A stretch of 64,000 nucleotides of DNA from Paenibacillus polygoni (GTDB taxonomy: Bacteria > Bacillota > Bacilli > Paenibacillales > Paenibacillaceae), in NCBI RefSeq assembly GCF_030263935.1, contig NZ_CP127162.1:3853501-3917500 (forward strand), written 5' to 3'. Positions 1 through 64,000 of this stretch are shown piece after piece (position 1 is the stretch's first letter; every line of letters starts with the position of its first letter). The translations under genes were made by a program, and so were the position numbers. The notes beneath the pieces are model-generated. The model worked only from the letters and a program-made list of their open reading frames with translations, was not told the origin of the DNA and did no database searches.

Positions 1-380
1 CATGGGGAAGCGAAGACGATGGCTCCCTTTTCAATTGCTTTTTTGGCAGTTTCGACTTCCCTTTGCCAATTATTTTTATCTTCATGGATGGGAATCCGTA
101 AGATCGATAACCCTAATTGATCTTCTTCATTGCCAAAAGCAATCTCCCTTTGATTTGGTGTTAAATCGCTAATCCACACAGAGTGGTTCATACCTCCAAA
201 CCCTCGGATGGTTTGTTTTTCTGAAGAAAGATTAACAATAACTTCATTTCCATTAGAAATGCCTGCGTCCTGCAGGGAAGCAGCTGAAACCTGTACCGGA
301 GCCTGCACGGCTAGGATAAGCGGCATTGCAACTGCCCATGCCAAACTTGTACAAATAAACTTCTTAAGACCTGATTTCAA
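1..380 (-). CDS. xynC: Glucuronoxylanase, GH30 subfamily 8 (N-terminal part only)
   Basis: This is the first ~126 codons of a secreted xylanase that runs off the left edge. A signal peptide (KSGLKKF, then a hydrophobic stretch ending VSAAS) is followed by GH30_8 hallmarks: RGFGGMNHSVW, LTPNQREIAFG, LSILRIP and KGAIVFASP, which closely match Bacillus XynC from memory. The family cuts glucuronoxylan next to methylglucuronic acid branches outside the cell. An ATG at 389 abuts the AAGGAG ribosome binding site with no spacer, so I prefer the in-frame TTG at 380, which has 9-nt spacing. The upstream region carries a 35-bp element shared with the sugar-binding protein gene at 7.6 kb, so co-regulation by the adjacent two-component system is likely. 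The catalytic glutamates lie outside the window. Confidence 0.9.
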   Translation of the reverse strand, partial: MKSGLKKFICTSLAWAVAMPLILAVQAPVQVSAASLQDAGISNGNEVIVNLSSEKQTIRGFGGMNHSVWISDLTPNQREIAFGNEEDQLGLSILRIPIHEDKNNWQREVETAKKAIEKGAIVFASP

Positions 381-493
381 TACTTTCATCTCCTTTTTAT
401 GTAGAAATAGAATGAGTCATTTTCCTCCTTTCTACGCCAATTGTATGCGCTATCATTTTGTGTCGGTTGTATTTTATCAGTTTTATTTGTGAT

Positions 494-528
494 TTTATAG
501 GAGAGTAATGCACGATCTATTATAAAAT
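494..528 (-). promoter_or_regulatory. Shared 35-bp promoter/operator element, copy 1 (xynC)
   Basis: These 35 bp match 7685-7719 at 33 positions, in the same orientation and at a similar distance upstream of a minus-strand start (105-115 versus 67 bp). Read on the minus strand it begins ATTTTATAATA, has the core ATCGTGCATTACTCTC and ends TATAAA. TATAAA could be a -10 box; the hexamer 17 bp upstream is a poor -35, as expected of an activator-dependent promoter. The obvious candidate activator is the AraC-type response regulator at 656-2272. The repeat is seen; the function is inferred. Confidence 0.6.
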
Positions 529-585
529 AATACTAATATGATGAGCACCGTACATTTTACATCTTACATTCAGCGTTTCAATCTA

Positions 586-622
586 TAAAAAAGAGCAAAC
601 CTTCCATAGTAGAAGATTTGCT
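586..622 (-). terminator. Intrinsic terminator after the response regulator gene
   Basis: On the minus strand, AGCAAATCTTC pairs with GAAGGTTTGCT around a short loop, followed by a run of six T. It lies just past the stop codon at 656 and separates the regulator gene from xynC. Confidence 0.75.
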
Positions 623-655
623 AGATAGAGGCGTATATAAAATCAATTTAACTAC

Positions 656-2272
656 TTATTTGATTAGTTCAGTAGGGTTCATACCTGTCACTTTCTTAAA
701 TAGAGTACTAAAATAAGGGATATTTTTATATCCGACCTGCTCTGCCACTTCATAGACCAGCATATTCCGTTCCAACAGCAACTCGCGTGCCTTTTCAATT
801 CTTACCCGTGTTACATAGTTATTAAAGGTTTCACCGGTCAGATTTTTAAAAATAATAGACAAGTGGTTCCGTGAAATATACACTTTTTCGGAAAGTTCCG
901 CCAAAGTGAGATCTTCGGCATAATGTTCATGGATGTAACTGGTCATATAATCAACAACCTGACGATGTTTACTGCTTCCTTTCCACATTCTGCTAGAGCA
1001 AATCGTGGTTATTTTCCCCTTCAACCATCGTTCCAATTGCTCTGGCACGACTAGACTCCCGATCTCCTCAGCTACCTGTTCATCTGTAAATAGTTCATCC
1101 AGCAACATACCTGACTCATATAAGGAATAAGTTATAATGCCCCAAAGTTCCCCCGCAAGCATCTGAACATTTGCAGAGGTTGTTCCTTTTTGATTCTTCA
1201 TTAGAGTCATATATTCATCTACTAAATGATGCGCTTCTGCCTCTTGTGATAACTTCATTGCAGTGGCCAGCTTATACGAAAGTTTGACCGGAAAAAGAGC
1301 GATTTTTTCTTGTTCCCATTGATAATCTTCCCGGTAAAAATAAACTTCACTAGCTGTAATGGACCTTCCCGCGCTTCGATCAATGGCCCGGAAAGCCTCT
1401 TCTGTTGATTCCGAAATCTCCGTCCATACGTCCCTCAGTCCCCCTATGCCTATTCGTACGATCAGTTTCAGGTAACTGCCGATACTATTCGCCAGCTTGA
1501 TTCCAAGCTCTTTAAGTCTATTTTCCAGCATCTCTCTGCTATCTTCTTCTGGATGAAGAATTAGAATTGCTCTCGTACTATGAAGCTCAGTGTATTCCAT
1601 ATCAGGGAACAACTTACGTGTAACTTCACAAGCAATGTTACTGACTGCAAAACGGAATAAATTCCAATCCGCTACGGATAAATTGCCTGCCCGCTCATCA
1701 CGGAGGAAATCGATACCCACGGTCACGTGCCTGCGCGAAAGCCAATAATGATAAGGTTGTGGAAGATAGGCAATGTTCCTGTATGCCTGGTTCAAAGTAC
1801 CGATTGCTGCGGAACGAATCCATTCCTTCTCAATGAAAGGCTCGTACAGCGACAATTTAAACTCAAGCTCTCCCTGTCTTTTGCGTTCTCCTTCTTCTTC
1901 TTCCAGTTCCTTTATAACCTTGCCTAATATCTTGGTGAGCGTGGGTATACTGATCGGTTTGGAGACATAATCACTAACCTGTAATTTAAGTGCTTGTCTT
2001 GCATGCTCAAAGTTTGAATAGCCGCTTAAAAAGATAATCTTACCCTGGTATCCCTCTTTCCTTAGCTGCTCTACCATCTCCATTCCATTCATAATGGGCA
2101 TATAAATATCAGTGATGACTATATCGGGATCCGCAGTGCGAATCATCTCCAGCCCATCTCTCCCATTTAACGCATCCCCCGCCCATTCTGACTCAAGGCG
2201 ATCCCAAGGAATAGCACGTTTCATCCCCTGCAGCACTTGATTCTCATCGTCAACGATTGCAATTTTCCACAT
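656..2272 (-). CDS. Response regulator, YesN type (receiver plus AraC HTH)
   Basis: This 538-aa DNA-binding response regulator has an N-terminal receiver domain with acidic pair D8-D9, phospho-acceptor D55 (in ITDIYMP) and K105 (in SKPI). A middle region of about 300 residues is of unclear role. A C-terminal AraC-type double helix-turn-helix spans about 435-538 (LAELSEKVYISRNHLSIIF and VGYKNIPYFSTLFKK). The start at 2272 gives the canonical receiver opening MWKIAIVDDE with AAGGGAG 12 nt upstream; the frame stays open for 44 more codons that do not look like receiver sequence. It lies 152 nt downstream of a YesM-type kinase and beside a sugar ABC transporter. This arrangement commonly controls polysaccharide uptake in Paenibacillus; here the xylanase and binding-protein promoters are probable targets. 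Confidence 0.92.
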   Translation of the reverse strand: MWKIAIVDDENQVLQGMKRAIPWDRLESEWAGDALNGRDGLEMIRTADPDIVITDIYMPIMNGMEMVEQLRKEGYQGKIIFLSGYSNFEHARQALKLQVSDYVSKPISIPTLTKILGKVIKELEEEEGERKRQGELEFKLSLYEPFIEKEWIRSAAIGTLNQAYRNIAYLPQPYHYWLSRRHVTVGIDFLRDERAGNLSVADWNLFRFAVSNIACEVTRKLFPDMEYTELHSTRAILILHPEEDSREMLENRLKELGIKLANSIGSYLKLIVRIGIGGLRDVWTEISESTEEAFRAIDRSAGRSITASEVYFYREDYQWEQEKIALFPVKLSYKLATAMKLSQEAEAHHLVDEYMTLMKNQKGTTSANVQMLAGELWGIITYSLYESGMLLDELFTDEQVAEEIGSLVVPEQLERWLKGKITTICSSRMWKGSSKHRQVVDYMTSYIHEHYAEDLTLAELSEKVYISRNHLSIIFKNLTGETFNNYVTRVRIEKARELLLERNMLVYEVAEQVGYKNIPYFSTLFKKVTGMNPTELIK

Positions 2273-2424
2273 AATCCGTGTCAACTCCCTTACATTTTGA
2301 AAGAATGTAACAGCTGTGTTGAAAAAAAATTCTATGACCTGAGATTCAGTCCACTTCCAAAACTCTTGTATATAGTTAAAAGAAAAAGGATGAACTATTA
2401 TCAAAGATAAGAAGCTTATTTAGT

Positions 2425-4164
2425 TTAGTGCCCCCTGTTTGAATACGGTTTCATTAGCAATGGCAACATAATCTCTACCTGTGTACCGCCTTCTTCACGA
2501 TTATTCAACTTGATGCCGTAAGTGTCTCCGAAATAAGCATCTATTCTTTCTCTGACATTGCGTATCCCATATCCCCCTGTACTGCGTTTCGGCTGATCTT
2601 CCAGCGGCAGGTTTAGCCCCATTCCGTCATCCTCAATGATTACTCGAAGCGCATCCCCGGCTTTCTCCAGCAGGATGAAAATATGACCATAGCGTTGCTT
2701 ATTAAATCCATGGATAATGGAGTTCTCTACAAAGGGTTGAAGTGTAAGTTTGGGGATAAATAATTCCTGCAATTCCTGATCTGCCATAATCCGATATTCC
2801 AGTCCATCACCCCAGCGCAGCTGCTGAATTTCCAGATAACACTCAATATGCATAAGCTCATCGGCTATCGTAATAAAACTGTTCCCGTTAGACAGACCAA
2901 TTCGAAACATTCGGCCCATTAGTTCTAAAATACGGCTCAATTCCTCCTGTCCTGCTTCAATTGCCATCCAGTTCAGCTGATCCAGCATATTATACAGAAA
3001 ATGAGGATTAATATTTGCCTGAAGGGCTTCAATTTCAGCTTTGCGCTGCTGCTCGTGCCTGCGTTCAAGCGATTGATAAAGTTCTTCAATACGTTTATTT
3101 TGTTTATGATAACCGGCGAACAAATAACCAAATTCATTCTCATAATCATCTGGCAGATCAACTTTGTTCCCTTCAACAGAGTACATACTCATCGCATGAA
3201 CTAGCTGCTTGATTGGTTTTGTAAATTGTCTGCTGATAAAGTGAGTTAGGATCAAGATCAGCAGGATGGCAGCAACACCTATCACGCCGATCCATTCTGC
3301 CAACTTTAAGCTGCTTGACGTAATTTTGTCCCACGAAGTAAATTCAATCAATGTCCAAATCGAATGATTCAATCTAGAATATACAAGCAGTGTATCTCCA
3401 TCGTTCGCTGTCCCTTTTAAATGAACATAACCTGACTTATCACTCTTCAGATCGATCCACTGAGACCAGTCAGACTGATCAATTGGATTTCCTGCTTTTA
3501 TAACTTGCTGTCCTTCTATATTGGCAAGAATCCGGTTAGAGCCTTGCGAATTACCAGCGAGGAGTTCCCGAATTTCGTTTGCCTTGATATGAATAACAAG
3601 AACACCGAGATAGTCGTTATCACGTACGATTTTTCTCGCGAAGCTGAGTACTGGTATCTCTCCCTGGTTGCTTAAGAAAGCATACTCTCCAGTCCAGCAG
3701 AAATCACTATTTTCCAGACAATTTGAAAACTCCTGCTGATTCAGTGACCCAAAATCCCGAAATTGAATATAATTCTGCCTTTCACTCAGGATGGGGCTAT
3801 GCATATAAAGGTCAATCCCTTGGATTAAAGGAATCGCAAACGTCAAATTTGCCAGTGAGCTTTCTATATTTACACGACTGCGGTAACGCTCAAAATCATC
3901 CTGCTTTTTCAGAAGGAATCTAGTTAATTCCGTATCCCTAGAGCTAGACAGAGAAATTTGTTCAATCATGATGAGCCGGGTTGTGATCTCATTATTCAGT
4001 TCATCAAGCAGTTGTTGCTGATAATAAGAAGTGTTTTGTACGAGTGCTTTGGACGAATTGGAGTAACTTGTCCATGCGGTAATTGCAATTACCAAGATCA
4101 GTACGACAGCAAAACTTTGGAAGAAAAGACGGTCAACCTTACATTTTTTAAAAGGATTGGGCAA
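2425..4164 (-). CDS. Sensor histidine kinase, YesM family
   Basis: This 579-aa membrane kinase is the expected partner of the response regulator downstream. It has a transmembrane helix at about 14-31, an extracellular sensing domain of about 255 residues and a second helix at about 291-309. A HAMP linker follows, then the HisKA_7-type box NINPHFLYNMLDQL with phospho-acceptor H388. The C-terminal ATPase domain shows VENSIIHG, DDGMGL and GGYGIRNVRERI. The start is TTG, with GGAAGG about 9 nt upstream. A hairpin terminator separates it from the permease genes, so it may be transcribed partly by read-through. The ligand is unknown; the setting suggests an oligosaccharide or the oligosaccharide-bound binding protein. 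Confidence 0.92.
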   Translation of the reverse strand: MPNPFKKCKVDRLFFQSFAVVLILVIAITAWTSYSNSSKALVQNTSYYQQQLLDELNNEITTRLIMIEQISLSSSRDTELTRFLLKKQDDFERYRSRVNIESSLANLTFAIPLIQGIDLYMHSPILSERQNYIQFRDFGSLNQQEFSNCLENSDFCWTGEYAFLSNQGEIPVLSFARKIVRDNDYLGVLVIHIKANEIRELLAGNSQGSNRILANIEGQQVIKAGNPIDQSDWSQWIDLKSDKSGYVHLKGTANDGDTLLVYSRLNHSIWTLIEFTSWDKITSSSLKLAEWIGVIGVAAILLILILTHFISRQFTKPIKQLVHAMSMYSVEGNKVDLPDDYENEFGYLFAGYHKQNKRIEELYQSLERRHEQQRKAEIEALQANINPHFLYNMLDQLNWMAIEAGQEELSRILELMGRMFRIGLSNGNSFITIADELMHIECYLEIQQLRWGDGLEYRIMADQELQELFIPKLTLQPFVENSIIHGFNKQRYGHIFILLEKAGDALRVIIEDDGMGLNLPLEDQPKRSTGGYGIRNVRERIDAYFGDTYGIKLNNREEGGTQVEIMLPLLMKPYSNRGH

Positions 4165-4203
4165 AGTCGATTACCTTCCTTTCCAAAATCAAACAAAATA
4201 AAC

Positions 4204-4236
4204 GGTAGAACGGCGAAGGGGGTTCGCCATTCTACC
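4204..4236 (-). terminator. Terminator between permease and kinase genes
   Basis: A 14-bp stem (GGTAGAA plus GGCGAA with their complements, one mismatch) around a 5-nt loop is followed on the minus strand by TTTATTTTG. It may attenuate transcription from the transporter genes into the two-component genes. Confidence 0.65.
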
Positions 4237-4263
4237 GATTTTTAATTGGAACTTTTCTTCATA

Positions 4264-5106
4264 TTATCCTTTTATTCCCGTAGTCGCAATCCCTTCTACG
4301 AAGTACTTTTGCAGGAACATAAAGAGAATCGTTGCCGGAAAGATAGATACTAGTGACATTGCGAGTAATTGTCCCCACTCCTGCGCAGATTGCGAATCAT
4401 TAATCATTCGAAGTGCAAGACCTACCGTATACTTATCAACCGTATTTAGGTAAAGAAGATGCCCCAGGAAATCATCCCAATTCCAGAGGAAGCAGAAGAT
4501 CATTACCGTGATGATTGCAGGCAGGGTAAGCGGAACAACCACCCTCCAGTAAATACCGAACCATGAGCATCCATCTATTTTGGCGGATTCATCTAATTCT
4601 CTTGGAATACCGCGTATGAATTGAATTAATAAAAAGACGAAAAAGGTACCGCCCGCTCCGCCAGCAAGCATGTGAGGAACAATGAACGGCAAGTACGTAT
4701 TCACCCAGCCGAGCTGATAAAACAGGGCATACTGCGGAATAATTAACACCTGACCCGGCATCATGAGCGTAAGCATCAGGATAGAGAACCAGAAACCTTT
4801 GAGCGGAAAGTCAAGTCTTGCAAATCCGAAGGCTACTAGCGTACAAGACACCAGGGTGGTGGCAATAACCGCAATTTCAAGTCCAAACGTATTCAGATAA
4901 AAATCGGTAAACGTATGTCCGGGAATAGAATTCCATCCCTCCACAAAATTGCTCCATTTCGGAACGGCCGGAAAAATCCCCGGAGAGGTCAGTTCTGTGC
5001 TGTCTTTGAGCGATGCTCCAATCCACCAGAGAACAGGATAGATCATGACGAAGCTAAAAAGTATCATAAACATATGACGAGCTAATGGCTTCCAACTTCT
5101 TGTCAT
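4264..5106 (-). CDS. Carbohydrate ABC transporter permease, MalG type
   Basis: This 280-aa inner subunit of a CUT1-type sugar importer has six predicted membrane helices. The EAA loop for the ATPase reads ELDESAKIDGCSWFGIYWRV, and the C-terminus VEGIATTGIKG is typical of MalG/LacG-like permeases. Its ATG overlaps the stop of the preceding permease (ATGA), with AGGGGG upstream, so the two subunits are translationally coupled. No ATPase is encoded here, which is normal where a shared MsmX/MsmK-like ATPase energises several importers. The substrate is probably xylo-oligosaccharide or aldouronate, inferred from nearby xynC. Confidence 0.92.
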   Translation of the reverse strand: MTRSWKPLARHMFMILFSFVMIYPVLWWIGASLKDSTELTSPGIFPAVPKWSNFVEGWNSIPGHTFTDFYLNTFGLEIAVIATTLVSCTLVAFGFARLDFPLKGFWFSILMLTLMMPGQVLIIPQYALFYQLGWVNTYLPFIVPHMLAGGAGGTFFVFLLIQFIRGIPRELDESAKIDGCSWFGIYWRVVVPLTLPAIITVMIFCFLWNWDDFLGHLLYLNTVDKYTVGLALRMINDSQSAQEWGQLLAMSLVSIFPATILFMFLQKYFVEGIATTGIKG

Positions 5107-6065
5107 TTCCGCTTCCCCCTTCCTGATTCTGTCTCATAGAAGACCCAATACTTCGATGAATAAGAAATGAGCAGTGTTGCGATTACAATCATAACAAGCA
5201 TGATCCATGCTAGAGCGGAAGCATACCCCAGCTCATAACGACTGAATGCCCTCTCATATAAATATAAGGCGTACACGTAAGTGGAGTTCATGGGTCCTCC
5301 GTTCGTAATAACAAAGGCTGAAGTGAACATCTGGAAGGCACCAATGACACCCATAATTAAATTGAAATAAATGATCGGTGAAAGCATGGGCAACGTAATT
5401 TTGAAAAATTGAACTATTTTGTTCGCCCCATCAACTGAAGAAGCTTCGTACAAATCAGTAGGAATCTGTTTTAACCCTGCGAGAAAAATAACCATCGTAG
5501 AACCAAACTGCCAGACAGTCAGCAGAATCAAGGTACCTAGCGCTGTATCCGGACTTGTTATCCAGCCTTTTCCTTCAAAACCGAAGACCCCGATAATCTT
5601 GTTAAAAATGCCGTCAACACCAAAAATGTTACGCCAGAGCAGCGATACCCCGATACTGCCGCCGATAAGCGAAGGGAAATAAATAGCTGTGCGGTAAAAG
5701 CCAATTCCTTTGATCTCCTTGCTGAGAATCATGGCGACAAACAGGGCAGCAAGGAGTTTCAAAGGTACGGAAGCTAGAACATACATAAAGGTTACTTTTA
5801 CGGAATTAATGAATTTCGGATCCGATGTAAAAATACGATCATAATTTTGAACCCCAATCCATTCGATTGGCTGCATCAAGGTATAGTTGGTAAACGAGTA
5901 ATACAGCGATAAGAATAACGGATATGCTGTCAGCGCAAGAAATCCAATCAGCCAAGGAGAAATAAATAAATAACCTGTAAGCGAATCATTCCATTTGTTT
6001 TGAAAGAACGGTCTTTTTTTACTTTTAACGACAGTTTCAGCAGACGCAGCAGTCGTACGATTCAT
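5103..6065 (-). CDS. Carbohydrate ABC transporter permease, MalF/UgpA type
   Basis: This 320-aa permease forms the heterodimeric membrane channel with the next gene. A basic cytoplasmic N-terminus leads to a first helix at about 30-50 (TGYLFISPWLIGFLALTAYP). The EAA loop reads DLYEASSVDGANKIVQFFKI, followed by ITLPMLSP. The final residues GRGKRK overlap the downstream permease start. It lies 221 nt below the binding-protein gene, with a terminator in the gap that would lower permease expression relative to the binding protein, a common arrangement in such importers. Confidence 0.92.
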   Translation of the reverse strand: MNRTTAASAETVVKSKKRPFFQNKWNDSLTGYLFISPWLIGFLALTAYPLFLSLYYSFTNYTLMQPIEWIGVQNYDRIFTSDPKFINSVKVTFMYVLASVPLKLLAALFVAMILSKEIKGIGFYRTAIYFPSLIGGSIGVSLLWRNIFGVDGIFNKIIGVFGFEGKGWITSPDTALGTLILLTVWQFGSTMVIFLAGLKQIPTDLYEASSVDGANKIVQFFKITLPMLSPIIYFNLIMGVIGAFQMFTSAFVITNGGPMNSTYVYALYLYERAFSRYELGYASALAWIMLVMIVIATLLISYSSKYWVFYETESGRGKRK

Positions 6066-6244
6066 CCGTGTTCACCTCTTGGATCTCATAATGGTATGCA
6101 TCAAGTATACATTTGGTATAAAGTGTGCTAAATGAGAGCAATCCTCGAATTCTTTCAAAATTTAACGATATAAAAAAGGACGGAACCTACCGCTTCCCAT
6201 TCTGCCGTAATATGTAAGAAATTTCGCTCCAATACCTTCATCAT

Positions 6245-6277
6245 TAAAAAAGCCTAGGACACCATTGTCCCAGGCTT
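6245..6277 (-). terminator. Terminator after the sugar-binding protein gene
   Basis: AAGCCTGGGACA pairs with TGTCCTAGGCTT across a tiny loop and is followed by TTTT on the minus strand, just past the stop at 6287. Partial read-through would feed the permease genes. Confidence 0.75.
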
Positions 6278-6286
6278 CTTCCTTCC

Positions 6287-7618
6287 TTATTTTTCGTAAG
6301 ATTGTGCAGCTTCCTTCAGCTGCTCAAAGGCTTGTTCCGGTGTGACTTTCTCAAACATAAGCTGGTCACGGACGAGTACCCAATCTTTGTCAATAAAGTT
6401 GGTCCAACCTCCTGCCCCGGCTGACCATTTCTGGCCATCCGGCTCTGTAGCGCGGAGAAGCCCTAAGCCAACCTTATCCAATTCGCTCATGTTCGCTTCG
6501 AGGGAAGTCGCAATATCTTTATTAGCCGGCAGTCCGCGGAACGTTTGCAATAGATCGGCCGCTTCCTGGCTGTTTACGAACCAGTCGATAAACTTCTTAG
6601 CTTCCACAGCGTACTTAGAATTCTCTGTAACAGCAAGGAACATGGACGGCTTCAGCCATCCGCCTGCTTCTTCAGCACGCGGCATGGTTACAAGGGCATA
6701 AGCACCTGGTTTGATGCTGTCCCACGTTCCCAGATTATTAGAAAAGCTATAACGCATCAATACTTTGCCTGAGGCCATTAAGTCCATTTGCGGATCATTT
6801 TCTTTATCTGATGCATTGACGTCGGCAGGCGGAACTAATCCTTCCTTACGCAGTTCATCAAATTTCTTCGTCCATTCCAGGAAGGTAGCTTGGTCCACAT
6901 TAAAATGTCCATCATCTGTAATCACTTGGCCTTTTCCTTTAGCATATTGGTAGGCTGAGTATACAAAGTAGTTACCGCCATAGTCTAACGTAAAGTACTG
7001 ACCCTTTGGCAGTTTTGTTTTCGATTCCTTAGCCAAAGAGAAGAATTGATCCCAAGTCCACCCATTCTCTGGATTTGCGACTCCAAGCTTATCCATAGCC
7101 GCCTTGTCATATACCATTCCAAATGCTACTGAACCCAGCGGTACAGCATATTGCTTGCCGTCAAGTTGACCGCCTGACAGAAGTTTTTCGTCAAATTTGC
7201 TAACATCCACTTCAGGTGATAAATCAATTAATTGATTACGAGACATCCAGTCCGGCATCCAGCCCGGATCTAGCTGAACAATATCTGGTGCGTTTTTCGC
7301 TGCAGCCTGTGTTGACAGTTTATCCAAATACCCGTCCATTCCGGAATACTCCGGTTCGAATGTAACATTTGGATTGTTTTTGGTGTACAAATCCAGCGCA
7401 GCCAAAGTAGCTTCATGACGCGGCTGAGAGCCCCACCACATGATGCGAAGCTTGACTGGATCAGTGCTTGACGCTGTTTGTTCCGATGACGTATTGTTGG
7501 CAGGTTTTACAGTGGAATCCGCATTGTTCTTTGTGTCTCCGTTTCCGCTGCATGCAGCTAAGATTCCTATAGAAGCTGTAATTGCTAAAATCGAAAGAGA
7601 ACGCTTCCACTTAAACAT
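6287..7618 (-). CDS. Sugar ABC transporter substrate-binding lipoprotein
   Basis: This 443-aa extracellular solute-binding protein (family 1) is anchored by a lipid on C23: the signal peptide ends ILAAC and is followed by a Ser/Thr/Asn-rich linker to about residue 50. The mature part starts KLRIMWWGSQPRHEATLAAL and contains APDIVQLDPGWMPDW, as in MalE-like proteins. It is the first gene of the transporter, with GGGAGGG as ribosome binding site. Its promoter region carries the 35-bp element also found before xynC. Ligand inferred: xylan- or arabinoxylan-derived oligosaccharides. The sequence alone cannot separate these from other beta-glycan fragments. Confidence 0.92.
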   Translation of the reverse strand: MFKWKRSLSILAITASIGILAACSGNGDTKNNADSTVKPANNTSSEQTASSTDPVKLRIMWWGSQPRHEATLAALDLYTKNNPNVTFEPEYSGMDGYLDKLSTQAAAKNAPDIVQLDPGWMPDWMSRNQLIDLSPEVDVSKFDEKLLSGGQLDGKQYAVPLGSVAFGMVYDKAAMDKLGVANPENGWTWDQFFSLAKESKTKLPKGQYFTLDYGGNYFVYSAYQYAKGKGQVITDDGHFNVDQATFLEWTKKFDELRKEGLVPPADVNASDKENDPQMDLMASGKVLMRYSFSNNLGTWDSIKPGAYALVTMPRAEEAGGWLKPSMFLAVTENSKYAVEAKKFIDWFVNSQEAADLLQTFRGLPANKDIATSLEANMSELDKVGLGLLRATEPDGQKWSAGAGGWTNFIDKDWVLVRDQLMFEKVTPEQAFEQLKEAAQSYEK

Positions 7619-7684
7619 CTTTAACCCTCCCGTTTTCTCTAAATTATCATTCTTACAGCGTATCGTAGCACTAAATAATCGCGG

Positions 7685-7719
7685 TTTATATGAGAGTAAT
7701 GCACGATTTATTATAAAAT
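7685..7719 (-). promoter_or_regulatory. Shared 35-bp promoter/operator element, copy 2 (binding protein)
   Basis: This is the second copy of the element at 494-528 (33 of 35 identical), ending 67 bp upstream of the binding-protein ATG. The conserved block spans a potential -10 (TATAAA) and the region upstream where an AraC-type activator would sit. Sequence outside the block diverges at once, which argues for selection rather than recent duplication. Confidence 0.6.
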
Positions 7720-7823
7720 GTCACCGAAATCATTTAAAATGAACGAGCATTATCAAAGCCTTCTCATTTCCCAGACTCTAATACAAGAACCGCTGCAGTA
7801 ACTTCCTTTGCCTTTTCATAACA

Positions 7824-7873
7824 CAAAAAATAACCTGTAGGATTAAGACGTTCCTATCGCCCCCTACAGGTTA
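7824..7873 (-). terminator. Terminator after sigK
   Basis: TAACCTGTAGG and CCTACAGGTTA form an 11-bp stem with a ~21-nt loop, followed by TTTTTT on the minus strand, immediately below the sigK stop. Confidence 0.75.
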
Positions 7874-7890
7874 TTCCCTACATTTTTTAG

Positions 7891-8592
7891 TTACTGCTTC
7901 GACTTATAAAATTCATGATACAGTTTCATGAGTGCCCTTTTCTCAATACGAGAAACATAGGACCGCGAAATACCAAGCTCCTTCGCAATCTCTCGTTGTG
8001 TCCGTTCTTCTCCGCCGGTTACCAGACCAAACCTGCCCACTACCACTTCTTTCTCCCGATCATCGAGAATATCTAGGTTCTGATAGATTTTGCTCTTCTC
8101 TATTTTAAGCTGAACCTTATCCATTACCTCATCGGCTTCGGTACCGAGGATATCTATAAGGGTAATTTCATTACCTTCCTTGTCAGTTCCTATCGGATCA
8201 TGTAGAGAAACATCTTTTCTTGTCTTCTTCAAGGAGCGGAGATGCATCAGTATCTCGTTCTCTATACAGCGTGCAGCAAAAGTCGCCAGTTTCGTCCCTT
8301 TTCCTTGCTGGAAACTCTCAATGGCCTTGATGAGTCCAATCGTTCCAATCGAGATCAGGTCTTCTTGATCTTCACCAGTGTTATCAAATTTCTTCACAAT
8401 ATGTGCAACCAGCCGTAAATTATGTTCAATAAGTAAATTACGTGAACGGGCATCGCCTTCGGCCATTTGCTTTAAATGCTTTGCTTCGTCTTTCTCAGAC
8501 AAAGGCTGAGGAAATGCATTATTTTTTACATAAGACACCAGCAAGGAAAGCTCTTTAATAAATAGTGCAATCGCCGTAAATAATCCAGGCAC
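7891..8592 (-). CDS. sigK: Mother-cell sporulation sigma factor sigma-K (precursor)
   Basis: This 233-aa sigma-70 family factor directs late mother-cell genes for coat assembly and spore maturation. A hydrophobic pro-sequence of about 19 residues ([19 protein letters not shown]) precedes [13 protein letters not shown], matching the processing region of pro-sigma-K. Region 2 follows ([24 protein letters not shown]), and region 4 ends with [23 protein letters not shown] at 8592 lies 8 nt from AGGAGG, whereas the GTG at 8601 abuts it, so 8592 is preferred. The gene is continuous, without the skin-type insertion seen in B. subtilis. Upstream, CATACAAT at about 8644-8651 on the minus strand fits a sigma-E/sigma-K -10 box. 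Confidence 0.95.
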
Positions 8593-8643
8593 GGGTGACA
8601 CCTCCTACAATTTTCGGGACAGTTCTTGGTTTGTCGTCTAATC

Positions 8644-8672
8644 ATTGTATGTAGGCATACACCTATTCGTGC
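8644..8672 (-). promoter_or_regulatory. Putative sigma-E/sigma-K promoter of sigK
   Basis: On the minus strand GGCACGAA lies about 15 nt before CATACAAT, the consensus -10 of sigma-E and sigma-K. The site is about 50 bp upstream of the sigK start. The -35 assignment is tentative. Confidence 0.5.
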
Positions 8673-8728
8673 CTGTACGGCGGAAATAGCTAATTACCGA
8701 AAATTTTAAAATATCATTTCAGCAATCC

Positions 8729-11700
8729 TTATTGTTCAAAACGGAACCAGCCAAAATCAAAATTGCTTCCTGGCAAGAAGATAAAGGTAACTTTCTTAAG
8801 CCCTGTAACTTTCTCCAGCTCAAACCCACGTTCCACGTATCCTTCGGACTCTAAAAATTCGATAAGTTGATTGTTTGAACCCTCCTCATCCTCGAAGCGA
8901 ACATGGATGGTATTCTTATCAATTAGCGATCTTCCATGAATAACGAGCTTTGAAACTCCTTCTGCTCCAAAATCCATCTGTTCGAACGTAAGGGATACGT
9001 TATTTCCGATCCCTTCCACTCCCTGTTCAGCTAAGGTAAAGGTATCTCCGTAAATACGATCACAATCTGCCGCCTTATTTAGCTCAAAGGCCCGGTTCTT
9101 TTTCTCAAATGAGAATCCCTTGATATGCACTTTTTTCTGCAAAACAAAGCAAAGAGAAGTAACCCCAACAAGTCTTCTTGATAGTTGATACGTTTCCGCT
9201 TGATAGACATTCCACTGCGATTTTTTCTGATAGATTACATCAGCCAGCAGTTCACTGCCTTTTTCACCCGGCATCCCTTCCCATATCTGCATTTCATAAG
9301 GATCATCATCCAGCGCAAAGATTGGAATTGTGATCAGGTCAGATCCATAGGCGCCGAAATCAATATTACGATAGCAGACCTCCGTCTCTCCATCTCGGCT
9401 TGTCGCTACACCGCGTTCATTTCCATTGCCGACTTCCCCTTTCACTTCATCGTGAAGCCCTCCAAAAATAAAGCTGTACGGATCTTTAAAAGCAGTACCC
9501 AAACCTGTTGCAGTAAATTCCAACTGGGATATTATTCTGATCTTATCCGAGCCATTCTTACTCATACAGCGGACTCGAAAGCTTCCATCCCCGAGTGCCG
9601 TAATCTTCGCTTCTTGGCCAAAGGATTCAATTCGGGCTAGACTAGACTCAATCCCTGCATCATTCACCACACTCCAAATTACATCTTTATACGATGTGTC
9701 CGCAGGGAATAAATTAGCTTGCACCGTCATCTCTTTTGTCGATTCATCAAACTGTTGCCCAGAAGGACTCAGCAGTTCAATTTTGCGAAGAGGAATTTCA
9801 TCTACCATTCCAAGATTAGGCTGCAGCTCTTTGTTTTGGGTACTTGCAGAAATGCCATCTAATATGCTCTCATCTGCCGGCAGAGATGTAATTTCGATCT
9901 TTTGGCTTTCTAACCCTTTTGATGAAACTTCCACCTTGATCGTACCTGGCTCTAGCGTTGTTCCAATAATCGCCATCAGTTTACCGCTGAACAATCTTCG
10001 GGTTGTACCCTTGTATGGATCGTAATCTGTACTGTCCCCATTGTCTAAGCCTAGTAAGCGCCCGGCTCCTGTAACCTGTACATGTACACGGCTATTCGCA
10101 TTCTCTACCGGATACCCATGCTCATCTTCCATCAAAATCTCGATGTAAACGACATCGGTTCCATTTGCTGTAACCGTATTCTGATCCGGCTTCAAACCGA
10201 TTTTACTCGCATCACCAAAGGATCTTCTCACATCGACCGCAATCACTTGATCTGACTCATCATAAGCAATCGCTTTCAGTTCTCCCGCTTCATAAGGGAT
10301 TTTCCACCAGCCTACCAGCTGATCTCCGTGCTCATGGTCAATTTCATAGGTTCCTACCGTTTCCCCATTGAGCTGAAGTTCAATCTTTGGTGCATTCGAG
10401 CAGACACGAACATCAATGATTTGACCCGGGTTAAAATCCCAATAGGGGAAAATATGAATCATGGGCTTCTTCTTATAATCCGTCCATGCAGCTTGGTAGA
10501 TATAATAAGCGTCTTTCTTAAAGTTAGCCGTATCGATTTGTCCGAAATACGAATTTTTTGTATGATACGGTGTCGGCTCACCAATATAATCAAACCCTGT
10601 CCAAATAAACTGTCCCAGCGAGAAAGGCGCATCTCTTTCAGCGATAATGCATGCTTCTGCCGACTTTGCTCCCCAGCTCGTCGTGCTGTTCCCGAGTGCT
10701 GAACACTGCTCATCGTCATCATCCAGAATGGATTGTTCGAATGGGAAATGATAGATCCCCCTGCTTTGGACAACCGATGCGGTCTCACTGCCGTAGATGA
10801 TCCAGTCCGGATGCTCTTCGTGATGCTTATGATAATATTTTTCTGCATAATTATAGCCGGCTAACTTCACGATATCTGCACATTTCTGTGCGTTTTCCCA
10901 TGGCATATAATTTGAGCCGATCGTCACTTTGGCATTGCCTTTGTAATCATGAAGTTGGACTTCTTCCATCAGCATCTTCGTTACTTCTTGTCCTCTCTTA
11001 TCTGCATGCGTATCATAAATTTCATTGCCGATACTCCACATCAGCAGGCTTGGACGATTACGATCCCGCATGACCCAGCTTTTCACATCAATCGGTGCCC
11101 ATTCCTTGAAAAAACGTGCATAGTCATAGGTCGTCTTGGGTCGTTCCCACATATCGAAACCTTCCGAGACAATCAGCATTCCCATCTCATCGGCTAAATC
11201 CATAAACTCTACTGCAGGCATATTGTGTGCTGTCCGAATGGCATTAACACCCATATCCTTCAAAATTTCAAATCGTCTTCGCAGTGCCGTTACATGAAAC
11301 GCTGCCCCTAATGCGCCCAAATCATGGTGCTCGCATACCCCATTCAGCTTCATCTTCTCGCCATTTAACTTCAACCCTTGCTGAGGGTCCATGACTAGTG
11401 TTCGAAATCCGATGTTCTGAGTGATGCTTTCAATAACCTTCCATTCCTTCTCCGCTACATCACCTGGCAAGAGACATAATAATTCGGTTCTCAGCTGATA
11501 CAAATGCGGTTCATCTGTGCTCCATAGCAAAGGATTTTCGGTATAGAGAACTTGACTTACTTTTGAAACCGCTTCACTCTTTTCAGGAATTACCTCTACA
11601 CCATTCGTAATCATTTGGTCTTTGTACAGCAATGTATGTAATAGCTGAGTTTCCCCTGCGCTATGTAGATCAGTGTCAATTTCAATACTCCATTTATGCC

Positions 11701-12169
11701 CTTCTTGATTCGTGTGTATATACACTCCATTTGTCTCGATATAACTGCTTTCTCTTGTCTTAAGCCATACATTGCGATACATGCCCGCTCCCGAATACCA
11801 ACGGCTGTTAGGACTTTGATGCACGACTTTCACGAGAATCTCATTCTCCCCTTCAATGAGCGCGTCGGTGATCTCAAATTCAAAGGAGGAGTAGCCATAT
11901 TTCCATTCTCCCACATACGTATCATTCACATAAATAGTAGAGTCCATATAAACGCCATCAAAGCAGATTAGCGTATGTTTCTCTTTCTTCGATATCGTAA
12001 AGCGCTTACGATACCATCCAATACTATTTTCATATAAATCTAATGTGTTATAAATCAACCAGTCATGAGGGATATCTACCGGTTCAAAATCAAGCTCTGT
12101 TATAGCCGTTGTTTCTAAATCACTCTTACAAAACTCCCAGCTATCGTTAAACAATTTCTTATGATTCAC
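8729..12169 (-). CDS. Glycoside hydrolase family 2, probable beta-galactosidase
   Basis: This 1146-aa multidomain glycosidase has a sugar-binding jelly roll (~10-150, with WYRKRFTISK), an immunoglobulin-like domain, and a TIM barrel (~290-600). The barrel carries acid/base E383 in MWSIGNEIYD and nucleophile E462 in IIYGSETAS. A DUF4982-like module (~600-670, QLNGETVGTYEID), further Ig-like domains and a C-terminal CBM6-like module (~1050-1146, ending FGWFRFEQ) follow. The start chosen is GTG 12169, nine nt from AAGGGAG. No signal peptide is visible, so it probably acts in the cytoplasm on imported oligosaccharides. Beta-galactosidase is the likeliest activity by domain plan; beta-glucuronidase or arabinosidase-like activities cannot be excluded. 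It stands alone between sigK and a permease remnant. Confidence 0.85.
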   Translation of the reverse strand: MNHKKLFNDSWEFCKSDLETTAITELDFEPVDIPHDWLIYNTLDLYENSIGWYRKRFTISKKEKHTLICFDGVYMDSTIYVNDTYVGEWKYGYSSFEFEITDALIEGENEILVKVVHQSPNSRWYSGAGMYRNVWLKTRESSYIETNGVYIHTNQEGHKWSIEIDTDLHSAGETQLLHTLLYKDQMITNGVEVIPEKSEAVSKVSQVLYTENPLLWSTDEPHLYQLRTELLCLLPGDVAEKEWKVIESITQNIGFRTLVMDPQQGLKLNGEKMKLNGVCEHHDLGALGAAFHVTALRRRFEILKDMGVNAIRTAHNMPAVEFMDLADEMGMLIVSEGFDMWERPKTTYDYARFFKEWAPIDVKSWVMRDRNRPSLLMWSIGNEIYDTHADKRGQEVTKMLMEEVQLHDYKGNAKVTIGSNYMPWENAQKCADIVKLAGYNYAEKYYHKHHEEHPDWIIYGSETASVVQSRGIYHFPFEQSILDDDDEQCSALGNSTTSWGAKSAEACIIAERDAPFSLGQFIWTGFDYIGEPTPYHTKNSYFGQIDTANFKKDAYYIYQAAWTDYKKKPMIHIFPYWDFNPGQIIDVRVCSNAPKIELQLNGETVGTYEIDHEHGDQLVGWWKIPYEAGELKAIAYDESDQVIAVDVRRSFGDASKIGLKPDQNTVTANGTDVVYIEILMEDEHGYPVENANSRVHVQVTGAGRLLGLDNGDSTDYDPYKGTTRRLFSGKLMAIIGTTLEPGTIKVEVSSKGLESQKIEITSLPADESILDGISASTQNKELQPNLGMVDEIPLRKIELLSPSGQQFDESTKEMTVQANLFPADTSYKDVIWSVVNDAGIESSLARIESFGQEAKITALGDGSFRVRCMSKNGSDKIRIISQLEFTATGLGTAFKDPYSFIFGGLHDEVKGEVGNGNERGVATSRDGETEVCYRNIDFGAYGSDLITIPIFALDDDPYEMQIWEGMPGEKGSELLADVIYQKKSQWNVYQAETYQLSRRLVGVTSLCFVLQKKVHIKGFSFEKKNRAFELNKAADCDRIYGDTFTLAEQGVEGIGNNVSLTFEQMDFGAEGVSKLVIHGRSLIDKNTIHVRFEDEEGSNNQLIEFLESEGYVERGFELEKVTGLKKVTFIFLPGSNFDFGWFRFEQ

Positions 12170-12222
12170 TGTGCATATCTCCCTTTCTTCCACCCTATAA
12201 TGTGTTCTCGATTAATGCCGAA

Positions 12223-12819
12223 CTAATCAATAACAAGAATTCGTGGAGATGTGGCAGCGATTACTCTTGAGGAAGCCCACGAACCTATTCCTACCGCAAT
12301 GAAGGTAACAGCCGCAAAAGAAAGAACTCCTCCCCAGTGCAAAATCAAAGGAAGCTCCGCAATCCCATAATCCGATAGAATCGTCCCAAGCAAGCTCGGA
12401 AGTAAATAAACACCCAGTAAAATACCAATGATGACTCCCGCAGCAGAAAGAACGATCAGCCCTATCGAAATCGATAATCGAAGATCCTGTGAAGATAATC
12501 CAATCGATTTATAAATACCGTAGGTTTTGCTTTCTTTTCGAATGGTCATTCGACTGATACTGTATATGATGATAATCGTTACTCCGGTGAACAACAACCC
12601 CATCATGCTCATCGGCAGAAGCAAAGAGGCTACCGCTTGTTTAAATGTGGCATCTAATAACGTCTGCATCGTTGCTGCTAACAACGAATTTCTATGCTTT
12701 TCATTTATTTCATTGTAGCCTAAACTCGACTTCTTCCGAATATATTGAGGTTCTGAAGAATTTGCTTCGCCATCATAACCTATATACCCATTCCATCTAG
12801 AAAAAGGATGAAAAAACAA
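12223..12819 (-). pseudogene. FtsX-family ABC permease, 3' remnant
   Basis: About 198 codons correspond to the C-terminal part of an FtsX/MacB-type ABC permease: a membrane helix (MSMMGLLFTGVTIIIIYSI), the cytoplasmic motif RKESKTYGIYKSIGLSSQDL and three further helices ending ASSRVIAATSPRILVID. Intact members have about 400-850 residues with an N-terminal helix and extracellular domain, and usually an adjacent ATPase; neither is present. The frame begins inside the terminator of the preceding gene with no ribosome binding site. I read it as the surviving end of a deleted gene. The remaining frame is uninterrupted, so the deletion may be recent or this could be one half of a split transporter. 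Confidence 0.7.
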
Positions 12820-12863
12820 AAAGCATACCCTTCACAGCCTTTACGCTGTTCAGAATATGCTTT
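12811..12863 (-). terminator. Terminator after the DUF6509-like gene
   Basis: AAAGCATA/TATGCTTT and ACAGC/GCTGT form a two-part stem followed on the minus strand by TTTGTTTTTTC, just below the stop at 12892. Confidence 0.65.
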
Positions 12864-12891
12864 ATTAACCATGTCGTTACTTAAACGACAA

Positions 12892-13173
12892 TTAGATGTG
12901 TTCTTTGCAGAACGTTTCAAGCACGGCCAATTCATCTTCTTCAAGATCAAAGTCAAGATATTTTTCGGTTACATTTTCATACAATTCGTACTTAATAATT
13001 CCATCTTTAGGCTCGTCCGCTCTATAAATAACGCGAATGTAAACCCCATTCTCAGAGTACAACTCATCATCTTCCTCTGGATCAATTACGATTTGGAACT
13101 CATATCTAGACCCTTCTACAATACCAAAGGGGTCGTTAATTTCTTGTACCTCAAATTCTGTAATTGTTAACAT
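12892..13173 (-). CDS. Small acidic protein, DUF6509-like
   Basis: This 93-residue, strongly acidic protein has a beta-rich pattern: MLTITEFEVQEINDPFGIV, then EEDDELYSENGVYIRVIYRAD, then a helical acidic C-terminus. It resembles a family I recall as DUF6509, found mainly in Paenibacillus and relatives, with no known function. It has no signal or membrane segment and probably acts in the cytoplasm. The ribosome binding site is AAAGGGTG. It has its own terminator and appears monocistronic. The family assignment is from memory and only moderately sure. Confidence 0.7.
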   Translation of the reverse strand: MLTITEFEVQEINDPFGIVEGSRYEFQIVIDPEEDDELYSENGVYIRVIYRADEPKDGIIKYELYENVTEKYLDFDLEEDELAVLETFCKEHI

Positions 13174-13361
13174 ATAATTTTATGTCACCCTTTCTGCCTG
13201 TCTTAAAAGATTCATTATAACTGATCTTATGTACTCATACTATCCCTCGGAACCCTTCTTTAAAACGGAAAGCTTGGTATTTGCATAAAACTACAGTCTT
13301 TTTCGACATTTTCCGATATACTTTACATAGCAATCCATAGGAGCAGGAGGAGAAAGAACCA

Positions 13362-13433
13362 ATGGCTATCTACCAGTATAGGATGATTTTAAGACAGAAT
13401 TGCCTTGGGAGAAACAGGGGTGTCTACTTGTGA
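13362..13433 (+). CDS. 23-codon leader ORF overlapping a membrane-protein start
   Basis: ATG at 13362 follows an excellent AGGAGGAG at ~9 nt and encodes 23 residues (MAIYQYRMILR...GVYL). Its TGA stop overlaps the GTG start of the following gene as GTGA. The strong ribosome binding site belongs to this ORF, while the downstream GTG has only AGGGGTG. That suggests translational coupling or a small regulatory leader. It could alternatively be the vestige of an original N-terminus put out of frame. Confidence 0.45.
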   Translation: MAIYQYRMILRQNCLGRNRGVYL

Positions 13434-14488
13434 CTGACATTGAACTCACAAAAAAAAGAAATAACCGCTTGGTTTTTGTCCTTGCAGCAGTTAGCACAGT
13501 AAACGAAATGCTTAGTTTTACAATTGGGATCTCACTCCAATTTATACTTCTAGTAATGGGTACCATATTTCTCATTATTGTGCCTATGACACTTCTATCG
13601 AATCATCCAAAATTCACTCGGACTGTTCCTTACATAAAATACTTTATTACCCTCATTAGTGGTGTTGCTTTATTTTTATTAATCAAGGTCGATCCTCATA
13701 TGATCAATATTATGACGATGTATTTTTATGTGGCCATCATGGGCATCTACCAGGATCGAGTGATTAATGCACTCACCCTGCTCATTACCTTGTCGATCTT
13801 ATGTTTCTATTTTTTTACTCAAGGAGAAAATATATTTCATTCCACAGATGTTCAGGACCTTCTTTTCTATATCATAACTTTTACTTTGGTATCTGTCGTA
13901 AATCTGATGTATGCGCAGTTTAATAACACGTTACAGCAGGAAAAAGAACAAGAAAAACAAAGAGCATTAGAAGCCAAAAGCGCAATGGAAACGATGCTGA
14001 CTAAAATTACAGAATCCGTTCAGGCTGCGAATCAGTATCAGAATGACTTACAGGTTGCCACAAATGAAACCAATCAACGATCGATTGAGATTGTATCTTC
14101 CATCGAAAACATCATTGAATCGTTTGAAATGCAGAACAAACAATCTTTGCTGCTAGCTAATCAGTTCAATCAGGTTAATGAGCAGATTAACAATCTATTA
14201 ATACCCACCCTTTTACCACATCAACAAAGCTCTTCTTCCTCAGCTACAACCATAGATTTAACAGTAACTGCACCTGTAGAAGTGGCTCTTTGTGAGATGA
14301 AATCCATGTTACAGGATCTTGGAGCGGCAACAGAAATAACAGTAGATATGACCGAATACAATAAAGGAAGTCTACATGATGTACTCCATCTGGTCTCAAT
14401 TCAACAGCAGGAAATCCACTCTCTATCTGAAAGTTTTGCCAAACTTGAAAAACAGCTTAGCCGGATGAACCGGAGAAGCCAACTATAA
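13430..14488 (+). CDS. Membrane protein with MCP-like cytoplasmic coiled coil
   Basis: This 352-aa protein has about six hydrophobic helices in residues 15-165. A Lys/Glu-rich linker (QQEKEQEKQRALEAKSAMETML) then leads into a long heptad-type helical region rich in Gln, Asn and Ser. It resembles membrane methyl-accepting chemotaxis-like proteins of Paenibacillus, but I do not see the conserved signalling hairpin that contacts CheA/CheW (EAARAGE type). It may therefore sense something without joining the chemotaxis array. GTG at 13430 overlaps the stop of a 23-codon leader ORF. A terminator follows at 14497. Function unknown. Confidence 0.7.
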   Translation: MTDIELTKKRNNRLVFVLAAVSTVNEMLSFTIGISLQFILLVMGTIFLIIVPMTLLSNHPKFTRTVPYIKYFITLISGVALFLLIKVDPHMINIMTMYFYVAIMGIYQDRVINALTLLITLSILCFYFFTQGENIFHSTDVQDLLFYIITFTLVSVVNLMYAQFNNTLQQEKEQEKQRALEAKSAMETMLTKITESVQAANQYQNDLQVATNETNQRSIEIVSSIENIIESFEMQNKQSLLLANQFNQVNEQINNLLIPTLLPHQQSSSSSATTIDLTVTAPVEVALCEMKSMLQDLGAATEITVDMTEYNKGSLHDVLHLVSIQQQEIHSLSESFAKLEKQLSRMNRRSQL

Positions 14489-14496
14489 TTGAACAC

Positions 14497-14523
14497 AGGC
14501 ATTCCATTTTGGAATGTCTTTTT
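14497..14523 (+). terminator. Terminator after the MCP-like gene
   Basis: AGGCATTCC and GGAATGTCT form a nine-bp stem around five bases, followed by a T run, nine bases after the stop codon. Confidence 0.75.
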
Positions 14524-14524
14524 G

Positions 14525-15085
14525 CTACCATTTATAACGATCTATAATCATATTGGCCACATTTTCAGCATCGACCTGAGTGTTATTAATCCGCATATAA
14601 TTTTACTCCGAAAACTCTCCTTCTAGCGAATTATGGCGGTACTGTTTCATCGTGTCCAGTAAATCCTGCTTTGAAAAGTGATGTCCCGCTTGGTTGGTTT
14701 ATGTTCAAGTCGATTCGGTGTTTGGTTGCGTCTCAGCCGTTCCTCCGTATCTGCCTCTAGTTCAACATAATATATGGATGCCCCCTGCGAGGTGAAAATA
14801 CTACTAAATCTTCTCCACGTAGTCTCGATCCTCAGGAAGGTCTAAAGCCCATACAAACGTAAAGATGAGACCCGCAAGATCACTTTTTGCTGCCTCTTCA
14901 AAAATCTCTTTTCGAAACAAGTTCACCAGCCGTTTCCCCGCGGGACTACTACAGCTAAAAAAATTAGAAACCAAATCAATCGTCATATGATTATGAAAAA
15001 GCTTCATTCCTGTCTTACGGGCTAATTCCTGCCCTACCGTCATTTTACCAACGGCCTGCGGACCAAAGATGATCACGAATTTCAT
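14525..15085 (-). pseudogene. P-loop nucleotide kinase-like gene with frameshifts and stop
   Basis: The first 93 codons encode a P-loop protein (FVIIFGPQAVGKMTVG, FHNHMTIDLV, ending LPEDRDYVEKI). The frame then meets TAGTAG. Losing one T restores a continuation that reads SSIFTSQGASIYYVELEADTEERLRRN and LEHKPTKRDI. Near 14675 a second shift is needed to continue SKQDLLDTMKQYRHNSLEGEFSE. A TAA then interrupts before NYMRINNTQVDAENVANMIIDRYKW and the natural stop at 14525. Three independent lesions in one gene argue for real decay rather than a sequencing error. The intact family (~180 aa) is a shikimate-kinase-like AAA ATPase of unknown substrate. Confidence 0.8.
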
Positions 15086-15207
15086 TGGTTATCCCTTCTA
15101 AATTATATCCATATTATTCCTATTATTTATGGATTATGGTAAGGTTCAAGTAATGAAATTGCCACTTCATCTGTGAAAAATAATGTTTTAGTAGGAGGTA
15201 AACAGAT

Positions 15208-15639
15208 ATGTTCTCGAAAAAAGAACCAAAAGATAAAGAAGCCCAAAAACAAGAAAAGCATCAGCCAGAATCGCATCAAAGCCCAAGCGTATATTTGGTT
15301 AACGATGCCATTGAAGACTTCGCTAAACGTGGAGGTTTTGATGATCTGGCAGGAATGGGAAAACCTCTAAAGGTTCCAGAGGGGGATGCACTGTCCGGTG
15401 TTCTAAAGAACGCAAATTACCTCCCTCCCTGGGTTGAGCTTAGAAAAGAAATTGCAGAAGAAATGAAACTCCTCATTCATAAAATGAATCATATTAACCC
15501 AGGGGAAGTAGAGATCGAGATTGAACTACTTAATGAAAAGATTAAAAACTATAATAAAAAAGTACCAAATCCTGTTCTACAAAAAGGATTTGTATCCGAG
15601 CAAACACTTGAAATCAAATATGAAAATCACTGGCGATAA
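15208..15639 (+). CDS. DUF1992 (DnaJ homologue C28-like conserved domain) protein
   Basis: This 143-aa soluble protein opens with a charged, low-complexity N-terminus (KKEPKDKEAQKQEKHQ). The DUF1992 domain follows, with recognisable pieces NDAIEDFAKRGGFDDLAGMGKPL, LKNANYLPPWVELRKEI and, near the end, NKKVPNPVLQKG. The domain is widespread in bacteria and in eukaryotic DNAJC28; its biochemical role is not settled. ATG 15208 is preceded by TAGGAGG at a good distance. It appears monocistronic. Confidence 0.85.
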   Translation: MFSKKEPKDKEAQKQEKHQPESHQSPSVYLVNDAIEDFAKRGGFDDLAGMGKPLKVPEGDALSGVLKNANYLPPWVELRKEIAEEMKLLIHKMNHINPGEVEIEIELLNEKIKNYNKKVPNPVLQKGFVSEQTLEIKYENHWR

Positions 15640-15700
15640 TATAGTTCATCCCATTGCCATCATAAAAACGGCTGTGCTGAATTAAACTCAGCCATATAAA

Positions 15701-15747
15701 AACTGCACCTCCAATGTTAGTTGATATCTAACATTGGGGGTGCAGTT
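15701..15747 (-). terminator. Long terminator hairpin after the aldehyde dehydrogenase gene
   Basis: A 20-bp inverted repeat (AACTGCACCTCCAATGTTAG and its complement, one G-T wobble) around 7 nt is followed by TTTTTATA on the minus strand. It also lies downstream of the plus-strand DUF1992 gene. Confidence 0.8.
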
Positions 15748-15793
15748 CAAACTCAGCAGTTTAACCTATTCCGCTTATTCCATTATCATAACG

Positions 15794-17221
15794 TTACTTT
15801 TTCTTAATCATCACCGTTCTAGAATTCGTAAAAGCAGCAAGTCCTGATTTACCGTGTTCTACGCCAATCCCAGACTCTTTATGGCCGCCAAAAGGGAAGT
15901 CAGGCTGCATGACTTGAGATTCATTAATCCAGACTGTTCCTGTTTCTAGGCGTGAAGCCACATCATACGCCAGCTCCAAATCTTTGCCCCAGACAGAACC
16001 GGCAAGACCATACTTCGTATGATTAGCACGCTGTACCGCTTCATCCATATCTTTATATTTTAAAAGCGGTACAATGGGGCCAAACGGCTCTTCCTGAACG
16101 AGCCGAGAATCTTCTGGTGGATTATCTACAATTGTAACAGGAATATAATATCCTTTACCTGCAGGAATTTCTCCTTCATAAGCAATCCGGGCTCCGCTGT
16201 CTTTTGTCTCTTTAATGAGTTCCTTCACCTTGTCATACTGCATTTTGTTCTGCAACGGACCTAGACCCGTCTTCGGATCAGAAGGATCTCCTACCTGAAT
16301 CGTCTTCGCATAAGTGATCATTTCTTCCAGCACTTCATCATACATCTTTTCATGAATATAAAGTCGTTTTGCATCCACACATACTTGTCCTGTATTCGCA
16401 AAAGCTGCCCAGAATAACCCTTCAACCACTTGCTTCGGATCTGCATCAGGCAGTACAATCGCGGCATCATTCCCGCCTAGCTCAAGGGTTGTTCGTTTTA
16501 GATTGTCTGATGCACTCTTCATTACTTTTTTCCCTGTTGCCGTTGACCCTGTGAAAGAGATTTTATCCATTCCTTCATGCGCTGTCATCCAAGGACCTAG
16601 ATCGTCACCACCCGAGATCACATTCAGTACTCCTTTAGGGAATAAATCCTTAGCGAGTTCTGCCATACGAAGGGTAGAAAGCGGTGTATTAGGAGATGGT
16701 TTAACAACGAGTGTATTCCCGGTAAGGAGTGCCGGTGCAATTTTCCAAGCCGCCAAATTCATAGGATAATTCCATGGAACAATAGCCCCTACTACACCAA
16801 GAGGAACATACTGCAGTACCACCTTATGTACTTCGGAATCCTCCAAGATCTCTTCCTCTAGACGCTGCGAAGCGATTGCCCGGTACCACCGAATCGAGTC
16901 TTCCATCTCAGCCTGGCTTGCCTGAAGCGGCTTCCCATTCTCATTCATAAGCAGTTCTGTTAGTTCTTCTTTGTTCTTCTCTATTACATCCGCTAGTTTC
17001 ATCAGCAGTTCTGCACGTTCCTCCGTTGGTCTGCTCGACCAAGCAGGGAAGGCTTCCCTGGCTGCTGCAACCGCTTTATCTAAATCCTCACGTGAGGCAT
17101 CAGGAACTTCAGCGATGACCTCTTCATTGGAAGGATTAATTACGGGAATCGTTTTTTTCGTCTGAACATACTCGCCGTCAATTAACATGCCCATAGGTTT
17201 GTTTAATGTAATCGTTTTCAT
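15794..17221 (-). CDS. NAD(P)-dependent aldehyde dehydrogenase
   Basis: This 475-aa member of the aldehyde dehydrogenase superfamily oxidises aldehydes to acids in the cytoplasm. The oxyanion residue N151 is in VPWNYPMNL, the general base E247 in TLELGGND and the nucleophile C281 in NTGQVCVDAKR; the C-terminal PFGGHKESGIG is present. It is closest in feel to the succinate-semialdehyde or betaine-aldehyde type group, but the sequence does not fix the substrate. It is monocistronic, with a long hairpin terminator, and next to no pathway gene that would reveal the substrate. Confidence 0.93.
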   Translation of the reverse strand: MKTITLNKPMGMLIDGEYVQTKKTIPVINPSNEEVIAEVPDASREDLDKAVAAAREAFPAWSSRPTEERAELLMKLADVIEKNKEELTELLMNENGKPLQASQAEMEDSIRWYRAIASQRLEEEILEDSEVHKVVLQYVPLGVVGAIVPWNYPMNLAAWKIAPALLTGNTLVVKPSPNTPLSTLRMAELAKDLFPKGVLNVISGGDDLGPWMTAHEGMDKISFTGSTATGKKVMKSASDNLKRTTLELGGNDAAIVLPDADPKQVVEGLFWAAFANTGQVCVDAKRLYIHEKMYDEVLEEMITYAKTIQVGDPSDPKTGLGPLQNKMQYDKVKELIKETKDSGARIAYEGEIPAGKGYYIPVTIVDNPPEDSRLVQEEPFGPIVPLLKYKDMDEAVQRANHTKYGLAGSVWGKDLELAYDVASRLETGTVWINESQVMQPDFPFGGHKESGIGVEHGKSGLAAFTNSRTVMIKKK

Positions 17222-17305
17222 TTTTGGTTCCTCCGTTTCGCATTTACAGTTCCCACACCGGAACTGTTTTAAAGATGAGATATAAGTATTGATTCTTCAA
17301 TATAA

Positions 17306-17722
17306 TTATTTCACTTGATTTATGTTATGCAGAATAAACTGCTTCACATCTGGCATACCAGCAAAGGTCTTGATGCTGTAAGTAATTTCTACAGACGTCT
17401 CAGCATCCCAAGCTTCCACTTTCTCCATGATGCCTTCCTTCAGTTGAAAACAGATAGCTTCCCCATTTACTTCAATTTCCGCAGTATGTGGATCCGCAAG
17501 ACCGGTGTAAATTGCTTTAGCTTCTATTTTATTAGATTCACTTGTTTTGATCTCGGTTTTATTTTGAGTCGTCTCTGAAGTTGTTTCATATATAATCGGC
17601 TTTTCAGGGGAGTCTGCTGTACTGAGCTCTGCAGCCGCCGCCTGTTCTGCGTTAAAAGTAGCCACAGCTAACATCAAAATACTTCCCGTTAACAACGTCG
17701 AATGATGTTTTCGTCTTTTCAT
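17306..17722 (-). CDS. Small secreted protein of unknown function
   Basis: This 138-aa protein has a basic start (MKRRKHH), a hydrophobic segment and a probable signal cleavage after AEQAAA. A Ser/Thr/Glu-rich linker (~35-65) leads to a compact beta-rich C-terminal domain (~68-138; AIYTGLADPHTAEIEVNGEAI, SVEITYSI). I do not recognise the family. ATG is preceded by GGGAGG. It is probably exported to the wall or medium. It is followed by the aldehyde dehydrogenase gene on the same strand, 84 nt away, but nothing suggests a shared function. Confidence 0.75.
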   Translation of the reverse strand: MKRRKHHSTLLTGSILMLAVATFNAEQAAAAELSTADSPEKPIIYETTSETTQNKTEIKTSESNKIEAKAIYTGLADPHTAEIEVNGEAICFQLKEGIMEKVEAWDAETSVEITYSIKTFAGMPDVKQFILHNINQVK

Positions 17723-17929
17723 AAGTTTATCCTCCCAATCCTGAGTTAAGCTTACTTTTCATTACACGGAAAATGATGGGTTCAATCATATCACGTAAAG
17801 AGGGGGTGCATTTCAAGTTTGTTTTTTTGCTTTTCGGCTTTGTTTTTTATCGGTATAATATGAAAGGTTGCAGGTGATTTTTAATATACATCTAGAGACA
17901 ATACATACATTGGATTGGGAGAAGAAGAA

Positions 17930-18889
17930 ATGCAAAGTGAACGACGGTCATTTAGTAAGTATGAACTGCTTTATATTATTGGCATTGTTGCCATATCGTT
18001 TTCCTCTATTTTTGTAAAATGGTCTGAGGCGGAAGTATCTGTCGTTGCCATGTATCGGCTTTTTTTAACAAATCTATTGATGACTCCACTGCTCTATAAG
18101 TACCGCCATGACATCTTTCGATTAAGCAAAAAAGATTGGCTGACACTTGGTATCTCCGGCATCATGCTTGGACTCCACTTTTTATTATGGATGAGCTCCT
18201 TACGGCTGACTACTGTAGCCAGTTCTACGGTCATTCTGACACTTGAACCGATTCTTGTAATGCTGGGTTCCATGTGGATTTTCGCTGCCAAACCCAATCG
18301 TATGATGCTCATAGGCATGGGAATGGCTGTAGCCGGTTCCGTCATTATTGGAGCGGGTGATTTCCAGGTATCTGGGCATGCACTCAAAGGTGATTTTCTC
18401 TCTTTGCTTGGCACGATTGCGGTAGCCATACATATGATTATTGGGCAATATGCGCGAAAGAACATCAGTGCTTTTGTCTATAATTTCTGGGTGTTCCTAT
18501 TCGCAGGTTCTTCCCTGGCCGTGTATAACGCGGGAAACCAGATTCCTTTTACAGGATACGATGCTCGCGAATGGGGAATCTTCCTTCTTCTTGCGATTGT
18601 ACCTACTTTGCTCGGTCACTACCTGTTTAATTGGCTGCTAAAAGTAATGAATGCAACCACTGTATCCATGTCTGTACTTGGAGAACCGGTGATTGCATCT
18701 CTTCTCGCTTGGGTACTGCTTGGAGAAGCGCTGACCATCCTGCAGCTTATCGCGGGAGTAATTATACTTGCCGGGGTATGGTTTTTTCTTCGGTATGGTA
18801 GTGAACCTCTTGATGCAGAGACTATACCCCTGGTAGAAGCAGTAGATCCCTTGAATACGATAAGTCCCATTCCTCAAACCAAAGGATAA
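17930..18889 (+). CDS. EamA/DMT-family metabolite exporter
   Basis: This 319-aa membrane protein has ten hydrophobic helices in two EamA repeats of five; the second begins near SAFVYNFWVFLFAG and contains STVIL-like and SVLGEPVIASLLAWVLLGEAL motifs. Such drug/metabolite transporters export amino acids or other small metabolites, and the substrate is not predictable here. ATG 17930 lies 6 nt from GGGAGAAG and is preferred over the upstream in-frame TTG at 17915. The sulfurtransferase gene follows 54 nt later in the same direction, so the two may be cotranscribed. Confidence 0.88.
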   Translation: MQSERRSFSKYELLYIIGIVAISFSSIFVKWSEAEVSVVAMYRLFLTNLLMTPLLYKYRHDIFRLSKKDWLTLGISGIMLGLHFLLWMSSLRLTTVASSTVILTLEPILVMLGSMWIFAAKPNRMMLIGMGMAVAGSVIIGAGDFQVSGHALKGDFLSLLGTIAVAIHMIIGQYARKNISAFVYNFWVFLFAGSSLAVYNAGNQIPFTGYDAREWGIFLLLAIVPTLLGHYLFNWLLKVMNATTVSMSVLGEPVIASLLAWVLLGEALTILQLIAGVIILAGVWFFLRYGSEPLDAETIPLVEAVDPLNTISPIPQTKG

Positions 18890-18943
18890 CGCGTAAGCGC
18901 GTAAGAATATGAAGTAGAAGTCATCAAAAAGGAGGAAGCTCAA

Positions 18944-19786
18944 ATGAACTCAATCGTAAGTATGAGATGGGTCCTGGCAAGAATGTATGAGCCAGATCTC
19001 TTTATCGCAGACTGCCGTTTTTCTCTGGCAGAGCCTGAAGCAGGAAGAACGGCTTTTCAGCAAGACCATATCCCTGGAGCGGTTTATTTTGATCTTGAGC
19101 ACAGTCTGTCCTCTCCGCTGCAAGATCAGGGACACGGGGGACGTCATCCTTTTCCGGATATCGAAAGCCTTGCGCAGCTATTGCGAAAATCAGGCGTAAG
19201 TAACGAGACACGTATTGTTGTGTACGATGATCAGGGCGGTGCGATGGCTTCCCGTCTATGGTGGCTGCTGCGCTATATGGGCCACGAAGAAGTATACCTG
19301 ATGGATGAAGGATACAGTGCCTGGAAAGCAGCGGGATTTCCGGTTACGGCAGAGGTGCCGGTTCGTATACCTGCTTCTTTTACACCTCGTCTTCAGCAGC
19401 ATCTACTCGCAAGCTTGGAAGAAGTTCGAGAAGCTTCTAAGCAAGGATCTTCCTTACTCATTGATTCTCGTGAACATGCACGTTATTTAGGACTTGAAGA
19501 ACCGATTGATCATACAGCAGGACATATTCCAGGTGCGATCAACTTATTTTGGAAAGACAATCTCAACTCGGACGGTACATGGAAATCCCACGATGCACTT
19601 GCAGATCGCTTCCACCACCTGCCGAAAGATCAGGAGATCATTGTATACTGCGGTTCAGGTGTCACGGCTTGTCCTAATGTGTTAGCTCTTCGCGCAGCGG
19701 GATTTGATAAAGTGAAACTATATGCAGGAAGCTGGAGCGACTGGATCTCCTATCCGGAGAATCCGGTGGCGACTGGAGACGAGTAA
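18944..19786 (+). CDS. Sulfurtransferase, two rhodanese domains (mercaptopyruvate type)
   Basis: This 280-aa cytoplasmic enzyme has tandem rhodanese domains, an inactive N-terminal one and an active C-terminal one. The active loop begins at C236 (VYCGSGVTA); a CGSGVT loop is typical of 3-mercaptopyruvate sulfurtransferases, thiosulfate enzymes usually having a more basic loop. The conserved AGHIPGAINLFWKDNL is present. It transfers sulfur to thiol acceptors or cyanide. AAGGAGG precedes the ATG at good spacing and an intrinsic terminator follows directly. Confidence 0.9.
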   Translation: MNSIVSMRWVLARMYEPDLFIADCRFSLAEPEAGRTAFQQDHIPGAVYFDLEHSLSSPLQDQGHGGRHPFPDIESLAQLLRKSGVSNETRIVVYDDQGGAMASRLWWLLRYMGHEEVYLMDEGYSAWKAAGFPVTAEVPVRIPASFTPRLQQHLLASLEEVREASKQGSSLLIDSREHARYLGLEEPIDHTAGHIPGAINLFWKDNLNSDGTWKSHDALADRFHHLPKDQEIIVYCGSGVTACPNVLALRAAGFDKVKLYAGSWSDWISYPENPVATGDE

Positions 19787-19791
19787 AACGA

Positions 19792-19828
19792 AAAGAATCC
19801 GTACTCATCGCGGATTCTTTTTGTTTTT
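19792..19828 (+). terminator. Terminator after the sulfurtransferase gene
   Basis: AAAGAATCCG pairs with CGGATTCTTT across 9 nt, followed by TTGTTTTTTT. Confidence 0.8.
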
Positions 19829-19961
19829 TTATTTATATAAATCCACCCATCATTACAGTGAGCGAATACAGTAAGCGGATATTTACTTAGGGATTGTTTT
19901 ACTTTTTCTTCTTCGGTTAATTACAACTTACAACCATGTATATATCGAAGGAGGTTACATA

Positions 19962-20309
19962 ATGTGGGCTGCACTCTTGTGGGGCGGATTTTCAGCTTCC
20001 GCTGTTTTGTTGGGCGCGCTGGCCGCCTTATTTATGTCTATTCCTAAAAAAATTACCGGATTTATTATGGCTTTTGGTACCGGTACTCTCATCGGTGCAG
20101 CAGCATTTGAACTTTTAGATGAATCACTAAATAGCGGCGGAATTAAAGCAACAGCTTTAGGCTTTGCTGCGGGCTCTATCGTTTACACTGCCTTTGACCT
20201 TTATATATCTAACAAAGGCGGAGCCAACCGTAAACGATCGAGCAACAATAAAAAAGATTCAAAAGAAGAGAATCAGAGCGGCCTCGGCATTTTTGCACAG
20301 GAACTGTAA
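19962..20309 (+). pseudogene. ZIP-family metal transporter, 5' part (frameshifted)
   Basis: This reading frame (115 codons) carries the first three helices of a ZIP transporter (MWAALLWGGFSASAVLLGAL, GTGTLIGAAAFELLDESL). The cytoplasmic loop is Lys/Asn-rich and lacks the usual metal-binding histidines. After GLGIFA the frame reads QEL-stop, whereas a one-base shift would give GTVMDAIPESIMLGASLL, the expected fourth helix. With the next frame the full length would be about 245 residues, normal for the family. Either the gene is broken, or the assembly has a one-base error, or two half-proteins are made, since TAATG couples the frames. Confidence 0.75.
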
Positions 20310-20707
20310 TGGATGCTATACCGGAATCGATCATGCTGGGAGCTAGTCTTCTGGCAGGTAAAGGAGTCAGTATTGTGCTTGTTGTTTCCATCTTTGTAAG
20401 TAACATTCCCGAAGGACTCTCCAGTACCATTGGACTCAAAAAAAACGGTTATTCCAAAGCGAAAATCGCTCTTATGTGGGCTTGTGTATTACTCATTTCT
20501 GCCCTGGCTGCAATGGGCGGATATCTTTTTCTCGAACAACTGTCAGGTGAAATGAAGGCAGCAATCGGAGCTTTTGCCGGAGGAGGCATTATTTCGATGA
20601 TCTGTTCAACCATGATGCCTGAAGCGTTTGAGGAAGGCGGACCTTTGGTCGGATTCATCGCTTCGATGGGACTTCTTGCTTCGCTGCTTCTAGATATTTG
20701 GTCTTGA
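20309..20707 (+). pseudogene. ZIP-family metal transporter, 3' part (frameshifted)
   Basis: These 132 codons hold the remaining helices of the same ZIP transporter, including the metal-site motifs DAIPES and VSNIPEGLSSTIGL on helices 4 and 5, and a normal C-terminus (LLASLLLDIWS). The ATG overlaps the stop of the first half (TAATG) and has AGGA seven bases upstream, so reinitiation could in principle yield a separate polypeptide. ZIP proteins move zinc, iron or manganese into the cytoplasm. A terminator follows at 20764. Confidence 0.75.
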
Positions 20708-20763
20708 GGAATCTGCAGGGTCAAACTGGATTATCGGTCGGCTATCAAATCTCCATAAAAACG

Positions 20764-20799
20764 AAAGAACCCACACTTTGTAAGGGTTCTTTTTCACTT
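20764..20799 (+). terminator. Terminator after the ZIP gene
   Basis: AAAGAACCC pairs with GGGTTCTTT around 11 nt, followed by TTCACTTTT. It lies between convergent genes. Confidence 0.75.
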
Positions 20800-20849
20800 T
20801 TAGTGCTATGAATTCATATGGACCGTGTAACAAGGATGTCTCCAACTCG

Positions 20850-21734
20850 TTATTCTGTACTTTTTTGTTCTTCTATAACATTAGCTACCGTAAGTGGCCC
20901 ATGATGAGCATCGAAGAAATCGATCACCACATCCTCTAGATCACCCCGGGTTGTCTCTGTAGAAAGCGTAAACTCCAACTGACGAAACTGATACCCCTCG
21001 TCTACTGCATCCTTTTCGTAGGAAGCTATGCCCGTAGTGTAATAACCTTCACTCGCGCTTGTCGTATAGGTGGCTGTTCCCTCATCTTCCGCTGCTGCGG
21101 CTGACTGATTCCATTCGGTGAATGACAATGGCTCATATACGGTAAACCCTTTCTCATCAGCCCACTTCGCTTGATCTGGAAAATACGTACCTATTTTAGT
21201 AATCGCACAGCCCTGACAAGACCCAGCCGTGTCGCTATAACGAAGCGTTTGTTCTTTATTACTTGGATCGGTCAACGTTACCCCATAAGAACCATTCGCT
21301 CCAACGATCGCGGAAGCTTCCCAACCGATGGGCGCAAGCAGCAGATATCCAGAAGCCATGTCAGAACGATAGACAAGTACTGCTTGCAGTTCATCCTTCA
21401 TCTCAGGTGGAATCTTATAACTTACAGCAGTTGGCGTAAGAATCTGAAAAGGTTCTGACTGAGTACCATCATCTATACTGAGATCCGCTTTTGTTATTTG
21501 TAACGGGAGCTCTACTTCTTCACCATGGGTACCCCGGAACATAATGCCTTTTTCTGTAGAAGCGTTCAGATCAACTTCATAGTTCTCTGTTACCTGATGT
21601 GGAGGGGTTATTTGTGTTAGAGGCTGCTGACGATCTGTATTCCCCCAGGTACTGTAGATTATATAAATAGTACCAGCTAGTATAAGAAGCATAACAGCGG
21701 ATATTATCCATTTTTTAAAACCTAACTTTTTCAT
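20850..21734 (-). CDS. Membrane-anchored extracellular protein, DUF4850-like
   Basis: This 294-aa protein has one N-terminal membrane helix (~9-29, WIISAVMLLILAGTIYIIY) and a large extracellular part. The segment GWEASAIVGANGSYGVTLTDP, the motif GSCQGCAITKIGTYFP with two cysteines three apart, and a C-terminal FFDAHHGPL match what I recall of DUF4850. The function is unknown. The cysteine pair could bind metal or undergo redox change outside the cell. ATG 21734 has GAGGT upstream. It is 42 nt below the FUSC gene stop-to-start neighbour on the same strand but has no evident functional link. Confidence 0.75.
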   Translation of the reverse strand: MKKLGFKKWIISAVMLLILAGTIYIIYSTWGNTDRQQPLTQITPPHQVTENYEVDLNASTEKGIMFRGTHGEEVELPLQITKADLSIDDGTQSEPFQILTPTAVSYKIPPEMKDELQAVLVYRSDMASGYLLLAPIGWEASAIVGANGSYGVTLTDPSNKEQTLRYSDTAGSCQGCAITKIGTYFPDQAKWADEKGFTVYEPLSFTEWNQSAAAAEDEGTATYTTSASEGYYTTGIASYEKDAVDEGYQFRQLEFTLSTETTRGDLEDVVIDFFDAHHGPLTVANVIEEQKSTE

Positions 21735-21776
21735 CGTTCTTTTACCTCCTCTATGCCAGTATCTTTACTGAATAGA

Positions 21777-23702
21777 CTAGTTTATAACGGTAAAAGTTTC
21801 ATACTCAGCTTGAAATTCCATTATTTTTTGGAATCTTTGATAGATCGACATTACATCATTCAAAACAATGGTGTCATACATCGTTTGTGTATGTCTCTCA
21901 TGGTTTGTAAGCCTGATCCTCGCAATCAGATGGTCTAACTCTACCTCACTAGAATCCTTAATTTTATCGACTTCTTCTAAAATAATCTTCACCGTATCCT
22001 GATTTATTTTTTTCCTTTGTACGCGTAAGAAAAGCTCGTAAATCGAATGATTAACCAATCTCATGTTCTCTAAAAAACGGTTCGCATCTTTTAACTCTCT
22101 CGTTTCATTGTTCAGAAGAATCCGATCTTCCATCAATGTCGAGATCGCAAATAGATGATGAATACTGTGAATATTGGTTGGATTGGGATTTTTAATAAAG
22201 TCATAAAACTCCTCTATAAGAAACCTAGACGTATCTTTGTACATTTGAACTAGGTCCTTTGTGCCTTTTTCAATGCTATGAGGAAGAATCAACCGATTCG
22301 CAAGCATCCCTATGCCAATACCCAGTATGACGTATAAAATTCGTTCGTATGTCACGACACCCATGCCACTCACTAGTGCAGCAGTTCCCAGTGCCGGAAC
22401 TGTTGCTGTGAGAATAATCGTACGATATGCGACTGCAAAACTATTCAAATATCCAAACAGCAGGATGATCAGTGCATGGCTGGATGGACTATCAAATATA
22501 CTGAACAACACAAAGAAGATAATAGCTCCCATTATCGTTCCTTTGAGCCGTTCAGTAAATCTAAACTTCGCAATTTCAGCATAAGGCTGCGTTACAGAGA
22601 AGATCGTAAACATCATCCATCTTCCCTGCTCAAGTGCAAAGTAATCTGTAATAAAAGCCGCGATCGTAACCGAAATGCTCAAACGAACAGCATAAGTAAA
22701 TCGCACCGAATTTTTATTGAAATTGGCCATATGAAGATACGATTTTTTAAATAATCTTGGGATACCTTCCAATTTTTCGACTTTTCGTAGTTCCTGTTTC
22801 TCCGTATCTTGTAATTCCTCAAGCAGCTCATAAATCATTTCAAAAGTAAGAAATAATTCCGCAGCGGATTCGCGGTTAGCTGTTTCTTCCTCCTGTGTTA
22901 AGAATTGAAGCTTCTCTCCATCAAGTGGCTCTTTTCGAATAAAATGAACTACATTTCTTAATTCTGCCGTCAGCGCCTGAATAAACTCATCATTATGATA
23001 AGGTCCATCATATTGATCTAGCAACAGGTGCAATTTTTCGAGACAGGCCGAAATTTTGAGATAGATTCTACCTTCGTTTGATACATAATAGCCATCGACT
23101 GTGCGATGGTAAATCATCTTCCGTATCTCTTTAATGGTTTTTTCAATCGAATGATTGAAATGTAGAGTATCTTTTTGTAATTCAATCGCTTCTAACTTCT
23201 GAATCCATTGTTCCAAGATCAAAGCCAGGAGTTCACTGCCTATTTTTCCCATTTTATTTTTATTAACTATGAATTGAACTGCCATGATCATGACAGCACC
23301 GAATATCAGAGCCATAATACGAAGCGGCAATGTTTCAAAGGGTACAGGTGTCGTCAAGATAAAAAGATATTGTAAACCGAACGCAATCGTCAAAGGCTTC
23401 ATTAGATTGAATGAAAAGAAATAGCCGACGATAAACATCGATACAAAGTTTAGAGGGATTGCGATCCACATGTGAATAGCCGATAAGTACCCAAATATCC
23501 CTTGCAGTAAATTAACAGCGAGTAAAAGAAAAAAGTTTTTCCAAGGGTTAGCGGTTAAATCTCTTTCCAAATACATAAGAGTGGCGATAACAATGGTTAC
23601 ACCTATAAGCGTATTATCCGTACTAAAGATAGAATTAAACGTAAAAATAAACAAAAGAATACAAATAAAAAGGGTTGTCTTTGTAAGTATTAGTTTTTTC
23701 AT
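21777..23702 (-). CDS. FUSC-family membrane protein (aromatic acid exporter-like)
   Basis: This 641-aa protein has two membrane blocks: about five helices at 5-150, a long cytoplasmic helical region (~150-330), a second block (~335-470) with the FUSC_2 signature (TDYFALEQGRWMMFTIFSVTQPY and RLKGTIMGAIIFFVL), and a cytoplasmic helical tail. Related AaeB/YccS proteins are proposed to export aromatic carboxylates or other organic acids. The substrate is unknown here. The start has no clear ribosome binding site, so translation may be weak or the true start may lie slightly downstream. Confidence 0.85.
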   Translation of the reverse strand: MKKLILTKTTLFICILLFIFTFNSIFSTDNTLIGVTIVIATLMYLERDLTANPWKNFFLLLAVNLLQGIFGYLSAIHMWIAIPLNFVSMFIVGYFFSFNLMKPLTIAFGLQYLFILTTPVPFETLPLRIMALIFGAVMIMAVQFIVNKNKMGKIGSELLALILEQWIQKLEAIELQKDTLHFNHSIEKTIKEIRKMIYHRTVDGYYVSNEGRIYLKISACLEKLHLLLDQYDGPYHNDEFIQALTAELRNVVHFIRKEPLDGEKLQFLTQEEETANRESAAELFLTFEMIYELLEELQDTEKQELRKVEKLEGIPRLFKKSYLHMANFNKNSVRFTYAVRLSISVTIAAFITDYFALEQGRWMMFTIFSVTQPYAEIAKFRFTERLKGTIMGAIIFFVLFSIFDSPSSHALIILLFGYLNSFAVAYRTIILTATVPALGTAALVSGMGVVTYERILYVILGIGIGMLANRLILPHSIEKGTKDLVQMYKDTSRFLIEEFYDFIKNPNPTNIHSIHHLFAISTLMEDRILLNNETRELKDANRFLENMRLVNHSIYELFLRVQRKKINQDTVKIILEEVDKIKDSSEVELDHLIARIRLTNHERHTQTMYDTIVLNDVMSIYQRFQKIMEFQAEYETFTVIN

Positions 23703-23838
23703 AAATAATATAGTTCACTAATAATTGAAGGTTTATTCCATCTATATTTGAACTAGATTAGACTGAACACTAGTCAAAAACACGGACCGACTTCATCCCT
23801 CTCTCATATGTTAGGGAGAAAGGGGTGAGCAGATCATT

Positions 23839-24594
23839 ATGAACTATCAAAGTACGACCATTAAAAGTAAATGGACCAAAACAAAGTGGCTCGTAGACAG
23901 CACAAGAATAAAAAAGTATATCCCCCAAACTCTGCCCTTTACCTATACCAATTTAAAATTTATGATTTCTGAGTATTCCACCGTTTATGTTAAACCTGTA
24001 AGCGGTGCCGGCGGGCATCATATTGTCCGAATCACAAAAATAGGCGGGAGTTATCAAACTCAGCACAAATCCATAAAGAAACGTTACGCTACCATGGATG
24101 GGCTTTATGAATATTTAAAAAAACATACAAAAGGGCGAGATTATCTATTACAAAAAGGAATCAAACTTGCCACGGTTAAAGGCAGACCTTTTGACATTCG
24201 TGTCATGGTTCAAAAAACCAATCGAGGCGTGTGGAAAAGTACAGCCCTCTTTGTTAAAATCGGCAGACCGAATACCGTAGCAACAAACTACAACCAAGGC
24301 GGAACTATCGGATATTTTTCACGAACTTTGGCTCAAGCAGGATTCAGAAAGACACAAATAAATAGGATCACTGAAGAACTGATTACTCTAGGCGAATCGG
24401 TAGGAACTATATTTAACCAGCATGATCCTGGATTTCAAGAACTCGGGCTTGATGTTGCCTTGGACAAAGGCGGTGACCTGTGGATCCTTGAAGTAAATAC
24501 AAGGCCGCAGATCTATCCACTTAAACAAATGAAGGACAAAAGCATGTATTACCGAATTTTAACCTATGCCAAGCAGTATGGAAGAAGGAAATAA
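23839..24594 (+). CDS. YheC/YheD-family spore coat-associated ATP-grasp protein
   Basis: This 251-aa ATP-grasp-fold protein belongs to the family of B. subtilis YheC/YheD, coat-associated proteins made during sporulation. Evident elements are the glycine loop KPVSGAGGHHIVRI, DIRVMVQKTNRGVWK, and the magnesium-binding end LDVALDKGGDLWILEVNTRP. It is a short form with little N-terminal extension, so the catalytic core is essentially all there is. The ligated substrate is unknown. AGAAAGGGGTG precedes the ATG region. It is probably in the sporulating mother cell, like the CotSA-like gene at 27 kb. Confidence 0.88.
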   Translation: MNYQSTTIKSKWTKTKWLVDSTRIKKYIPQTLPFTYTNLKFMISEYSTVYVKPVSGAGGHHIVRITKIGGSYQTQHKSIKKRYATMDGLYEYLKKHTKGRDYLLQKGIKLATVKGRPFDIRVMVQKTNRGVWKSTALFVKIGRPNTVATNYNQGGTIGYFSRTLAQAGFRKTQINRITEELITLGESVGTIFNQHDPGFQELGLDVALDKGGDLWILEVNTRPQIYPLKQMKDKSMYYRILTYAKQYGRRK

Positions 24595-24720
24595 TGAAGC
24601 TAAAAGAACAACTACAGATTCTTAAGTCTCTTCATTTTCCTTTGCTCACGTATTTACAGTCTGAATCTAATTCATTATAATGAGTCTATTAAAAGAGCTG
24701 CGCAAGTTTTGGTTTGCACA

Positions 24721-24761
24721 AAGCGATTAAAGGATATCCTTTCCTTTAGTCGCTTTTTTTG
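24721..24761 (+). terminator. Terminator between the YheC/D and YitT genes
   Basis: A 14-bp stem (AAGCGATTAAAGGA and its near-complement) around 7 nt ends in TTTTTTT. Confidence 0.75.
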
Positions 24762-24792
24762 TGAGTAATAAAGACAACGGAGGGATACACAC

Positions 24793-25629
24793 ATGAAGAA
24801 AAGAATGTATGACATGGTTATGCTCATAGTCGGAGCTTTTATTTTCGCACTTGCTGTCAATTTATTTATTATTCCTAATGATTTTGGAGAAGGCGGAGTT
24901 ACAGGGATTTCCATTATCCTATTTTATTTATTTCAGTGGTCCCCTGCTGTCGTCAGTTTGGTTGCAAACAGCATCTTGCTGATTATTGGCTATCGACTTC
25001 TAGATAAAACGACTACGGTCTATACGATTATTGTCGTCGCTTTTAACGCCCTGTTCCTGCATCTTACTGAGAATTGGTATATTGCATCGAATGAACCGGT
25101 AATTAATGCGATTTTTGCTGGTTTATTTGCAGGGGTCGGTATTGGACTTATTATCAGAGTCGGGGGGACCACGGCCGGAACAACCATTCTAGCACGGCTT
25201 GCAAATAAGTTCTGGGACTGGAATATCAGCTATGCTTTGCTGTTCTTTGACCTTATTGTAGCCGGATTATCTATTTTTGTTATTGGTGTAGAAAAAACAA
25301 TGTTCACCGTTCTCATTCTCTACATCGGTACGAAAGCGATGGAATTTATCATTGAGGGCTTAAATCCAAGAAAAGCAGTAACTATTATTTCTCCTCATCA
25401 CGATCAAATTGCAAAACAAGTAACCGATATTATGGATCGCGGCGTTACCGTCCTGCGAGGTTATGGATATTACACGGGTGCAACGAAAGATGTATTATAT
25501 ATCGTAATCAATAAACAAGAAGTTTCAATGCTCAAAAAAATTGTAAAGGCCGCAGATGTGAATGCGTTCGTTACTATTCACGATGTACGGGATGTATTTG
25601 GTGAAGGATTTATCGATATTTCGAAATAG
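24793..25629 (+). CDS. YitT-family membrane protein (DUF161 plus DUF2179)
   Basis: This 278-aa protein has five or six helices in residues 5-190 (DUF161 repeats, with FIIPNDFGEGGVTGISII and IIRVGGTTAGTTILARL) and a cytoplasmic C-terminal DUF2179 domain (~200-278) including RGVTVLRGYGYYTGATKDVLYIVI. YitT proteins are common in Bacillales; a transport role is suspected but no substrate is established. CGGAGGG precedes the ATG. Confidence 0.88.
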   Translation: MKKRMYDMVMLIVGAFIFALAVNLFIIPNDFGEGGVTGISIILFYLFQWSPAVVSLVANSILLIIGYRLLDKTTTVYTIIVVAFNALFLHLTENWYIASNEPVINAIFAGLFAGVGIGLIIRVGGTTAGTTILARLANKFWDWNISYALLFFDLIVAGLSIFVIGVEKTMFTVLILYIGTKAMEFIIEGLNPRKAVTIISPHHDQIAKQVTDIMDRGVTVLRGYGYYTGATKDVLYIVINKQEVSMLKKIVKAADVNAFVTIHDVRDVFGEGFIDISK

Positions 25630-25753
25630 AGTTCCCTTATTTTAATCATAAAATGATAATAGGTTTTTCTCCCTCGTGAAAAATTGTTACAATAGAGTTT
25701 GAATGTGTGAATATAACTGAAGATTAGAATTGAAAGTGAGGCCTACCCATTAC

Positions 25754-26956
25754 ATGATTATAAAACCGAGAACCCGCGGATTCATCTGTACAACTTCCCA
25801 TCCGGCGGGTTGTGCACGTCACGTAGAACAACAAATCGAATATGTAAAATCACAGCCGGCCGTTGAGGGGCCAAAAAATGTCCTCGTTATTGGAGCTTCT
25901 ACCGGATATGGTTTATCGTCCCGTATTGTGGCTGCTTTTGGCGCAGGCGCAAATACCATTGGCGTGTATCGCCCAAGCGCGGGAAGTGAGAAACGTACCG
26001 CATCTGCAGGCTGGTATAACTCTGCCGCTTTTGAAGCAGCTGCGGAAGAAGCAGGGCTTGTTTCTTACAGTGTGACTGGCGATGCTTTTACAGAAGAAAC
26101 GAAACAAAAAACGATAGAAGTCATTCGTGAAAAACTGGGACAGGTAGATCTTGTCGTATATAGTGTAGCAGCTCCTAGACGTCAAGATCCGGTTACGGGT
26201 GAGATGGTTAACTCGGTACTTAAGCCGATCGGTGAGCCATATACCAATAAAACGGTCAATTTCCATACCGGCGAAGTAACGCCGATTACGATTGAACCGG
26301 CAACAGAAGAAGAAGTTCAGCATACGGTTACCGTTATGGGCGGAGACGACTGGCAGCTATGGATTCATGCCCTTAAAGAAGGCGGCGTACTTGCCGAGAA
26401 TGCAGTGACCATTGCTTACTCCTATATTGGTTCTGATATTACACAAGCGATCTATCGCGAAGGTTCGATCGGACAGGCGAAAGATCATCTCGAAGCGACA
26501 GCCCATACGTTAAATGATACACTTTCTGAAAACGGGGGCCGCGCTTATGTAGCAGTAAGTAAAGCACTTGTAACCCAGTCGAGTTCTGCAATTCCTGTCG
26601 TTCCGCTATATGTATCCGCACTTTATAAAGTGATGAAGGAAAAGGGACTGCATGAGGGTACCATTGAACAAATGTATCGTTTATTCGCAGATCGTTTATA
26701 TCATGCGGAAGGCACGACAGTGGATGAAAAAGGCCGTATTCGAATTGATGACTGGGAGCTTCAAGCAGATGTTCAAGAAGAAGTTCGCCGCATCTGGAAT
26801 GAAATTTCTACGGAAAATATCAATGAACTATCGGATCTTGAAGGTTATCGTAAAGAATTCTTCCAATTATTTGGATTTGAAATGGACGGGGTTAATTACG
26901 AAGCGGATGTAAATCCGGATGTAAAGATCCCGCAAGCCATTGCGGTTTCTGAATAA
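25754..26956 (+). CDS. fabV: Enoyl-[acyl-carrier-protein] reductase FabV
   Basis: This 400-aa short-chain dehydrogenase-type reductase performs the last step of fatty-acid elongation, reducing trans-2-enoyl-ACP (or -CoA) with NADH. MIIKPRTRGFICTTSHPAGC opens the protein as in Vibrio FabV, which fixes the start at 25754 rather than 25730. The nucleotide loop is GASTGYGLSSR, and the catalytic pair Y234-X8-K243 has the FabV spacing. FabV enzymes are often insensitive to triclosan. The gene is alone with its own terminator, away from other fab genes, so it is likely an accessory isozyme or an enoyl-CoA reductase. Confidence 0.95.
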   Translation: MIIKPRTRGFICTTSHPAGCARHVEQQIEYVKSQPAVEGPKNVLVIGASTGYGLSSRIVAAFGAGANTIGVYRPSAGSEKRTASAGWYNSAAFEAAAEEAGLVSYSVTGDAFTEETKQKTIEVIREKLGQVDLVVYSVAAPRRQDPVTGEMVNSVLKPIGEPYTNKTVNFHTGEVTPITIEPATEEEVQHTVTVMGGDDWQLWIHALKEGGVLAENAVTIAYSYIGSDITQAIYREGSIGQAKDHLEATAHTLNDTLSENGGRAYVAVSKALVTQSSSAIPVVPLYVSALYKVMKEKGLHEGTIEQMYRLFADRLYHAEGTTVDEKGRIRIDDWELQADVQEEVRRIWNEISTENINELSDLEGYRKEFFQLFGFEMDGVNYEADVNPDVKIPQAIAVSE

Positions 26957-26966
26957 AATAATGAAT

Positions 26967-27016
26967 AGCGATTCGGTCGGCAGTTCTTTTTCTGTCGGTA
27001 CGGATCGCTTTTTTAT
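26967..27016 (+). terminator. Terminator after fabV
   Basis: AGCGAT and ATCGCT close an imperfect stem that includes GGCAG/CTGTC, followed by TTTTTTATA. Confidence 0.7.
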
Positions 27017-27088
27017 ATTAGGCTGTCTTCCTTACGAGGCGGTGCATATAGTATGAAAACCAGGATAGATAAGGAGGATGAATACAGG

Positions 27089-28210
27089 GTGCATATCCTC
27101 ATCGTCAGCCCGGAGCAGTTTCCTTTGCCAGGAAGCGGATCTGTTGAAATTTGTATTCTTGCCATTGCTGAACAGTTATCTCAGCACCATCTAGTTACCG
27201 TAATCAGCCCTCTATTCTCTCATCAAACCGAAGAAACGTGGCGCAACCCTAAGCTGCGGATTAAACGAATAAACGGCGCAAAACATCCCTCTGAATACAG
27301 TAAAGCAGTGATTAAGACCATCACTCAGCTGGAACAGCCTGTCGATATCATCCAAGTCGATAATCGTCCCAGATCCATGTCGAGAATAAAGGAGGTATTC
27401 CCTTCCATACCGGTCGTTCTTTTCCTCCACTCGCTTACCTTTATCCCGCCGCAGAATCGTCTTATTACCTCTTCCCTTCAAAAGGCTGATCTTATCGTTA
27501 CCAATAGTAAGTCGCTAAAACGAGCTGTCCTCCGTCGCTTTCCTATACAGGCAAAAAAAATCACTCATATCGCTCTCGGCGTTGACCATTTTCGCTTCAA
27601 ACCGTTACATGAGACAGAGAAGCAAGTTTACTATGAACTCTATGGTCTTCCCGCAGATCGATTTCATATTCTTTACGTAGGCAGACTTATTCCCCAGAAA
27701 GGGATTTCTACCCTTATTCGTGCGATTCATCATCTTAAACCGAGCATCAAATCTAAAACTCATCTAATCATTGCGGGAAGAACAAAAAGTAAAGCTTACA
27801 GAAACACCTTACAAGAACTCGCTCAAAAACTGCACGTTTCCGTGACTTTTCTTGGTGAGATACCGCATGAGCAGATTCATACTTTATACCCGCTCGCTTC
27901 TTGTATGGTATGTCCCTCTCAAAAACACGAGGCCTTTGGTCTCGTCAATATAGAAGCCCTGTCGTGCGGGATTCCCGTGATCGCCTCCAGTAATGGAGGG
28001 ATGAAAGAGATAATTACTCATGGGTATAATGGTTTCTTAGTAACCAATTATAAACAAGCAAAAAACTTCACTCCTCATCTCTCCCATCTGGCTCAATCAG
28101 CAGAACTATTAAGCTTAATGGGCGATAATGGAAGAACAACTGTACTCGAAAGATATGCTTGGCAAGTAACCGCTCAAAAGCTGGAATCTGTTTATATGAA
28201 TTTGCTATAA
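27089..28210 (+). CDS. Glycosyltransferase family 4, spore coat CotSA-like
   Basis: This 373-aa GT-B glycosyltransferase starts at GTG 27089 (MHILIVSPEQFPLPGSGSVE), about 11 nt from AAGGAGG. The N-terminal acceptor domain is followed by the donor domain with LYVGRLIPQKGISTLI and CPSQKHEAFGLVNIEALSCGIPVIAS, the retaining GT4 nucleotide-sugar site. The opening PEQFPLPGSGSVE and its length match B. subtilis CotSA, a spore coat protein, as far as I recall. It probably glycosylates a coat component during sporulation. It is monocistronic as far as visible. Confidence 0.85.
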   Translation: MHILIVSPEQFPLPGSGSVEICILAIAEQLSQHHLVTVISPLFSHQTEETWRNPKLRIKRINGAKHPSEYSKAVIKTITQLEQPVDIIQVDNRPRSMSRIKEVFPSIPVVLFLHSLTFIPPQNRLITSSLQKADLIVTNSKSLKRAVLRRFPIQAKKITHIALGVDHFRFKPLHETEKQVYYELYGLPADRFHILYVGRLIPQKGISTLIRAIHHLKPSIKSKTHLIIAGRTKSKAYRNTLQELAQKLHVSVTFLGEIPHEQIHTLYPLASCMVCPSQKHEAFGLVNIEALSCGIPVIASSNGGMKEIITHGYNGFLVTNYKQAKNFTPHLSHLAQSAELLSLMGDNGRTTVLERYAWQVTAQKLESVYMNLL

Positions 28211-28265
28211 CGAGTTTGAGTTCGCTATGATTCGTTTGCTATGAAACCTATGTATCCGCCTGTTA

Positions 28266-28631
28266 TTAGATTTGTTCTGATGGAGTGCGGTACATAATGA
28301 ACGCTTCCTTCTCTCCCGTTCCTGGTTTCGTTGCTACTTCCTTCAGTTCAATAATGGCGATATCATGAAAAATAAACTGTACTACCCCTAAGGTCTGTTG
28401 CCGAAAGGAGTCATAAATCCGGCCTGCACTGCGACATCCTCGGGGAACGGAAGCTGAATTATTTGCTATATAACCCACTTGTCCATGAGAAGGCAGAACG
28501 ACCCGGATCGCCTCAGGATCAGACAGATTATCAGGATCCTTCACAAGGAATACGGGATCACCCACTTTTACTTTTAAAGAACTCGGATAATATTTCATAC
28601 CTATAATGGCTGCGTAAACCTTTTTATGCAC
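28266..28631 (-). CDS. Stand-alone HIRAN-domain protein
   Basis: This 121-aa protein looks like a single HIRAN domain: AAIIGMKYYPSSLKVKVGDPVFLVKDPDNLSDPEAIRVVL then GQVGYIANNSASVPRGCRSAGRIYD. HIRAN domains in helicases such as HLTF bind the 3' end of single-stranded DNA. Bacterial stand-alone forms are of unknown role and are proposed to act in DNA damage handling. The start is GTG 28631 with AAAGGAGG upstream. Residues important for DNA-end binding cannot be judged without an alignment. Confidence 0.8.
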   Translation of the reverse strand: MHKKVYAAIIGMKYYPSSLKVKVGDPVFLVKDPDNLSDPEAIRVVLPSHGQVGYIANNSASVPRGCRSAGRIYDSFRQQTLGVVQFIFHDIAIIELKEVATKPGTGEKEAFIMYRTPSEQI

Positions 28632-28895
28632 TGTTCTTCCTCCTTTATCTTCAACACGATCAACATGTAATACTTACTATATCGGTAACCTATATTCGTT
28701 CTTTTACACTATTAACTAAAACTTTTGAACTATACCAGATTTTTTATTTCAATAAATTGGTTCTAAAGTCACTAAACTACCCTAAAACAAACCCATGTTG
28801 TTTTTCACTCAATTAGGAAAAATGAGATTTTAGTTCGATTCATTCTGCATATTTATGCAAAATAGATCTTTCCTTTCTTCTTACGCTGACATACC
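28632..28895. other. AT-rich intergenic region
   Basis: This stretch lies upstream of the HIRAN gene (minus) and downstream of the L25 terminator. It is AT-rich and presumably holds the HIRAN promoter on the minus strand. I see no convincing ORF, RNA structure or repeat in it. Confidence 0.5.
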
Positions 28896-28930
28896 AAAAG
28901 AGCTCGACCCTAAGGGCCGAGCTCTTTTTT
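28896..28930 (-). terminator. Terminator after the L25 gene (bidirectional)
   Basis: AAGAGCTCG pairs with CGAGCTCTT around 11 nt; T runs occur on both strands, longer on the plus strand. Confidence 0.75.
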
Positions 28931-28985
28931 ACTCTCGATTTGATTTCTATTACTAATTTAATTTATATATTATTCTTAAGTCAAG

Positions 28986-29612
28986 TTATTCTTCAGTCGA
29001 TCCCTCTGCTGGTTCTTCAGAAACAGCGGTATCTTCACCTGTATCCGTATCTGCGGCTCTAAGCACGGTTACCGAAGCAATGAGCATATCTTCCGAAGAA
29101 ACTAAGGTGACTCCTTCCGGCAATTTCAGATCCGACGCAGATAATTTATCTCCGACATCCATTCCTGAAATATCCACTTCAATGGAAGCAGGAAGAGTAT
29201 CCGGTAACCCTTCTACAATCAGCTCTGTTTCCTGTGTCTGAAGAACACCCGCTTTTTTCGTCCCTTTTGGTGTTCCTTGAAACTCAATCGGGATGGTTAC
29301 CTGAATGGATTTATTTTTAGAAATTTGAATAAAGTCAACATGAATCAATTGATCATTTTTCTTTTGCATATCTTTAATAAGAACCGGTACTTTTTTGCCG
29401 TCTTTCAATTGGAGTTCAAATAACTCAGAACGTCCCGTACGTGCTAAACGATTGACATCTTTCTCATCTACATGAATGGAAACACTATCAAACGATGGAC
29501 CATATACGACGCCAGGAACTCGTCCACTTTTTCTGAGAGTTGCAAGTGCTGCGCCCTTGTTCTCTGTTCTTTGCTCAGCTGTGAGTTGGGCTGTTTTTCC
29601 GTTGGATTTCAT
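28986..29612 (-). CDS. ctc: 50S ribosomal protein L25 / general stress protein Ctc
   Basis: This 208-aa protein has the 5S-rRNA-binding L25 domain (~1-95: RKSGRVPGVVYGPSF, LIHVDFIQIS) and the longer C-terminal TL5 domain (~100-190), then an acidic tail. This is the Ctc form of Bacillales, which joins the ribosome under stress. ATG 29612 lies 10 nt from AAGGAGG and starts MKSNGKTAQLTAEQR; the frame is open for 24 more codons upstream but those lie across and before the ribosome binding site. It is monocistronic. Confidence 0.93.
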   Translation of the reverse strand: MKSNGKTAQLTAEQRTENKGAALATLRKSGRVPGVVYGPSFDSVSIHVDEKDVNRLARTGRSELFELQLKDGKKVPVLIKDMQKKNDQLIHVDFIQISKNKSIQVTIPIEFQGTPKGTKKAGVLQTQETELIVEGLPDTLPASIEVDISGMDVGDKLSASDLKLPEGVTLVSSEDMLIASVTVLRAADTDTGEDTAVSEEPAEGSTEE

Positions 29613-29792
29613 TGTAAAACATCCTCCTTCAAAGATCGGTGGTTTTCCTAATTTGGCCACTTGGTCATAATCTACATTACCCACTAGAGGAGGAAACTTA
29701 ACTTATTAATGAATAATTTTTAAAAATATCCGCTGAGAATCCTCTCGTTGAAAAAGAAAAGGACTGCCAAATAAGCAGCCTCTTCTCCACAA

Positions 29793-32678
29793 TTATGCAC
29801 TGCTTAAACCATTTAGCTTCATTAATCGTCCTCCTACGGCTACCATGATTTCCCTTGTACCGCTCTTCACTTTGACCTTAATGCGCTCATTTCCCGAGGT
29901 CGAAGGAATTTCAATGAACAAATCGCGGTCACCTTCACGTCTTTCCCATTCATTCAGCCGTATGATATATCCGATTCGCTTCATACCTGGAGCGACCTTA
30001 ACCTTGGCAACCACGCTTCCATCGGAAGTCGGATGGAATGGAATCTTCCCATCATGGATTCCAGTACCCCATACCCAAACGTTCCAGCCATCATAATGAT
30101 GGTCAGGACGTTCATATTCAATCTCAACCGTCCGGATAGAAAAGGGATGAATCTGAACATTCCACTCCGCTGTAAGAGAACCACAATGCACCAAGATCAC
30201 TCCTTTCCCAGGACGAATGGCTAGAAGCTTTCCTGAATGATCTATGGACACAATTCGGGGAGTTGTCGTAGCAAGCTGGACCGTTTGGCCCGGAAGGACT
30301 TGATTATACTGATCCCGCACAGTCGTTTGTATAGGATAGTGCCGGGTTGCATACATCATGGGTTCTCCCGTAACTTCAATGCGGGCAGGTACTAGATGAT
30401 CTACGATGATACGGATGGAAGCCTCAACTTCTCCGCACACAGCAGTAATGATGCCTTCACCTAGAGCCGTTCCTATTATTTTCCCTGTTTGACGAACGAT
30501 AATCTTCTCAGGATCCGAAGATCTCCACTGCGGCTGCAGTCCTTCTATCCTTTTGTCATGCTGATCTTTAAACACGACCTCAAGCTTTACTTCTTCTGCA
30601 CATTGTATTGCTTTTTTAGGAGACCGGATGTCCATAGATGTAAGAATCTGAGGTTCCACTCCGCTTTCCTTGTCGTAGAGAACCATCATAGACAGCCGCG
30701 GAATGGTCACATTCCCTTGGACATGGTCCAGCACTTCAACTCCCGCAGCACGATCATTAACAACAACATTCCATACACAGTCTTGAGGCAGATCCACTCT
30801 ACTCTCCTGTTCTTTCCCATTATAAATAATCAAAATTTGGTTCCAGGAGTCCTTTACCTCTGTTCCTTCTAAGAGATAAGCCACTACTCCATGCCCGCAG
30901 CTAAGCACCTTTAAATGACGTTCCACTTGTTCCCGGTGCGCCATCTTAAATGCCACATGTTCTTTACGCAAACGAAGAAGTCCGCAGTAATAGTCAAATA
31001 CAGGGCGAAATCTTGCCTTATTACTCCAGCGCAGTGCATTTACAGCATCCCCGCTGCGGTAACTGTTATGGTCACCGTATTTAGATCGAAGGATCTCATC
31101 TCCCGCGTGAAGAAACGGAATGCCTTGGGATGTAATCATGATTCCATTCGCTAGAAGTGAGCGCCGTACTGTATCATTACTGAGCATATTGTCTGGTTCA
31201 ACAAATCGATACGGGTCAGCGGAGGTAACGGCCTCTTGAGCAGTATATCCTCCAGAAGGCGATCCATTATGCCACTCCGGAAAAGAAAGCGCATGCCGCA
31301 TGCCTAGGGAAGTAACTATTTTGTCCCATAAGTTAAGATTATCGTGGGCCGTTACGTAATTAATGGTTTCCGAAGGATGATAGGTGAAATCATGAATCGC
31401 ACCTTGAACTCCCTTAAGAACAGCACCTTCAACCCCCCACCAACCCGTAGCAAAGCCGCTTGCATATCCATCATTGTCTCCTTTTACAGCAGACCGGTAA
31501 TTATCATTAAAGACAGCAAACCCCTTGCCTTTCTGTGCACCTTTTAATGTTTTATCCCACAGCGGTGAGTCTCCGCCCGTCCACGGTTCTCCATAGACAA
31601 GGATCGTACGATCTATCTCTTGCTGCAGCATATTCGTAATTTCCGTCATCGTTCGTGTATCGATCAGTCCCATAAGATCAAACCGAAAACCATCAATATG
31701 ATACTCTTCCGCCCAATAACGGACAGAATCTTTAATGTATTTCCGCACCATAGGCCGTTCTGTGGCAAGTTCATTTCCTACACCTGAACCATTCGTAAGA
31801 TACCCCTCACTGTTCGTACGATAGAAATATCCCGGTACAATCCCTTCAAATGGACCATCATCCACACCAAATGTATGATTATATACGACATCCATAATGA
31901 CGCGAATTCCTTTTCGGTGGAGCGCTTGAACCATTTGCTTAAACTCGATAATCCGGGCAGCTGGGTTTGTTGGATCACTCGAATACGACCCTTCGGGAAC
32001 ATTAAAGTTTTGCGGATCATATCCCCAGTTATATTTCCCATCCGCTACAGACGGGTCATGAACCGTCAGCTCATTTACCGTTTTAAAATCAAATACAGGC
32101 ATCAAATGCACATGCGTAATCCCTAGTTCAACCAAATGATCAATACCAACCAGATTACCGTCTTGATCGGTGAGACCTTCTTCCGTAAAGGCCCGGTACA
32201 GCCCTTTTTGCTGAAACAAGTTATCACCGTTAATCGAAAAATCTCTGACATGCAGTTCATAAATAATTGCATCTGTCGGTCTGATCTGCGGAGGTCGTAC
32301 ATCATCTTCCCAATCTTCGGGATTGGTTTTCTTCATATCTATAATTGCGGTACGTGCTCCCCCTGCGGCTACCGCTTTTGCATAAGGGTCCACGGCATAA
32401 TTTACGGTTCCATCAGAAAAAGAAACCCGGTACATGTAATACTTCCCGGTATGATCTCCTTCCAATTCAAGAGACCAAGTCCCTTTTTTCCCTGGGTTCA
32501 TGAGAAAAGCGAGTCCGCCCTCATGGTTATGCACCATACCATACTGATCGTATTCCCCGGCATCCTCGTAGAGAACAACCTCTACTTGACTTGCCGTAGG
32601 AGCCCACACCTTAAACCTGCAAGCATTGCCCCCATACGTGAGACCCAGATCATTGCTTTCATAGTGTAAATCCTGCAT
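29793..32678 (-). CDS. Type I pullulanase with C-terminal Ig-like and CBM41-like modules
   Basis: This 961-aa debranching enzyme of family GH13_14 hydrolyses alpha-1,6 links in pullulan or limit dextrins. An N-terminal CBM48 (~15-105, RFKVWAPTASQVEVVLY) precedes the catalytic barrel, with the pullulanase signature YNWGYDP, nucleophile Asp in GFRFDLMG, acid Glu in VYGEPW and TAHDN. After the catalytic part (~610) come two bacterial Ig-like (Big_2-type) repeats (GTALGEGIITAVCG, AIRPGKGVILVHCG). A module beginning IEYERPDHHYDGWNVWVWG then resembles the starch-binding CBM41/PUD, normally N-terminal. No signal peptide is present, so it is probably cytoplasmic. ATG 32678 is preferred to GTG 32687. 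A cre-like site lies at 32915. Confidence 0.9.
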   Translation of the reverse strand: MQDLHYESNDLGLTYGGNACRFKVWAPTASQVEVVLYEDAGEYDQYGMVHNHEGGLAFLMNPGKKGTWSLELEGDHTGKYYMYRVSFSDGTVNYAVDPYAKAVAAGGARTAIIDMKKTNPEDWEDDVRPPQIRPTDAIIYELHVRDFSINGDNLFQQKGLYRAFTEEGLTDQDGNLVGIDHLVELGITHVHLMPVFDFKTVNELTVHDPSVADGKYNWGYDPQNFNVPEGSYSSDPTNPAARIIEFKQMVQALHRKGIRVIMDVVYNHTFGVDDGPFEGIVPGYFYRTNSEGYLTNGSGVGNELATERPMVRKYIKDSVRYWAEEYHIDGFRFDLMGLIDTRTMTEITNMLQQEIDRTILVYGEPWTGGDSPLWDKTLKGAQKGKGFAVFNDNYRSAVKGDNDGYASGFATGWWGVEGAVLKGVQGAIHDFTYHPSETINYVTAHDNLNLWDKIVTSLGMRHALSFPEWHNGSPSGGYTAQEAVTSADPYRFVEPDNMLSNDTVRRSLLANGIMITSQGIPFLHAGDEILRSKYGDHNSYRSGDAVNALRWSNKARFRPVFDYYCGLLRLRKEHVAFKMAHREQVERHLKVLSCGHGVVAYLLEGTEVKDSWNQILIIYNGKEQESRVDLPQDCVWNVVVNDRAAGVEVLDHVQGNVTIPRLSMMVLYDKESGVEPQILTSMDIRSPKKAIQCAEEVKLEVVFKDQHDKRIEGLQPQWRSSDPEKIIVRQTGKIIGTALGEGIITAVCGEVEASIRIIVDHLVPARIEVTGEPMMYATRHYPIQTTVRDQYNQVLPGQTVQLATTTPRIVSIDHSGKLLAIRPGKGVILVHCGSLTAEWNVQIHPFSIRTVEIEYERPDHHYDGWNVWVWGTGIHDGKIPFHPTSDGSVVAKVKVAPGMKRIGYIIRLNEWERREGDRDLFIEIPSTSGNERIKVKVKSGTREIMVAVGGRLMKLNGLSSA

Positions 32679-32914
32679 ATAACTCACCGCCCGTTATTGT
32701 AAAATCAATCTTTACGGACCCTGCTCTCGTATTAGTAGGTTTGTGGGTTATGCCACAAATACGTTTTCGAACTATATTGTGTATACCGACAGCAAGGTAA
32801 TTAGCCTACGCTATAAAGCTCGTTCATTCCGTTACTATCAGTAATGCCATTTCATAGAGAAACTATAACTAAATGAACAGAGAAGATTACGATACATCGG
32901 ACAAGAACAAGCGC

Positions 32915-32928
32915 AGAAAACGCTTACA
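32915..32928 (-). promoter_or_regulatory. Candidate CcpA (cre) site upstream of the pullulanase gene
   Basis: On the minus strand TGTAAGCGTTTTCT matches the cre consensus except at the last base. It sits about 240 bp before the pullulanase start, a plausible place for glucose repression. The sequence match is direct; the role is inferred. Confidence 0.5.
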
Positions 32929-33061
32929 CCATGTAGTATATGTCGATATCTGCAAAGGTTGTCGGCTATTTTCCCCTGGTCACAAAAAAGGCTCCTACCT
33001 ATGTTTTAAATGGAATATGGGAGGGAGTTTATGTAGAACCTATTCATTGTTGTCCATAGAT

Positions 33062-33111
33062 CAAAAACTGCCCAAGAGCGCCTTGTTAGCAGCGGATTTG
33101 GGCAGTTTTTG
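33062..33111 (-). terminator. Terminator after the ABC permease gene (bidirectional)
   Basis: A perfect 14-bp inverted repeat (CAAAAACTGCCCAA and its complement) encloses 22 nt, with T runs on both strands. It can end the minus-strand ABC transcript or a plus-strand transcript from 32.8-33.1 kb. The rest of 32679-33221 contains only the cre-like site and an SD followed by ATG-TAG at 33031. Confidence 0.7.
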
Positions 33112-33221
33112 TCATCTATCATATAGAGGAAAATGTCTATCACCCCGTAATAGATTTATGGTTGAATGCAGTCTCTACTGCTGGGGTAGGGGCAACGACT
33201 TCTCCCTTATTGTATAAAATC

Positions 33222-34112
33222 CTAGTTCTCTGACTTCATTTCTGATTCATGCCAAGAGCTGAGTGCCCATTTTGAGAATGCACTGACTAGCAAGAAAAAG
33301 GTAATTCCAAGGACAGAAGCAGAGAGCCCGCAAGCAAATAGATAAGGCGTTTGAAGTCTCGATGAGGCTACCGTAATCGCATAACCAAGTCCACCTTGAC
33401 CGCCGCCAATACCCGCGATGTATTCACCGACAATGGCTCCGACAACGGAAAGCGTACAAGAGATTTTTAGTCCAGCAATAATGTAAGGCAGCGCAGCTGG
33501 CAGGCGGAGTCTCCACATCACTTGCCAGCGTGATGCATTGTAAAGTTTAAACAGATTTTGCATGTTGCCTTCCGTAGAATTCAGACCAATCAGCGTGTTC
33601 GAAATCATGGGGAAGAATCCGATCAGAAAAGCGATAATGACGATGGAGTTCACTCCTGCACCAAACCAGATGACAATAATCGGCGCAATCGCAACGACCG
33701 GTATGGTCTGCAGGACGATTGCATAAGGGTATACTGCTTTTTCAATGATTTTGGAACTGGCGAGCAGTACCGCTCCCGTTACCCCGATTACGATACTAAG
33801 TAAAAAACCAAGTACCGATTCATACACTTTAGTAAGTACAGAGGTCATCAGATTACTCCAGTTCTCTGCAGCAGCAAGTACAATATCAGAAGGCTTTGGC
33901 AGCAGGTAAGGAGCATATCCCAGCATTCGGGTCACTATTTCCCACAGCGCCACTACCACAACAAAAGCAATGGCTGGGGGAATGAACTTTTCTAAAAACT
34001 CATTATTCTTCTGAGCTGGAGGAATGTCCATCATCTCGGTAGTAGAGAAAGGTGTTCCATTTCCGTCCTGACTGCTTTTCTCATATGCAAGCTTTGGTTG
34101 ATTCATTGCCAT
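33222..34112 (-). CDS. ABC transporter permease, SsuC/TauC/ThiX type
   Basis: This 296-aa permease has about six helices after a hydrophilic N-terminus. The ATPase-contact loop is LFKLYNASRWQVMWRLRLPAALPYII, and GAIVGEYIAG is typical of the nitrate/taurine/sulfonate/pyrimidine importer family. ATG 34112 is 10 nt from AAGGA. It follows its ATPase gene by 60 nt. No substrate-binding protein gene is nearby. Placement just downstream of thiM-thiD-thiE suggests a thiamine-pyrimidine (ThiXZ-like) importer. However, a terminator separates the operons and no TPP aptamer precedes this one, so aliphatic sulfonates remain possible. Confidence 0.85.
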   Translation of the reverse strand: MAMNQPKLAYEKSSQDGNGTPFSTTEMMDIPPAQKNNEFLEKFIPPAIAFVVVVALWEIVTRMLGYAPYLLPKPSDIVLAAAENWSNLMTSVLTKVYESVLGFLLSIVIGVTGAVLLASSKIIEKAVYPYAIVLQTIPVVAIAPIIVIWFGAGVNSIVIIAFLIGFFPMISNTLIGLNSTEGNMQNLFKLYNASRWQVMWRLRLPAALPYIIAGLKISCTLSVVGAIVGEYIAGIGGGQGGLGYAITVASSRLQTPYLFACGLSASVLGITFFLLVSAFSKWALSSWHESEMKSEN

Positions 34113-34172
34113 GTCGCGCACGTCCTTTCTTTCTTAGAGCCTTTATTCAAATTTCCTAGGGTAACCTCTTGC

Positions 34173-34979
34173 TTAGTGGTGCAGTACATCCGAAACTTGA
34201 CCCACAATCTGACTAAATTCAGAAGCAGTACGGAAATTCTCATTTCGCGGGAATGGAACAGGAACGGAAATGGTTTCTGCAATCTTACCGGGCCTAGCCG
34301 ACATCACCACGATAGAGGTGGACAAATAGACGGCTTCAAATACGTTATGAGTAACAAACAATACCGTCATTTTCTTATCTTTTTGCCATATACCAAGCAG
34401 CTCATCTTGCAGGGTTTGCCTTGTCATTTCATCCAGCGCTCCAAAAGGCTCATCCATCAAAAGCAGCTTCGGCTCAGATGCCAGCGCTCTTGCAATAGAC
34501 ACCCGCATCTTCATCCCGCCGGACAGCTGCCTTGGCAGGGCATGAGCATAATCTTGAAGTCCCACCATTTCCAGTACATGCATGGCCTTATCGATTCTCT
34601 CTTGCTTAGGTATTTTGCGCAGTTCCATCGGCAGGGTGACATTATCAATCACTTTGCACCAAGGGAGCAGTGTAGCATCCTGAAAGACAAAGGAAATATC
34701 ACTTTGCTTTCTCGCGTCCGCTGGATCCATTCCCATAAGCCGCATCGTTCCTGACGTTGGATCCCCAAGGCCGGCAATCAGCCTAAAAATCGTTGATTTA
34801 CCGCAGCCAGACGGGCCTACAAAACTGACAAACTCCCCTTCGGGAATACGTAGATTTACATCTTGGAGCGCAATGGTGCCTGTTTGATAAATCTTACTGA
34901 TTCCCTCCATTTCTACGAGCGGAGTGGATCGTTTTTTTACAGTTGACGTTACCCCTGATGTGCTAATAATACTGCTCAT
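34173..34979 (-). CDS. ABC transporter ATP-binding protein, SsuB/TauB/ThiZ type
   Basis: This 268-aa ATPase energises the permease encoded 60 nt downstream. Walker A is GPSGCGKST, the Q-loop FVFQDATLLPW, the signature LSGGMKMRVSIARAL, Walker B LLLMDEPFGALD and the switch VTHN. ATG is preceded by AAGGGAG. The C-terminal region (MSARPGKIAETISVPVPFPR) is typical of taurine/sulfonate/pyrimidine importers. The substrate remains open, as for the permease. Confidence 0.88.
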   Translation of the reverse strand: MSSIISTSGVTSTVKKRSTPLVEMEGISKIYQTGTIALQDVNLRIPEGEFVSFVGPSGCGKSTIFRLIAGLGDPTSGTMRLMGMDPADARKQSDISFVFQDATLLPWCKVIDNVTLPMELRKIPKQERIDKAMHVLEMVGLQDYAHALPRQLSGGMKMRVSIARALASEPKLLLMDEPFGALDEMTRQTLQDELLGIWQKDKKMTVLFVTHNVFEAVYLSTSIVVMSARPGKIAETISVPVPFPRNENFRTASEFSQIVGQVSDVLHH

Positions 34980-35343
34980 ATGTCATCTCTCCCTTGGTAA
35001 GAATTTAATTGGACCATTCTCCAGATTAAAACTGAATGTAGCCATGATTTTTAATAGTTCTGCTGCATTTCTTGCTAAATCAAAGTTTCTCAACTGGTGT
35101 AATGGGAGGAAATCACTCACAAGTAACATGCTTAAATACTTCCGTTAACATCTCTTTTCTCACTACTATTAAGAACAATGTAATGGGGGAAAGCCTTTGA
35201 TGTAAACAAAATTCACGCCATTTTGGATATTTACATAAATCGACTCCTCCAATTTGTGCTTAAGGCACTTTTTAGTGTTATTTCAATGTCAGGTTTTAAG
35301 GAATGATTGCGAAAATCAGCGCCAGAATTTCGATTTTTGTTCA
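34980..35343. other. Intergenic region upstream of the ABC pair
   Basis: No gene or known riboswitch is visible here; in particular the TPP aptamer signatures found at 37.9 kb are absent. On the minus strand a strong ribosome binding site (TTGGAGGAG) precedes ATG directly followed by TAA at 35236-35231, a start-stop element. A small inverted repeat (GTGCTTAAGGCAC) lies at about 35257-35269. Confidence 0.4.
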
Positions 35344-35377
35344 AAAAAAGAATACCCAACTAATGTCAGGTATCCTT
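35343..35377 (-). terminator. Terminator after thiE
   Basis: AAGGATACC pairs with GGTATTCTT around 12 nt, followed by TTTTTTG on the minus strand. It isolates the thi operon from the ABC genes. Confidence 0.75.
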
Positions 35378-35395
35378 CTCATTTCATTTTCCATT

Positions 35396-36037
35396 TTAAT
35401 ATCGCAGCCTCTTAACACTCTCTGCAATATCTTCTGCCAGACTGATCGCTGAAATTACCGCTACTCCGTCTGCTCCTGCCTCCAGCACCCTGGCTGCATT
35501 CACCGAAGTAATGCCTCCAATCCCTACGATCGGAATATCCATCTCTTGCGCCCTCATCGACTCAATTACCTCCGGTCCCTGCACCGCATGTGCATCCTCC
35601 TTGGAATTCGTAGGATAAATCGGTCCGACCCCGATGTAATCAGCCCCTTGGTCTTGTGCTAATCTTGCTTCTTCCAACGTATGAGCAGAAACACCAAGAA
35701 TGATATCGCCGATTCGTTCTCTTACCCTTGCGGCCTCTTCATCATCTTGCCCAATATGCACACCGTCCGCTCCGATCGCAAGCGCCAAATCTACATCATC
35801 ATTAACGATGAAGGGAACCCCTTTTTCCTGGCACAATCGCCGCAAATGAAGAGCAAGTTCCATCCGCTCTACTCCACTCATAGATCCAGGCCCTTTCTCC
35901 CGAAACTGGAATAGGGTAATTCCGCCTTGCAACGCTTCAGTTAACGTGCTTTCCGGCGATTTCTTACAGTTTTGGCTTCCCATCACAAAATACACCTGAA
36001 GCAACTCCTTCATACGGCTGCTTGAAATTCGGCTCAC
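35396..36037 (-). CDS. thiE: Thiamine-phosphate synthase
   Basis: This 213-aa TIM-barrel enzyme joins HMP-pyrophosphate and thiazole phosphate to thiamine monophosphate. The recognised motifs are [61 protein letters not shown] and IVGIGGI, covering pyrophosphate- and thiazole-binding loops. The GTG start overlaps the thiD stop (GTGA), with AAAGGAG upstream, so translation is coupled. It is the last gene of the riboswitch-controlled salvage operon. Confidence 0.95.
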
Positions 36038-36846
36038 ACAATCACTCCTTTGTGCTTCGCATATGCCCAGTGATTCGTAGGTCCATGGCCGCTTCCAATA
36101 CCCAGCGTATCCGTAAGGGCCGCTTGCACGAATTCTCTCGCGATCGATGCCGCTTCTCTCATCTCTGTACCCTTGGCTAGCTGCGCCGTAAGTGCTGCTG
36201 CAAACGTACAGCCTGTCCCATGAGAATGAACGGTATCCACTCGTCTTTCCGAAAGCTCGGTGAAAGATGTACCGTCATATACTATATCCGTTATCATATC
36301 GTTTACCGCATCATGCCCCCCTTTGATGATCACATTAGCCGCACCCAGATCGTGTAATCGTCTAGCGGCTTCCCTCCGATCCGCAATCGTTCGAATCTCC
36401 ATTCTCGTCATGACCTCTGCTTCCGGAATGTTTGGCGTAACGACCAGTGCAAGCGGAAGTAAATGCAAGATTAGAGCTTCCACCGCTTCCGACTTCAGCA
36501 GAGAGGTTCCTCCTTTGGCAATCATAACGGGATCTATGACCAGCTTATCCACACGGTATCTGCTAATCCTTTCTGCTACCGCTGCAATGATTTCACTGCT
36601 ATACAGCATCCCTGTCTTCACAGCGTCCGGTCTCAAATCAGAAAATACGGAATCGATCTGTTCTACTACAAAACGGGCAGGCAAGGGATGAACTCCCTGT
36701 ACCCCAAGCGTATTTTGCGCTGTGACTGCTGTAATCGCCGACATGCCATAGACATAAAGCTCCTGAAAGGTCTTGAGATCAGCCTGAATGCCAGCTCCGC
36801 CTCCGCTGTCTGATCCTGCAATCGTTAATGCTTTTATAACGGTCAT
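36034..36846 (-). CDS. thiD: HMP/HMP-phosphate kinase
   Basis: This 270-aa ribokinase-fold enzyme phosphorylates hydroxymethylpyrimidine and its phosphate. The motifs are [22 protein letters not shown] at the start, [18 protein letters not shown] and the anion-hole/catalytic stretch [14 protein letters not shown]. It begins 1 nt after the thiM stop region and overlaps thiE, forming a tight operon. A pyridoxal kinase activity is sometimes seen in relatives but is less likely in this context. Confidence 0.95.
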
Positions 36847-36847
36847 C

Positions 36848-37687
36848 CTAGATCTCCCCCTTACTGAACAAAGAATGGATATCTAAGACCGTTACATATT
36901 CTTCAAATGAAGAAGGAGTAAGTTTTGATAATTCATCGAGAAAAGCAATCTGAAAACTACCAGGTCCCGCCTGTCCTTTGTCCTCTGCTGCCTGAAGTGC
37001 TGCGGCTCCGTAAAAGCCAAGCCCCGCGGTGCCTGCTTCCATTATGGAAGGTTCAACAGCCAAAAAAGCTCCAATGACGGAAGTAAGCAAACACCCTGTT
37101 CCCGTCACACGTGTTAATAGAGGATGACCGGACTTCACAACATATCCCGTATCCCCATCCGTAATCACATCTTCTGGTCCGGATACAATGACGGCGGTTC
37201 CAAGCGTACGTGCAGCCCGTATGGCTAACTGCGCTCTTTCTAATGTCTCGATTTGGCCTGCGTCCACCCCTTTAACGGTCATGAATTCACCAATCAGGCG
37301 GCTAATCTCCCCTGCATTGCCTCGAATCAACGTTACATTCACCTCGCGGATAATGCGAAGGGCCGCATCTGTACGATAAGATGTTGCTCCCGCTCCTACT
37401 GGATCAAGTAATACAGGGACTCCATAAACATTCGCAGCTTTGCCTGCTACGATCATGGCGTTTAAAAGTTCCGTCGTTAAGGTACCGATATTGAGTACCA
37501 GCGCACGAGCATTTTGGACCATTTCGGCCACTTCTTCTTCTGCATAGGCCATTACCGGAGATGCGCCAAGTGAAAACAGTCCGTTAGCCGTAAAGTTCGT
37601 GACTACCGTATTTGTCATGTTATGAATTAAAGGCTGTTCTTCATGAATGCGAGTAATGAGGGAGGGAAGTTTCTTAATATTCAGCAT
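36848..37687 (-). CDS. thiM: Hydroxyethylthiazole kinase
   Basis: This 279-aa kinase salvages the thiazole moiety of thiamine. It opens PLIHNMTNTVVTNFTANGLFSLGASPVMAY and contains LLDPVGAGATSYR, IRGNAGEI and TRVTGTGCLLTSVIG, the catalytic cysteine region of ThiM. It is the first gene of thiM-thiD-thiE, about 170 nt downstream of the TPP aptamer. No de novo thiazole or HMP synthesis genes lie here, so this operon serves salvage. Confidence 0.95.
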   Translation of the reverse strand: MLNIKKLPSLITRIHEEQPLIHNMTNTVVTNFTANGLFSLGASPVMAYAEEEVAEMVQNARALVLNIGTLTTELLNAMIVAGKAANVYGVPVLLDPVGAGATSYRTDAALRIIREVNVTLIRGNAGEISRLIGEFMTVKGVDAGQIETLERAQLAIRAARTLGTAVIVSGPEDVITDGDTGYVVKSGHPLLTRVTGTGCLLTSVIGAFLAVEPSIMEAGTAGLGFYGAAALQAAEDKGQAGPGSFQIAFLDELSKLTPSSFEEYVTVLDIHSLFSKGEI

Positions 37688-37819
37688 GTTTCATCAGACC
37701 TTTCTTTCTCGAGATAAGGGAGTCTGATCTAATGTCTTTGACGGTGAAAAGATAGATAACTGAGGAATGGGATAGGACCCACATGATAAGAAGAATCATG
37801 ATTTTTTATGCAAAATGCA

Positions 37820-37847
37820 CAAAAAAACGCATGCGAAAGCATGCGTA
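37820..37847 (-). terminator. Expression-platform terminator of the TPP riboswitch
   Basis: A perfect 8-bp stem ACGCATGC/GCATGCGT with the loop TTTC is followed by TTTTTTTG on the minus strand, between the aptamer and thiM. It would stop transcription when thiamine pyrophosphate is bound. Confidence 0.85.
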
Positions 37848-37855
37848 AATATACA

Positions 37856-37946
37856 TGTTCGCTCCCTACGCTGGCATTATCCATGGCAGGTTCCACCGGT
37901 CAACAACAGATTAGTTGTACTCTCAGCTTGCTTCCGCAGGCTCCCG
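37856..37946 (-). promoter_or_regulatory. TPP riboswitch (THI element) controlling thiM-thiD-thiE
   Basis: The minus strand reads GGGAGCC near 37945, then CTGAGAGTAC (37918-37927), GGAACCTG (~37886-37893), GGATAATGCC (37873-37882) and AGCGTAGGGA. These are the invariant THI-box segments in the right order and spacing; P3 is AACTAATCTGTTGTT-like between them. It directly precedes a terminator and the salvage operon. This is a known regulator class recognised from sequence. Confidence 0.95.
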
Positions 37947-38012
37947 TTCTACGATTTAGTTTTTAGTATCCCTTCCAGTTTACACCAGGTTATTGTTATG
38001 GGCAACCAAGGT

Positions 38013-38041
38013 TTGACATTTCATCTGTTGCCGCATATTAT
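38013..38041 (+). promoter_or_regulatory. Sigma-A promoter of the MutS2-like leader
   Basis: TTGACA at 38013-38018 and TATTAT at 38036-38041 are separated by exactly 17 bp. The transcript would start near 38048 and run through the leader peptide ORF and two terminators towards the gene at 38558. Confidence 0.7.
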
Positions 38042-38074
38042 AGTTTATAACTTCTATTCAAAGGAGAGAATTTC

Positions 38075-38098
38075 ATGTCGGGGTATGTTCTTAACTAA
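38075..38098 (+). CDS. Leader peptide MSGYVLN upstream of the MutS2-like gene
   Basis: A strong AAAGGAG at 38060-38066 sits eight bases before ATG, giving a seven-codon ORF ending in TAA, about 27 nt inside the predicted transcript. Its last codons (GTT CTT AAC T, 38087-38096) form the 5' arm of a ten-bp perfect stem with 38194-38203. A ribosome at the end of this ORF would therefore block the stem, the classical design of a ribosome-mediated attenuator. No database support is available to me. Confidence 0.55.
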   Translation: MSGYVLN

Positions 38099-38203
38099 TC
38101 AAATTTCATAATGAGGATTTTCTTTTTTCGTCCCTATAGCGACGTTTATTTTTTGATGCCCTGCTATGGCGACTCGATTATCCTCGTGAAATCAGTTAAG
38201 AAC
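38087..38203 (+). ncRNA. Leader RNA domain I: long-range stem over the leader ORF end
   Basis: The nested pairs are GTTCTTAACT (38087) with AGTTAAGAAC (38194), ATTTCA (38103) with TGAAAT (38187), GAGGAT (38113) with ATCCTC (38180), and CTATAGC (38134) with GCTATGG (38163). Together they make one long interrupted hairpin. No target-site duplication flanks it, so a MITE insertion is less likely than a regulatory RNA. Confidence 0.5.
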
Positions 38204-38249
38204 AGCGGACAACATAACTCTCCAGCGGGTAGTCACCCCCCGGATATTT

Positions 38250-38326
38250 TTGTGAACGTAAGACCGTGCTGTTTTTCAGCACGGTTTTTTTGTACCTCCA
38301 TTACATCTTGAGGGTACCGTTCACAA
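38250..38326 (+). terminator. Leader terminator 1, inside a three-way junction
   Basis: CCGTGCTG (38264-38271) pairs with CAGCACGG (38277-38284) around TTTTT and is followed by seven T: a strong intrinsic terminator. It is enclosed by TTGTGAACG (38250-38258) paired with CGTTCACAA (38318-38326), and accompanied by GTACC (38292-38296) paired with GGTAC (38313-38317). The outer stem could only form after read-through, and so may act on a second state of the RNA. Confidence 0.75.
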
Positions 38327-38334
38327 GAAAGGCC

Positions 38335-38444
38335 GCGTAGATAAATGGAAATGATAGGCTTAGGATTTATGCATGCTCTGTAAGCCACAAGCTTATACGG
38401 GCTGCAGAATATACCTTCTGCAATCATTTCTACTTATGGTACGC
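38335..38444 (+). ncRNA. Leader RNA domain III: second three-way junction
   Basis: GCGTA (38335) pairs with TACGC (38440), ATAA (38341) with TTAT (38434) and GAAATGAT (38348) with ATCATTTC (38423). This closing stem encloses hairpins GGCTTA/TAAGCC (38357-38386) and GCAGAA/TTCTGC (38404-38421). It resembles a riboswitch-like junction, but I do not recognise any known class. Confidence 0.45.
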
Positions 38445-38470
38445 CACAATATCCGAGATCTCCCCCATAA

Positions 38471-38515
38471 AAGGCAGAGCAATGAGCGCAATCGTTCATA
38501 GCTCTGCCTTTTTTC
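38471..38515 (+). terminator. Leader terminator 2, just before the MutS2-like gene
   Basis: AAGGCAGAGC (38471-38480) pairs with GCTCTGCCTT (38501-38510), with extra pairing inside, followed by TTTTTT. The gene's ribosome binding site (AAAAGGAG) lies about 30 nt further on, so the gene needs read-through or a local promoter. Confidence 0.8.
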
Positions 38516-38557
38516 TATTTTTCACAACACTTTAGGAAACGAAAAGGAGCTTATCAC

Positions 38558-40558
38558 ATGAATAAGAGCAGTACACAGCGACTTGAATTTGGCACGGTAA
38601 AGGAACAACTGAAAGGTTATGCAGTATCCTATCTCGGCGAGGCTCATATAGAACAGCTCGAACCGATCATGAATGTGAAGATCATTCGTCAGAAACTGGC
38701 GGAAACAGAAGAAGCTCTAGGGCTGATTCGTTATAGTTCCAGCATTCCACTCCCTTCCCTGACGGGGATGGAAAATATCATAAATCTGCTGGGCACCGGA
38801 TATCTGTTTACAGAACAAGATTTTATGAACCTGCTGCAGTTTGTAAGAAGCTGTCATCAACTTCAGAAATACATGATCAGCAAACAAGATATCGCCCCAA
38901 GCGTGGCATCCTATGCAAGTTCTATGTATACCTTAGATTCCCTTAGGGAGGAAATAGAAAGATGTATTCATCTGGGACGAATTACGGATCAGGCTAGTAA
39001 GGAACTGGCGAAAATCCGCAAACAAGCAGCAATCTCTGAAGAACGGCTGAAAAAGAAACTAGACACTTTATTAAACAAGCACCGTTCCATTTTACAAGAT
39101 CAGTTAGTAGCAAAAAGGGGCGATCGTTATTGCCTTCCTGTTCAAAAAGAGTTTCGCAAACAGCTAAAAGGTACCATCATCGATGAGTCAGCAAGCGGCC
39201 AGACTGTATTTATAGAACCCACAGATATTTCGATGCTCCAAATGGAACTGAATATGTACAGAGTGCAGGAACAGCGTGAAGAAAGTAAAATTCTTAGTGA
39301 ACTTACCGAGCTTGCTGACTCATATAGGTATGAACTGCAAGTGAATACCGATACGGTGGGTCTGTATGATTTTCTATTAGCAAAAGCGCGTTATGCTCTA
39401 TCTATACAGGCACGATCTGTGGAAATAACAAGTGATGGCAGCATCCATTTACGTGAAGCAAGACATCCTCTTGTTAAAAACATGGTCCCGCTCGATTTCC
39501 ATATTGGTGATTCTTATCGGTCTCTCATTATTACAGGACCCAATACAGGTGGAAAAACGCTATGTTTAAAAACAATCGGTCTGCTTACGCTAATGGCACA
39601 GTCGGGTCTGCTTATTCCTGCTGGCGAAGGAAGTAAACTTAGCATGTTTGAACAGATCGCAGTCGATATCGGCGATGGACAGAGCATTGAACATGCACTG
39701 AGTACCTTTTCTGCGCACATTAAGAACATGATTGATATTCTGAGTACAGCGAGTGCATCAACTCTCGTTCTAATTGACGAAATGGCTTCTGGGACAGATC
39801 CCGGTGAAGGCACTGGACTATCGATTGCCCTGCTTGAAGAACTGCATAAAAGAAAAGCTGTCGTTGTTGCTACGACTCATTTTACCGAGATCAAAAACTT
39901 TGCAAGCAGTACACCGGGTTTTGAAAATGCACGGATGGAATTCGATACAGAAACGCTTAAACCCCTGTATCGACTAACGATTGGGCAAGCGGGACAAAGC
40001 TACGCTTTTGCAATTGCACTGAAGCTCGGGATACCGCCTCACATCATTGAACGATCAAAAGAAATTGCCGCTAAACCGGTTGCATCAGCCTTTCCATTCT
40101 CAGCAGCATCTGCTGTGACTGTACCAACCATACTGGAAAAAGATCACGCCCCCTCTAATGATGAGCATGATCAGGACGAGGAAGGACAACAGCAAGATGT
40201 ACAGCCGAAGACCCAGGAGGAGCAGCCTGTTCTCTCAAGTCATCAAGAGGCCAATGAGGAGAAACGGAAGGAAAAGCCGCTAAAAACGGGAGATCGTGTA
40301 TTGATTCCTTTTATGAAGGAGTCTGGAATTATTGTAGATACGGATACGAGAGGTCAATGCACGGTGCTCGTAAGAGGCAAACGAATTCAGATCGCTCGTA
40401 AAAGATTACAGCTTCAAATCTCTGCCGAAGAGCTGTATCCAGAAGAGTATGATCTTGATATTGTGTTTGAGTCAAAAGACGTCCGTAAGAAACGGAAATT
40501 AATGTCCAAAAGACATGTGCCTGGGCTGACGATCGAAAGAAGACCCGAGGATCTGTAA
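38558..40558 (+). CDS. MutS2-family ATPase lacking the Smr nuclease domain
   Basis: This 666-aa protein has the MutS2 layout: clamp/lever helices (~1-310) and a MutS ATPase domain with Walker A GPNTGGKT at 327-334, Walker B LVLIDE at 403-408 and the following MASGTDPGEG. STFSAHIKNMIDIL and VVATTHFTEIKNFA also fit. After about 510 comes an acidic Gln/Glu-rich linker (~530-575) and a KOW-like beta module (~580-625, KTGDRVLIPFMKESGIIVD). The C-terminal Smr domain of canonical MutS2 (~785 aa, LDLRG motif) is missing. B. subtilis MutS2 (RqcU) acts on collided ribosomes, so this paralogue could be a ribosome-splitting or rescue factor. The attenuator-like leader upstream fits induction by translation stress. 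Confidence 0.85.
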   Translation: MNKSSTQRLEFGTVKEQLKGYAVSYLGEAHIEQLEPIMNVKIIRQKLAETEEALGLIRYSSSIPLPSLTGMENIINLLGTGYLFTEQDFMNLLQFVRSCHQLQKYMISKQDIAPSVASYASSMYTLDSLREEIERCIHLGRITDQASKELAKIRKQAAISEERLKKKLDTLLNKHRSILQDQLVAKRGDRYCLPVQKEFRKQLKGTIIDESASGQTVFIEPTDISMLQMELNMYRVQEQREESKILSELTELADSYRYELQVNTDTVGLYDFLLAKARYALSIQARSVEITSDGSIHLREARHPLVKNMVPLDFHIGDSYRSLIITGPNTGGKTLCLKTIGLLTLMAQSGLLIPAGEGSKLSMFEQIAVDIGDGQSIEHALSTFSAHIKNMIDILSTASASTLVLIDEMASGTDPGEGTGLSIALLEELHKRKAVVVATTHFTEIKNFASSTPGFENARMEFDTETLKPLYRLTIGQAGQSYAFAIALKLGIPPHIIERSKEIAAKPVASAFPFSAASAVTVPTILEKDHAPSNDEHDQDEEGQQQDVQPKTQEEQPVLSSHQEANEEKRKEKPLKTGDRVLIPFMKESGIIVDTDTRGQCTVLVRGKRIQIARKRLQLQISAEELYPEEYDLDIVFESKDVRKKRKLMSKRHVPGLTIERRPEDL

Positions 40559-40672
40559 GGTGAAAACTTTATTTCATTTGCGCTATTCTGTTCGTTCACA
40601 CAGAGCCTCTGCGGCATCCTGCAGAAATATGATAAACTAAATAAAATCAGTCTTCAGTAAGAGAGGTTCTAT

Positions 40673-40882
40673 ATGAACACATGCTCCATGAATAATCCGC
40701 TGATCTGCCCTTTATGCCGTAAACCTAATCACTGTGCTTATGCTGCGGGAAGACCTGCCGAGGAGTGCTGGTGTATGAATCTACCTGTCCCCAAACGACT
40801 GCTTTCGCAAATTCCAGACGAAGAAAGAGGCAAATCTTGTGTATGTGAAGCCTGTGTAAGAGCGTTTAAGGCAGACTCCTGA
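40673..40882 (+). CDS. Cysteine-rich CWC-family protein
   Basis: This 69-aa protein has eight cysteines in the CWC pattern: CPLCRKPNHC, then EECWCMNLPVPKRLL, then CVCEACVRAF. The family is thought to bind metal (probably zinc) and is of unknown function. GAGAGG precedes the ATG. It follows the MutS2-like gene by 114 nt in the same direction and ends at a terminator, so it may share its transcript. Confidence 0.88.
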   Translation: MNTCSMNNPLICPLCRKPNHCAYAAGRPAEECWCMNLPVPKRLLSQIPDEERGKSCVCEACVRAFKADS

Positions 40883-40886
40883 AATT

Positions 40887-40948
40887 AAAAAGCACCCTAT
40901 AGATTGGTCACTCGATGCGAATGTCTACTCTTGCAGGGTGCTTTTTTT
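40887..40948. terminator. Bidirectional terminator between CWC and MFS genes
   Basis: AGCACCCT (40891-40898) pairs with AGGGTGCT (40935-40942), with A and T runs on both sides, serving the convergent genes. Confidence 0.75.
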
Positions 40949-40969
40949 AAATCAGCTATGTAAACTGGC

Positions 40970-42244
40970 TTATGCCTGAAATACTTTCTCCGTAACATGA
41001 TCAGAGCTTGGGAGTTTGCGGGTGGTCTTATCAAACAACCAGTACAGACCAATGAATAACACAGACAGTCCGCTTACCCCAATAATCACTTCACTTCCAA
41101 ACACTTCTCCTAGGATACCCCCGCATAACGATCCAATAGGCGCTGCAATACCGCTGAGGCTGTAGGATGCGGAGAATACTCTGCCTAATAGATGCTGAGG
41201 GATTGCTTTTTGGATATAAGAATTGATCAGAATATTGGTCACTCCGCCGGGAACCCAAGACAAACCATATATGATCATCATCATCCAGATATTTGGGCTG
41301 TGCACACTAAGGGTCCACAATATACCGCTCACCGAAAAAGCGGTTGCATAGATAAGACCCATACCGATCCTCTCCAACTTCAAAAAAGGAGCGATCAAGG
41401 CTCCAAACATGCTTCCCATCGCTTGCGCCATCAGTAAAAGCCCATATAGTTCTGGTCCCCCATGTAATTTACTAAACGCAGGCAATACCACAAACGTGGC
41501 TCCCCCGACCAAGTTAATGAGGAGCATCCCCCAAAGAAGTCTTGAGAAAGATTTGCCTAATAGAATGTGGATCCCTTCTAAGAGTTCTGTTTTATAGTGC
41601 TGTAATATCACCGATATATTTTCCTTTTCAACGGGCTGACTCTGTTCAATTTGCTGCTTATGCTTCGGAATTCGGAGGAAGGAGAATAAAATAGCGCTGA
41701 TGATAAATAGGACAGAATCCAGTAAGTAAATGGAGACAGCTCCTACAATTACAATGAGTACACCAGATACTGCATTACAGAAGGTATCGATCCCTTGACC
41801 TGCAAAGGTGAAATAGGAGTTCGCTTTGGTGAGATCTTTTTTAGGGACAAAAGAGGGTAATGACGACATTTGTGCGGGGTATATGAGTGTGTTGAAGATC
41901 GATATAATGGGTGAAATGATAAGTACAAGAACAACATTCAGCTGACCCAAATAACTTGCTGCCGGAATAATCAATAATAGAAAAGCTTGGATGAGCTGAG
42001 TATGGATGAGCAGATGCCGTATCGATATCCGGTCTATGATCGGTCCGCTGAAAAATTGAATAAACCTGGGTATTAGCGAGAGGAAGCCAGCGAGCCCTGT
42101 ATAAAAAGTAGAGCCGCCAAGCTCCGATACCAGCCACATTGCCGCTACGGCATAGATGGAATCTCCTACATTTGTGACAAGTCTTCCAAAGAACATAAAT
42201 AGAAAATTCCGATTCAAGAACAGATTCATAGATGAATCACTCAC
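40970..42244 (-). CDS. MFS transporter, multidrug-efflux type
   Basis: This 424-aa major facilitator protein has about twelve helices. It starts NLFLNRNFLFMFFGRLVTNVGDSIYAVAAMWLV, a pattern typical of the MFS_3 (enterobactin/macrolide exporter-like) group. The ATG overlaps the stop of the upstream regulator gene by four bases, so the pair is coupled. Export of a drug or toxic metabolite sensed by that regulator is likely; the substrate is unknown. Confidence 0.9.
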   Translation of the reverse strand: MSDSSMNLFLNRNFLFMFFGRLVTNVGDSIYAVAAMWLVSELGGSTFYTGLAGFLSLIPRFIQFFSGPIIDRISIRHLLIHTQLIQAFLLLIIPAASYLGQLNVVLVLIISPIISIFNTLIYPAQMSSLPSFVPKKDLTKANSYFTFAGQGIDTFCNAVSGVLIVIVGAVSIYLLDSVLFIISAILFSFLRIPKHKQQIEQSQPVEKENISVILQHYKTELLEGIHILLGKSFSRLLWGMLLINLVGGATFVVLPAFSKLHGGPELYGLLLMAQAMGSMFGALIAPFLKLERIGMGLIYATAFSVSGILWTLSVHSPNIWMMMIIYGLSWVPGGVTNILINSYIQKAIPQHLLGRVFSASYSLSGIAAPIGSLCGGILGEVFGSEVIIGVSGLSVLFIGLYWLFDKTTRKLPSSDHVTEKVFQA

Positions 42245-42741
42245 CCTTTCCCCTCTTGCTTAGGCTCTACCGATATGATCTTGATTCCAATACTAAATTC
42301 TTGTGTATCTTCGTTCCTCACAGCTGTAGACTTGTTAACCCAACGTTCCAAAAAGGATCTGAATTCACTCGTCATTTCTTTTTTCTGCACTTCCGTTAAC
42401 TCCATTCGGATGCTTAATTTGGTCGCATCTGCGGACTCATATTGATCACTGAGTACGGGATCAATGATCTCCGCTCCCTCCGTGTTAAACCATTTCGACT
42501 TGGATTGGTAATACTTTTCGATAACCCCCCCGTTCTTTTTCTCCTCGACCATTTCTAGTAGACCGCCATCATACAATTTTTTGATGTGGTAATGAACATT
42601 TCCGCCGGATTCACCAAGAAGATCAGCGACTTGTTTTGAGGTTTTCGGAGAATCGAGCAAATGCTTCATAATTTTTACTCGCAGCGCACTGCTTAATAAT
42701 TTGGATTGTTGAACGGAAATATTCAGCATTTCCTCATTCAT
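42241..42741 (-). CDS. ArsR-like winged-helix regulator of the MFS transporter
   Basis: This 166-aa protein has an N-terminal winged helix (LSSALRVKIMKHLLDSPKTSKQVADLLG, then GNVHYHIKKLYDGGLLEMVEE) of the HTH_20/ArsR-like kind and a C-terminal effector or dimerisation part. No CXC metal site is seen. ATG 42741 follows AAAGGGGAA; a longer frame to 42780 runs through the operator region. Two inverted repeats upstream are candidate autoregulatory operators. It probably represses itself and the exporter. Confidence 0.88.
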   Translation of the reverse strand: MNEEMLNISVQQSKLLSSALRVKIMKHLLDSPKTSKQVADLLGESGGNVHYHIKKLYDGGLLEMVEEKKNGGVIEKYYQSKSKWFNTEGAEIIDPVLSDQYESADATKLSIRMELTEVQKKEMTSEFRSFLERWVNKSTAVRNEDTQEFSIGIKIISVEPKQEGKG

Positions 42742-42762
42742 AAATGAGTTCCCCTTTATCAA

Positions 42763-42836
42763 TCTGTTTTTACAGATCATCGATCTATAAATTTAGATTA
42801 TCACTCCAAGATGGAATTGTAAACCAATTTTTACAA
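42763..42836 (-). promoter_or_regulatory. Operator/promoter of the HTH-MFS operon
   Basis: TTGTAAA (42817-42823) and TTTACAA (42830-42836) form a perfect inverted repeat with a 6-nt spacer. TCTGTTTTTACAGA at 42763-42776 is a second palindrome; both contain TTTTTACA. On the minus strand TTTACA in the first repeat lies 17 bp before TAATCT, a possible -35/-10 pair. The rest of 42837-43090 shows no gene or clear structure. Confidence 0.55.
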
Positions 42837-43090
42837 AGTGAAAATACGAATCTTTTAACCTTCCCTCTCTTATCTTCCGCTTTGATTTCTAATGGCAAAT
42901 AAACAATCTACTAGTAAATCATAGATAAATAACTAGATTCAGAGTCAAATGTATGTTTGGCTAGTCCCTTTTTGCTACAAGTCACATATTAATAAACTAC
43001 AGATAGACTTGAAGGACCAATGGAGGGGAACATTCGAAATTGATTCTTCTAATCTATCAAATCTTAAGTAAGAGGAAGGGGAAATAAATA

Positions 43091-43723
43091 ATGACGAAAA
43101 AGGGACAAAGCATGAGAGGTTTACTAGGAAAAGTGGTAAAGATCAACCGAGGCGGACCAGAATCATTTGAAGGAACATTAGTAAAGGTAAGTTCTGACTA
43201 TATGGTTATTCGCAGCAAAGAAGGCTTCATTTATGTGAATGAAGCCCATGTTAAAAGTGTAACTGAAGCAGGACATTCCCACCGTGAAAAAGGACCAAAG
43301 CAGAAACTCATTCATTCTAATGATTTTCAAGGAGTATTAAAATCCTTACGTCTTAAGCGCGTACAGATCAATCAAGGCGGACCAGAGAAATTAGAAGGGG
43401 TACTTGTAAGTGTGTCTCATAATCGATTGATCATCATCTTGAAAAACAACGAAATTGTTCGCGTTTTTATCCATCATGTGAAAACAATCTCTGTTCATGT
43501 TCACGGCCATAACAACGAAAACCAAGAAAATAAAGATAATCAATCCAAGGACAACAAGTCCAACGACAATAAAGCAAAAGATAACAAATCGAATGACAAT
43601 CAAGCGAGAGGCAACCAGTCCGCAGCAAGAAACAGCAGCTCCAGAGGTAAACAATCCGGTGGCAATCAGTCCCGGGGTGCTCAAGCCCAAGGAAATCGGA
43701 GTGCAAAGAGAACAGGAAAATAA
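43091..43723 (+). CDS. Tandem Sm-like (DUF2642-like) repeat protein with Asn/Lys-rich tail
   Basis: This 210-aa protein has two repeats of ~45 residues: VKINRGGPESFEGTLVKVSSD and VQINQGGPEKLEGVLVSVSHN, each followed by a beta strand and a HVK motif (AHVKSV, HHVKTI). The fold pattern recalls DUF2642/Sm-like domains of spore-associated proteins. Residues ~140-210 are low complexity with a DNKS/NDN/NQ period, very hydrophilic and basic, reminiscent of coat-protein tails. It is the first gene of a four-gene operon. The function is unknown; a spore surface role is a guess. Confidence 0.7.
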   Translation: MTKKGQSMRGLLGKVVKINRGGPESFEGTLVKVSSDYMVIRSKEGFIYVNEAHVKSVTEAGHSHREKGPKQKLIHSNDFQGVLKSLRLKRVQINQGGPEKLEGVLVSVSHNRLIIILKNNEIVRVFIHHVKTISVHVHGHNNENQENKDNQSKDNKSNDNKAKDNKSNDNQARGNQSAARNSSSRGKQSGGNQSRGAQAQGNRSAKRTGK

Positions 43724-43773
43724 GATAAAGAAATAAAAGTCCATTTTCTATCAAACTAAAGGGGGGAATCATC

Positions 43774-43911
43774 ATGTTGATCTTTATCGCAATCATTTTA
43801 ACTGGCATACCTCTATACGTCATTGTCGTTCCTAAGAGATATCCGCCGTCCGAAGAAACAGCCATACAGCTGACACAAGGAATTCTTCCCTTAGGAGGTG
43901 AATCCCAATAG
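43774..43911 (+). CDS. Small single-helix membrane peptide (45 aa)
   Basis: A strong AAAGGGGGG lies 6 nt before ATG 43774, giving 45 codons. A hydrophobic N-terminal helix (MLIFIAIILTGIPLYVIVV) is followed by a basic-proline turn (PKRYPPSEE) and a polar C-terminus. The ribosome binding site of the next gene (TTAGGAGG) lies inside its 3' end and the stop is at 43909-43911, one base before the next ATG. I do not recognise it. It could be an accessory subunit of the permease that follows. Confidence 0.65.
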   Translation: MLIFIAIILTGIPLYVIVVPKRYPPSEETAIQLTQGILPLGGESQ

Positions 43912-43912
43912 A

Positions 43913-45253
43913 ATGCTTGATTATCAGCTTTGGCTGACCTTTGGTGTATTCATCACTACTGTGACCTTCTTAATGTGGCGTCCACGCGGAATGAATGAAT
44001 CGATTCCAACCTCTTTGGGCGCCCTTCTTCTTATCCTTACGGGGGTAACCAGTTATACCAACATTATAGATATTTTCGGTATCGTCTCAGGGGCTGCCGT
44101 AACCATCCTATCGACCATTGTCATGTCCATTATTCTAGATAGTATCGGTTTCTTTCGCTGGATTGCGATCAACATGATTGATAAGGCAAAGGGGTCCGGT
44201 ATCGCATTATTTTGGCTTATCATCTTGCTCTGTTTTCTGATGACCATATTTTTTAACAATGACGGCAGTATACTGATCACCACCCCCATTATCATTCGCA
44301 TCTGTTCTATGCTTCGTTTGAAATTGCATCAAAAACTTCCTTATCTACTCTCTGGGGCGTTAATTGCAACAGCTTCAAGTGCTCCCATCGGGTTAAGTAA
44401 TTTAGCAAATCTAATTGCACTAAAAATGGTGGGACTCAACTTAAACACGTACACACTCATGATGTTTGTCCCTTCTATGCTCGGTATTCTAAGTATGATG
44501 TTATTACTCTATTATTACTTCCGTAAAAATATCCCTAGAAAGATTTATTATTTCCCCAATTCATTCTCTTCAAAAAACTATCATCCATTACAAACCGCAC
44601 CTAATGAAGAGGAAAAGGTGGATTGGTGGCTATTCCGAGTCTGCATCAGCATTGTCGTTTTCATTCGCGGAGGTTTTTTTCTAGCCGAAATCGTAGGTAT
44701 TCCCATGGAGATCGTTGCAGTTACTGGCGTTGTTCTCTTGTTATGCGTTAGATATTACCGTACTCGCCAAGGACTGCGAGATGTGTTTACACAGACACCT
44801 TGGCATATCTTATTGTTTGCATTCAGTATCTATGTAATTGTGGATAGTCTGCACCGGGCCGGTATCACAGAATCATTAATCGATCTATTAAAACCGGTTG
44901 CTGAAATGGGAGATGCTGCTTTGATTCTATCATCCGGCATTTTGCTTACTTTCCTATCGAATCTAGTAAACAATCTACCTTCTGTGATGATTGGAACTTT
45001 TGTAGTTACAGATCTCGGCCTAACCGATCATCAACTCCACCTAGCTTATCTCGCTAATATTTTAGGAAGTGATATTGGAGCATTGCTGACACCAATCGGC
45101 ACCCTCGCAACACTGATCTGGATGTACATTTTAAAAACTCACCATATTCGGATCTCTTGGAAACAGTATATGAAAGTCACGTTTATTGTGATACCCATTA
45201 GTTTAATCATCAGCCTAATCTCTCTGTATATTTGGACATTCATTTTATTTTGA
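43913..45253 (+). CDS. ArsB/SLC13-type ion permease
   Basis: This 446-aa membrane protein has about eleven helices and features of the ArsB/NhaD (ion transporter) superfamily: FFNNDGSILITTPIIIRI in the first half and FLSNLVNNLPSVMIGTFVV plus LGSDIGALLTPIGTLATLIW in the second. Arsenite/antimonite efflux is the best-known activity, but no arsR, arsC or arsA is nearby, so another anion is possible. ATG 43913 uses AGGAGG about 12 nt upstream; the in-frame GTG at 43898 abuts it. It sits between two Sm-like-repeat genes. Confidence 0.85.
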   Translation: MLDYQLWLTFGVFITTVTFLMWRPRGMNESIPTSLGALLLILTGVTSYTNIIDIFGIVSGAAVTILSTIVMSIILDSIGFFRWIAINMIDKAKGSGIALFWLIILLCFLMTIFFNNDGSILITTPIIIRICSMLRLKLHQKLPYLLSGALIATASSAPIGLSNLANLIALKMVGLNLNTYTLMMFVPSMLGILSMMLLLYYYFRKNIPRKIYYFPNSFSSKNYHPLQTAPNEEEKVDWWLFRVCISIVVFIRGGFFLAEIVGIPMEIVAVTGVVLLLCVRYYRTRQGLRDVFTQTPWHILLFAFSIYVIVDSLHRAGITESLIDLLKPVAEMGDAALILSSGILLTFLSNLVNNLPSVMIGTFVVTDLGLTDHQLHLAYLANILGSDIGALLTPIGTLATLIWMYILKTHHIRISWKQYMKVTFIVIPISLIISLISLYIWTFILF

Positions 45254-45266
45254 GAGGAGGTAAACC

Positions 45267-45929
45267 ATGCAGCTGATTACATCTTGGTTAGGCAAACAAG
45301 CAGAATTCGTACTTTCCGGTTGTAAGAACTCGATCCAAGGAGAAATAATCGATATTGGAAATGATATTGTGGTCGTCTATGAAAATGATCGTTATATTTA
45401 TATACCAATTCATCATCTGCAGCAGATGAGACTTACTCCCAATCGAAGTAATATGACCGACAGCACGCCTCCTGACCCTGCCATTGATCATAGCAAAATT
45501 TCGTATCGTAAAATACTCATGAATTCAAGAGGGATCTTTAGTGAAGTATCTCTAGGCGATCAATCAATACATGGATATGTCACTGCGATTATGAACGATT
45601 ACTTTGTATTTTTCTCCCCCCTCCACCACTCCGTGTATATATCTGTAAAGCACCTAAAATATATCGTACCCTACCCGGTAAATACGACCCCATTCTCCCT
45701 GAGACACGACCATTTTCCTGTACAACCTGCTGCTATATCGCTATCTAGGACGCTGGATCAACAGATTCATAAACTAGAAGGACAACTTGTTACTCTGAAC
45801 CTTGGAGCAAAACCGTACCGAGCCGGATTATTAAAAAGCGTGGAAGGTAATCTGCTCGAATTGGTAGAGGCAGAAGGCATATCTCTCATGATGCACACGG
45901 ATCATATCCAAGCGATTCATGTACCCTAA
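45267..45929 (+). CDS. Three-repeat Sm-like (DUF2642-like) protein
   Basis: This 220-aa protein has three units of the same kind as in the gene at 43091: GEIIDIGNDIVVVYENDRYIYIPIHHLQQM, then GYVTAIMNDYFVFFSPLHHSVYISVKHLKYI, then AGLLKSVEGNLLELVEAEGISLMMHTDHIQAI. Each is a beta-rich fold closed by a short helical H-x-L/I-Q/K motif. No signal or membrane helix is present and there is no low-complexity tail. It follows the ArsB-like gene by 13 nt with GAGAGGAGG, and a terminator ends the operon. Function unknown. Confidence 0.7.
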   Translation: MQLITSWLGKQAEFVLSGCKNSIQGEIIDIGNDIVVVYENDRYIYIPIHHLQQMRLTPNRSNMTDSTPPDPAIDHSKISYRKILMNSRGIFSEVSLGDQSIHGYVTAIMNDYFVFFSPLHHSVYISVKHLKYIVPYPVNTTPFSLRHDHFPVQPAAISLSRTLDQQIHKLEGQLVTLNLGAKPYRAGLLKSVEGNLLELVEAEGISLMMHTDHIQAIHVP

Positions 45930-45948
45930 TAAGTATAAAAACACAAAA

Positions 45949-45988
45949 AGACCTTACTGAGGCTCTAATCCTCGCAAGGTCTTTTTCC
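45949..45988 (+). terminator. Terminator of the Sm-like/ArsB operon
   Basis: AAGACCTTACTGAGG pairs with CCTCGCAAGGTCTT around 7 nt, followed by TTTCCC. Confidence 0.75.
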
Positions 45989-46075
45989 CTATTATTATTT
46001 CCATAATGGATTGAATCCATTTCATAATTCCTTTAGCTGCTTAAATCAGGACAATAGGTACCTTGAAAAATGGAG

Positions 46076-46441
46076 CTACTTCTTCTCCCATACTAACTCA
46101 AGCTTTGTTTTGTCTGATCCCTGAATATATATTTTATGTAGATCTTTATATTCGTTTTTAATGTTGAGATGGAATTCACCACTGGATTTTTGGAGGCTGA
46201 GTAGATTTCCCTGAATTTGTACATAAAGGGCTTGATCACGGTAATCTACTTTGTATCCTTTGTACAAGCTGGCACTATCTATAAATCCACCTGTCAAAGA
46301 TATAGATCGATTGGATACCTTGCTTTCCGATATATAGATGGATTCTGGATTGATTACATTAAAATTCGATAACAAGATGATTCCAATAATGACGATAAAA
46401 AAGCCAATGATCATTCCGATCCTCATCATAGCGCCCTTCAA
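46076..46441 (-). CDS. Small membrane-anchored hypothetical protein
   Basis: This 121-aa protein has one N-terminal helix (MRIGMIIGFFIVIIGIILLSNF) and an extracellular beta-rich domain (ISLTGGFIDSASLYKGYKVDYRDQALYVQIQGNLL). I do not recognise the family; it may be a lipid- or wall-facing protein. TTG 46441 has GAGGTG eight bases upstream, and an ATG five codons later is an alternative start. It stands alone between the ArsB operon and the PTS operon. Confidence 0.65.
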   Translation of the reverse strand: MKGAMMRIGMIIGFFIVIIGIILLSNFNVINPESIYISESKVSNRSISLTGGFIDSASLYKGYKVDYRDQALYVQIQGNLLSLQKSSGEFHLNIKNEYKDLHKIYIQGSDKTKLELVWEKK

Positions 46442-46542
46442 GAAATATTCACCTCGTCCTTTTTGATTAAAGTCTACCCTGTCAATCAGGAAGAAGCAAT
46501 GCTCTTTACAATCTGCTTCATCCAGTTCAGTTCACGGTTCAT

Positions 46543-46577
46543 AAAAAAAACGGTATCCGCATAAAAGCGAATACCGT
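46543..46577 (-). terminator. Terminator of the ptsGHI operon
   Basis: ACGGTATTCGC pairs with GCGGATACCGT around 6 nt and is followed by eight T on the minus strand, below ptsI. Confidence 0.8.
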
Positions 46578-46633
46578 AGTTACTGCAAAAGCAGTTATAA
46601 AATTACATTGGAAAATGATAAAGGTCTTGAAAA

Positions 46634-48346
46634 CTATTGTCCGATACTGCGAACAAGCTCAACGACTTGTTCTGCGGTTTGCATATCCAGCGCTTTTGCC
46701 GCAAGTTCCTTCATTTCTGCTTGAGACAGCTTCGTCAGCTGACTGCGTGCAGGAAGAATGGAAGTTGCGCTCATGCTGAATTCATCAAGACCGAGGCCAA
46801 GAAGAAGCGGAATAGCTGTTGTATCTCCTGCCATCTCACCGCACATTCCTGTCCATTTACCTTCACGATGCGATGCATCAATAACCATTTTGATTAAGCG
46901 AAGGATGGATGGGTTATATGGTTGATACAAGTAAGATACACGCTCATTCATGCGGTCTGCTGCCATTGTGTACTGAATCAGATCGTTTGTTCCGATACTG
47001 AAGAAGTCCACTTCTTTCGCAAATTGATCCGCTAATACCGCAGTGGAAGGAATCTCAACCATGATACCAAGCTGAATGTTATCTGCAACTTCGATACCTT
47101 CCTTCACAAGCTTCTCCTTCTCTTCAAGAAGAACAGCTTTTGCTTCACGGAATTCACCCAGTGTTGCGATCATCGGGAACATAATTTTTAGGTTCCCATG
47201 GACACTCGCACGCAGCAATGCGCGTAGCTGTGTACGGAAGATATCCTGACGATCAAGGCACAGACGAACTGCACGGAAGCCAAGGAAAGGATTCATTTCT
47301 TTTGGAAGATCAAGGTATGGAAGTTCTTTATCGCCACCAATATCTAGTGTACGAACAACAACCGGTTTCCCTTCCATTTTTTCAAGAACCGTTTTGTATG
47401 CATTATATTGTACATCTTCGGAAGGAAGCTTATCGCGTCCCATATATAGGAATTCTGTACGATACAGACCAACGCCTTCTCCGCCGTTATCAAGCACGCC
47501 TGCTACATCATTAGGAGTACCGATGTTCGCAGCAAGCTCTACATGAACGCCATCAACAGTTACAGTCGGCTCGTCGCGAAGTTTTCTCCACTCTTCAACC
47601 TGAGCAGCGTATGCAGCTTGTTTGGACTTATATTCTTCAACCACGGAATCTTCCGGGTTAACAAGAACTTGTCCATCTAGTCCGTCTACGATGATCAGAT
47701 CGCCGCTTTTAGCTTGTGAAAGAATGTCTTTTGTTCCTACTACAGCAGGAATTTCAAGAGATCTCGCCATAATTGCAGAGTGAGAAGTACGTCCGCCAAT
47801 GTTCGTTGCAAAACCAAGAACATATTTACGGTTGAGCTGCGCTGTATCCGAAGGAGTTAGATCTTCTGCAAGAACAACCACTTCTTCATCAATCTCTGCT
47901 GGATTTGCAACTTTAAGACCAAGCAAGTGACCAAGCACACGCTTTGTAACGTCACGCATATCCGCAGCACGTTCTTGAAGATAAGCACTCTTCATATTTT
48001 CAAACATTTGAATAAAGGTAGTTGCTGTTTCATCCAAAGCAAACTCAGCGTTCACTTTTTCATCAGCAATTTTGGATCTTACCGGATCAATCAGTTCAGG
48101 ATCATCCAGGATCAAAAGATGAGATGCAAAGATCTCTGCTTTTTTCTCCCCAAGTTCCCGTAACGTTTTTTCTTTGATTGCCTCGAGTTCGGCTCTGGAT
48201 TTATCCAAAGCCGACTCCAGTTTAGCAATCTCTGCGTCTACGTCGTTAATCGAGCGTTTTTCTACAGAGTAATCAGGGTGCTCCAAGATAAACGCTCGGG
48301 CAATGGCAATACCAGCCGAAGCAGCAATCCCGGAAACATTAGGCAT
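46634..48346 (-). CDS. ptsI: PTS enzyme I (phosphoenolpyruvate-protein phosphotransferase)
   Basis: This 570-aa cytoplasmic enzyme starts the PTS cascade by taking phosphate from PEP. The phosphohistidine is H189 in [12 protein letters not shown]. The C-terminal PEP-binding barrel includes [15 protein letters not shown]-like [24 protein letters not shown] and the active cysteine region [11 protein letters not shown] 48346 lies inside the end of ptsH, overlapping by 8 nt (ATGCCTAA), so the two are translationally coupled. The longer upstream frame is within ptsH and is not used. Confidence 0.97.
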
Positions 48347-48614
48347 TAATTTCGCCCAACCCTTCGTTAACCATAACATCAGTCAAAGCTTGAAGTGCTT
48401 CTGCTTCGCCTTCGCCGTTAACGATGATGCTGATTTCATCACCTTTTTCAAGACCAAGAGAAAGTACGCCCAAGATGGATTTCAAAGTTACTTTTTTACC
48501 TTTTGCTTCTGCGAAAGATTCTGCACCTTTGAATTTGTTAGCTGTGTTTACCAGCGCTGTAGCTGGACGTGCATGGATACCGTCTTCGTCTGTAATTCTG
48601 AATGTTTGTTGCAT
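48339..48614 (-). CDS. ptsH: PTS phosphocarrier protein HPr
   Basis: This 91-aa carrier passes phosphate from enzyme I to sugar-specific EIIA domains. The catalytic histidine is H14 in DGIHARPAT and the regulatory serine S46 in [11 protein letters not shown], the target of HPr kinase. HPr-Ser-P is the CcpA cofactor in Firmicutes, linking this operon to the cre-like sites noted elsewhere. It lies 105 nt below ptsG. Confidence 0.97.
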
Positions 48615-48719
48615 ATGGATTCATCCCACTTTCTGTTATTTTAGTTTGGATTTCATTTCAACCATAAAATCACGTAATACATATTACCTTTTTTTCAATG
48701 GTTGTGAACCTCAAAATTT

Positions 48720-50774
48720 TTAATGAATTGTGATAATTTTGTCTTCTCCGGCCTTTTGCACACCTGATTTTTCCAACTTAACCACTGCGCCTTCAGGCAG
48801 ATTAGAGAAAATTACTGGGGAAATAATGGATGGCGCATGTGCTTTTACATACTCCACATCTACTTCCATGATTGGTTGACCAGCGGATACAAGATCGCCT
48901 TCTTCAACCAAGACTTTGAACCCTTGTCCTTTGAGTTTAACGGTGTTAACCCCAATGTGAACAAGTACTTCTTTTCCACCATCGGACAAAATGCCGATTG
49001 CGTGCTTACTAGGGAATACGTTAAATACTTTTCCGTTTACCGGAGAATGAATCGTATTCTCATGTGGCAGGAAGGCAAAACCATCACCTGTCATTTTCTC
49101 AGAGAAAACGGGGTCAGGTACTTGCGTGATATCCAGAAGTTCACCATTAGCAGGCATTACAATTTGCTCAGGAATAATCGCTTCACCAGACTCCCCTTGA
49201 GCTTGTTCTACCTCTGGTTCTGGATCAACTTCCGGTGCCGCAGGAGTACGGCCATCCATAATATCTTTCATTTGCGACTTGATTGTGTCTGAACGTGTAC
49301 CGAAAATAGCTTGTACATTATTACCCACTTCAAGAACACCCGAAGCGCCTAAATCTTTTAGACGATTCTTATCAACTGTCGATTTATCTTTAACTTCAAT
49401 ACGAAGTCTGGTGATACAAGCATCGAGGTGTTTAATATTATCCGGACCGCCAAAAGCTTTCAAGATTTGATGAGGCAGTTCGTCTTTTGAACCTGAACCC
49501 GCCGAACCAGTCTCAATGACTTTTTCTTCACGTCCCGGTGTTTTGAGATTAAATTTCGTAATAACAAAACGGAAACCGAAGTAGTAAATTACCGCAAATG
49601 CAAGACCTACGACGATAACCAGATACCAAGGCGTACGGTTAGGAATTACCCCGAACAAGATGTAGTCAATTAAACCGCCCGAGAATGTCATCCCGATTTT
49701 AACGCCCAGAATTTGCATGATCATAAAAGATAGACCTGCGAATACCGCATGAACTGCAAACAAAAGCGGTGCAACAAACAAGAAAGAAAATTCAAGTGGC
49801 TCTGTAATCCCTGTAAGGAACGCAGTAAGAGCACCGGATACCATCAGGGAACCAACTACTTTTTTATTTTCTGGTTTCGCTGTATGATAGATCGCCAGCG
49901 CTGCTGCAGGAAGTCCGAACATCATGAACGGATATTTACCGGTAGTAAACGTACCTGCTGTGAATTCAACACCATCACGAAGCTGCGCCATGAAGATACG
50001 CTGGTCACCGCGAATAACTTCACCTGCTTTGTTGACATATTCTCCAAATTCAAACCAGAACGGAGAATAGAAAATATGGTGAAGACCAAAAGGAATCAGC
50101 GAGCGTTCGATGGTTCCGAAGATAAACGCGGACAGTGTCTCGTTTGAACTAATCATGCTCTGAGACACAAAGTTTAGTCCATGTTGAATCGGCGGCCATA
50201 CAAGTGTAAGAACCAATCCGATTATTAAGGAAAACGCGGCTGTTGCAATAGGTACAAAACGTTTACCTGCAAAGAATCCCAAATACGACGGAAGTTCAAT
50301 TTTGAAGAATCTATTGTACATCGCCGCAGCCAAGATCCCGATGATAATACCGCCAAATACCCCAGTCTGTAAGGTAGGAATACCTAGGACATTCGCATAT
50401 GCAGCGCCTTGTTGTGATAATACATACTCGTTTACACCGAGTATTGTTCCCATCGTTACATTCATGATGAGATAACCAATAATCGCTGCGAGTCCGGCTA
50501 CCCCGTCTCCACCAGCAAGTCCTACCGCAACCCCAACTGCAAACAGTAAGGACAAGTTATCGAATACGATTTGCCCTGAGTTCATAAGAACATTGGCAAT
50601 CACCTGTACCCAGTGTGCTTCTAGGACAGGTACGTATTGCAGAAAGTCTGGATTAGCTAACAAGTTACCAATCCCTAGAAGCAAACCGGCTGCCGGCAAG
50701 ATCGCTACCGGAAGCATGACCGCTTTACCGACACGCTGCAACACGCCGAAAAGCTTTTTGAACATTTTCGTCAC
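48720..50774 (-). CDS. ptsG: PTS glucose transporter EIICBA
   Basis: This 684-aa membrane permease has domain order IIC (~1-405, with [18 protein letters not shown]), IIB (~430-510, phosphocysteine in [12 protein letters not shown]) and IIA (~540-684, with phosphohistidine region [14 protein letters not shown]). It imports and phosphorylates glucose. Transcription is controlled at a leader terminator overlapped by a GlcT-binding RAT sequence. This matches the B. subtilis glcT-ptsG-ptsH-ptsI order. Confidence 0.96.
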
Positions 50775-50812
50775 TCCTTCTGTAAAATCAACCTAGTGTT
50801 AATTGAAAACGC

Positions 50813-50930
50813 AAAAAAAAGCATGAGTTAATAGAGTATTCTTGTTCGACCTATGGGTTATCTTGCCCCAATATGGTCTTCATCAATCATACTTTTCTCA
50901 ACTCATGCCTGATCGTATCAGTAACACGTT
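50813..50930 (-). promoter_or_regulatory. GlcT antiterminator (RAT) overlapping the ptsG leader terminator
   Basis: On the minus strand, the RAT-like sequence ACGTGTTACTGAT...GATCAGGCATGAGTT occupies about 50900-50930. Its GCATGAGTT also forms the 5' arm of a long terminator whose 3' arm AACTCATGC (50821-50829) is followed by eight T. The two structures are mutually exclusive, which is the known GlcT mechanism upstream of ptsG. Confidence 0.92.
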
Positions 50931-51013
50931 GTAAGTATTAAGTTGTTAAGCTTGTCAAGGACTACATAATAGCACCATCTAAAAAAGAGTGCAAGCCTTT
51001 TCAACAAAAAAAT

Positions 51014-51868
51014 TCATTTTTTTGTTTCCTGCTCTTTTTTTTGTGACAATCTTTGTAAATGTAACGCGAGATAGCTCACTTCGGCTGCATACACCGCATG
51101 CTTCATTCGTTTTTCCATAACTTTGGTTAACGTCCAGGAAAGAGAGTACATCTCCGGATATTCTTTACTTAGCAGAGAATCCAGTTTTTGTACCTCAGCT
51201 ACTTCTTCACCGCGCTTAATCCGTTCTATTGCAAACCTTAAATGAGTAACAAGCCTAGAATAATCTAAGGATTGCCGAGGAATTTGATAATCAAGTTTAT
51301 CTTCTACAATCGCTACAAGATCAGCTATTAATTTAGAGTGTTGCTGCACTTCGCTTAAATTCTGATTCGTCATTGCGCTGTAGATATGGAGAGCGACAAA
51401 TCCTACTTCTTCTTCTCCTAAGTCTACACCAAGCCGTTCCTTGATGAGATTTATGGCATAAGATGCTAAACGATACTCCATTGGATAAATTTCCTTCGTC
51501 TCATACAAAAAAGGATTGTGAAGTACAATTCCTTGTTCCATCCGTTTCATTGCAAATGCAATATGATCCGTTAGAGCAATATGAATATGTTCATTTAACT
51601 TCACATTACTCTCACTTGTTATATATAAAATAATATCGTTTATTGTCTCTATTAGTTGTTCACTCACTCGCGGAACGAGTTGTTTGTACTGCTCTTGTTC
51701 TTCCTGATTGGTTAAAATAAACATCTTCTCTACTGTTTGAAGCGGGATGATATCTCCAGACTTGCGATGAAAACCAATCCCCTTACCGATAACAACAACT
51801 TCCTCGTGTTCTGGATGGGTTCCAATAATAACGTTATTGTTCAGTACTTTTGCCACTTTCAGGTTCAC
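51014..51868 (-). CDS. glcT: Transcription antiterminator GlcT
   Basis: This 284-aa BglG-family regulator has an RNA-binding CAT domain (~1-60, VLNNNVIIGTHPEHEEVVVIGKGIGF) and two PTS regulation domains with conserved histidines (PRD1 near LNEHIHIALTDHIAFA, PRD2 near VTHLRFAIERIKRG). It binds the RAT element in front of ptsG when glucose is available and prevents termination. It lies directly upstream of its target on the same strand. Confidence 0.95.
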   Translation of the reverse strand: MNLKVAKVLNNNVIIGTHPEHEEVVVIGKGIGFHRKSGDIIPLQTVEKMFILTNQEEQEQYKQLVPRVSEQLIETINDIILYITSESNVKLNEHIHIALTDHIAFAMKRMEQGIVLHNPFLYETKEIYPMEYRLASYAINLIKERLGVDLGEEEVGFVALHIYSAMTNQNLSEVQQHSKLIADLVAIVEDKLDYQIPRQSLDYSRLVTHLRFAIERIKRGEEVAEVQKLDSLLSKEYPEMYSLSWTLTKVMEKRMKHAVYAAEVSYLALHLQRLSQKKEQETKK

Positions 51869-52007
51869 TTTTGCACCTCTTTTGCCTCATAATTCTTGTA
51901 ACATCCGCATAGTAAATTCAGATAAGGCATACTGCTAAAAGTAACAAATTATGAGGCAGAGGTCAAATGTAGATCATAGTAAATAAATGAATGATGCGGG
52001 TAATTCC

Positions 52008-53531
52008 TTAGATTGAATCTTTGGTTACTGCAACTTCAGCAGGAATATTGATTTTTTCTATTGCTGCTGGCTCTACACTTCCTTTTTTGGTTAAGCCTTT
52101 GATCAGCTGTTCTACGTCAATGCCAGATACACTCTTCAGCATTTCCGGCGCGGTCGCCATAAGTTCTGTCACATAATTACTTACGCGTGCAGCACCCTCG
52201 CCTTTCCCCGTATCCACAACGGTTAACTTATCAATAGAGGAGATTGGTTCTGCAATCTTACCTGCAAGTTCAGGCAGCATTTTCACGATAATATCGAGTA
52301 CGGCTGCTTCTCCAAACTTTTGGAAGGCTTCGGCTAATTTTTCTTTTGCTTCCGCTTCAGCTAAACCGCGCAGACGAATAACTTCGGCATCTGCTGTACC
52401 TTTTGCGAGTTCTGCATCCGCCATCGCTTGGCCTTCGAGCCTTTTTTGTTCGGAAGTCGCTTTTGCCTGGGTTTCAATTGAATACTGAAGTGCTTCTGCT
52501 TCTCGCATTCTTTTTGTTCTATCCGCTTCTGCTGCCTGTTCAACGGCATAACGGTCGGCTTCCGCCTTCTTCTTCACTTCTGCATCATATTGTTTCTCAC
52601 GAACCATAATTTCTTTGGCTTGCAAATCAATTTCACGCTCTTTACGAACGAGTTCTACTTTCATTTGTTCCTCAACCATCGTCTGTTTTGCACGTGCTTC
52701 TTGGATATGATAAGCCTGATCCGCTTCTGCTTTTGCTGTATCTTGATCTTTCTTAAAGGAAGCGACTTTCAATTCTTTTTCTTTAGCAGCTTCTGCAATG
52801 TTCGTATCTCTTAAAAGTTCTGCTTTTTGTCCTTGCTCTTCTGCATTTGCCTTTTGAATTCTAGCATCCCGCACTGCTTCTGCTTCAGCAATTTCGGCAT
52901 CCCTTTTCACCATAGCAATACGCGGTTTACCAAGCGCATCCAAATAGCCGTGTTTATCACGTACATCTTTAATCGTAAATGATACAATGCTAAGCCCCAT
53001 TTTTTTGAGGTCTCTTGCAGCCACCCCTTGTACTTCTTGAGCAAAACGATCCCGGTTACGGTATACTTCTTCAACCGTCATCGTACCGAGAATGGCACGC
53101 AGATGTCCTTCAAGCACCTCCTGTGCTTCACCTCGCAGCGATTCCACAGGTTTTCCGATAAACTGCTCTGCTGCAGTGGATACGTCTTCAATTGAACTCC
53201 CTACTTTAATAATAGCGACTCCATCTGCAATAACAGGAACGCCTTGTTCTGTATATACCTCTGGGGTCGTTACATCAAGCTTGTGAGACAGTAATGAAAT
53301 GAATTCGGATTGCTGAAATACCGGCCATATAAACGTACCGCCGCCGCGAACAATTTTTATTTTGCGTCCGCTGTCATCATCTGAAATGTGTTTATTTCCT
53401 AAGAAAGAACCTGTTACAATCATGGCCTCATCCGGCCCAACTGTTTTGTACCTCGCCCAAAAAGCAATACCTAACACGAGAATCACACCTACAACGATGG
53501 CAGGAACTACGAACACTTCTGGCATACTCAT
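52008..53531 (-). CDS. floT: Flotillin (YuaG/FloT type)
   Basis: This 507-aa membrane scaffold has an N-terminal membrane anchor (VFVVPAIVVGVILVLGIAFW), an SPFH/PHB domain (~30-200) and a long Ala/Glu/Lys-rich coiled coil (~200-400) with many AEA/EAE repeats. FloT organises lipid microdomains and supports signalling and secretion complexes. Its partner NfeD lies 22 nt upstream, as in the B. subtilis yuaF-yuaG operon. Confidence 0.93.
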   Translation of the reverse strand: MSMPEVFVVPAIVVGVILVLGIAFWARYKTVGPDEAMIVTGSFLGNKHISDDDSGRKIKIVRGGGTFIWPVFQQSEFISLLSHKLDVTTPEVYTEQGVPVIADGVAIIKVGSSIEDVSTAAEQFIGKPVESLRGEAQEVLEGHLRAILGTMTVEEVYRNRDRFAQEVQGVAARDLKKMGLSIVSFTIKDVRDKHGYLDALGKPRIAMVKRDAEIAEAEAVRDARIQKANAEEQGQKAELLRDTNIAEAAKEKELKVASFKKDQDTAKAEADQAYHIQEARAKQTMVEEQMKVELVRKEREIDLQAKEIMVREKQYDAEVKKKAEADRYAVEQAAEADRTKRMREAEALQYSIETQAKATSEQKRLEGQAMADAELAKGTADAEVIRLRGLAEAEAKEKLAEAFQKFGEAAVLDIIVKMLPELAGKIAEPISSIDKLTVVDTGKGEGAARVSNYVTELMATAPEMLKSVSGIDVEQLIKGLTKKGSVEPAAIEKINIPAEVAVTKDSI

Positions 53532-53553
53532 CTCTCCTTATTATTACATATTG

Positions 53554-54072
53554 TTAATAATCCAGTTCAGCCACCTGAAGGACTCCATCAGCGACTTCGA
53601 CAACAACGACTTGAGCTCCGGCAAGAATAGGTTTAGATTCAAAACTGGTTGCGGTATGTACTGTATTTCCGCTCACCAACTTAATCATGACCTCTCCATA
53701 CCCTTTCTCTGGAACAGGAATTGTAATTTCACCCATCTTGCCTGTCAGCTCATTAAGGGAAAACCCGGTGGACATCTCACTATTTCGCGCTGGCTTTATA
53801 TAGGCGAAAAACACAAGTACGCCGCCTAACAGTCCAATAAGCAATGAAAGGAAAAGATGGCCTGCCGTATCGAGCTCTGTGTACTTGGAGAGCATAATTC
53901 CCGCTCCACCAAAGATTGTAATCACACTTGCGATGACCGTTGTATTCAAAAAATCGAACCCTGGGAAATCAGCAACACCTTCAAGCAAGCCATCCAGCAA
54001 ATCTCCAAATAATACACCGATTACTGCGAAAAGCGCTCCTCCTATAAGACAAGACCAGTATAAAGTTTCCAT
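53554..54072 (-). CDS. yuaF: NfeD-family membrane protein (YuaF type)
   Basis: This 172-aa protein has about three helices in residues 1-100 (METLYWSCLIGGALFAVIGVLF, TTVIASVITIFGGAGIML, LFLSLLIGLLGGVLVFFAY) and a C-terminal OB-fold (~110-172; LNELTGKMGEITIPVPEKGYGEVMI). NfeD proteins accompany flotillins. ATG 54072 follows AGAGGGGGTGG; 22 further open codons upstream are not needed. It forms a two-gene operon with the flotillin gene. Confidence 0.9.
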   Translation of the reverse strand: METLYWSCLIGGALFAVIGVLFGDLLDGLLEGVADFPGFDFLNTTVIASVITIFGGAGIMLSKYTELDTAGHLFLSLLIGLLGGVLVFFAYIKPARNSEMSTGFSLNELTGKMGEITIPVPEKGYGEVMIKLVSGNTVHTATSFESKPILAGAQVVVVEVADGVLQVAELDY

Positions 54073-54161
54073 GTTCCACCCCCTCTTCTGTTGTATGTAC
54101 ATGTAAATTAATACGTATGGATTAGGAAAATGTTTCAATATTTTGAAACTGTAGAAAAACG

Positions 54162-54205
54162 AATGAAAAAGCCCTTCGCAGAGTAAACACCTGCAAAGGG
54201 CTTTT
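54162..54205 (-). terminator. Terminator after the alcohol dehydrogenase gene
   Basis: AAAAGCCCTTTGCAG pairs with CTGCGAAGGGCTTTT around 9 nt on the minus strand, followed by T. Confidence 0.8.
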
Positions 54206-54235
54206 GGTTAGAATTAATATATATACGATTGCAAA

Positions 54236-55402
54236 TTACAATGATGCTTTGTAGATGGCCACAACATCTTCACGTTGCAGTTTATTAAAGTTACCGAATG
54301 GCCCAAATACCATTGCTTTATCTGCCATTGTATCAATTTGACTATCGTCAATATCATAATCAGCTAGACGACTTGGCGCTCCAATGGAAGTCCAGAACGT
54401 ACGAAGTGCTTCAATTCCTTCAAGGGCAATTTCCTCATCCGTTTTCCCTTCTGGATTCACTTCAAATACGTTGATTGCTAAGCGTTTGAACCGAGCTACA
54501 TCCACATGAAGATTATGTTTCATCCAGTTCGGGAACAAAATCGCAAGTCCGCCGCCATGAGGGATATCATATACCGCAGATACCGCATGCTCGATGTTGT
54601 GGGTCGCCCAGTCTCCTGCTAGACCCATGCTTACCATGCTGTTTAGAGCCATCGTACCACAGTACAGAATCGTTTCACGCAGTTCATAGTTTTCGAGATC
54701 ATGGATCAGTTTTGGCGCAGCTTCCATTACAGTACGAAGCAGCGTCTCACAGAATCCAAGCTGAACCGGGGTGTTTGGATCCAAATGGAAGTAATGCTCC
54801 AGTACGTGAGACATCATATCGACCATTCCATATACCGTCTGATCTAGAGGTACAGAATACGTATGTTCCGGATCAAGAATAGAGAATGCAGGGAAAACGT
54901 ACGGACTTCCCCAGCCCAGTTTTTCCTGAGTATCCTGGTTTGTAATAACAGATCCGCTGTTCATTTCTGAACCTGTGGCAGCCATTGTCAGTACGGTTGC
55001 GAGTGGCAAAGCATCTTGCGGCATTGCTGTACGTTTGCAGAAATCCCACATATCTCCATCGTATTTTGCGCCTGCTGCAATAGCTTTCGCACAGTCAATT
55101 ACACTGCCGCCGCCGACAGCAAGAATTAAGTCTATTCCTTTGCTTTTACAAATCTCTACTCCCTCATGAACGGTGGACAAGCGCGGGTTTGGTTCCACAC
55201 CAGACAACTCATGTACTTCTGCCCCAATGTCGCTAAGAATGGATAGGGTGCGATCATAGAGACCGTTACGTTTTATACTTCCTCCGCCATATACAAGCAG
55301 AACTTTTTTGCCGTATTTCGGTACTTCTGTTTTTAAAGCTTCCAACTGTCCTTTTCCGAAAATTAGACGTGTTGGATTATAAAATTGAAATGATCTCATC
55401 AT
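54236..55402 (-). CDS. Iron-containing alcohol dehydrogenase (butanol dehydrogenase-like)
   Basis: This 388-aa enzyme of the group III alcohol dehydrogenases carries the NAD(P)-binding [16 protein letters not shown] and the metal ligands in the region [14 protein letters not shown] and [21 protein letters not shown]. The likely reaction is reduction of an aldehyde such as butanal or acetaldehyde with NADH or NADPH. It resembles B. subtilis YugJ/YugK. GGAGG lies 8 nt before the ATG. It is monocistronic with an unusual repeat-rich upstream region. Confidence 0.92.
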
Positions 55403-55526
55403 GAGGATCGCCTCCAGATTGTTTAGAAGAATAGCGTCTATTTATTTGCGCCGTTCTATCATTATAAATGCCAAAGAATAGTAAAACAAATTTCATAGAC
55501 TAGAAATGTACTTCATCCTATCTTTC

Positions 55527-55697
55527 GTTGCTTTAATCACTATGAAATTACTCACGAGCTGAATGAAAGAATAGTAACTTGAATCAATTTCATAACTCAT
55601 TAAAATGATGAATTTGTAACTATATAGACAAACAAAACCATTTTGATCTATATATAACCCTGATTAAAGCAACTAAAGGTATTATGAAATTGATTCA
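55527..55697 (-). promoter_or_regulatory. Repeat-rich control region upstream of the alcohol dehydrogenase
   Basis: TGAATCAATTTCATAA (55580-55595) is the exact complement of TTATGAAATTGATTCA (55682-55697); a third related copy, TATGAAATTACTCAC, is at 55541-55554. GTTGCTTTAATCA (55527-55539) is the exact complement of TGATTAAAGCAAC (55661-55673). These look like repeated regulator-binding sites. The half-site TGAA...TTCA recalls Rex/FNR-type palindromes but does not match either consensus. Confidence 0.5.
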
Positions 55698-55716
55698 CTT
55701 ACATGCACAATTAGAA

Positions 55717-55746
55717 TAAAAGCACACCCCCGGTTGGAAGGTGTGC
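55717..55746 (-). terminator. Terminator of the gal operon
   Basis: GCACACC pairs with GGTGTGC around an 11-nt loop, followed by TTTTATTC on the minus strand, immediately below galT. Confidence 0.75.
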
Positions 55747-55753
55747 CTTATCG

Positions 55754-57379
55754 TTATTTTTGTTCTGTGAAACCAACATGTTGTACAAAACGACGGAATG
55801 CAGCTTTACCTGCTTCATCTCGTTTAAATACACCGGCATGTTCGAGAATTTTCGCAAATTTGATACCTGCTTCTTCTTGAACTTTACTCACTGCTTCTTC
55901 CTTAGGTAGGGAAGTTCCATATTTATCTGTAAGCTCTTCAATCCATGCTTTGTGCTTATAGAGAGCAGATTGTTCATTCGTTATGGTTTGTTCTCTAAGT
56001 TCTTGATCTCCTGCAAGCATATCTGCGATGAGATCAAGTTCTTCTTTTAGACGACCTGGCAAAATAGCTAGTCCCATAACTTCAATTAAGCCGATATTTT
56101 CTTTTTTGAGGTGATGCATTTCTGGATGCGGATGGAAGATTCCATCTGGATACTCGCTGCTCGTACGGTTATTACGCAGTACTAAATCCATCTCATACTG
56201 TCCATCTTCTGTACGGCGAACAATTGGAGTCACGGTGTTATGCGGTACCCGTTCTCCGCTCGTCTCTGTATGGGACAAGATATCAACTGCTGCATCACTG
56301 TATTCCTTCCACGCCTCGTAAATCTCATTTCCAGTTTCAAGAAGTGCATCTGAACTTTGGGACGTCAGACGAAGCACGGACATTGGCCATTTCACAAGAC
56401 TAAGCTTCACTTCTGGAGCTTTTTCACTCGTAAATACAGCTTCCTCAGCAGCCTTCTGAATTGGGAAGGTATGACGTCCTCCCTGGAAGTGATCGTGCGT
56501 AAGAATACTTCCGCCAACGATCGGAAGATCAGCATTGGATCCAATAAAATAATGCGGATACTGATCAACAAATCCAAGCAAGCGGCGAAGAGTATCCTTC
56601 GTCAGTTTCATCGGCACATGATCATGATGGAACACGATACAGTGTTCGTTGTAATACACATACGGGGAGTACTGGAACAACCATTTTTCTTGATTCATCG
56701 TCAGCGGAATTGTTCTTAGATTCTGACGAGCTGGATGGTTAATCCGGCCCCGATATCCTACATTCTCCCGGCATAACTGACATTTTGGATATACAGGAGG
56801 CGGCAAAAGTTTCGCCATTGCAATCTCTTTCGGACTTTTCTCCGGCTTAGATAGATTGATGGTAATTTCCATGTCGCCATACTCTGTAGACTGTTTCCAG
56901 TACACATTCTTCTTAACTCGATCCATTCGAATATAGTTGGAGTCTATGGACAACTGGTAGAAACGATCGGTAGCTGCCTGAATACCAGATTTGGTCTCAT
57001 TTTCACGGAACTCCCGAATCACCTCAGATGGACGGGCCATAAGAAGACCCATAATCTGAGCATCGAGCAAATCACGGTACGTATCTGTATTCTCAGGGAT
57101 CAGTCCAATCTCGGCACCATAATCTATTAAAATATCGAGAACAGGCTGCGGTCCGGAAAGTTCGGACTCATCTACCAACCCTGCAAAAGGCTCATCGAAT
57201 TGAAACAAGCTCAGCAGCTGATTACGACTGTAGTCGACATCTGCATCTTCAATGAGTGTATGTCTGTGAGCAAACAATACCAGCCTTTCAATGGCATGAA
57301 GCGCTTCTTCTGCAGCTGATAAGGACTGTGAATTTTCTGAAGTTGTTCCTGCACCGGCGTTCATATTCATTTCAGACAT
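55754..57379 (-). CDS. galT: UDP-glucose--hexose-1-phosphate uridylyltransferase, class II
   Basis: This 541-aa Leloir-pathway enzyme exchanges UMP between UDP-glucose and galactose-1-phosphate. It is of the Firmicutes class II type: CQLCRENVGYRGRINHPARQNLR, NEHCIVFHHDHVPMKL and GGSILTHDHFQGG are recognisable. ATG 57379 lies 9 nt from AAAGGAG at the end of galE, with 4 nt between the genes. It is the last gene of galK-galE-galT. Confidence 0.94.
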   Translation of the reverse strand: MSEMNMNAGAGTTSENSQSLSAAEEALHAIERLVLFAHRHTLIEDADVDYSRNQLLSLFQFDEPFAGLVDESELSGPQPVLDILIDYGAEIGLIPENTDTYRDLLDAQIMGLLMARPSEVIREFRENETKSGIQAATDRFYQLSIDSNYIRMDRVKKNVYWKQSTEYGDMEITINLSKPEKSPKEIAMAKLLPPPVYPKCQLCRENVGYRGRINHPARQNLRTIPLTMNQEKWLFQYSPYVYYNEHCIVFHHDHVPMKLTKDTLRRLLGFVDQYPHYFIGSNADLPIVGGSILTHDHFQGGRHTFPIQKAAEEAVFTSEKAPEVKLSLVKWPMSVLRLTSQSSDALLETGNEIYEAWKEYSDAAVDILSHTETSGERVPHNTVTPIVRRTEDGQYEMDLVLRNNRTSSEYPDGIFHPHPEMHHLKKENIGLIEVMGLAILPGRLKEELDLIADMLAGDQELREQTITNEQSALYKHKAWIEELTDKYGTSLPKEEAVSKVQEEAGIKFAKILEHAGVFKRDEAGKAAFRRFVQHVGFTEQK

Positions 57380-57383
57380 TCGC

Positions 57384-58385
57384 TTACTCTCCTTTGTTGT
57401 TCGTATTATAACCTTCTGGATGAGACTGATGCCAGCCCCATGCACTCGCGATTACATCTTCAAGATTTGTATATTTCGGCTCCCAACCAAGAACAGAGCG
57501 TGCTTTCGCGGAGGAAGCGACAAGAACTGCCGGATCTCCTGCTCTGCGCGGTTCCATCACAACCGGAATTTCAAGACCGGTCACTTTCTTCGCCGTTTCG
57601 ATTACTTGTTTTACACTGAAGCCTGTACCGTTTCCTAAGTTAAATACATTGCTCTCTTCACCCTTGCGAAGATAATCTACAGCCCGTAAATGCGCATCTG
57701 CCAGATCACTCACATGGATGTAGTCACGGATGCAAGTACCGTCTTCTGTCGCATAATCATCACCAAAAATCGCGATTTGTTTGCGCTGTCCAAGTGCAGT
57801 TTGCAGTACCAATGGGATCAGATGGCTTTCCGGCTGATGATCTTCCCCGATTTTCCCGTCCTTATGAGCACCTGCTGCATTAAAGTAACGAAGAGATACA
57901 TACTTAATACCAAGAACTTTATCAAACCAAGACATCATGCGTTCCATCATGAGCTTCGTTTCACCATATACATTCGTAGGTTCCGTACGATCTGTTTCTT
58001 CAATTGGTACTTTTTCCGGCTCGCCGTAAGTAGCAGCGGTAGATGAGAATACGATTTTGCTAACCCCTGCATTATTCATTGCTTCCAGAAGAGTTAACGT
58101 ACCAAAAACGTTATTATCGTAATATTTCGCCGGATTCTGCATGCTTTCACCAACGAGTGAATTCGCTGCAAAATGGATAACCGCTTCAATCTTATTCTCG
58201 GCAAACACCTGATCCAAGAATGCTTTATCTCGCAAGTCACCCTCGCAAAAAGTTCCGCCAAGTACCGCTTCACGGTGCCCTGTCTGCAAGTTATCCACTA
58301 CCACTACTTCTTCTCCGCGTTCAAGGAGTGCCGCTACTGTATGAGATCCAATATATCCTGCTCCGCCTGTAACTAAAATCGCCAT
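57384..58385 (-). CDS. galE: UDP-glucose 4-epimerase
   Basis: This 333-aa short-chain dehydrogenase-fold enzyme interconverts UDP-glucose and UDP-galactose. The NAD loop is GGAGYIGSH, the catalytic set includes [10 protein letters not shown] and YGETKLMME (YxxxK), and the C-terminal [15 protein letters not shown] is typical. It lies 4 nt from both galK and galT in a tight operon. Confidence 0.96.
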
Positions 58386-58389
58386 TTTT

Positions 58390-59568
58390 TTATTCCTCCC
58401 CGTCCCATTCTTTTACTCCATCGCCAACACCGCATACATAGAATTCGCCTTCAAGGCCTGTGCGCTCTTTATAAGCCGCTCCGACTTCCTTAACAAAACG
58501 TTCTACATCATCTTCATGTACAAGAGATACCGTACATCCGCCAAATCCTGCACCTGTCATTCTAGCACCGAGAGTGCCCGGAATTTTCCGTGCTTCTTCT
58601 ACCATGACATCGAGTTCTGAACAGCTTACTTCATACAAGTCGCGAAGGGAGTCATGAGAAGCATTCATCAGCTGACCGAATGTCGTAAGGTCGTTTGCGC
58701 TTAGCGCTTCAACAGAAGCTAGTACACGCGCATTCTCTTCTACAACGTGTCTAGTCCGGTTCTTCAGGACTTGTTCTCCGAGATGTACTTCGAGCTCTTC
58801 ATATTGTTCTGGCTTCAGCTCAGCAAGATACTCGAGTGACGGTACATGTTCTTTCAGAATGGAAAGAGAACGATCACATTGCTCGCGGCGTTCGTTATAT
58901 GCGGAATCAACCAATCCCCGGCGTTTATTCGTGTTACCGATAATGAGTTTGTAAGATCCAGTTTGGAAAGGAACATGTTTGTATTCCAGCGTATCGCACA
59001 TGAGCAGAATCGCATGATCTTTCGCTCCGTTTGCAACCGCGAATTGGTCCATAATTCCGCTGTTTACGCCAACATACTGATTCTCTGCACGCTGAGAAAG
59101 AAGGGAAAGTTCTACCGTATCGATCTTGCCGCCTTCCATCGTTAGCAGTGCAAATCCAGTAAGAACTTCCAGCGAAGCAGAAGAAGACAAGCCCGCTCCA
59201 TTTGGAATTTCGCCGTGGAATAACAAGTCATATCCTCTAGTTACAGGAGTTCCTGCTTTTTTCAGTTCAACCATGACACCGACTGGATAATCGATCCACT
59301 CATCTGTCTTAGATGCACCAATCTCTCCTACCTTAACAGTCGCTGTATAAGGAATGTTGGTAGAGAAGAAATGAATCTCATCATCATTACGCTCGCGAAT
59401 GAGTAGAGTTGTACCAAATTCAAGTGCTGCTGGCAGTACATAACCGCCGTTATAATCAATATGTTCACCGATCAGATTTACACGTCCCGGAGCATAAAAT
59501 ACACGAATGTCAGAAGAGCTGTTACCGTACTGGTTAATAAAAGAAGCTGTAAGATCTTGCACGTTCAC
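58390..59568 (-). CDS. galK: Galactokinase
   Basis: This 392-aa GHMP kinase phosphorylates galactose at C1. The galactokinase signature [22 protein letters not shown], the ATP loop [12 protein letters not shown] and the C-terminal [12 protein letters not shown] are present. GTG 59568 follows AAGAGGTG. It is the first gene of the galactose operon, divergent from an AraC-type regulator. Confidence 0.96.
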
Positions 59569-59611
59569 GGGTATATCACCTCTTGTATAAGTTGTTTTGA
59601 TTTATAGGTTT

Positions 59612-59640
59612 AGTATACTTGAAAGCGTTACACATGGTAA
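59612..59640 (-). promoter_or_regulatory. Probable gal operon promoter with cre-like spacer
   Basis: On the minus strand TTACCA (59640-59635) and TATACT (59617-59612) are 17 bp apart. The spacer contains GTAACGCTTTCA, similar to a cre site but one base short of the usual 14, so catabolite control is only suggested. Confidence 0.5.
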
Positions 59641-59736
59641 TGTAGTGATGTGTTTTATATATGGACAAATGTGACCTTCAAATAAAATCAAACATGGTAA
59701 ACATTGGAATTTTGGACGTATTCACCCTGCTTTTTA

Positions 59737-59745
59737 TGGTATAAT
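59737..59745 (+). promoter_or_regulatory. Extended -10 promoter of the AraC regulator gene
   Basis: TGGTATAAT (TGnTATAAT) lies ~50 bp before the chosen ATG. No good -35 is seen. Confidence 0.5.
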
Positions 59746-59794
59746 TCTGATATCAATAAACAAGTAAATGAATAAGGGAGAGACGCCCATTCCC

Positions 59795-60682
59795 ATGACA
59801 CAAAATGAAATTCCATATACGTATTCTATAGCTTCCAACCCTGTTTCTTATGAAAACAGTTCTCTGCACGTTCTTTTTGCAGGCGAAAGCCAAACCAAGC
59901 CAAGTCATGCACTTGGGCCGAAAATTTATGATTACTACCTGCTTCATTACATCGAGTCGGGAAAAGGCATCTACAAAACAGAACATCACACCTACCATTT
60001 AAAACAAGGGGATTTGTTTCTTATTCACCCTTCACAGCTCGTGAGTTATGTATCAGATGAGAAAGAGCCTTGGCGATATCGGTGGATTGCTTTTACAGGA
60101 ACAGAAGCCGATGAACAAGTACGGTATACCGGATTCACATTAGACTTACCTGTATCCTCTGCAGGAGAACAAGAGCAATTTTCGAAGCTCCTCGGTATGA
60201 TGCAGCAGGCCTTTTACGAGAAAAAGGAGAGTGCACACCTCACCTCCTTAGGATGTTTGTATCTTGTTTTCGCTTTAGCTAAAGAACGGCTTCTTTTAGA
60301 ATCAGCATTACCTCTTGTAGATGCAAGAGTCGGAGGAACGGTTAAGCAAATGATTCAGTACATGTCGACGCAGTATGCTCACCCCATCTCTATAGAGCAA
60401 ATGTGTTCGAGCCTTGGATATAACCGGGCCTACCTCTCTCGTATTTTCAAAAAAGAGACGGGATTTTCTCCGGTAACCTATCTGCTCAAACTAAGAATTG
60501 ATAAATCAAGACAACTGCTTCGGGAGAGACCCGAGTTATCCGTGGAACAGGTTTCTGCATCGGTCGGGTTACCGGATGCCCTATACTTTTCAAGACAATT
60601 CAAACGATTTTATAAACAATCACCAACCGCCTATCGAAAACAAGTACAAAAGCAGCCTAGTGATAAAAAGTCATTCCCTTGA
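59795..60682 (+). CDS. AraC-family regulator, probably of the gal operon
   Basis: This protein of ~295 aa has an N-terminal cupin sugar-sensing domain (YLLHYIESGKGIYKTEHHTYHLKQGDLFLIHPSQL) and a C-terminal double helix-turn-helix (ISIEQMCSSLGYNRAYLSRIFKKETG; VSASVGLPDALYFSRQFKRFY). It is divergent from galK-galE-galT and is the natural candidate to activate it, possibly in response to galactose or a galactoside. ATG 59795 is 14 nt from AAGGGAG; ATG 59768 has no ribosome binding site. The start is therefore uncertain. A terminator follows. Confidence 0.88.
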   Translation: MTQNEIPYTYSIASNPVSYENSSLHVLFAGESQTKPSHALGPKIYDYYLLHYIESGKGIYKTEHHTYHLKQGDLFLIHPSQLVSYVSDEKEPWRYRWIAFTGTEADEQVRYTGFTLDLPVSSAGEQEQFSKLLGMMQQAFYEKKESAHLTSLGCLYLVFALAKERLLLESALPLVDARVGGTVKQMIQYMSTQYAHPISIEQMCSSLGYNRAYLSRIFKKETGFSPVTYLLKLRIDKSRQLLRERPELSVEQVSASVGLPDALYFSRQFKRFYKQSPTAYRKQVQKQPSDKKSFP

Positions 60683-60690
60683 ACAAGCAA

Positions 60691-60730
60691 AAAATCCTGC
60701 CCCGAGATCAAACCAGGCAGGATTTTTTAT
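60691..60730 (+). terminator. Terminator after the AraC regulator
   Basis: AAAATCCTGCC pairs with GGCAGGATTTT around 14 nt, followed by T. Confidence 0.8.
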
Positions 60731-60767
60731 TAAATTATCATATTCGTTCATCTATATAAGTGATCTA

Positions 60768-61769
60768 CTAGGATTCATTGTCTCGCAGAATATTCTCGAT
60801 TCGTTCCAGCTCTTCTGGAGAAAAATCGAGATTTTTCAGCGCGTCAACATTCTCCTTAATCTGACCAGGACGGCTTGCTCCGATCAGAGCAGAGGTAACT
60901 TTTCCGCCGCGAAGTACCCACGCAAGAGCAAACTGTGCCAGACTTTGTCCTCTTGAAGCTGCAATCTGATTGAGTGCGCGTACTTTACGCAGTGTTTGAG
61001 GAGTGATCTGACTTTCGTTCAGGAATACAGACGAACTTTTTGCTCTTGAATTGTCAGGAATTCCATTCAAATATTTACTCGTGAGAACCCCTTGTTCTAA
61101 TGGACAAAAAGCAATGCTTCCAACTCCATTTTCCTCGAGTACATCCTGAAGTCCATTTTCAATCCAGCGATCAAGCATTGAATATCTCGGCTGGTGGATT
61201 AATAGCGGTGTTCCGAGTCTATTTAGAATACGAACCGCTTCTTTGGTCTGATCCGCAGAATAGTTAGAAATCCCAACATATAAGGCTTTTCCCGAACGAA
61301 CAATATGGTCTAGTGCCTGCATCGTTTCCTCAAGCGGAGTCTCTGGGTCAAAACGATGAGAGTAAAAAATGTCTACATAATCTAATCCCATTCGTTTCAG
61401 GCTTTGATCAAGGCTTGATATTAAGTATTTACGTGAACCCCATTCTCCATAAGGCCCTGCCCACATGTGATATCCTGCTTTCGTAGAAATCACCAGCTCA
61501 TCTCGATAGGGTAACAGGTCACTCGCAAGGATTTGACCAAACATTTCCTCTGCTGATCCAGGAGGAGGTCCATAATTGTTAGCTAAATCGAAATGAGTAA
61601 TCCCTAAATCAAAAGCGGTACGAATCATTTCACGACCGTTCTCTAGACTGTTAATTCCACCAAAGTTGTGCCAGAGTCCAAGTGAGATGGCAGGCAGTTT
61701 CAAGCCTGAGCGTCCCAGCCGGTTATATGTCATTGTCTCATATCTTGCTTCATTCGCTATATAAACCAT
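60768..61769 (-). CDS. Aldo/keto reductase, YghZ/MgrA-like
   Basis: This 333-aa NADPH-dependent reductase has a TIM barrel. Catalytic residues are recognisable: Asp in HFDLANNYGPPPGSAEE, Tyr in the same motif, Lys in VISTKAGYHMW and His in FYSHRFDPETP. The Kv-beta-like group (E. coli YghZ) reduces glyceraldehyde-3-phosphate and methylglyoxal, so detoxification is likely. GAGAGGATG precedes the ATG. It has no clear operon partner. Confidence 0.9.
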   Translation of the reverse strand: MVYIANEARYETMTYNRLGRSGLKLPAISLGLWHNFGGINSLENGREMIRTAFDLGITHFDLANNYGPPPGSAEEMFGQILASDLLPYRDELVISTKAGYHMWAGPYGEWGSRKYLISSLDQSLKRMGLDYVDIFYSHRFDPETPLEETMQALDHIVRSGKALYVGISNYSADQTKEAVRILNRLGTPLLIHQPRYSMLDRWIENGLQDVLEENGVGSIAFCPLEQGVLTSKYLNGIPDNSRAKSSSVFLNESQITPQTLRKVRALNQIAASRGQSLAQFALAWVLRGGKVTSALIGASRPGQIKENVDALKNLDFSPEELERIENILRDNES

Positions 61770-61873
61770 TATTGTTCATCCTCTCTCTATTCCTCATACC
61801 ACACCATTCATTTCTAGTATTTATGATAGACCTTACCACTGTTCTACGCAAGAAAACGTTTACAAGTAAATAA

Positions 61874-61908
61874 AAAAATAAGCCTATCTTAATAATCTAA
61901 GACAGGCT
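61874..61908 (-). terminator. Terminator after the sirtuin gene
   Basis: AGCCTGTCTTA pairs with TAAGATAGGCT on the minus strand, followed by TATTTTTTTA. Confidence 0.75.
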
Positions 61909-61923
61909 GTAGTGTAACCTTCT

Positions 61924-62664
61924 CTACAATAAAGCATTTACTTGATCCATCACTTTACCAATCGGTTCCGAAATGAGAAGATCTGCTTTGTTATCGTACG
62001 GTGTAGGGGTAGCGTTTAGGAGTGCGATGTGCTTCCCTTGAAAATACGTCACAAGCTGCGCAGCAGGCTGCACGGTTAGCGAGGTGCCGCCAATAATTAG
62101 CAAGTCTGCCTCCGACAAGGCATCAACGGCATGATAAAGCGTACCTTGATCGAGTGATTCTCCGTAGAGCACAACATCCGGTTTTACGATGCCGCCGCAT
62201 TTTTCACAGTACGGCACCCCGCTCCCCGATTGCAGAATATAATTCAAATGATAAAACTTAGAGCAGTCCATACAGTAGTTACGATGAACGGAACCATGTA
62301 ATTCATGTACCACTTTACTGCCTGCTGCTTGATGAAGTCCATCAATATTCTGGGTTATGACAGCCGTCATCTTCCCTTCGTTTTCAAGACGAGCCAGCAG
62401 ACGGTGTGCTCCGCTTGGTATGGCATCCGGGTGCAGCATCTTATTACGGTAAAAATCATAGAAGATATCAGGGTGCAGTTTAAAAAAATCGATACTTAAT
62501 AGTTCTTCGGGTGAGTACGGAGAATGCTGTTCCGTTTGATAAATACCAGCCGCAGAGCGAAAATCAGGAATACCACTTTCCGTGGAAGTACCTGCGCCGC
62601 CAAAAAAAACGATTTTGGAACTTTGCTTTATCCAGGTTGTTAATTGTTCAACGGGTTCCATCAT
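61924..62664 (-). CDS. srtN: NAD-dependent protein deacylase (sirtuin)
   Basis: This 246-aa Sir2-family enzyme has the NAD motif GGAGTSTESGIPDFRS, the NID triad in TQNIDGLH, catalytic His in VVHELHGSV and a zinc site of four cysteines (YCMDCSKF and YCEKCGG). It removes acyl groups from lysines using NAD. The length and sequence match B. subtilis SrtN (YhdZ). ATG 62664 is 9 nt from GGAG. It lies 27 nt below a HAD phosphatase gene, likely an operon. Confidence 0.93.
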   Translation of the reverse strand: MMEPVEQLTTWIKQSSKIVFFGGAGTSTESGIPDFRSAAGIYQTEQHSPYSPEELLSIDFFKLHPDIFYDFYRNKMLHPDAIPSGAHRLLARLENEGKMTAVITQNIDGLHQAAGSKVVHELHGSVHRNYCMDCSKFYHLNYILQSGSGVPYCEKCGGIVKPDVVLYGESLDQGTLYHAVDALSEADLLIIGGTSLTVQPAAQLVTYFQGKHIALLNATPTPYDNKADLLISEPIGKVMDQVNALL

Positions 62665-62691
62665 GAAAGTGCACTCCATTTCATAAAAGGT

Positions 62692-63450
62692 CTATTCAAG
62701 CGATATTTGGGTATAACTCGTAATCACGGTATCTGCATCGTGTAAATAAAACGAATCATTCGATTGTATGAAACCAACAGCAAGTGCTGATTCTGCACTT
62801 TTCGCCATCTGCATATCACCATTACTGTCACCAATGACGGCACAATCTTGTGGAGATAAACCGAGCTTGGCACAGCAGGCATAAGCACTTTCCGGATGAG
62901 GTTTACTGTTCTTTACCTGATCATATCCGATTATAACATCAAAATAATCTAATATCCCAAGCCATCTCAAATGAATCTCCGCAGTATCTGTTGAGTCAGC
63001 GGTCACCACGCCGAGCCTCAGCCCTTTTTCACGGCATTTGATGAGAAAAGGGATCAAACCTGAAGTGGGATGGGCATGCTCTTGTTTCACTTTACTCATC
63101 GCCTGCCTGCTGACCATTCGTACATAGGTGATTGCATCGTTCCACGGCATTCCAGCAGCATACAGCTGCCAGGCAAGTATTCCCGTAGATTCACTTACGG
63201 TTGCAATGGCAAACGGCCCTTGTGCATCGTAACCAATGACGCTGCCGCTGCTATTATACTGCGTACCGAATACCTGGTCTCTATGTCCCGTAAAAGAACG
63301 TCCCAATGAGGCCAGTTTCTTCTCCAGTTGATCAAGTACAAAGGTAGCCCATGGCGTCCACAGCTTATTCAAATCAAGCAATGTTCCATCTTTGTCAAAC
63401 AAAATTCCTGAGACGTGTGCCTCTGCTTTTTCTGTTTTTAATAAAACCAT
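62692..63450 (-). CDS. HAD-family hydrolase (phosphatase)
   Basis: This 252-aa protein has HAD motif I ILFDKDGTLLDLNKLW (nucleophile Asp), motif II in GVVTADSTD, and motifs III/IV in KPHPESAYACC and VIGDSNGDMQMAKSA. The C1-type helical cap lies between motifs I and II. It is similar to phosphoglycolate phosphatase-like enzymes; the substrate is not determined. It is the first gene of the pair with the sirtuin gene. Confidence 0.88.
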   Translation of the reverse strand: MVLLKTEKAEAHVSGILFDKDGTLLDLNKLWTPWATFVLDQLEKKLASLGRSFTGHRDQVFGTQYNSSGSVIGYDAQGPFAIATVSESTGILAWQLYAAGMPWNDAITYVRMVSRQAMSKVKQEHAHPTSGLIPFLIKCREKGLRLGVVTADSTDTAEIHLRWLGILDYFDVIIGYDQVKNSKPHPESAYACCAKLGLSPQDCAVIGDSNGDMQMAKSAESALAVGFIQSNDSFYLHDADTVITSYTQISLE

Positions 63451-63518
63451 TGCTAGGTCCCCCTTCCCCTATTCCATAATTAAACAATCGTCATCCTATC
63501 ATACAACAGCTTATGTAA

Positions 63519-63549
63519 AAAAAATTCTGACCGGGTCCCCGATCAGAAT
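63519..63549 (-). terminator. Terminator after the alpha/beta hydrolase gene
   Basis: ATTCTGATCGGG pairs with CCCGGTCAGAAT around 3 nt, followed by TTTTTTTT on the minus strand. Confidence 0.8.
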
Positions 63550-63578
63550 GAAAGTTAATATGTCTATAGATTACTGAC

Positions 63579-64000
63579 TTACTTTTCGGATTGTATCTGA
63601 TCCATCCAAGAAAGAAGAGAATCGGCAGTTAATGTAATCTGTTCTTCCATCGTAATGTCAGCGGTGCCGTCCCCTTTTTGCAGGCCATAGTCACCATACT
63701 GCGCATGATTACCTCCAGGCAGGTTGTAATAGATGGTATCTTGCGGAAGATAGTCTCTGCCTACCTTTACATTCTCACGATTAACTACCTTATCTTTCTC
63801 CCCAATAATGCTGATGACAGAAAGCGAGGTATCACTCACATCTCCTTTTTCATCTGCATACGCACCTAATAAAAACATACCTGCAAGATCCTCCGCATGA
63901 CCAGCTGCAAACCTTGCAGCCATAGCTCCGCCAAGTGAATGTCCACCAATCACAAACGTTTCATCAGGATAAGCTTCTATTACTTTACTAGCTGAATTTC
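63579..64000 (-). CDS. Alpha/beta hydrolase (C-terminal part only)
   Basis: The frame stays open to the right window edge, giving ~139 codons. The nucleophile serine is in FVIGGHSLGGAMA, the acid Asp in IGEKDKVV and the base His in LPGGNHAQYGDYG; this spacing and the last motif fit the Abhydrolase_5 group often found as secreted or membrane-anchored hydrolases in Bacillales. The start and any signal peptide lie outside. Substrate unknown. Confidence 0.88.
   Translation of the reverse strand, partial: NSASKVIEAYPDETFVIGGHSLGGAMAARFAAGHAEDLAGMFLLGAYADEKGDVSDTSLSVISIIGEKDKVVNRENVKVGRDYLPQDTIYYNLPGGNHAQYGDYGLQKGDGTADITMEEQITLTADSLLSWMDQIQSEK

Follow-up and report, generated by a model that had tools for sequence, protein, structure and literature searches.

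A conserved seven-codon leader ORF points to ribosome-mediated attenuation of an Smr-less MutS2 paralogue in Paenibacillus and of further drug-response-type genes

How is a second gene for a MutS2-like ATPase expressed if two transcription terminators separate its promoter from its ribosome-binding site? This question is raised by a locus of Paenibacillus polygoni within a 64,000-nucleotide stretch of contig NZ_CP127162.1 (positions 3,853,501 to 3,917,500, forward strand) of a single-contig genome of 4.94 Mb; this stretch is referred to as the window, and all coordinates are those of the window. The initial annotation had proposed that a ribosome stalling on a seven-codon leader ORF opens a ten-bp stem and allows read-through into the gene. 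The promoter, the AAAGGAG sequence, the ORF, the stem, both terminators and the gene with its ribosome-binding site were all recovered at the places where this annotation had put them, and the leader region (38013-38560) is composed as follows.

38013..38041, + strand: sigma-A-type promoter, TTGACA-17 bp-TATTAT, agreeing with the consensus at 11 of 12 positions
38060..38069, + strand: Shine-Dalgarno sequence of the leader ORF, AAAGGAGAGA, with AAAGGAG at 38060-38066
38075..38098, + strand: leader ORF MSGYVLN-stop, ATGTCGGGGTATGTTCTTAACTAA, a member of the M-x-x-x-V-L-N-stop family
38087..38096, + strand: 5′ arm of the long-range stem P1, GTTCTTAACT, formed by the last codons of the leader ORF
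38129..38144, + strand: hairpin CGTC/GACG directly before the pause-like motif, from reading of the sequence
38146..38151, + strand: TTNTTT motif (TTATTT), candidate NusG-dependent RNA polymerase pause site
38194..38203, + strand: 3′ arm of P1, AGTTAAGAAC, belonging to the antiterminator strand if free
38198..38206, + strand: candidate antiterminator strand AAGAACAGC, complementary to 38268-38276
38218..38223, + strand: CTCTCC, anti-Shine-Dalgarno strand, pairing with GGAGAG (38063-38068) of the leader Shine-Dalgarno sequence
38263..38291, + strand: terminator 1, ACCGTGCTG-TTTTT-CAGCACGGT-TTTTTT, listed by two hairpin scans
38469..38514, + strand: terminator 2, immediately 5′ of the ribosome-binding site of the gene, listed by two hairpin scans
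38558..40558, + strand: MutS2 paralogue without Smr domain (MutS2′), 666 aa, with its own ribosome-binding site AAAAGGAG

The leader ORF reads ATG TCG GGG TAT GTT CTT AAC TAA, and since its Shine-Dalgarno sequence can pair with CTCTCC, the entire ORF can sit inside one long hairpin. Compared with dinucleotide shuffles, the segment 38041-38293 folds with a z of -6.0 and the segment 38041-38560 with a z of -10.5, and no shuffle was as good in either case. A simple consensus terminator scan listed neither terminator 1 nor terminator 2; two further scans listed both, and one of these also reported a weaker hairpin between them. In relatives, a TTGACT..TATATT-like site is found ahead of the leader. 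Two single-stranded elements are conserved as well, namely AATTNCATA 3′ of the stop codon and GCGGATATCA 3′ of the 3′ arm of P1. The AATTNCATA-type element of the window locus lies at 38102-38110, right after the leader stop, and its ATA is invariant in 47 diverse loci.

The initial proposal had been made dependent on the conservation of the ORF and the stem in relatives. Orthologues of MutS2′ were detected in 70 of 75 genomes of the same genus (E <= 1e-120), in 126 of 148 genomes of the family (E <= 1e-130) and in 48 of 299 genomes of the class (E <= 1e-125). We inspected the upstream regions of 169 loci: 71 from the genus, 75 of the 110 other matches in the family, which were picked to span genera, and all 23 loci from other families of the class. 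The 71 genus loci comprise the 70 genus matches and five named records after removal of four duplicates (L009, L010, L012 and L013, equal to L006, L005, L007 and L008, respectively); from the genus alignment, L043, L053 and L054 were omitted as identical to other rows, and L039 and L065 were added by hand. A short upstream ORF with its own Shine-Dalgarno sequence was present together with P1 at 165 of the 169 loci, a count that used 12 variants of the P1 arms defined after inspection of the sequences. Among the four exceptions, the ORF of L136 is truncated, and the combination was not obtained for L083, L135 and L151. The missing P1 of L083 can be traced to a misplaced start; a covariance model detects a leader in this genome (G121, 98 bits), and in the genome of L135 (G205) the same model gives just a weak leader (34 bits). 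Leader ORF, stem and one or more terminators recur in the family, in other families of the class and in a few genomes outside the class, and the order and sequence of the leader are kept between lineages whose further-upstream sequence visibly differs. Thus, both ORF and stem proved to be conserved, and the stem shows compensatory changes.

Within the 165 leaders, the start codon is ATG in 164 and GTG in one, and the stop codon is TAA in 149, TGA in nine and TAG in seven. The peptide has seven residues in 142 cases and eight in 23, the stop being placed one codon later in 22; exactly one extra codon is seen in L178 (MSAKVVLN), L238 (MSVMVVLN) and L268 (MSAVVVLN). This variety of stop codons, together with length changes by whole codons and the kept start, is the pattern of a translated ORF. 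Residue 4 can be any of 12 different amino acids. By comparison, the codons of the 5′ arm vary little: the first is GTT in 164 leaders and ATT in one, the second CTT in 155, CTG in seven and CAG in three, and the third AAC in 158, ATC in six and AGC in one. Inside the genus, 70 of the 71 loci end exactly in GTTCTTAACTAA and L029 in ATTCTTAACTAA. At some loci V-L-N is exchanged for V-Q-I, V-L-I, V-L-S or V-L-K, and exceptions to the peptide rule are L249 and L250 (MSVFCS-stop), L235, in which the usual stop is lost, and L252, which has no clear ORF.

The long-range stem P1 was evaluated in 47 diverse loci. Standard pairs make up 96.4% of its cells, compared with 28 to 50% in control stems that were slid along the sequence, and none of 500 shuffles was as good. 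Changes on both sides were found at three of the ten pairs (five cells), values that none of 500 shuffles reached and that a slide by -2 likewise shows. A compensated P1 is exemplified by L264, in which GTTCTGAACTA pairs with TAGTTCAGAAC, while L257 combines GTTCAGATCTC with GAGCTCTGAAC at the price of one mismatch. The genus loci differ hardly at all in P1, the deviations being a G-U in L055 and a mismatch in L029; RNAalifold covariation is accordingly near nil there, and all of the covariation is contributed by other genera.

Downstream of P1, every one of the 165 loci has a terminator-like hairpin, and 151 have two or more; with a cruder terminator finder, 7 of the 165 had no hairpin, 77 had one and 81 had two. 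To evaluate the predicted switch, nascent transcripts ending in the terminator 1 loop were folded for 164 loci, once with the 5′ arm of P1 hidden, as a stalled ribosome would hide it, and once with it free; at some loci (e.g. L185), another hairpin may have been mistaken for terminator 1. When the 5′ arm is hidden, an average of 8.1 pairs connects the 3′ arm to the 5′ half of terminator 1, and at least four antiterminator pairs are formed at 156 of the 164 loci. With the 5′ arm free, by contrast, P1 forms (10.9 pairs), the antiterminator is left with a mean of 0.33 pairs, and at least four pairs remain at 2 of the 164 loci. Shuffling of the terminator half lowered the mean from 8.75 to 4.09 pairs, and the real sequence exceeded its control at 86 of 94 diverse loci. 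At the window locus itself, 8.5 antiterminator pairs are expected with the 5′ arm hidden and 0.01 with the arm free, the former value not being above that for a shuffled terminator half (8.5 versus 8.6). On RNA duplex energies alone, shuffled terminator halves were beaten at p <= 0.05 in just 44 of 164 cases. Preventing terminator 1 costs a mean of 10.3 kcal/mol with the 5′ arm hidden as compared to 13.6 kcal/mol with the arm free, and the cost is lower with the arm hidden at 150 of the 164 loci. Terminator 1 is favoured at equilibrium even with the arm hidden; hence the antiterminator must win kinetically. By prediction and comparison, the leader thus contains a stem that overlaps the ORF and excludes an antiterminator, with a terminator downstream. 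A second antiterminator directed against terminator 2 was also considered and came out weak (mean z -0.58, 64 of 81 negative, five below -2).

The loop of P1 contains a TTNTTT motif at 57 of 95 diverse loci, compared with 26% in mononucleotide shuffles, and at 48 of the 95 the motif lies at most 5 nt from a hairpin, compared with 13% in the shuffles. In B. subtilis, NusG-dependent pausing occurs at TTNTTT, a motif that is used in the vmlR leader (PMC9226507) and has been remarked upon in the msrDL leader too (PMC10314930). The window locus has two such motifs: the script chose 38120-38125, and we assigned the pause site to 38146-38151, where TTATTT occupies the position of GTTTATTT in relatives.

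In our judgement, the leader is likely to be a ribosome-mediated transcription attenuator that controls a dedicated MutS2 paralogue, and its trigger would probably be ribosome-targeting antibiotics. Under conditions without stress, a ribosome would translate the seven-codon leader and depart, upon which the 5′ arm at the end of the ORF could pair with the 3′ arm. P1 would then bury the leader with its Shine-Dalgarno sequence, terminator 1 would form and transcription would end. When the ribosome is held at -V-L-N-stop by an antibiotic that targets it, or by anything else that slows elongation or termination, the 5′ arm would stay covered; the free 3′ arm could pair with the 5′ half of terminator 1, and RNA polymerase would read on. 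The MutS2 paralogue would be made in this situation, probably to split or protect stalled ribosomes. The hairpin and the TTNTTT pause in the P1 loop probably serve to hold RNA polymerase until the ribosome arrives.

The reach of the leader was followed with a covariance model built from it (R1), the E-values of which are rough. In the own genome R1 gives one strong match, the window locus (103 bits), and the next best match, at 23.5 bits, falls on the other strand of the same place. Matches at E <= 1e-3 were obtained in 126 of 146 genomes of the family and in 77 of 398 genomes of the class; among 398 genomes of the phylum, 15 had a match at E <= 1e-4. A plasmid search gave no match, and a pattern match on a viral contig (L260) was without the leader arrangement and was taken as unrelated. 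Leader and gene largely occur together: of 20 family genomes in which no leader was matched, 19 were likewise without a MutS2′ match, the exception (G118) having MutS2′ and a diverged leader (L140, MRTGVQIS). Conversely, 3 of the 22 family genomes without a MutS2′ match carry the leader: in G098 (L243) it precedes BpsA, and in G087 (L255) and G137 (L257) it precedes a MutS2′-like gene below the threshold.

To see what else follows the leader, 45 matches chosen mainly as lying away from known MutS2′ genes were fetched; seven further second matches in the class, all in one family (f22), lie outside these 45, and the downstream gene was inspected for some of the first matches. By tblastn, the gene behind the leader is BpsA-like in 24 cases, MutS2′ in 10 (with a weak assignment, 69.7 bits, for L255), a GNAT of family a in two, a GNAT of family b in two, APH-like in two, an ABC exporter in two, an ABC-F protein in one and neither of the sought genes in two. 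A Pfam check (PF01861) covered eight of the BpsA-like genes, and the L222 protein has a match (E 1e-19) to a branched-polyamine synthase of known structure, 5xnc. BpsA-like genes of Bacilli stand behind the leader at L222, L226, L235, L236, L242-L247, L249, L250, L253, L256 and others; the literature places branched polyamines predominantly in thermophiles (PMC12979288). The APH-like pairing is seen in two genera (L227, L251), with a protein of 343 aa, the leader ending VLS and a TAG stop; by sequence this protein has no solved relative, its Pfam support is weak, and its relatives are called ‘phosphotransferase’ or ‘hypothetical protein’ where they are named. GNAT family a occurs behind the leader in two families (L228, L252) and GNAT family b in two genera (L248, L254), neither of them having an NCBIfam match above the cut-off. 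The ABC exporter (582 aa) is found in two genomes of one genus (L262, L266) behind the leader MIKGVLK-stop, whose stem GTTCTTAAA / TTTAAGAAC is compensated; a second, partner-like ORF follows the exporter. The ABC-F protein (L263) exceeds the NCBI cut-off for ribosomal protection (463 versus 380), and its closest entries in the PDB are 8buu and 6ha8, both labelled ExpZ, which we take to be VmlR2 and VmlR. Two weak phylum matches, at L265 (glycosyltransferase 8 downstream, E 1.9e-5) and L267 (beta-lactamase-fold protein, E 6.7e-5), are not counted as established targets. The target-gene copies at L151, L238, L240 and L242 look interrupted by an internal stop or split frames.

The initial reading was therefore largely right, and the leader reaches further than it had claimed, being located before several other gene families as well. 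A leader common to a ribosome-protection ABC-F protein and to enzymes of the drug-modification type fits a sensor of translation stress or antibiotics. The strongest hint as to the inducer is this company of targets, with ribosome protection, efflux, a kinase and acetyltransferases. That one leader is shared by several drug-response-type genes points to a common antibiotic-response switch, which is apparently undescribed. It is quite possible, if somewhat less likely than not, that M-x-x-x-V-[LQ]-[NISK]-stop leaders are a portable sensor of drug-stalled ribosomes across Bacillota and run a distributed antibiotic-response regulon that comprises Smr-less MutS2, branched-polyamine synthesis, ABC-F protection, efflux and enzymes of the drug-modifying type. 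If so, the Smr-less MutS2 would be a ribosome-splitting resistance factor comparable to HflXr, HflX being a GTPase whereas MutS2 is an ABC-type ATPase. Branched polyamines and MutS2′ would then add two new types to the inducible defences against ribosome inhibitors. If the proposed attenuation holds, a common group of soil bacteria would have a second MutS2 reserved for times when ribosomes jam. This would make it possible to test directly what MutS2-type ATPases contribute to antibiotic tolerance, and the shared leader would be a key to a gene set whose common trigger one reporter could reveal. It also suggests a link to translation stress for branched polyamines, which have so far been tied mainly to heat tolerance (PMC12979288).

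Since BpsA-like genes are so frequent behind the leader, the regulon could instead be a polyamine response, with polyamines sensed at translation termination. Short polyamine-responsive uORFs are known, such as MAGDIS of AdoMetDC and speFL, and GNAT families include polyamine acetyltransferases. Both the share of leaders before a BpsA-like branched-polyamine synthase (24 of the 45 fetched mainly away from known MutS2′) and the description of branched polyamines as stabilising ribosomes in thermophiles (PMC12979288) would be in line with this idea. However, the leader also precedes genes for an ABC exporter, for MutS2 and for an ABC-F protein of the ribosome-protection type, MutS2′ is the most widespread target, and comparison of the GNATs with polyamine acetyltransferase models gave nothing at E <= 0.001; we regard this explanation as unlikely.

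A classical attenuator of amino-acid supply, in which a shortage of Val, Leu or Asn arrests ribosomes at V-L-N and thereby turns the gene on, would accommodate the location of these codons exactly in the 5′ arm and the near-invariance of V. Yet Leu and Asn are replaceable by Gln, Ile, Ser or Lys, the leader has no run of regulatory codons, and none of the seven target families looks like Val, Leu or Asn biosynthesis or uptake, which renders such an attenuator very unlikely.

The conserved single-stranded elements AATTNCATA and GCGGATATCA could be taken as marks of a riboswitch-like device, in which a ligand or protein drives the RNA switch and the mini-ORF is incidental. This we consider highly improbable, as the stops vary between TAA, TAG and TGA while the start is kept, the length changes amount to one whole codon or a later stop as detailed above, and the leader matches no Rfam family. 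Rfam models applied to 36500-42000 of the window at E up to 5 gave a TPP riboswitch and one chance-level match, both on the other strand, and at the gathering cut-off ten leader loci gave only a tRNA. Finally, it is scarcely credible that the region is ordinary intergenic DNA with a promoter, a chance stem and the terminators of neighbours, the gene being transcribed from another start: terminator 2 right before the gene would indeed block a transcript from the upstream promoter, but the covariance model finds the arrangement before other genes, and its order and sequence outlast the divergence further upstream.

For the ribosome-mediated attenuator that we favour, the nature of the target is of importance. 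The description of the gene product as a MutS2-like ATPase without Smr domain was borne out. MutS2′ matches TIGR01069 over residues 3-504 with 596.8 bits (cut-off 400); a Pfam search places the ATPase domain alone above the cut-off, with no Smr domain, unlike the full MutS2 that this genome also encodes (L002), which has one; and the fold matches that of 7qv3. Nor is there a Pfam match to MSSS/KOW, the SH3/KOW domain through which MutS2 is brought to collided ribosomes, and the pairwise alignment to residues 599-694 of 7qv3 is weak (0.9 bits). The full MutS2 with Smr (785 aa) is 37% identical to MutS2′ over 511 residues. Among the 120 homologues listed, of 7999 scored, PF00488 is the sole precomputed Pfam domain in all, and the Walker-type residues are invariant across 27 aligned homologues. 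A protein with 96% identity is present in Paenibacillus sp. J45TS6. In the AlphaFold2 model (mean pLDDT 78.6), the MutS2 core and ATPase are followed by a linker without order (506-571), a small beta barrel at 578-621 and, at 640-652, a helix. The model's best Foldseek match is the integrative YabR-MutS2 model 9a5o and its second is 7qv3, MutS2 on a collided disome (E 5e-45). In the place of the Smr domain stands a strongly conserved acidic/basic tail, ELYP-DYDLDIVFE-K-RKKRK (residues about 626-660); the basic tail is kept with small variations in the ten homologues printed. By homology, MutS2′ may rescue or split collided ribosomes. It resembles B. subtilis MutS2 (RqcU) in its core and ATPase domains, in its fold match to 7qv3 and in the invariant Walker residues, and differs from it in lacking Smr and a Pfam match to MSSS/KOW, in its predicted disordered linker, in its own conserved basic tail and in its proposed control by a leader. 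B. subtilis cells that lack mutS2 are described as hypersensitive to chloramphenicol, tetracycline and erythromycin (PMC10897456).

The principle of attenuation is known, and several described systems are akin to the present leader. The leader msrDL of the ABC-F gene msrD (MYLIFM-stop) is likewise a very short ORF, with a stop that is mostly UAA and with a TTNTTT motif, and there a stalled ribosome prevents an intrinsic terminator (PMC10314930), as is proposed here; one target of the present leader, L263, is an ABC-F gene as well. In msrDL, erythromycin prevents the release of MYLIFM at UAA; induction is weaker when the stop is UAG or UGA instead, and stalling persists with one more codon (PMC10314930). 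The present leader differs in its peptide (MYLIFM occurs in none of the 165 leaders), in P1 arms that are about 100 nt apart, in its two terminators and in its several unrelated target families. In Listeria, hflXr with rli80 is described as a second copy, of the resistance type, of a ribosome-splitting factor under leader-ORF transcription attenuation (PMC6310831), to which a second MutS2 corresponds here; unlike the present seven residues with VLN, rli80 has 14 aa with an RLR motif. The vmlR, VmlR2 and cplR leaders share a mini-ORF in alternative hairpins ahead of a ribosome-acting ATPase, and vmlR also a NusG pause (PMC9226507, PMC10201436), for which we have a candidate; furthermore, L263 encodes a close relative of 8buu and 6ha8. 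Their uORFs MIN, MK[L/Q] and MR[I/M], however, have three codons and no sequence kinship with ours, and each serves its own gene. Ribosome-mediated attenuation by bmrB of the ABC exporter bmrCD in B. subtilis (PMC4191407) has its parallel in the exporter at L262 and L266. In contrast to our leader, bmrB is a 53-codon ORF that itself harbours stem-loops, and the main text of that paper does not contain the string ‘VLN’ (PMC4191407). Because the leader peptide differs, we do not assign the leader to any named family. In a literature search covering few subscription journals and no bioRxiv preprints, neither the leader peptide strings nor a paper pairing MutS2 with a uORF was found, and none of the titles or abstracts among the matches listed dealt with the present leader. 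The leader family and its targets MutS2′ and BpsA, and their arrangement as a shared cassette, are thus apparently undescribed.

Lastly, the genes next to the locus were noted. On its 5′ side, a TPP riboswitch (37846-37957, - strand) scores 53.2 bits, just below the Rfam gathering score of 54.3, and precedes a hydroxyethylthiazole kinase gene (36848-37687, - strand). On the 3′ side of the mutS2′ gene lies a gene for a small cysteine-rich CWC protein (40673-40882, + strand), beyond which an MFS transporter (40970-42244, - strand) and an ArsR-type regulator (42241-42780, - strand) are encoded.
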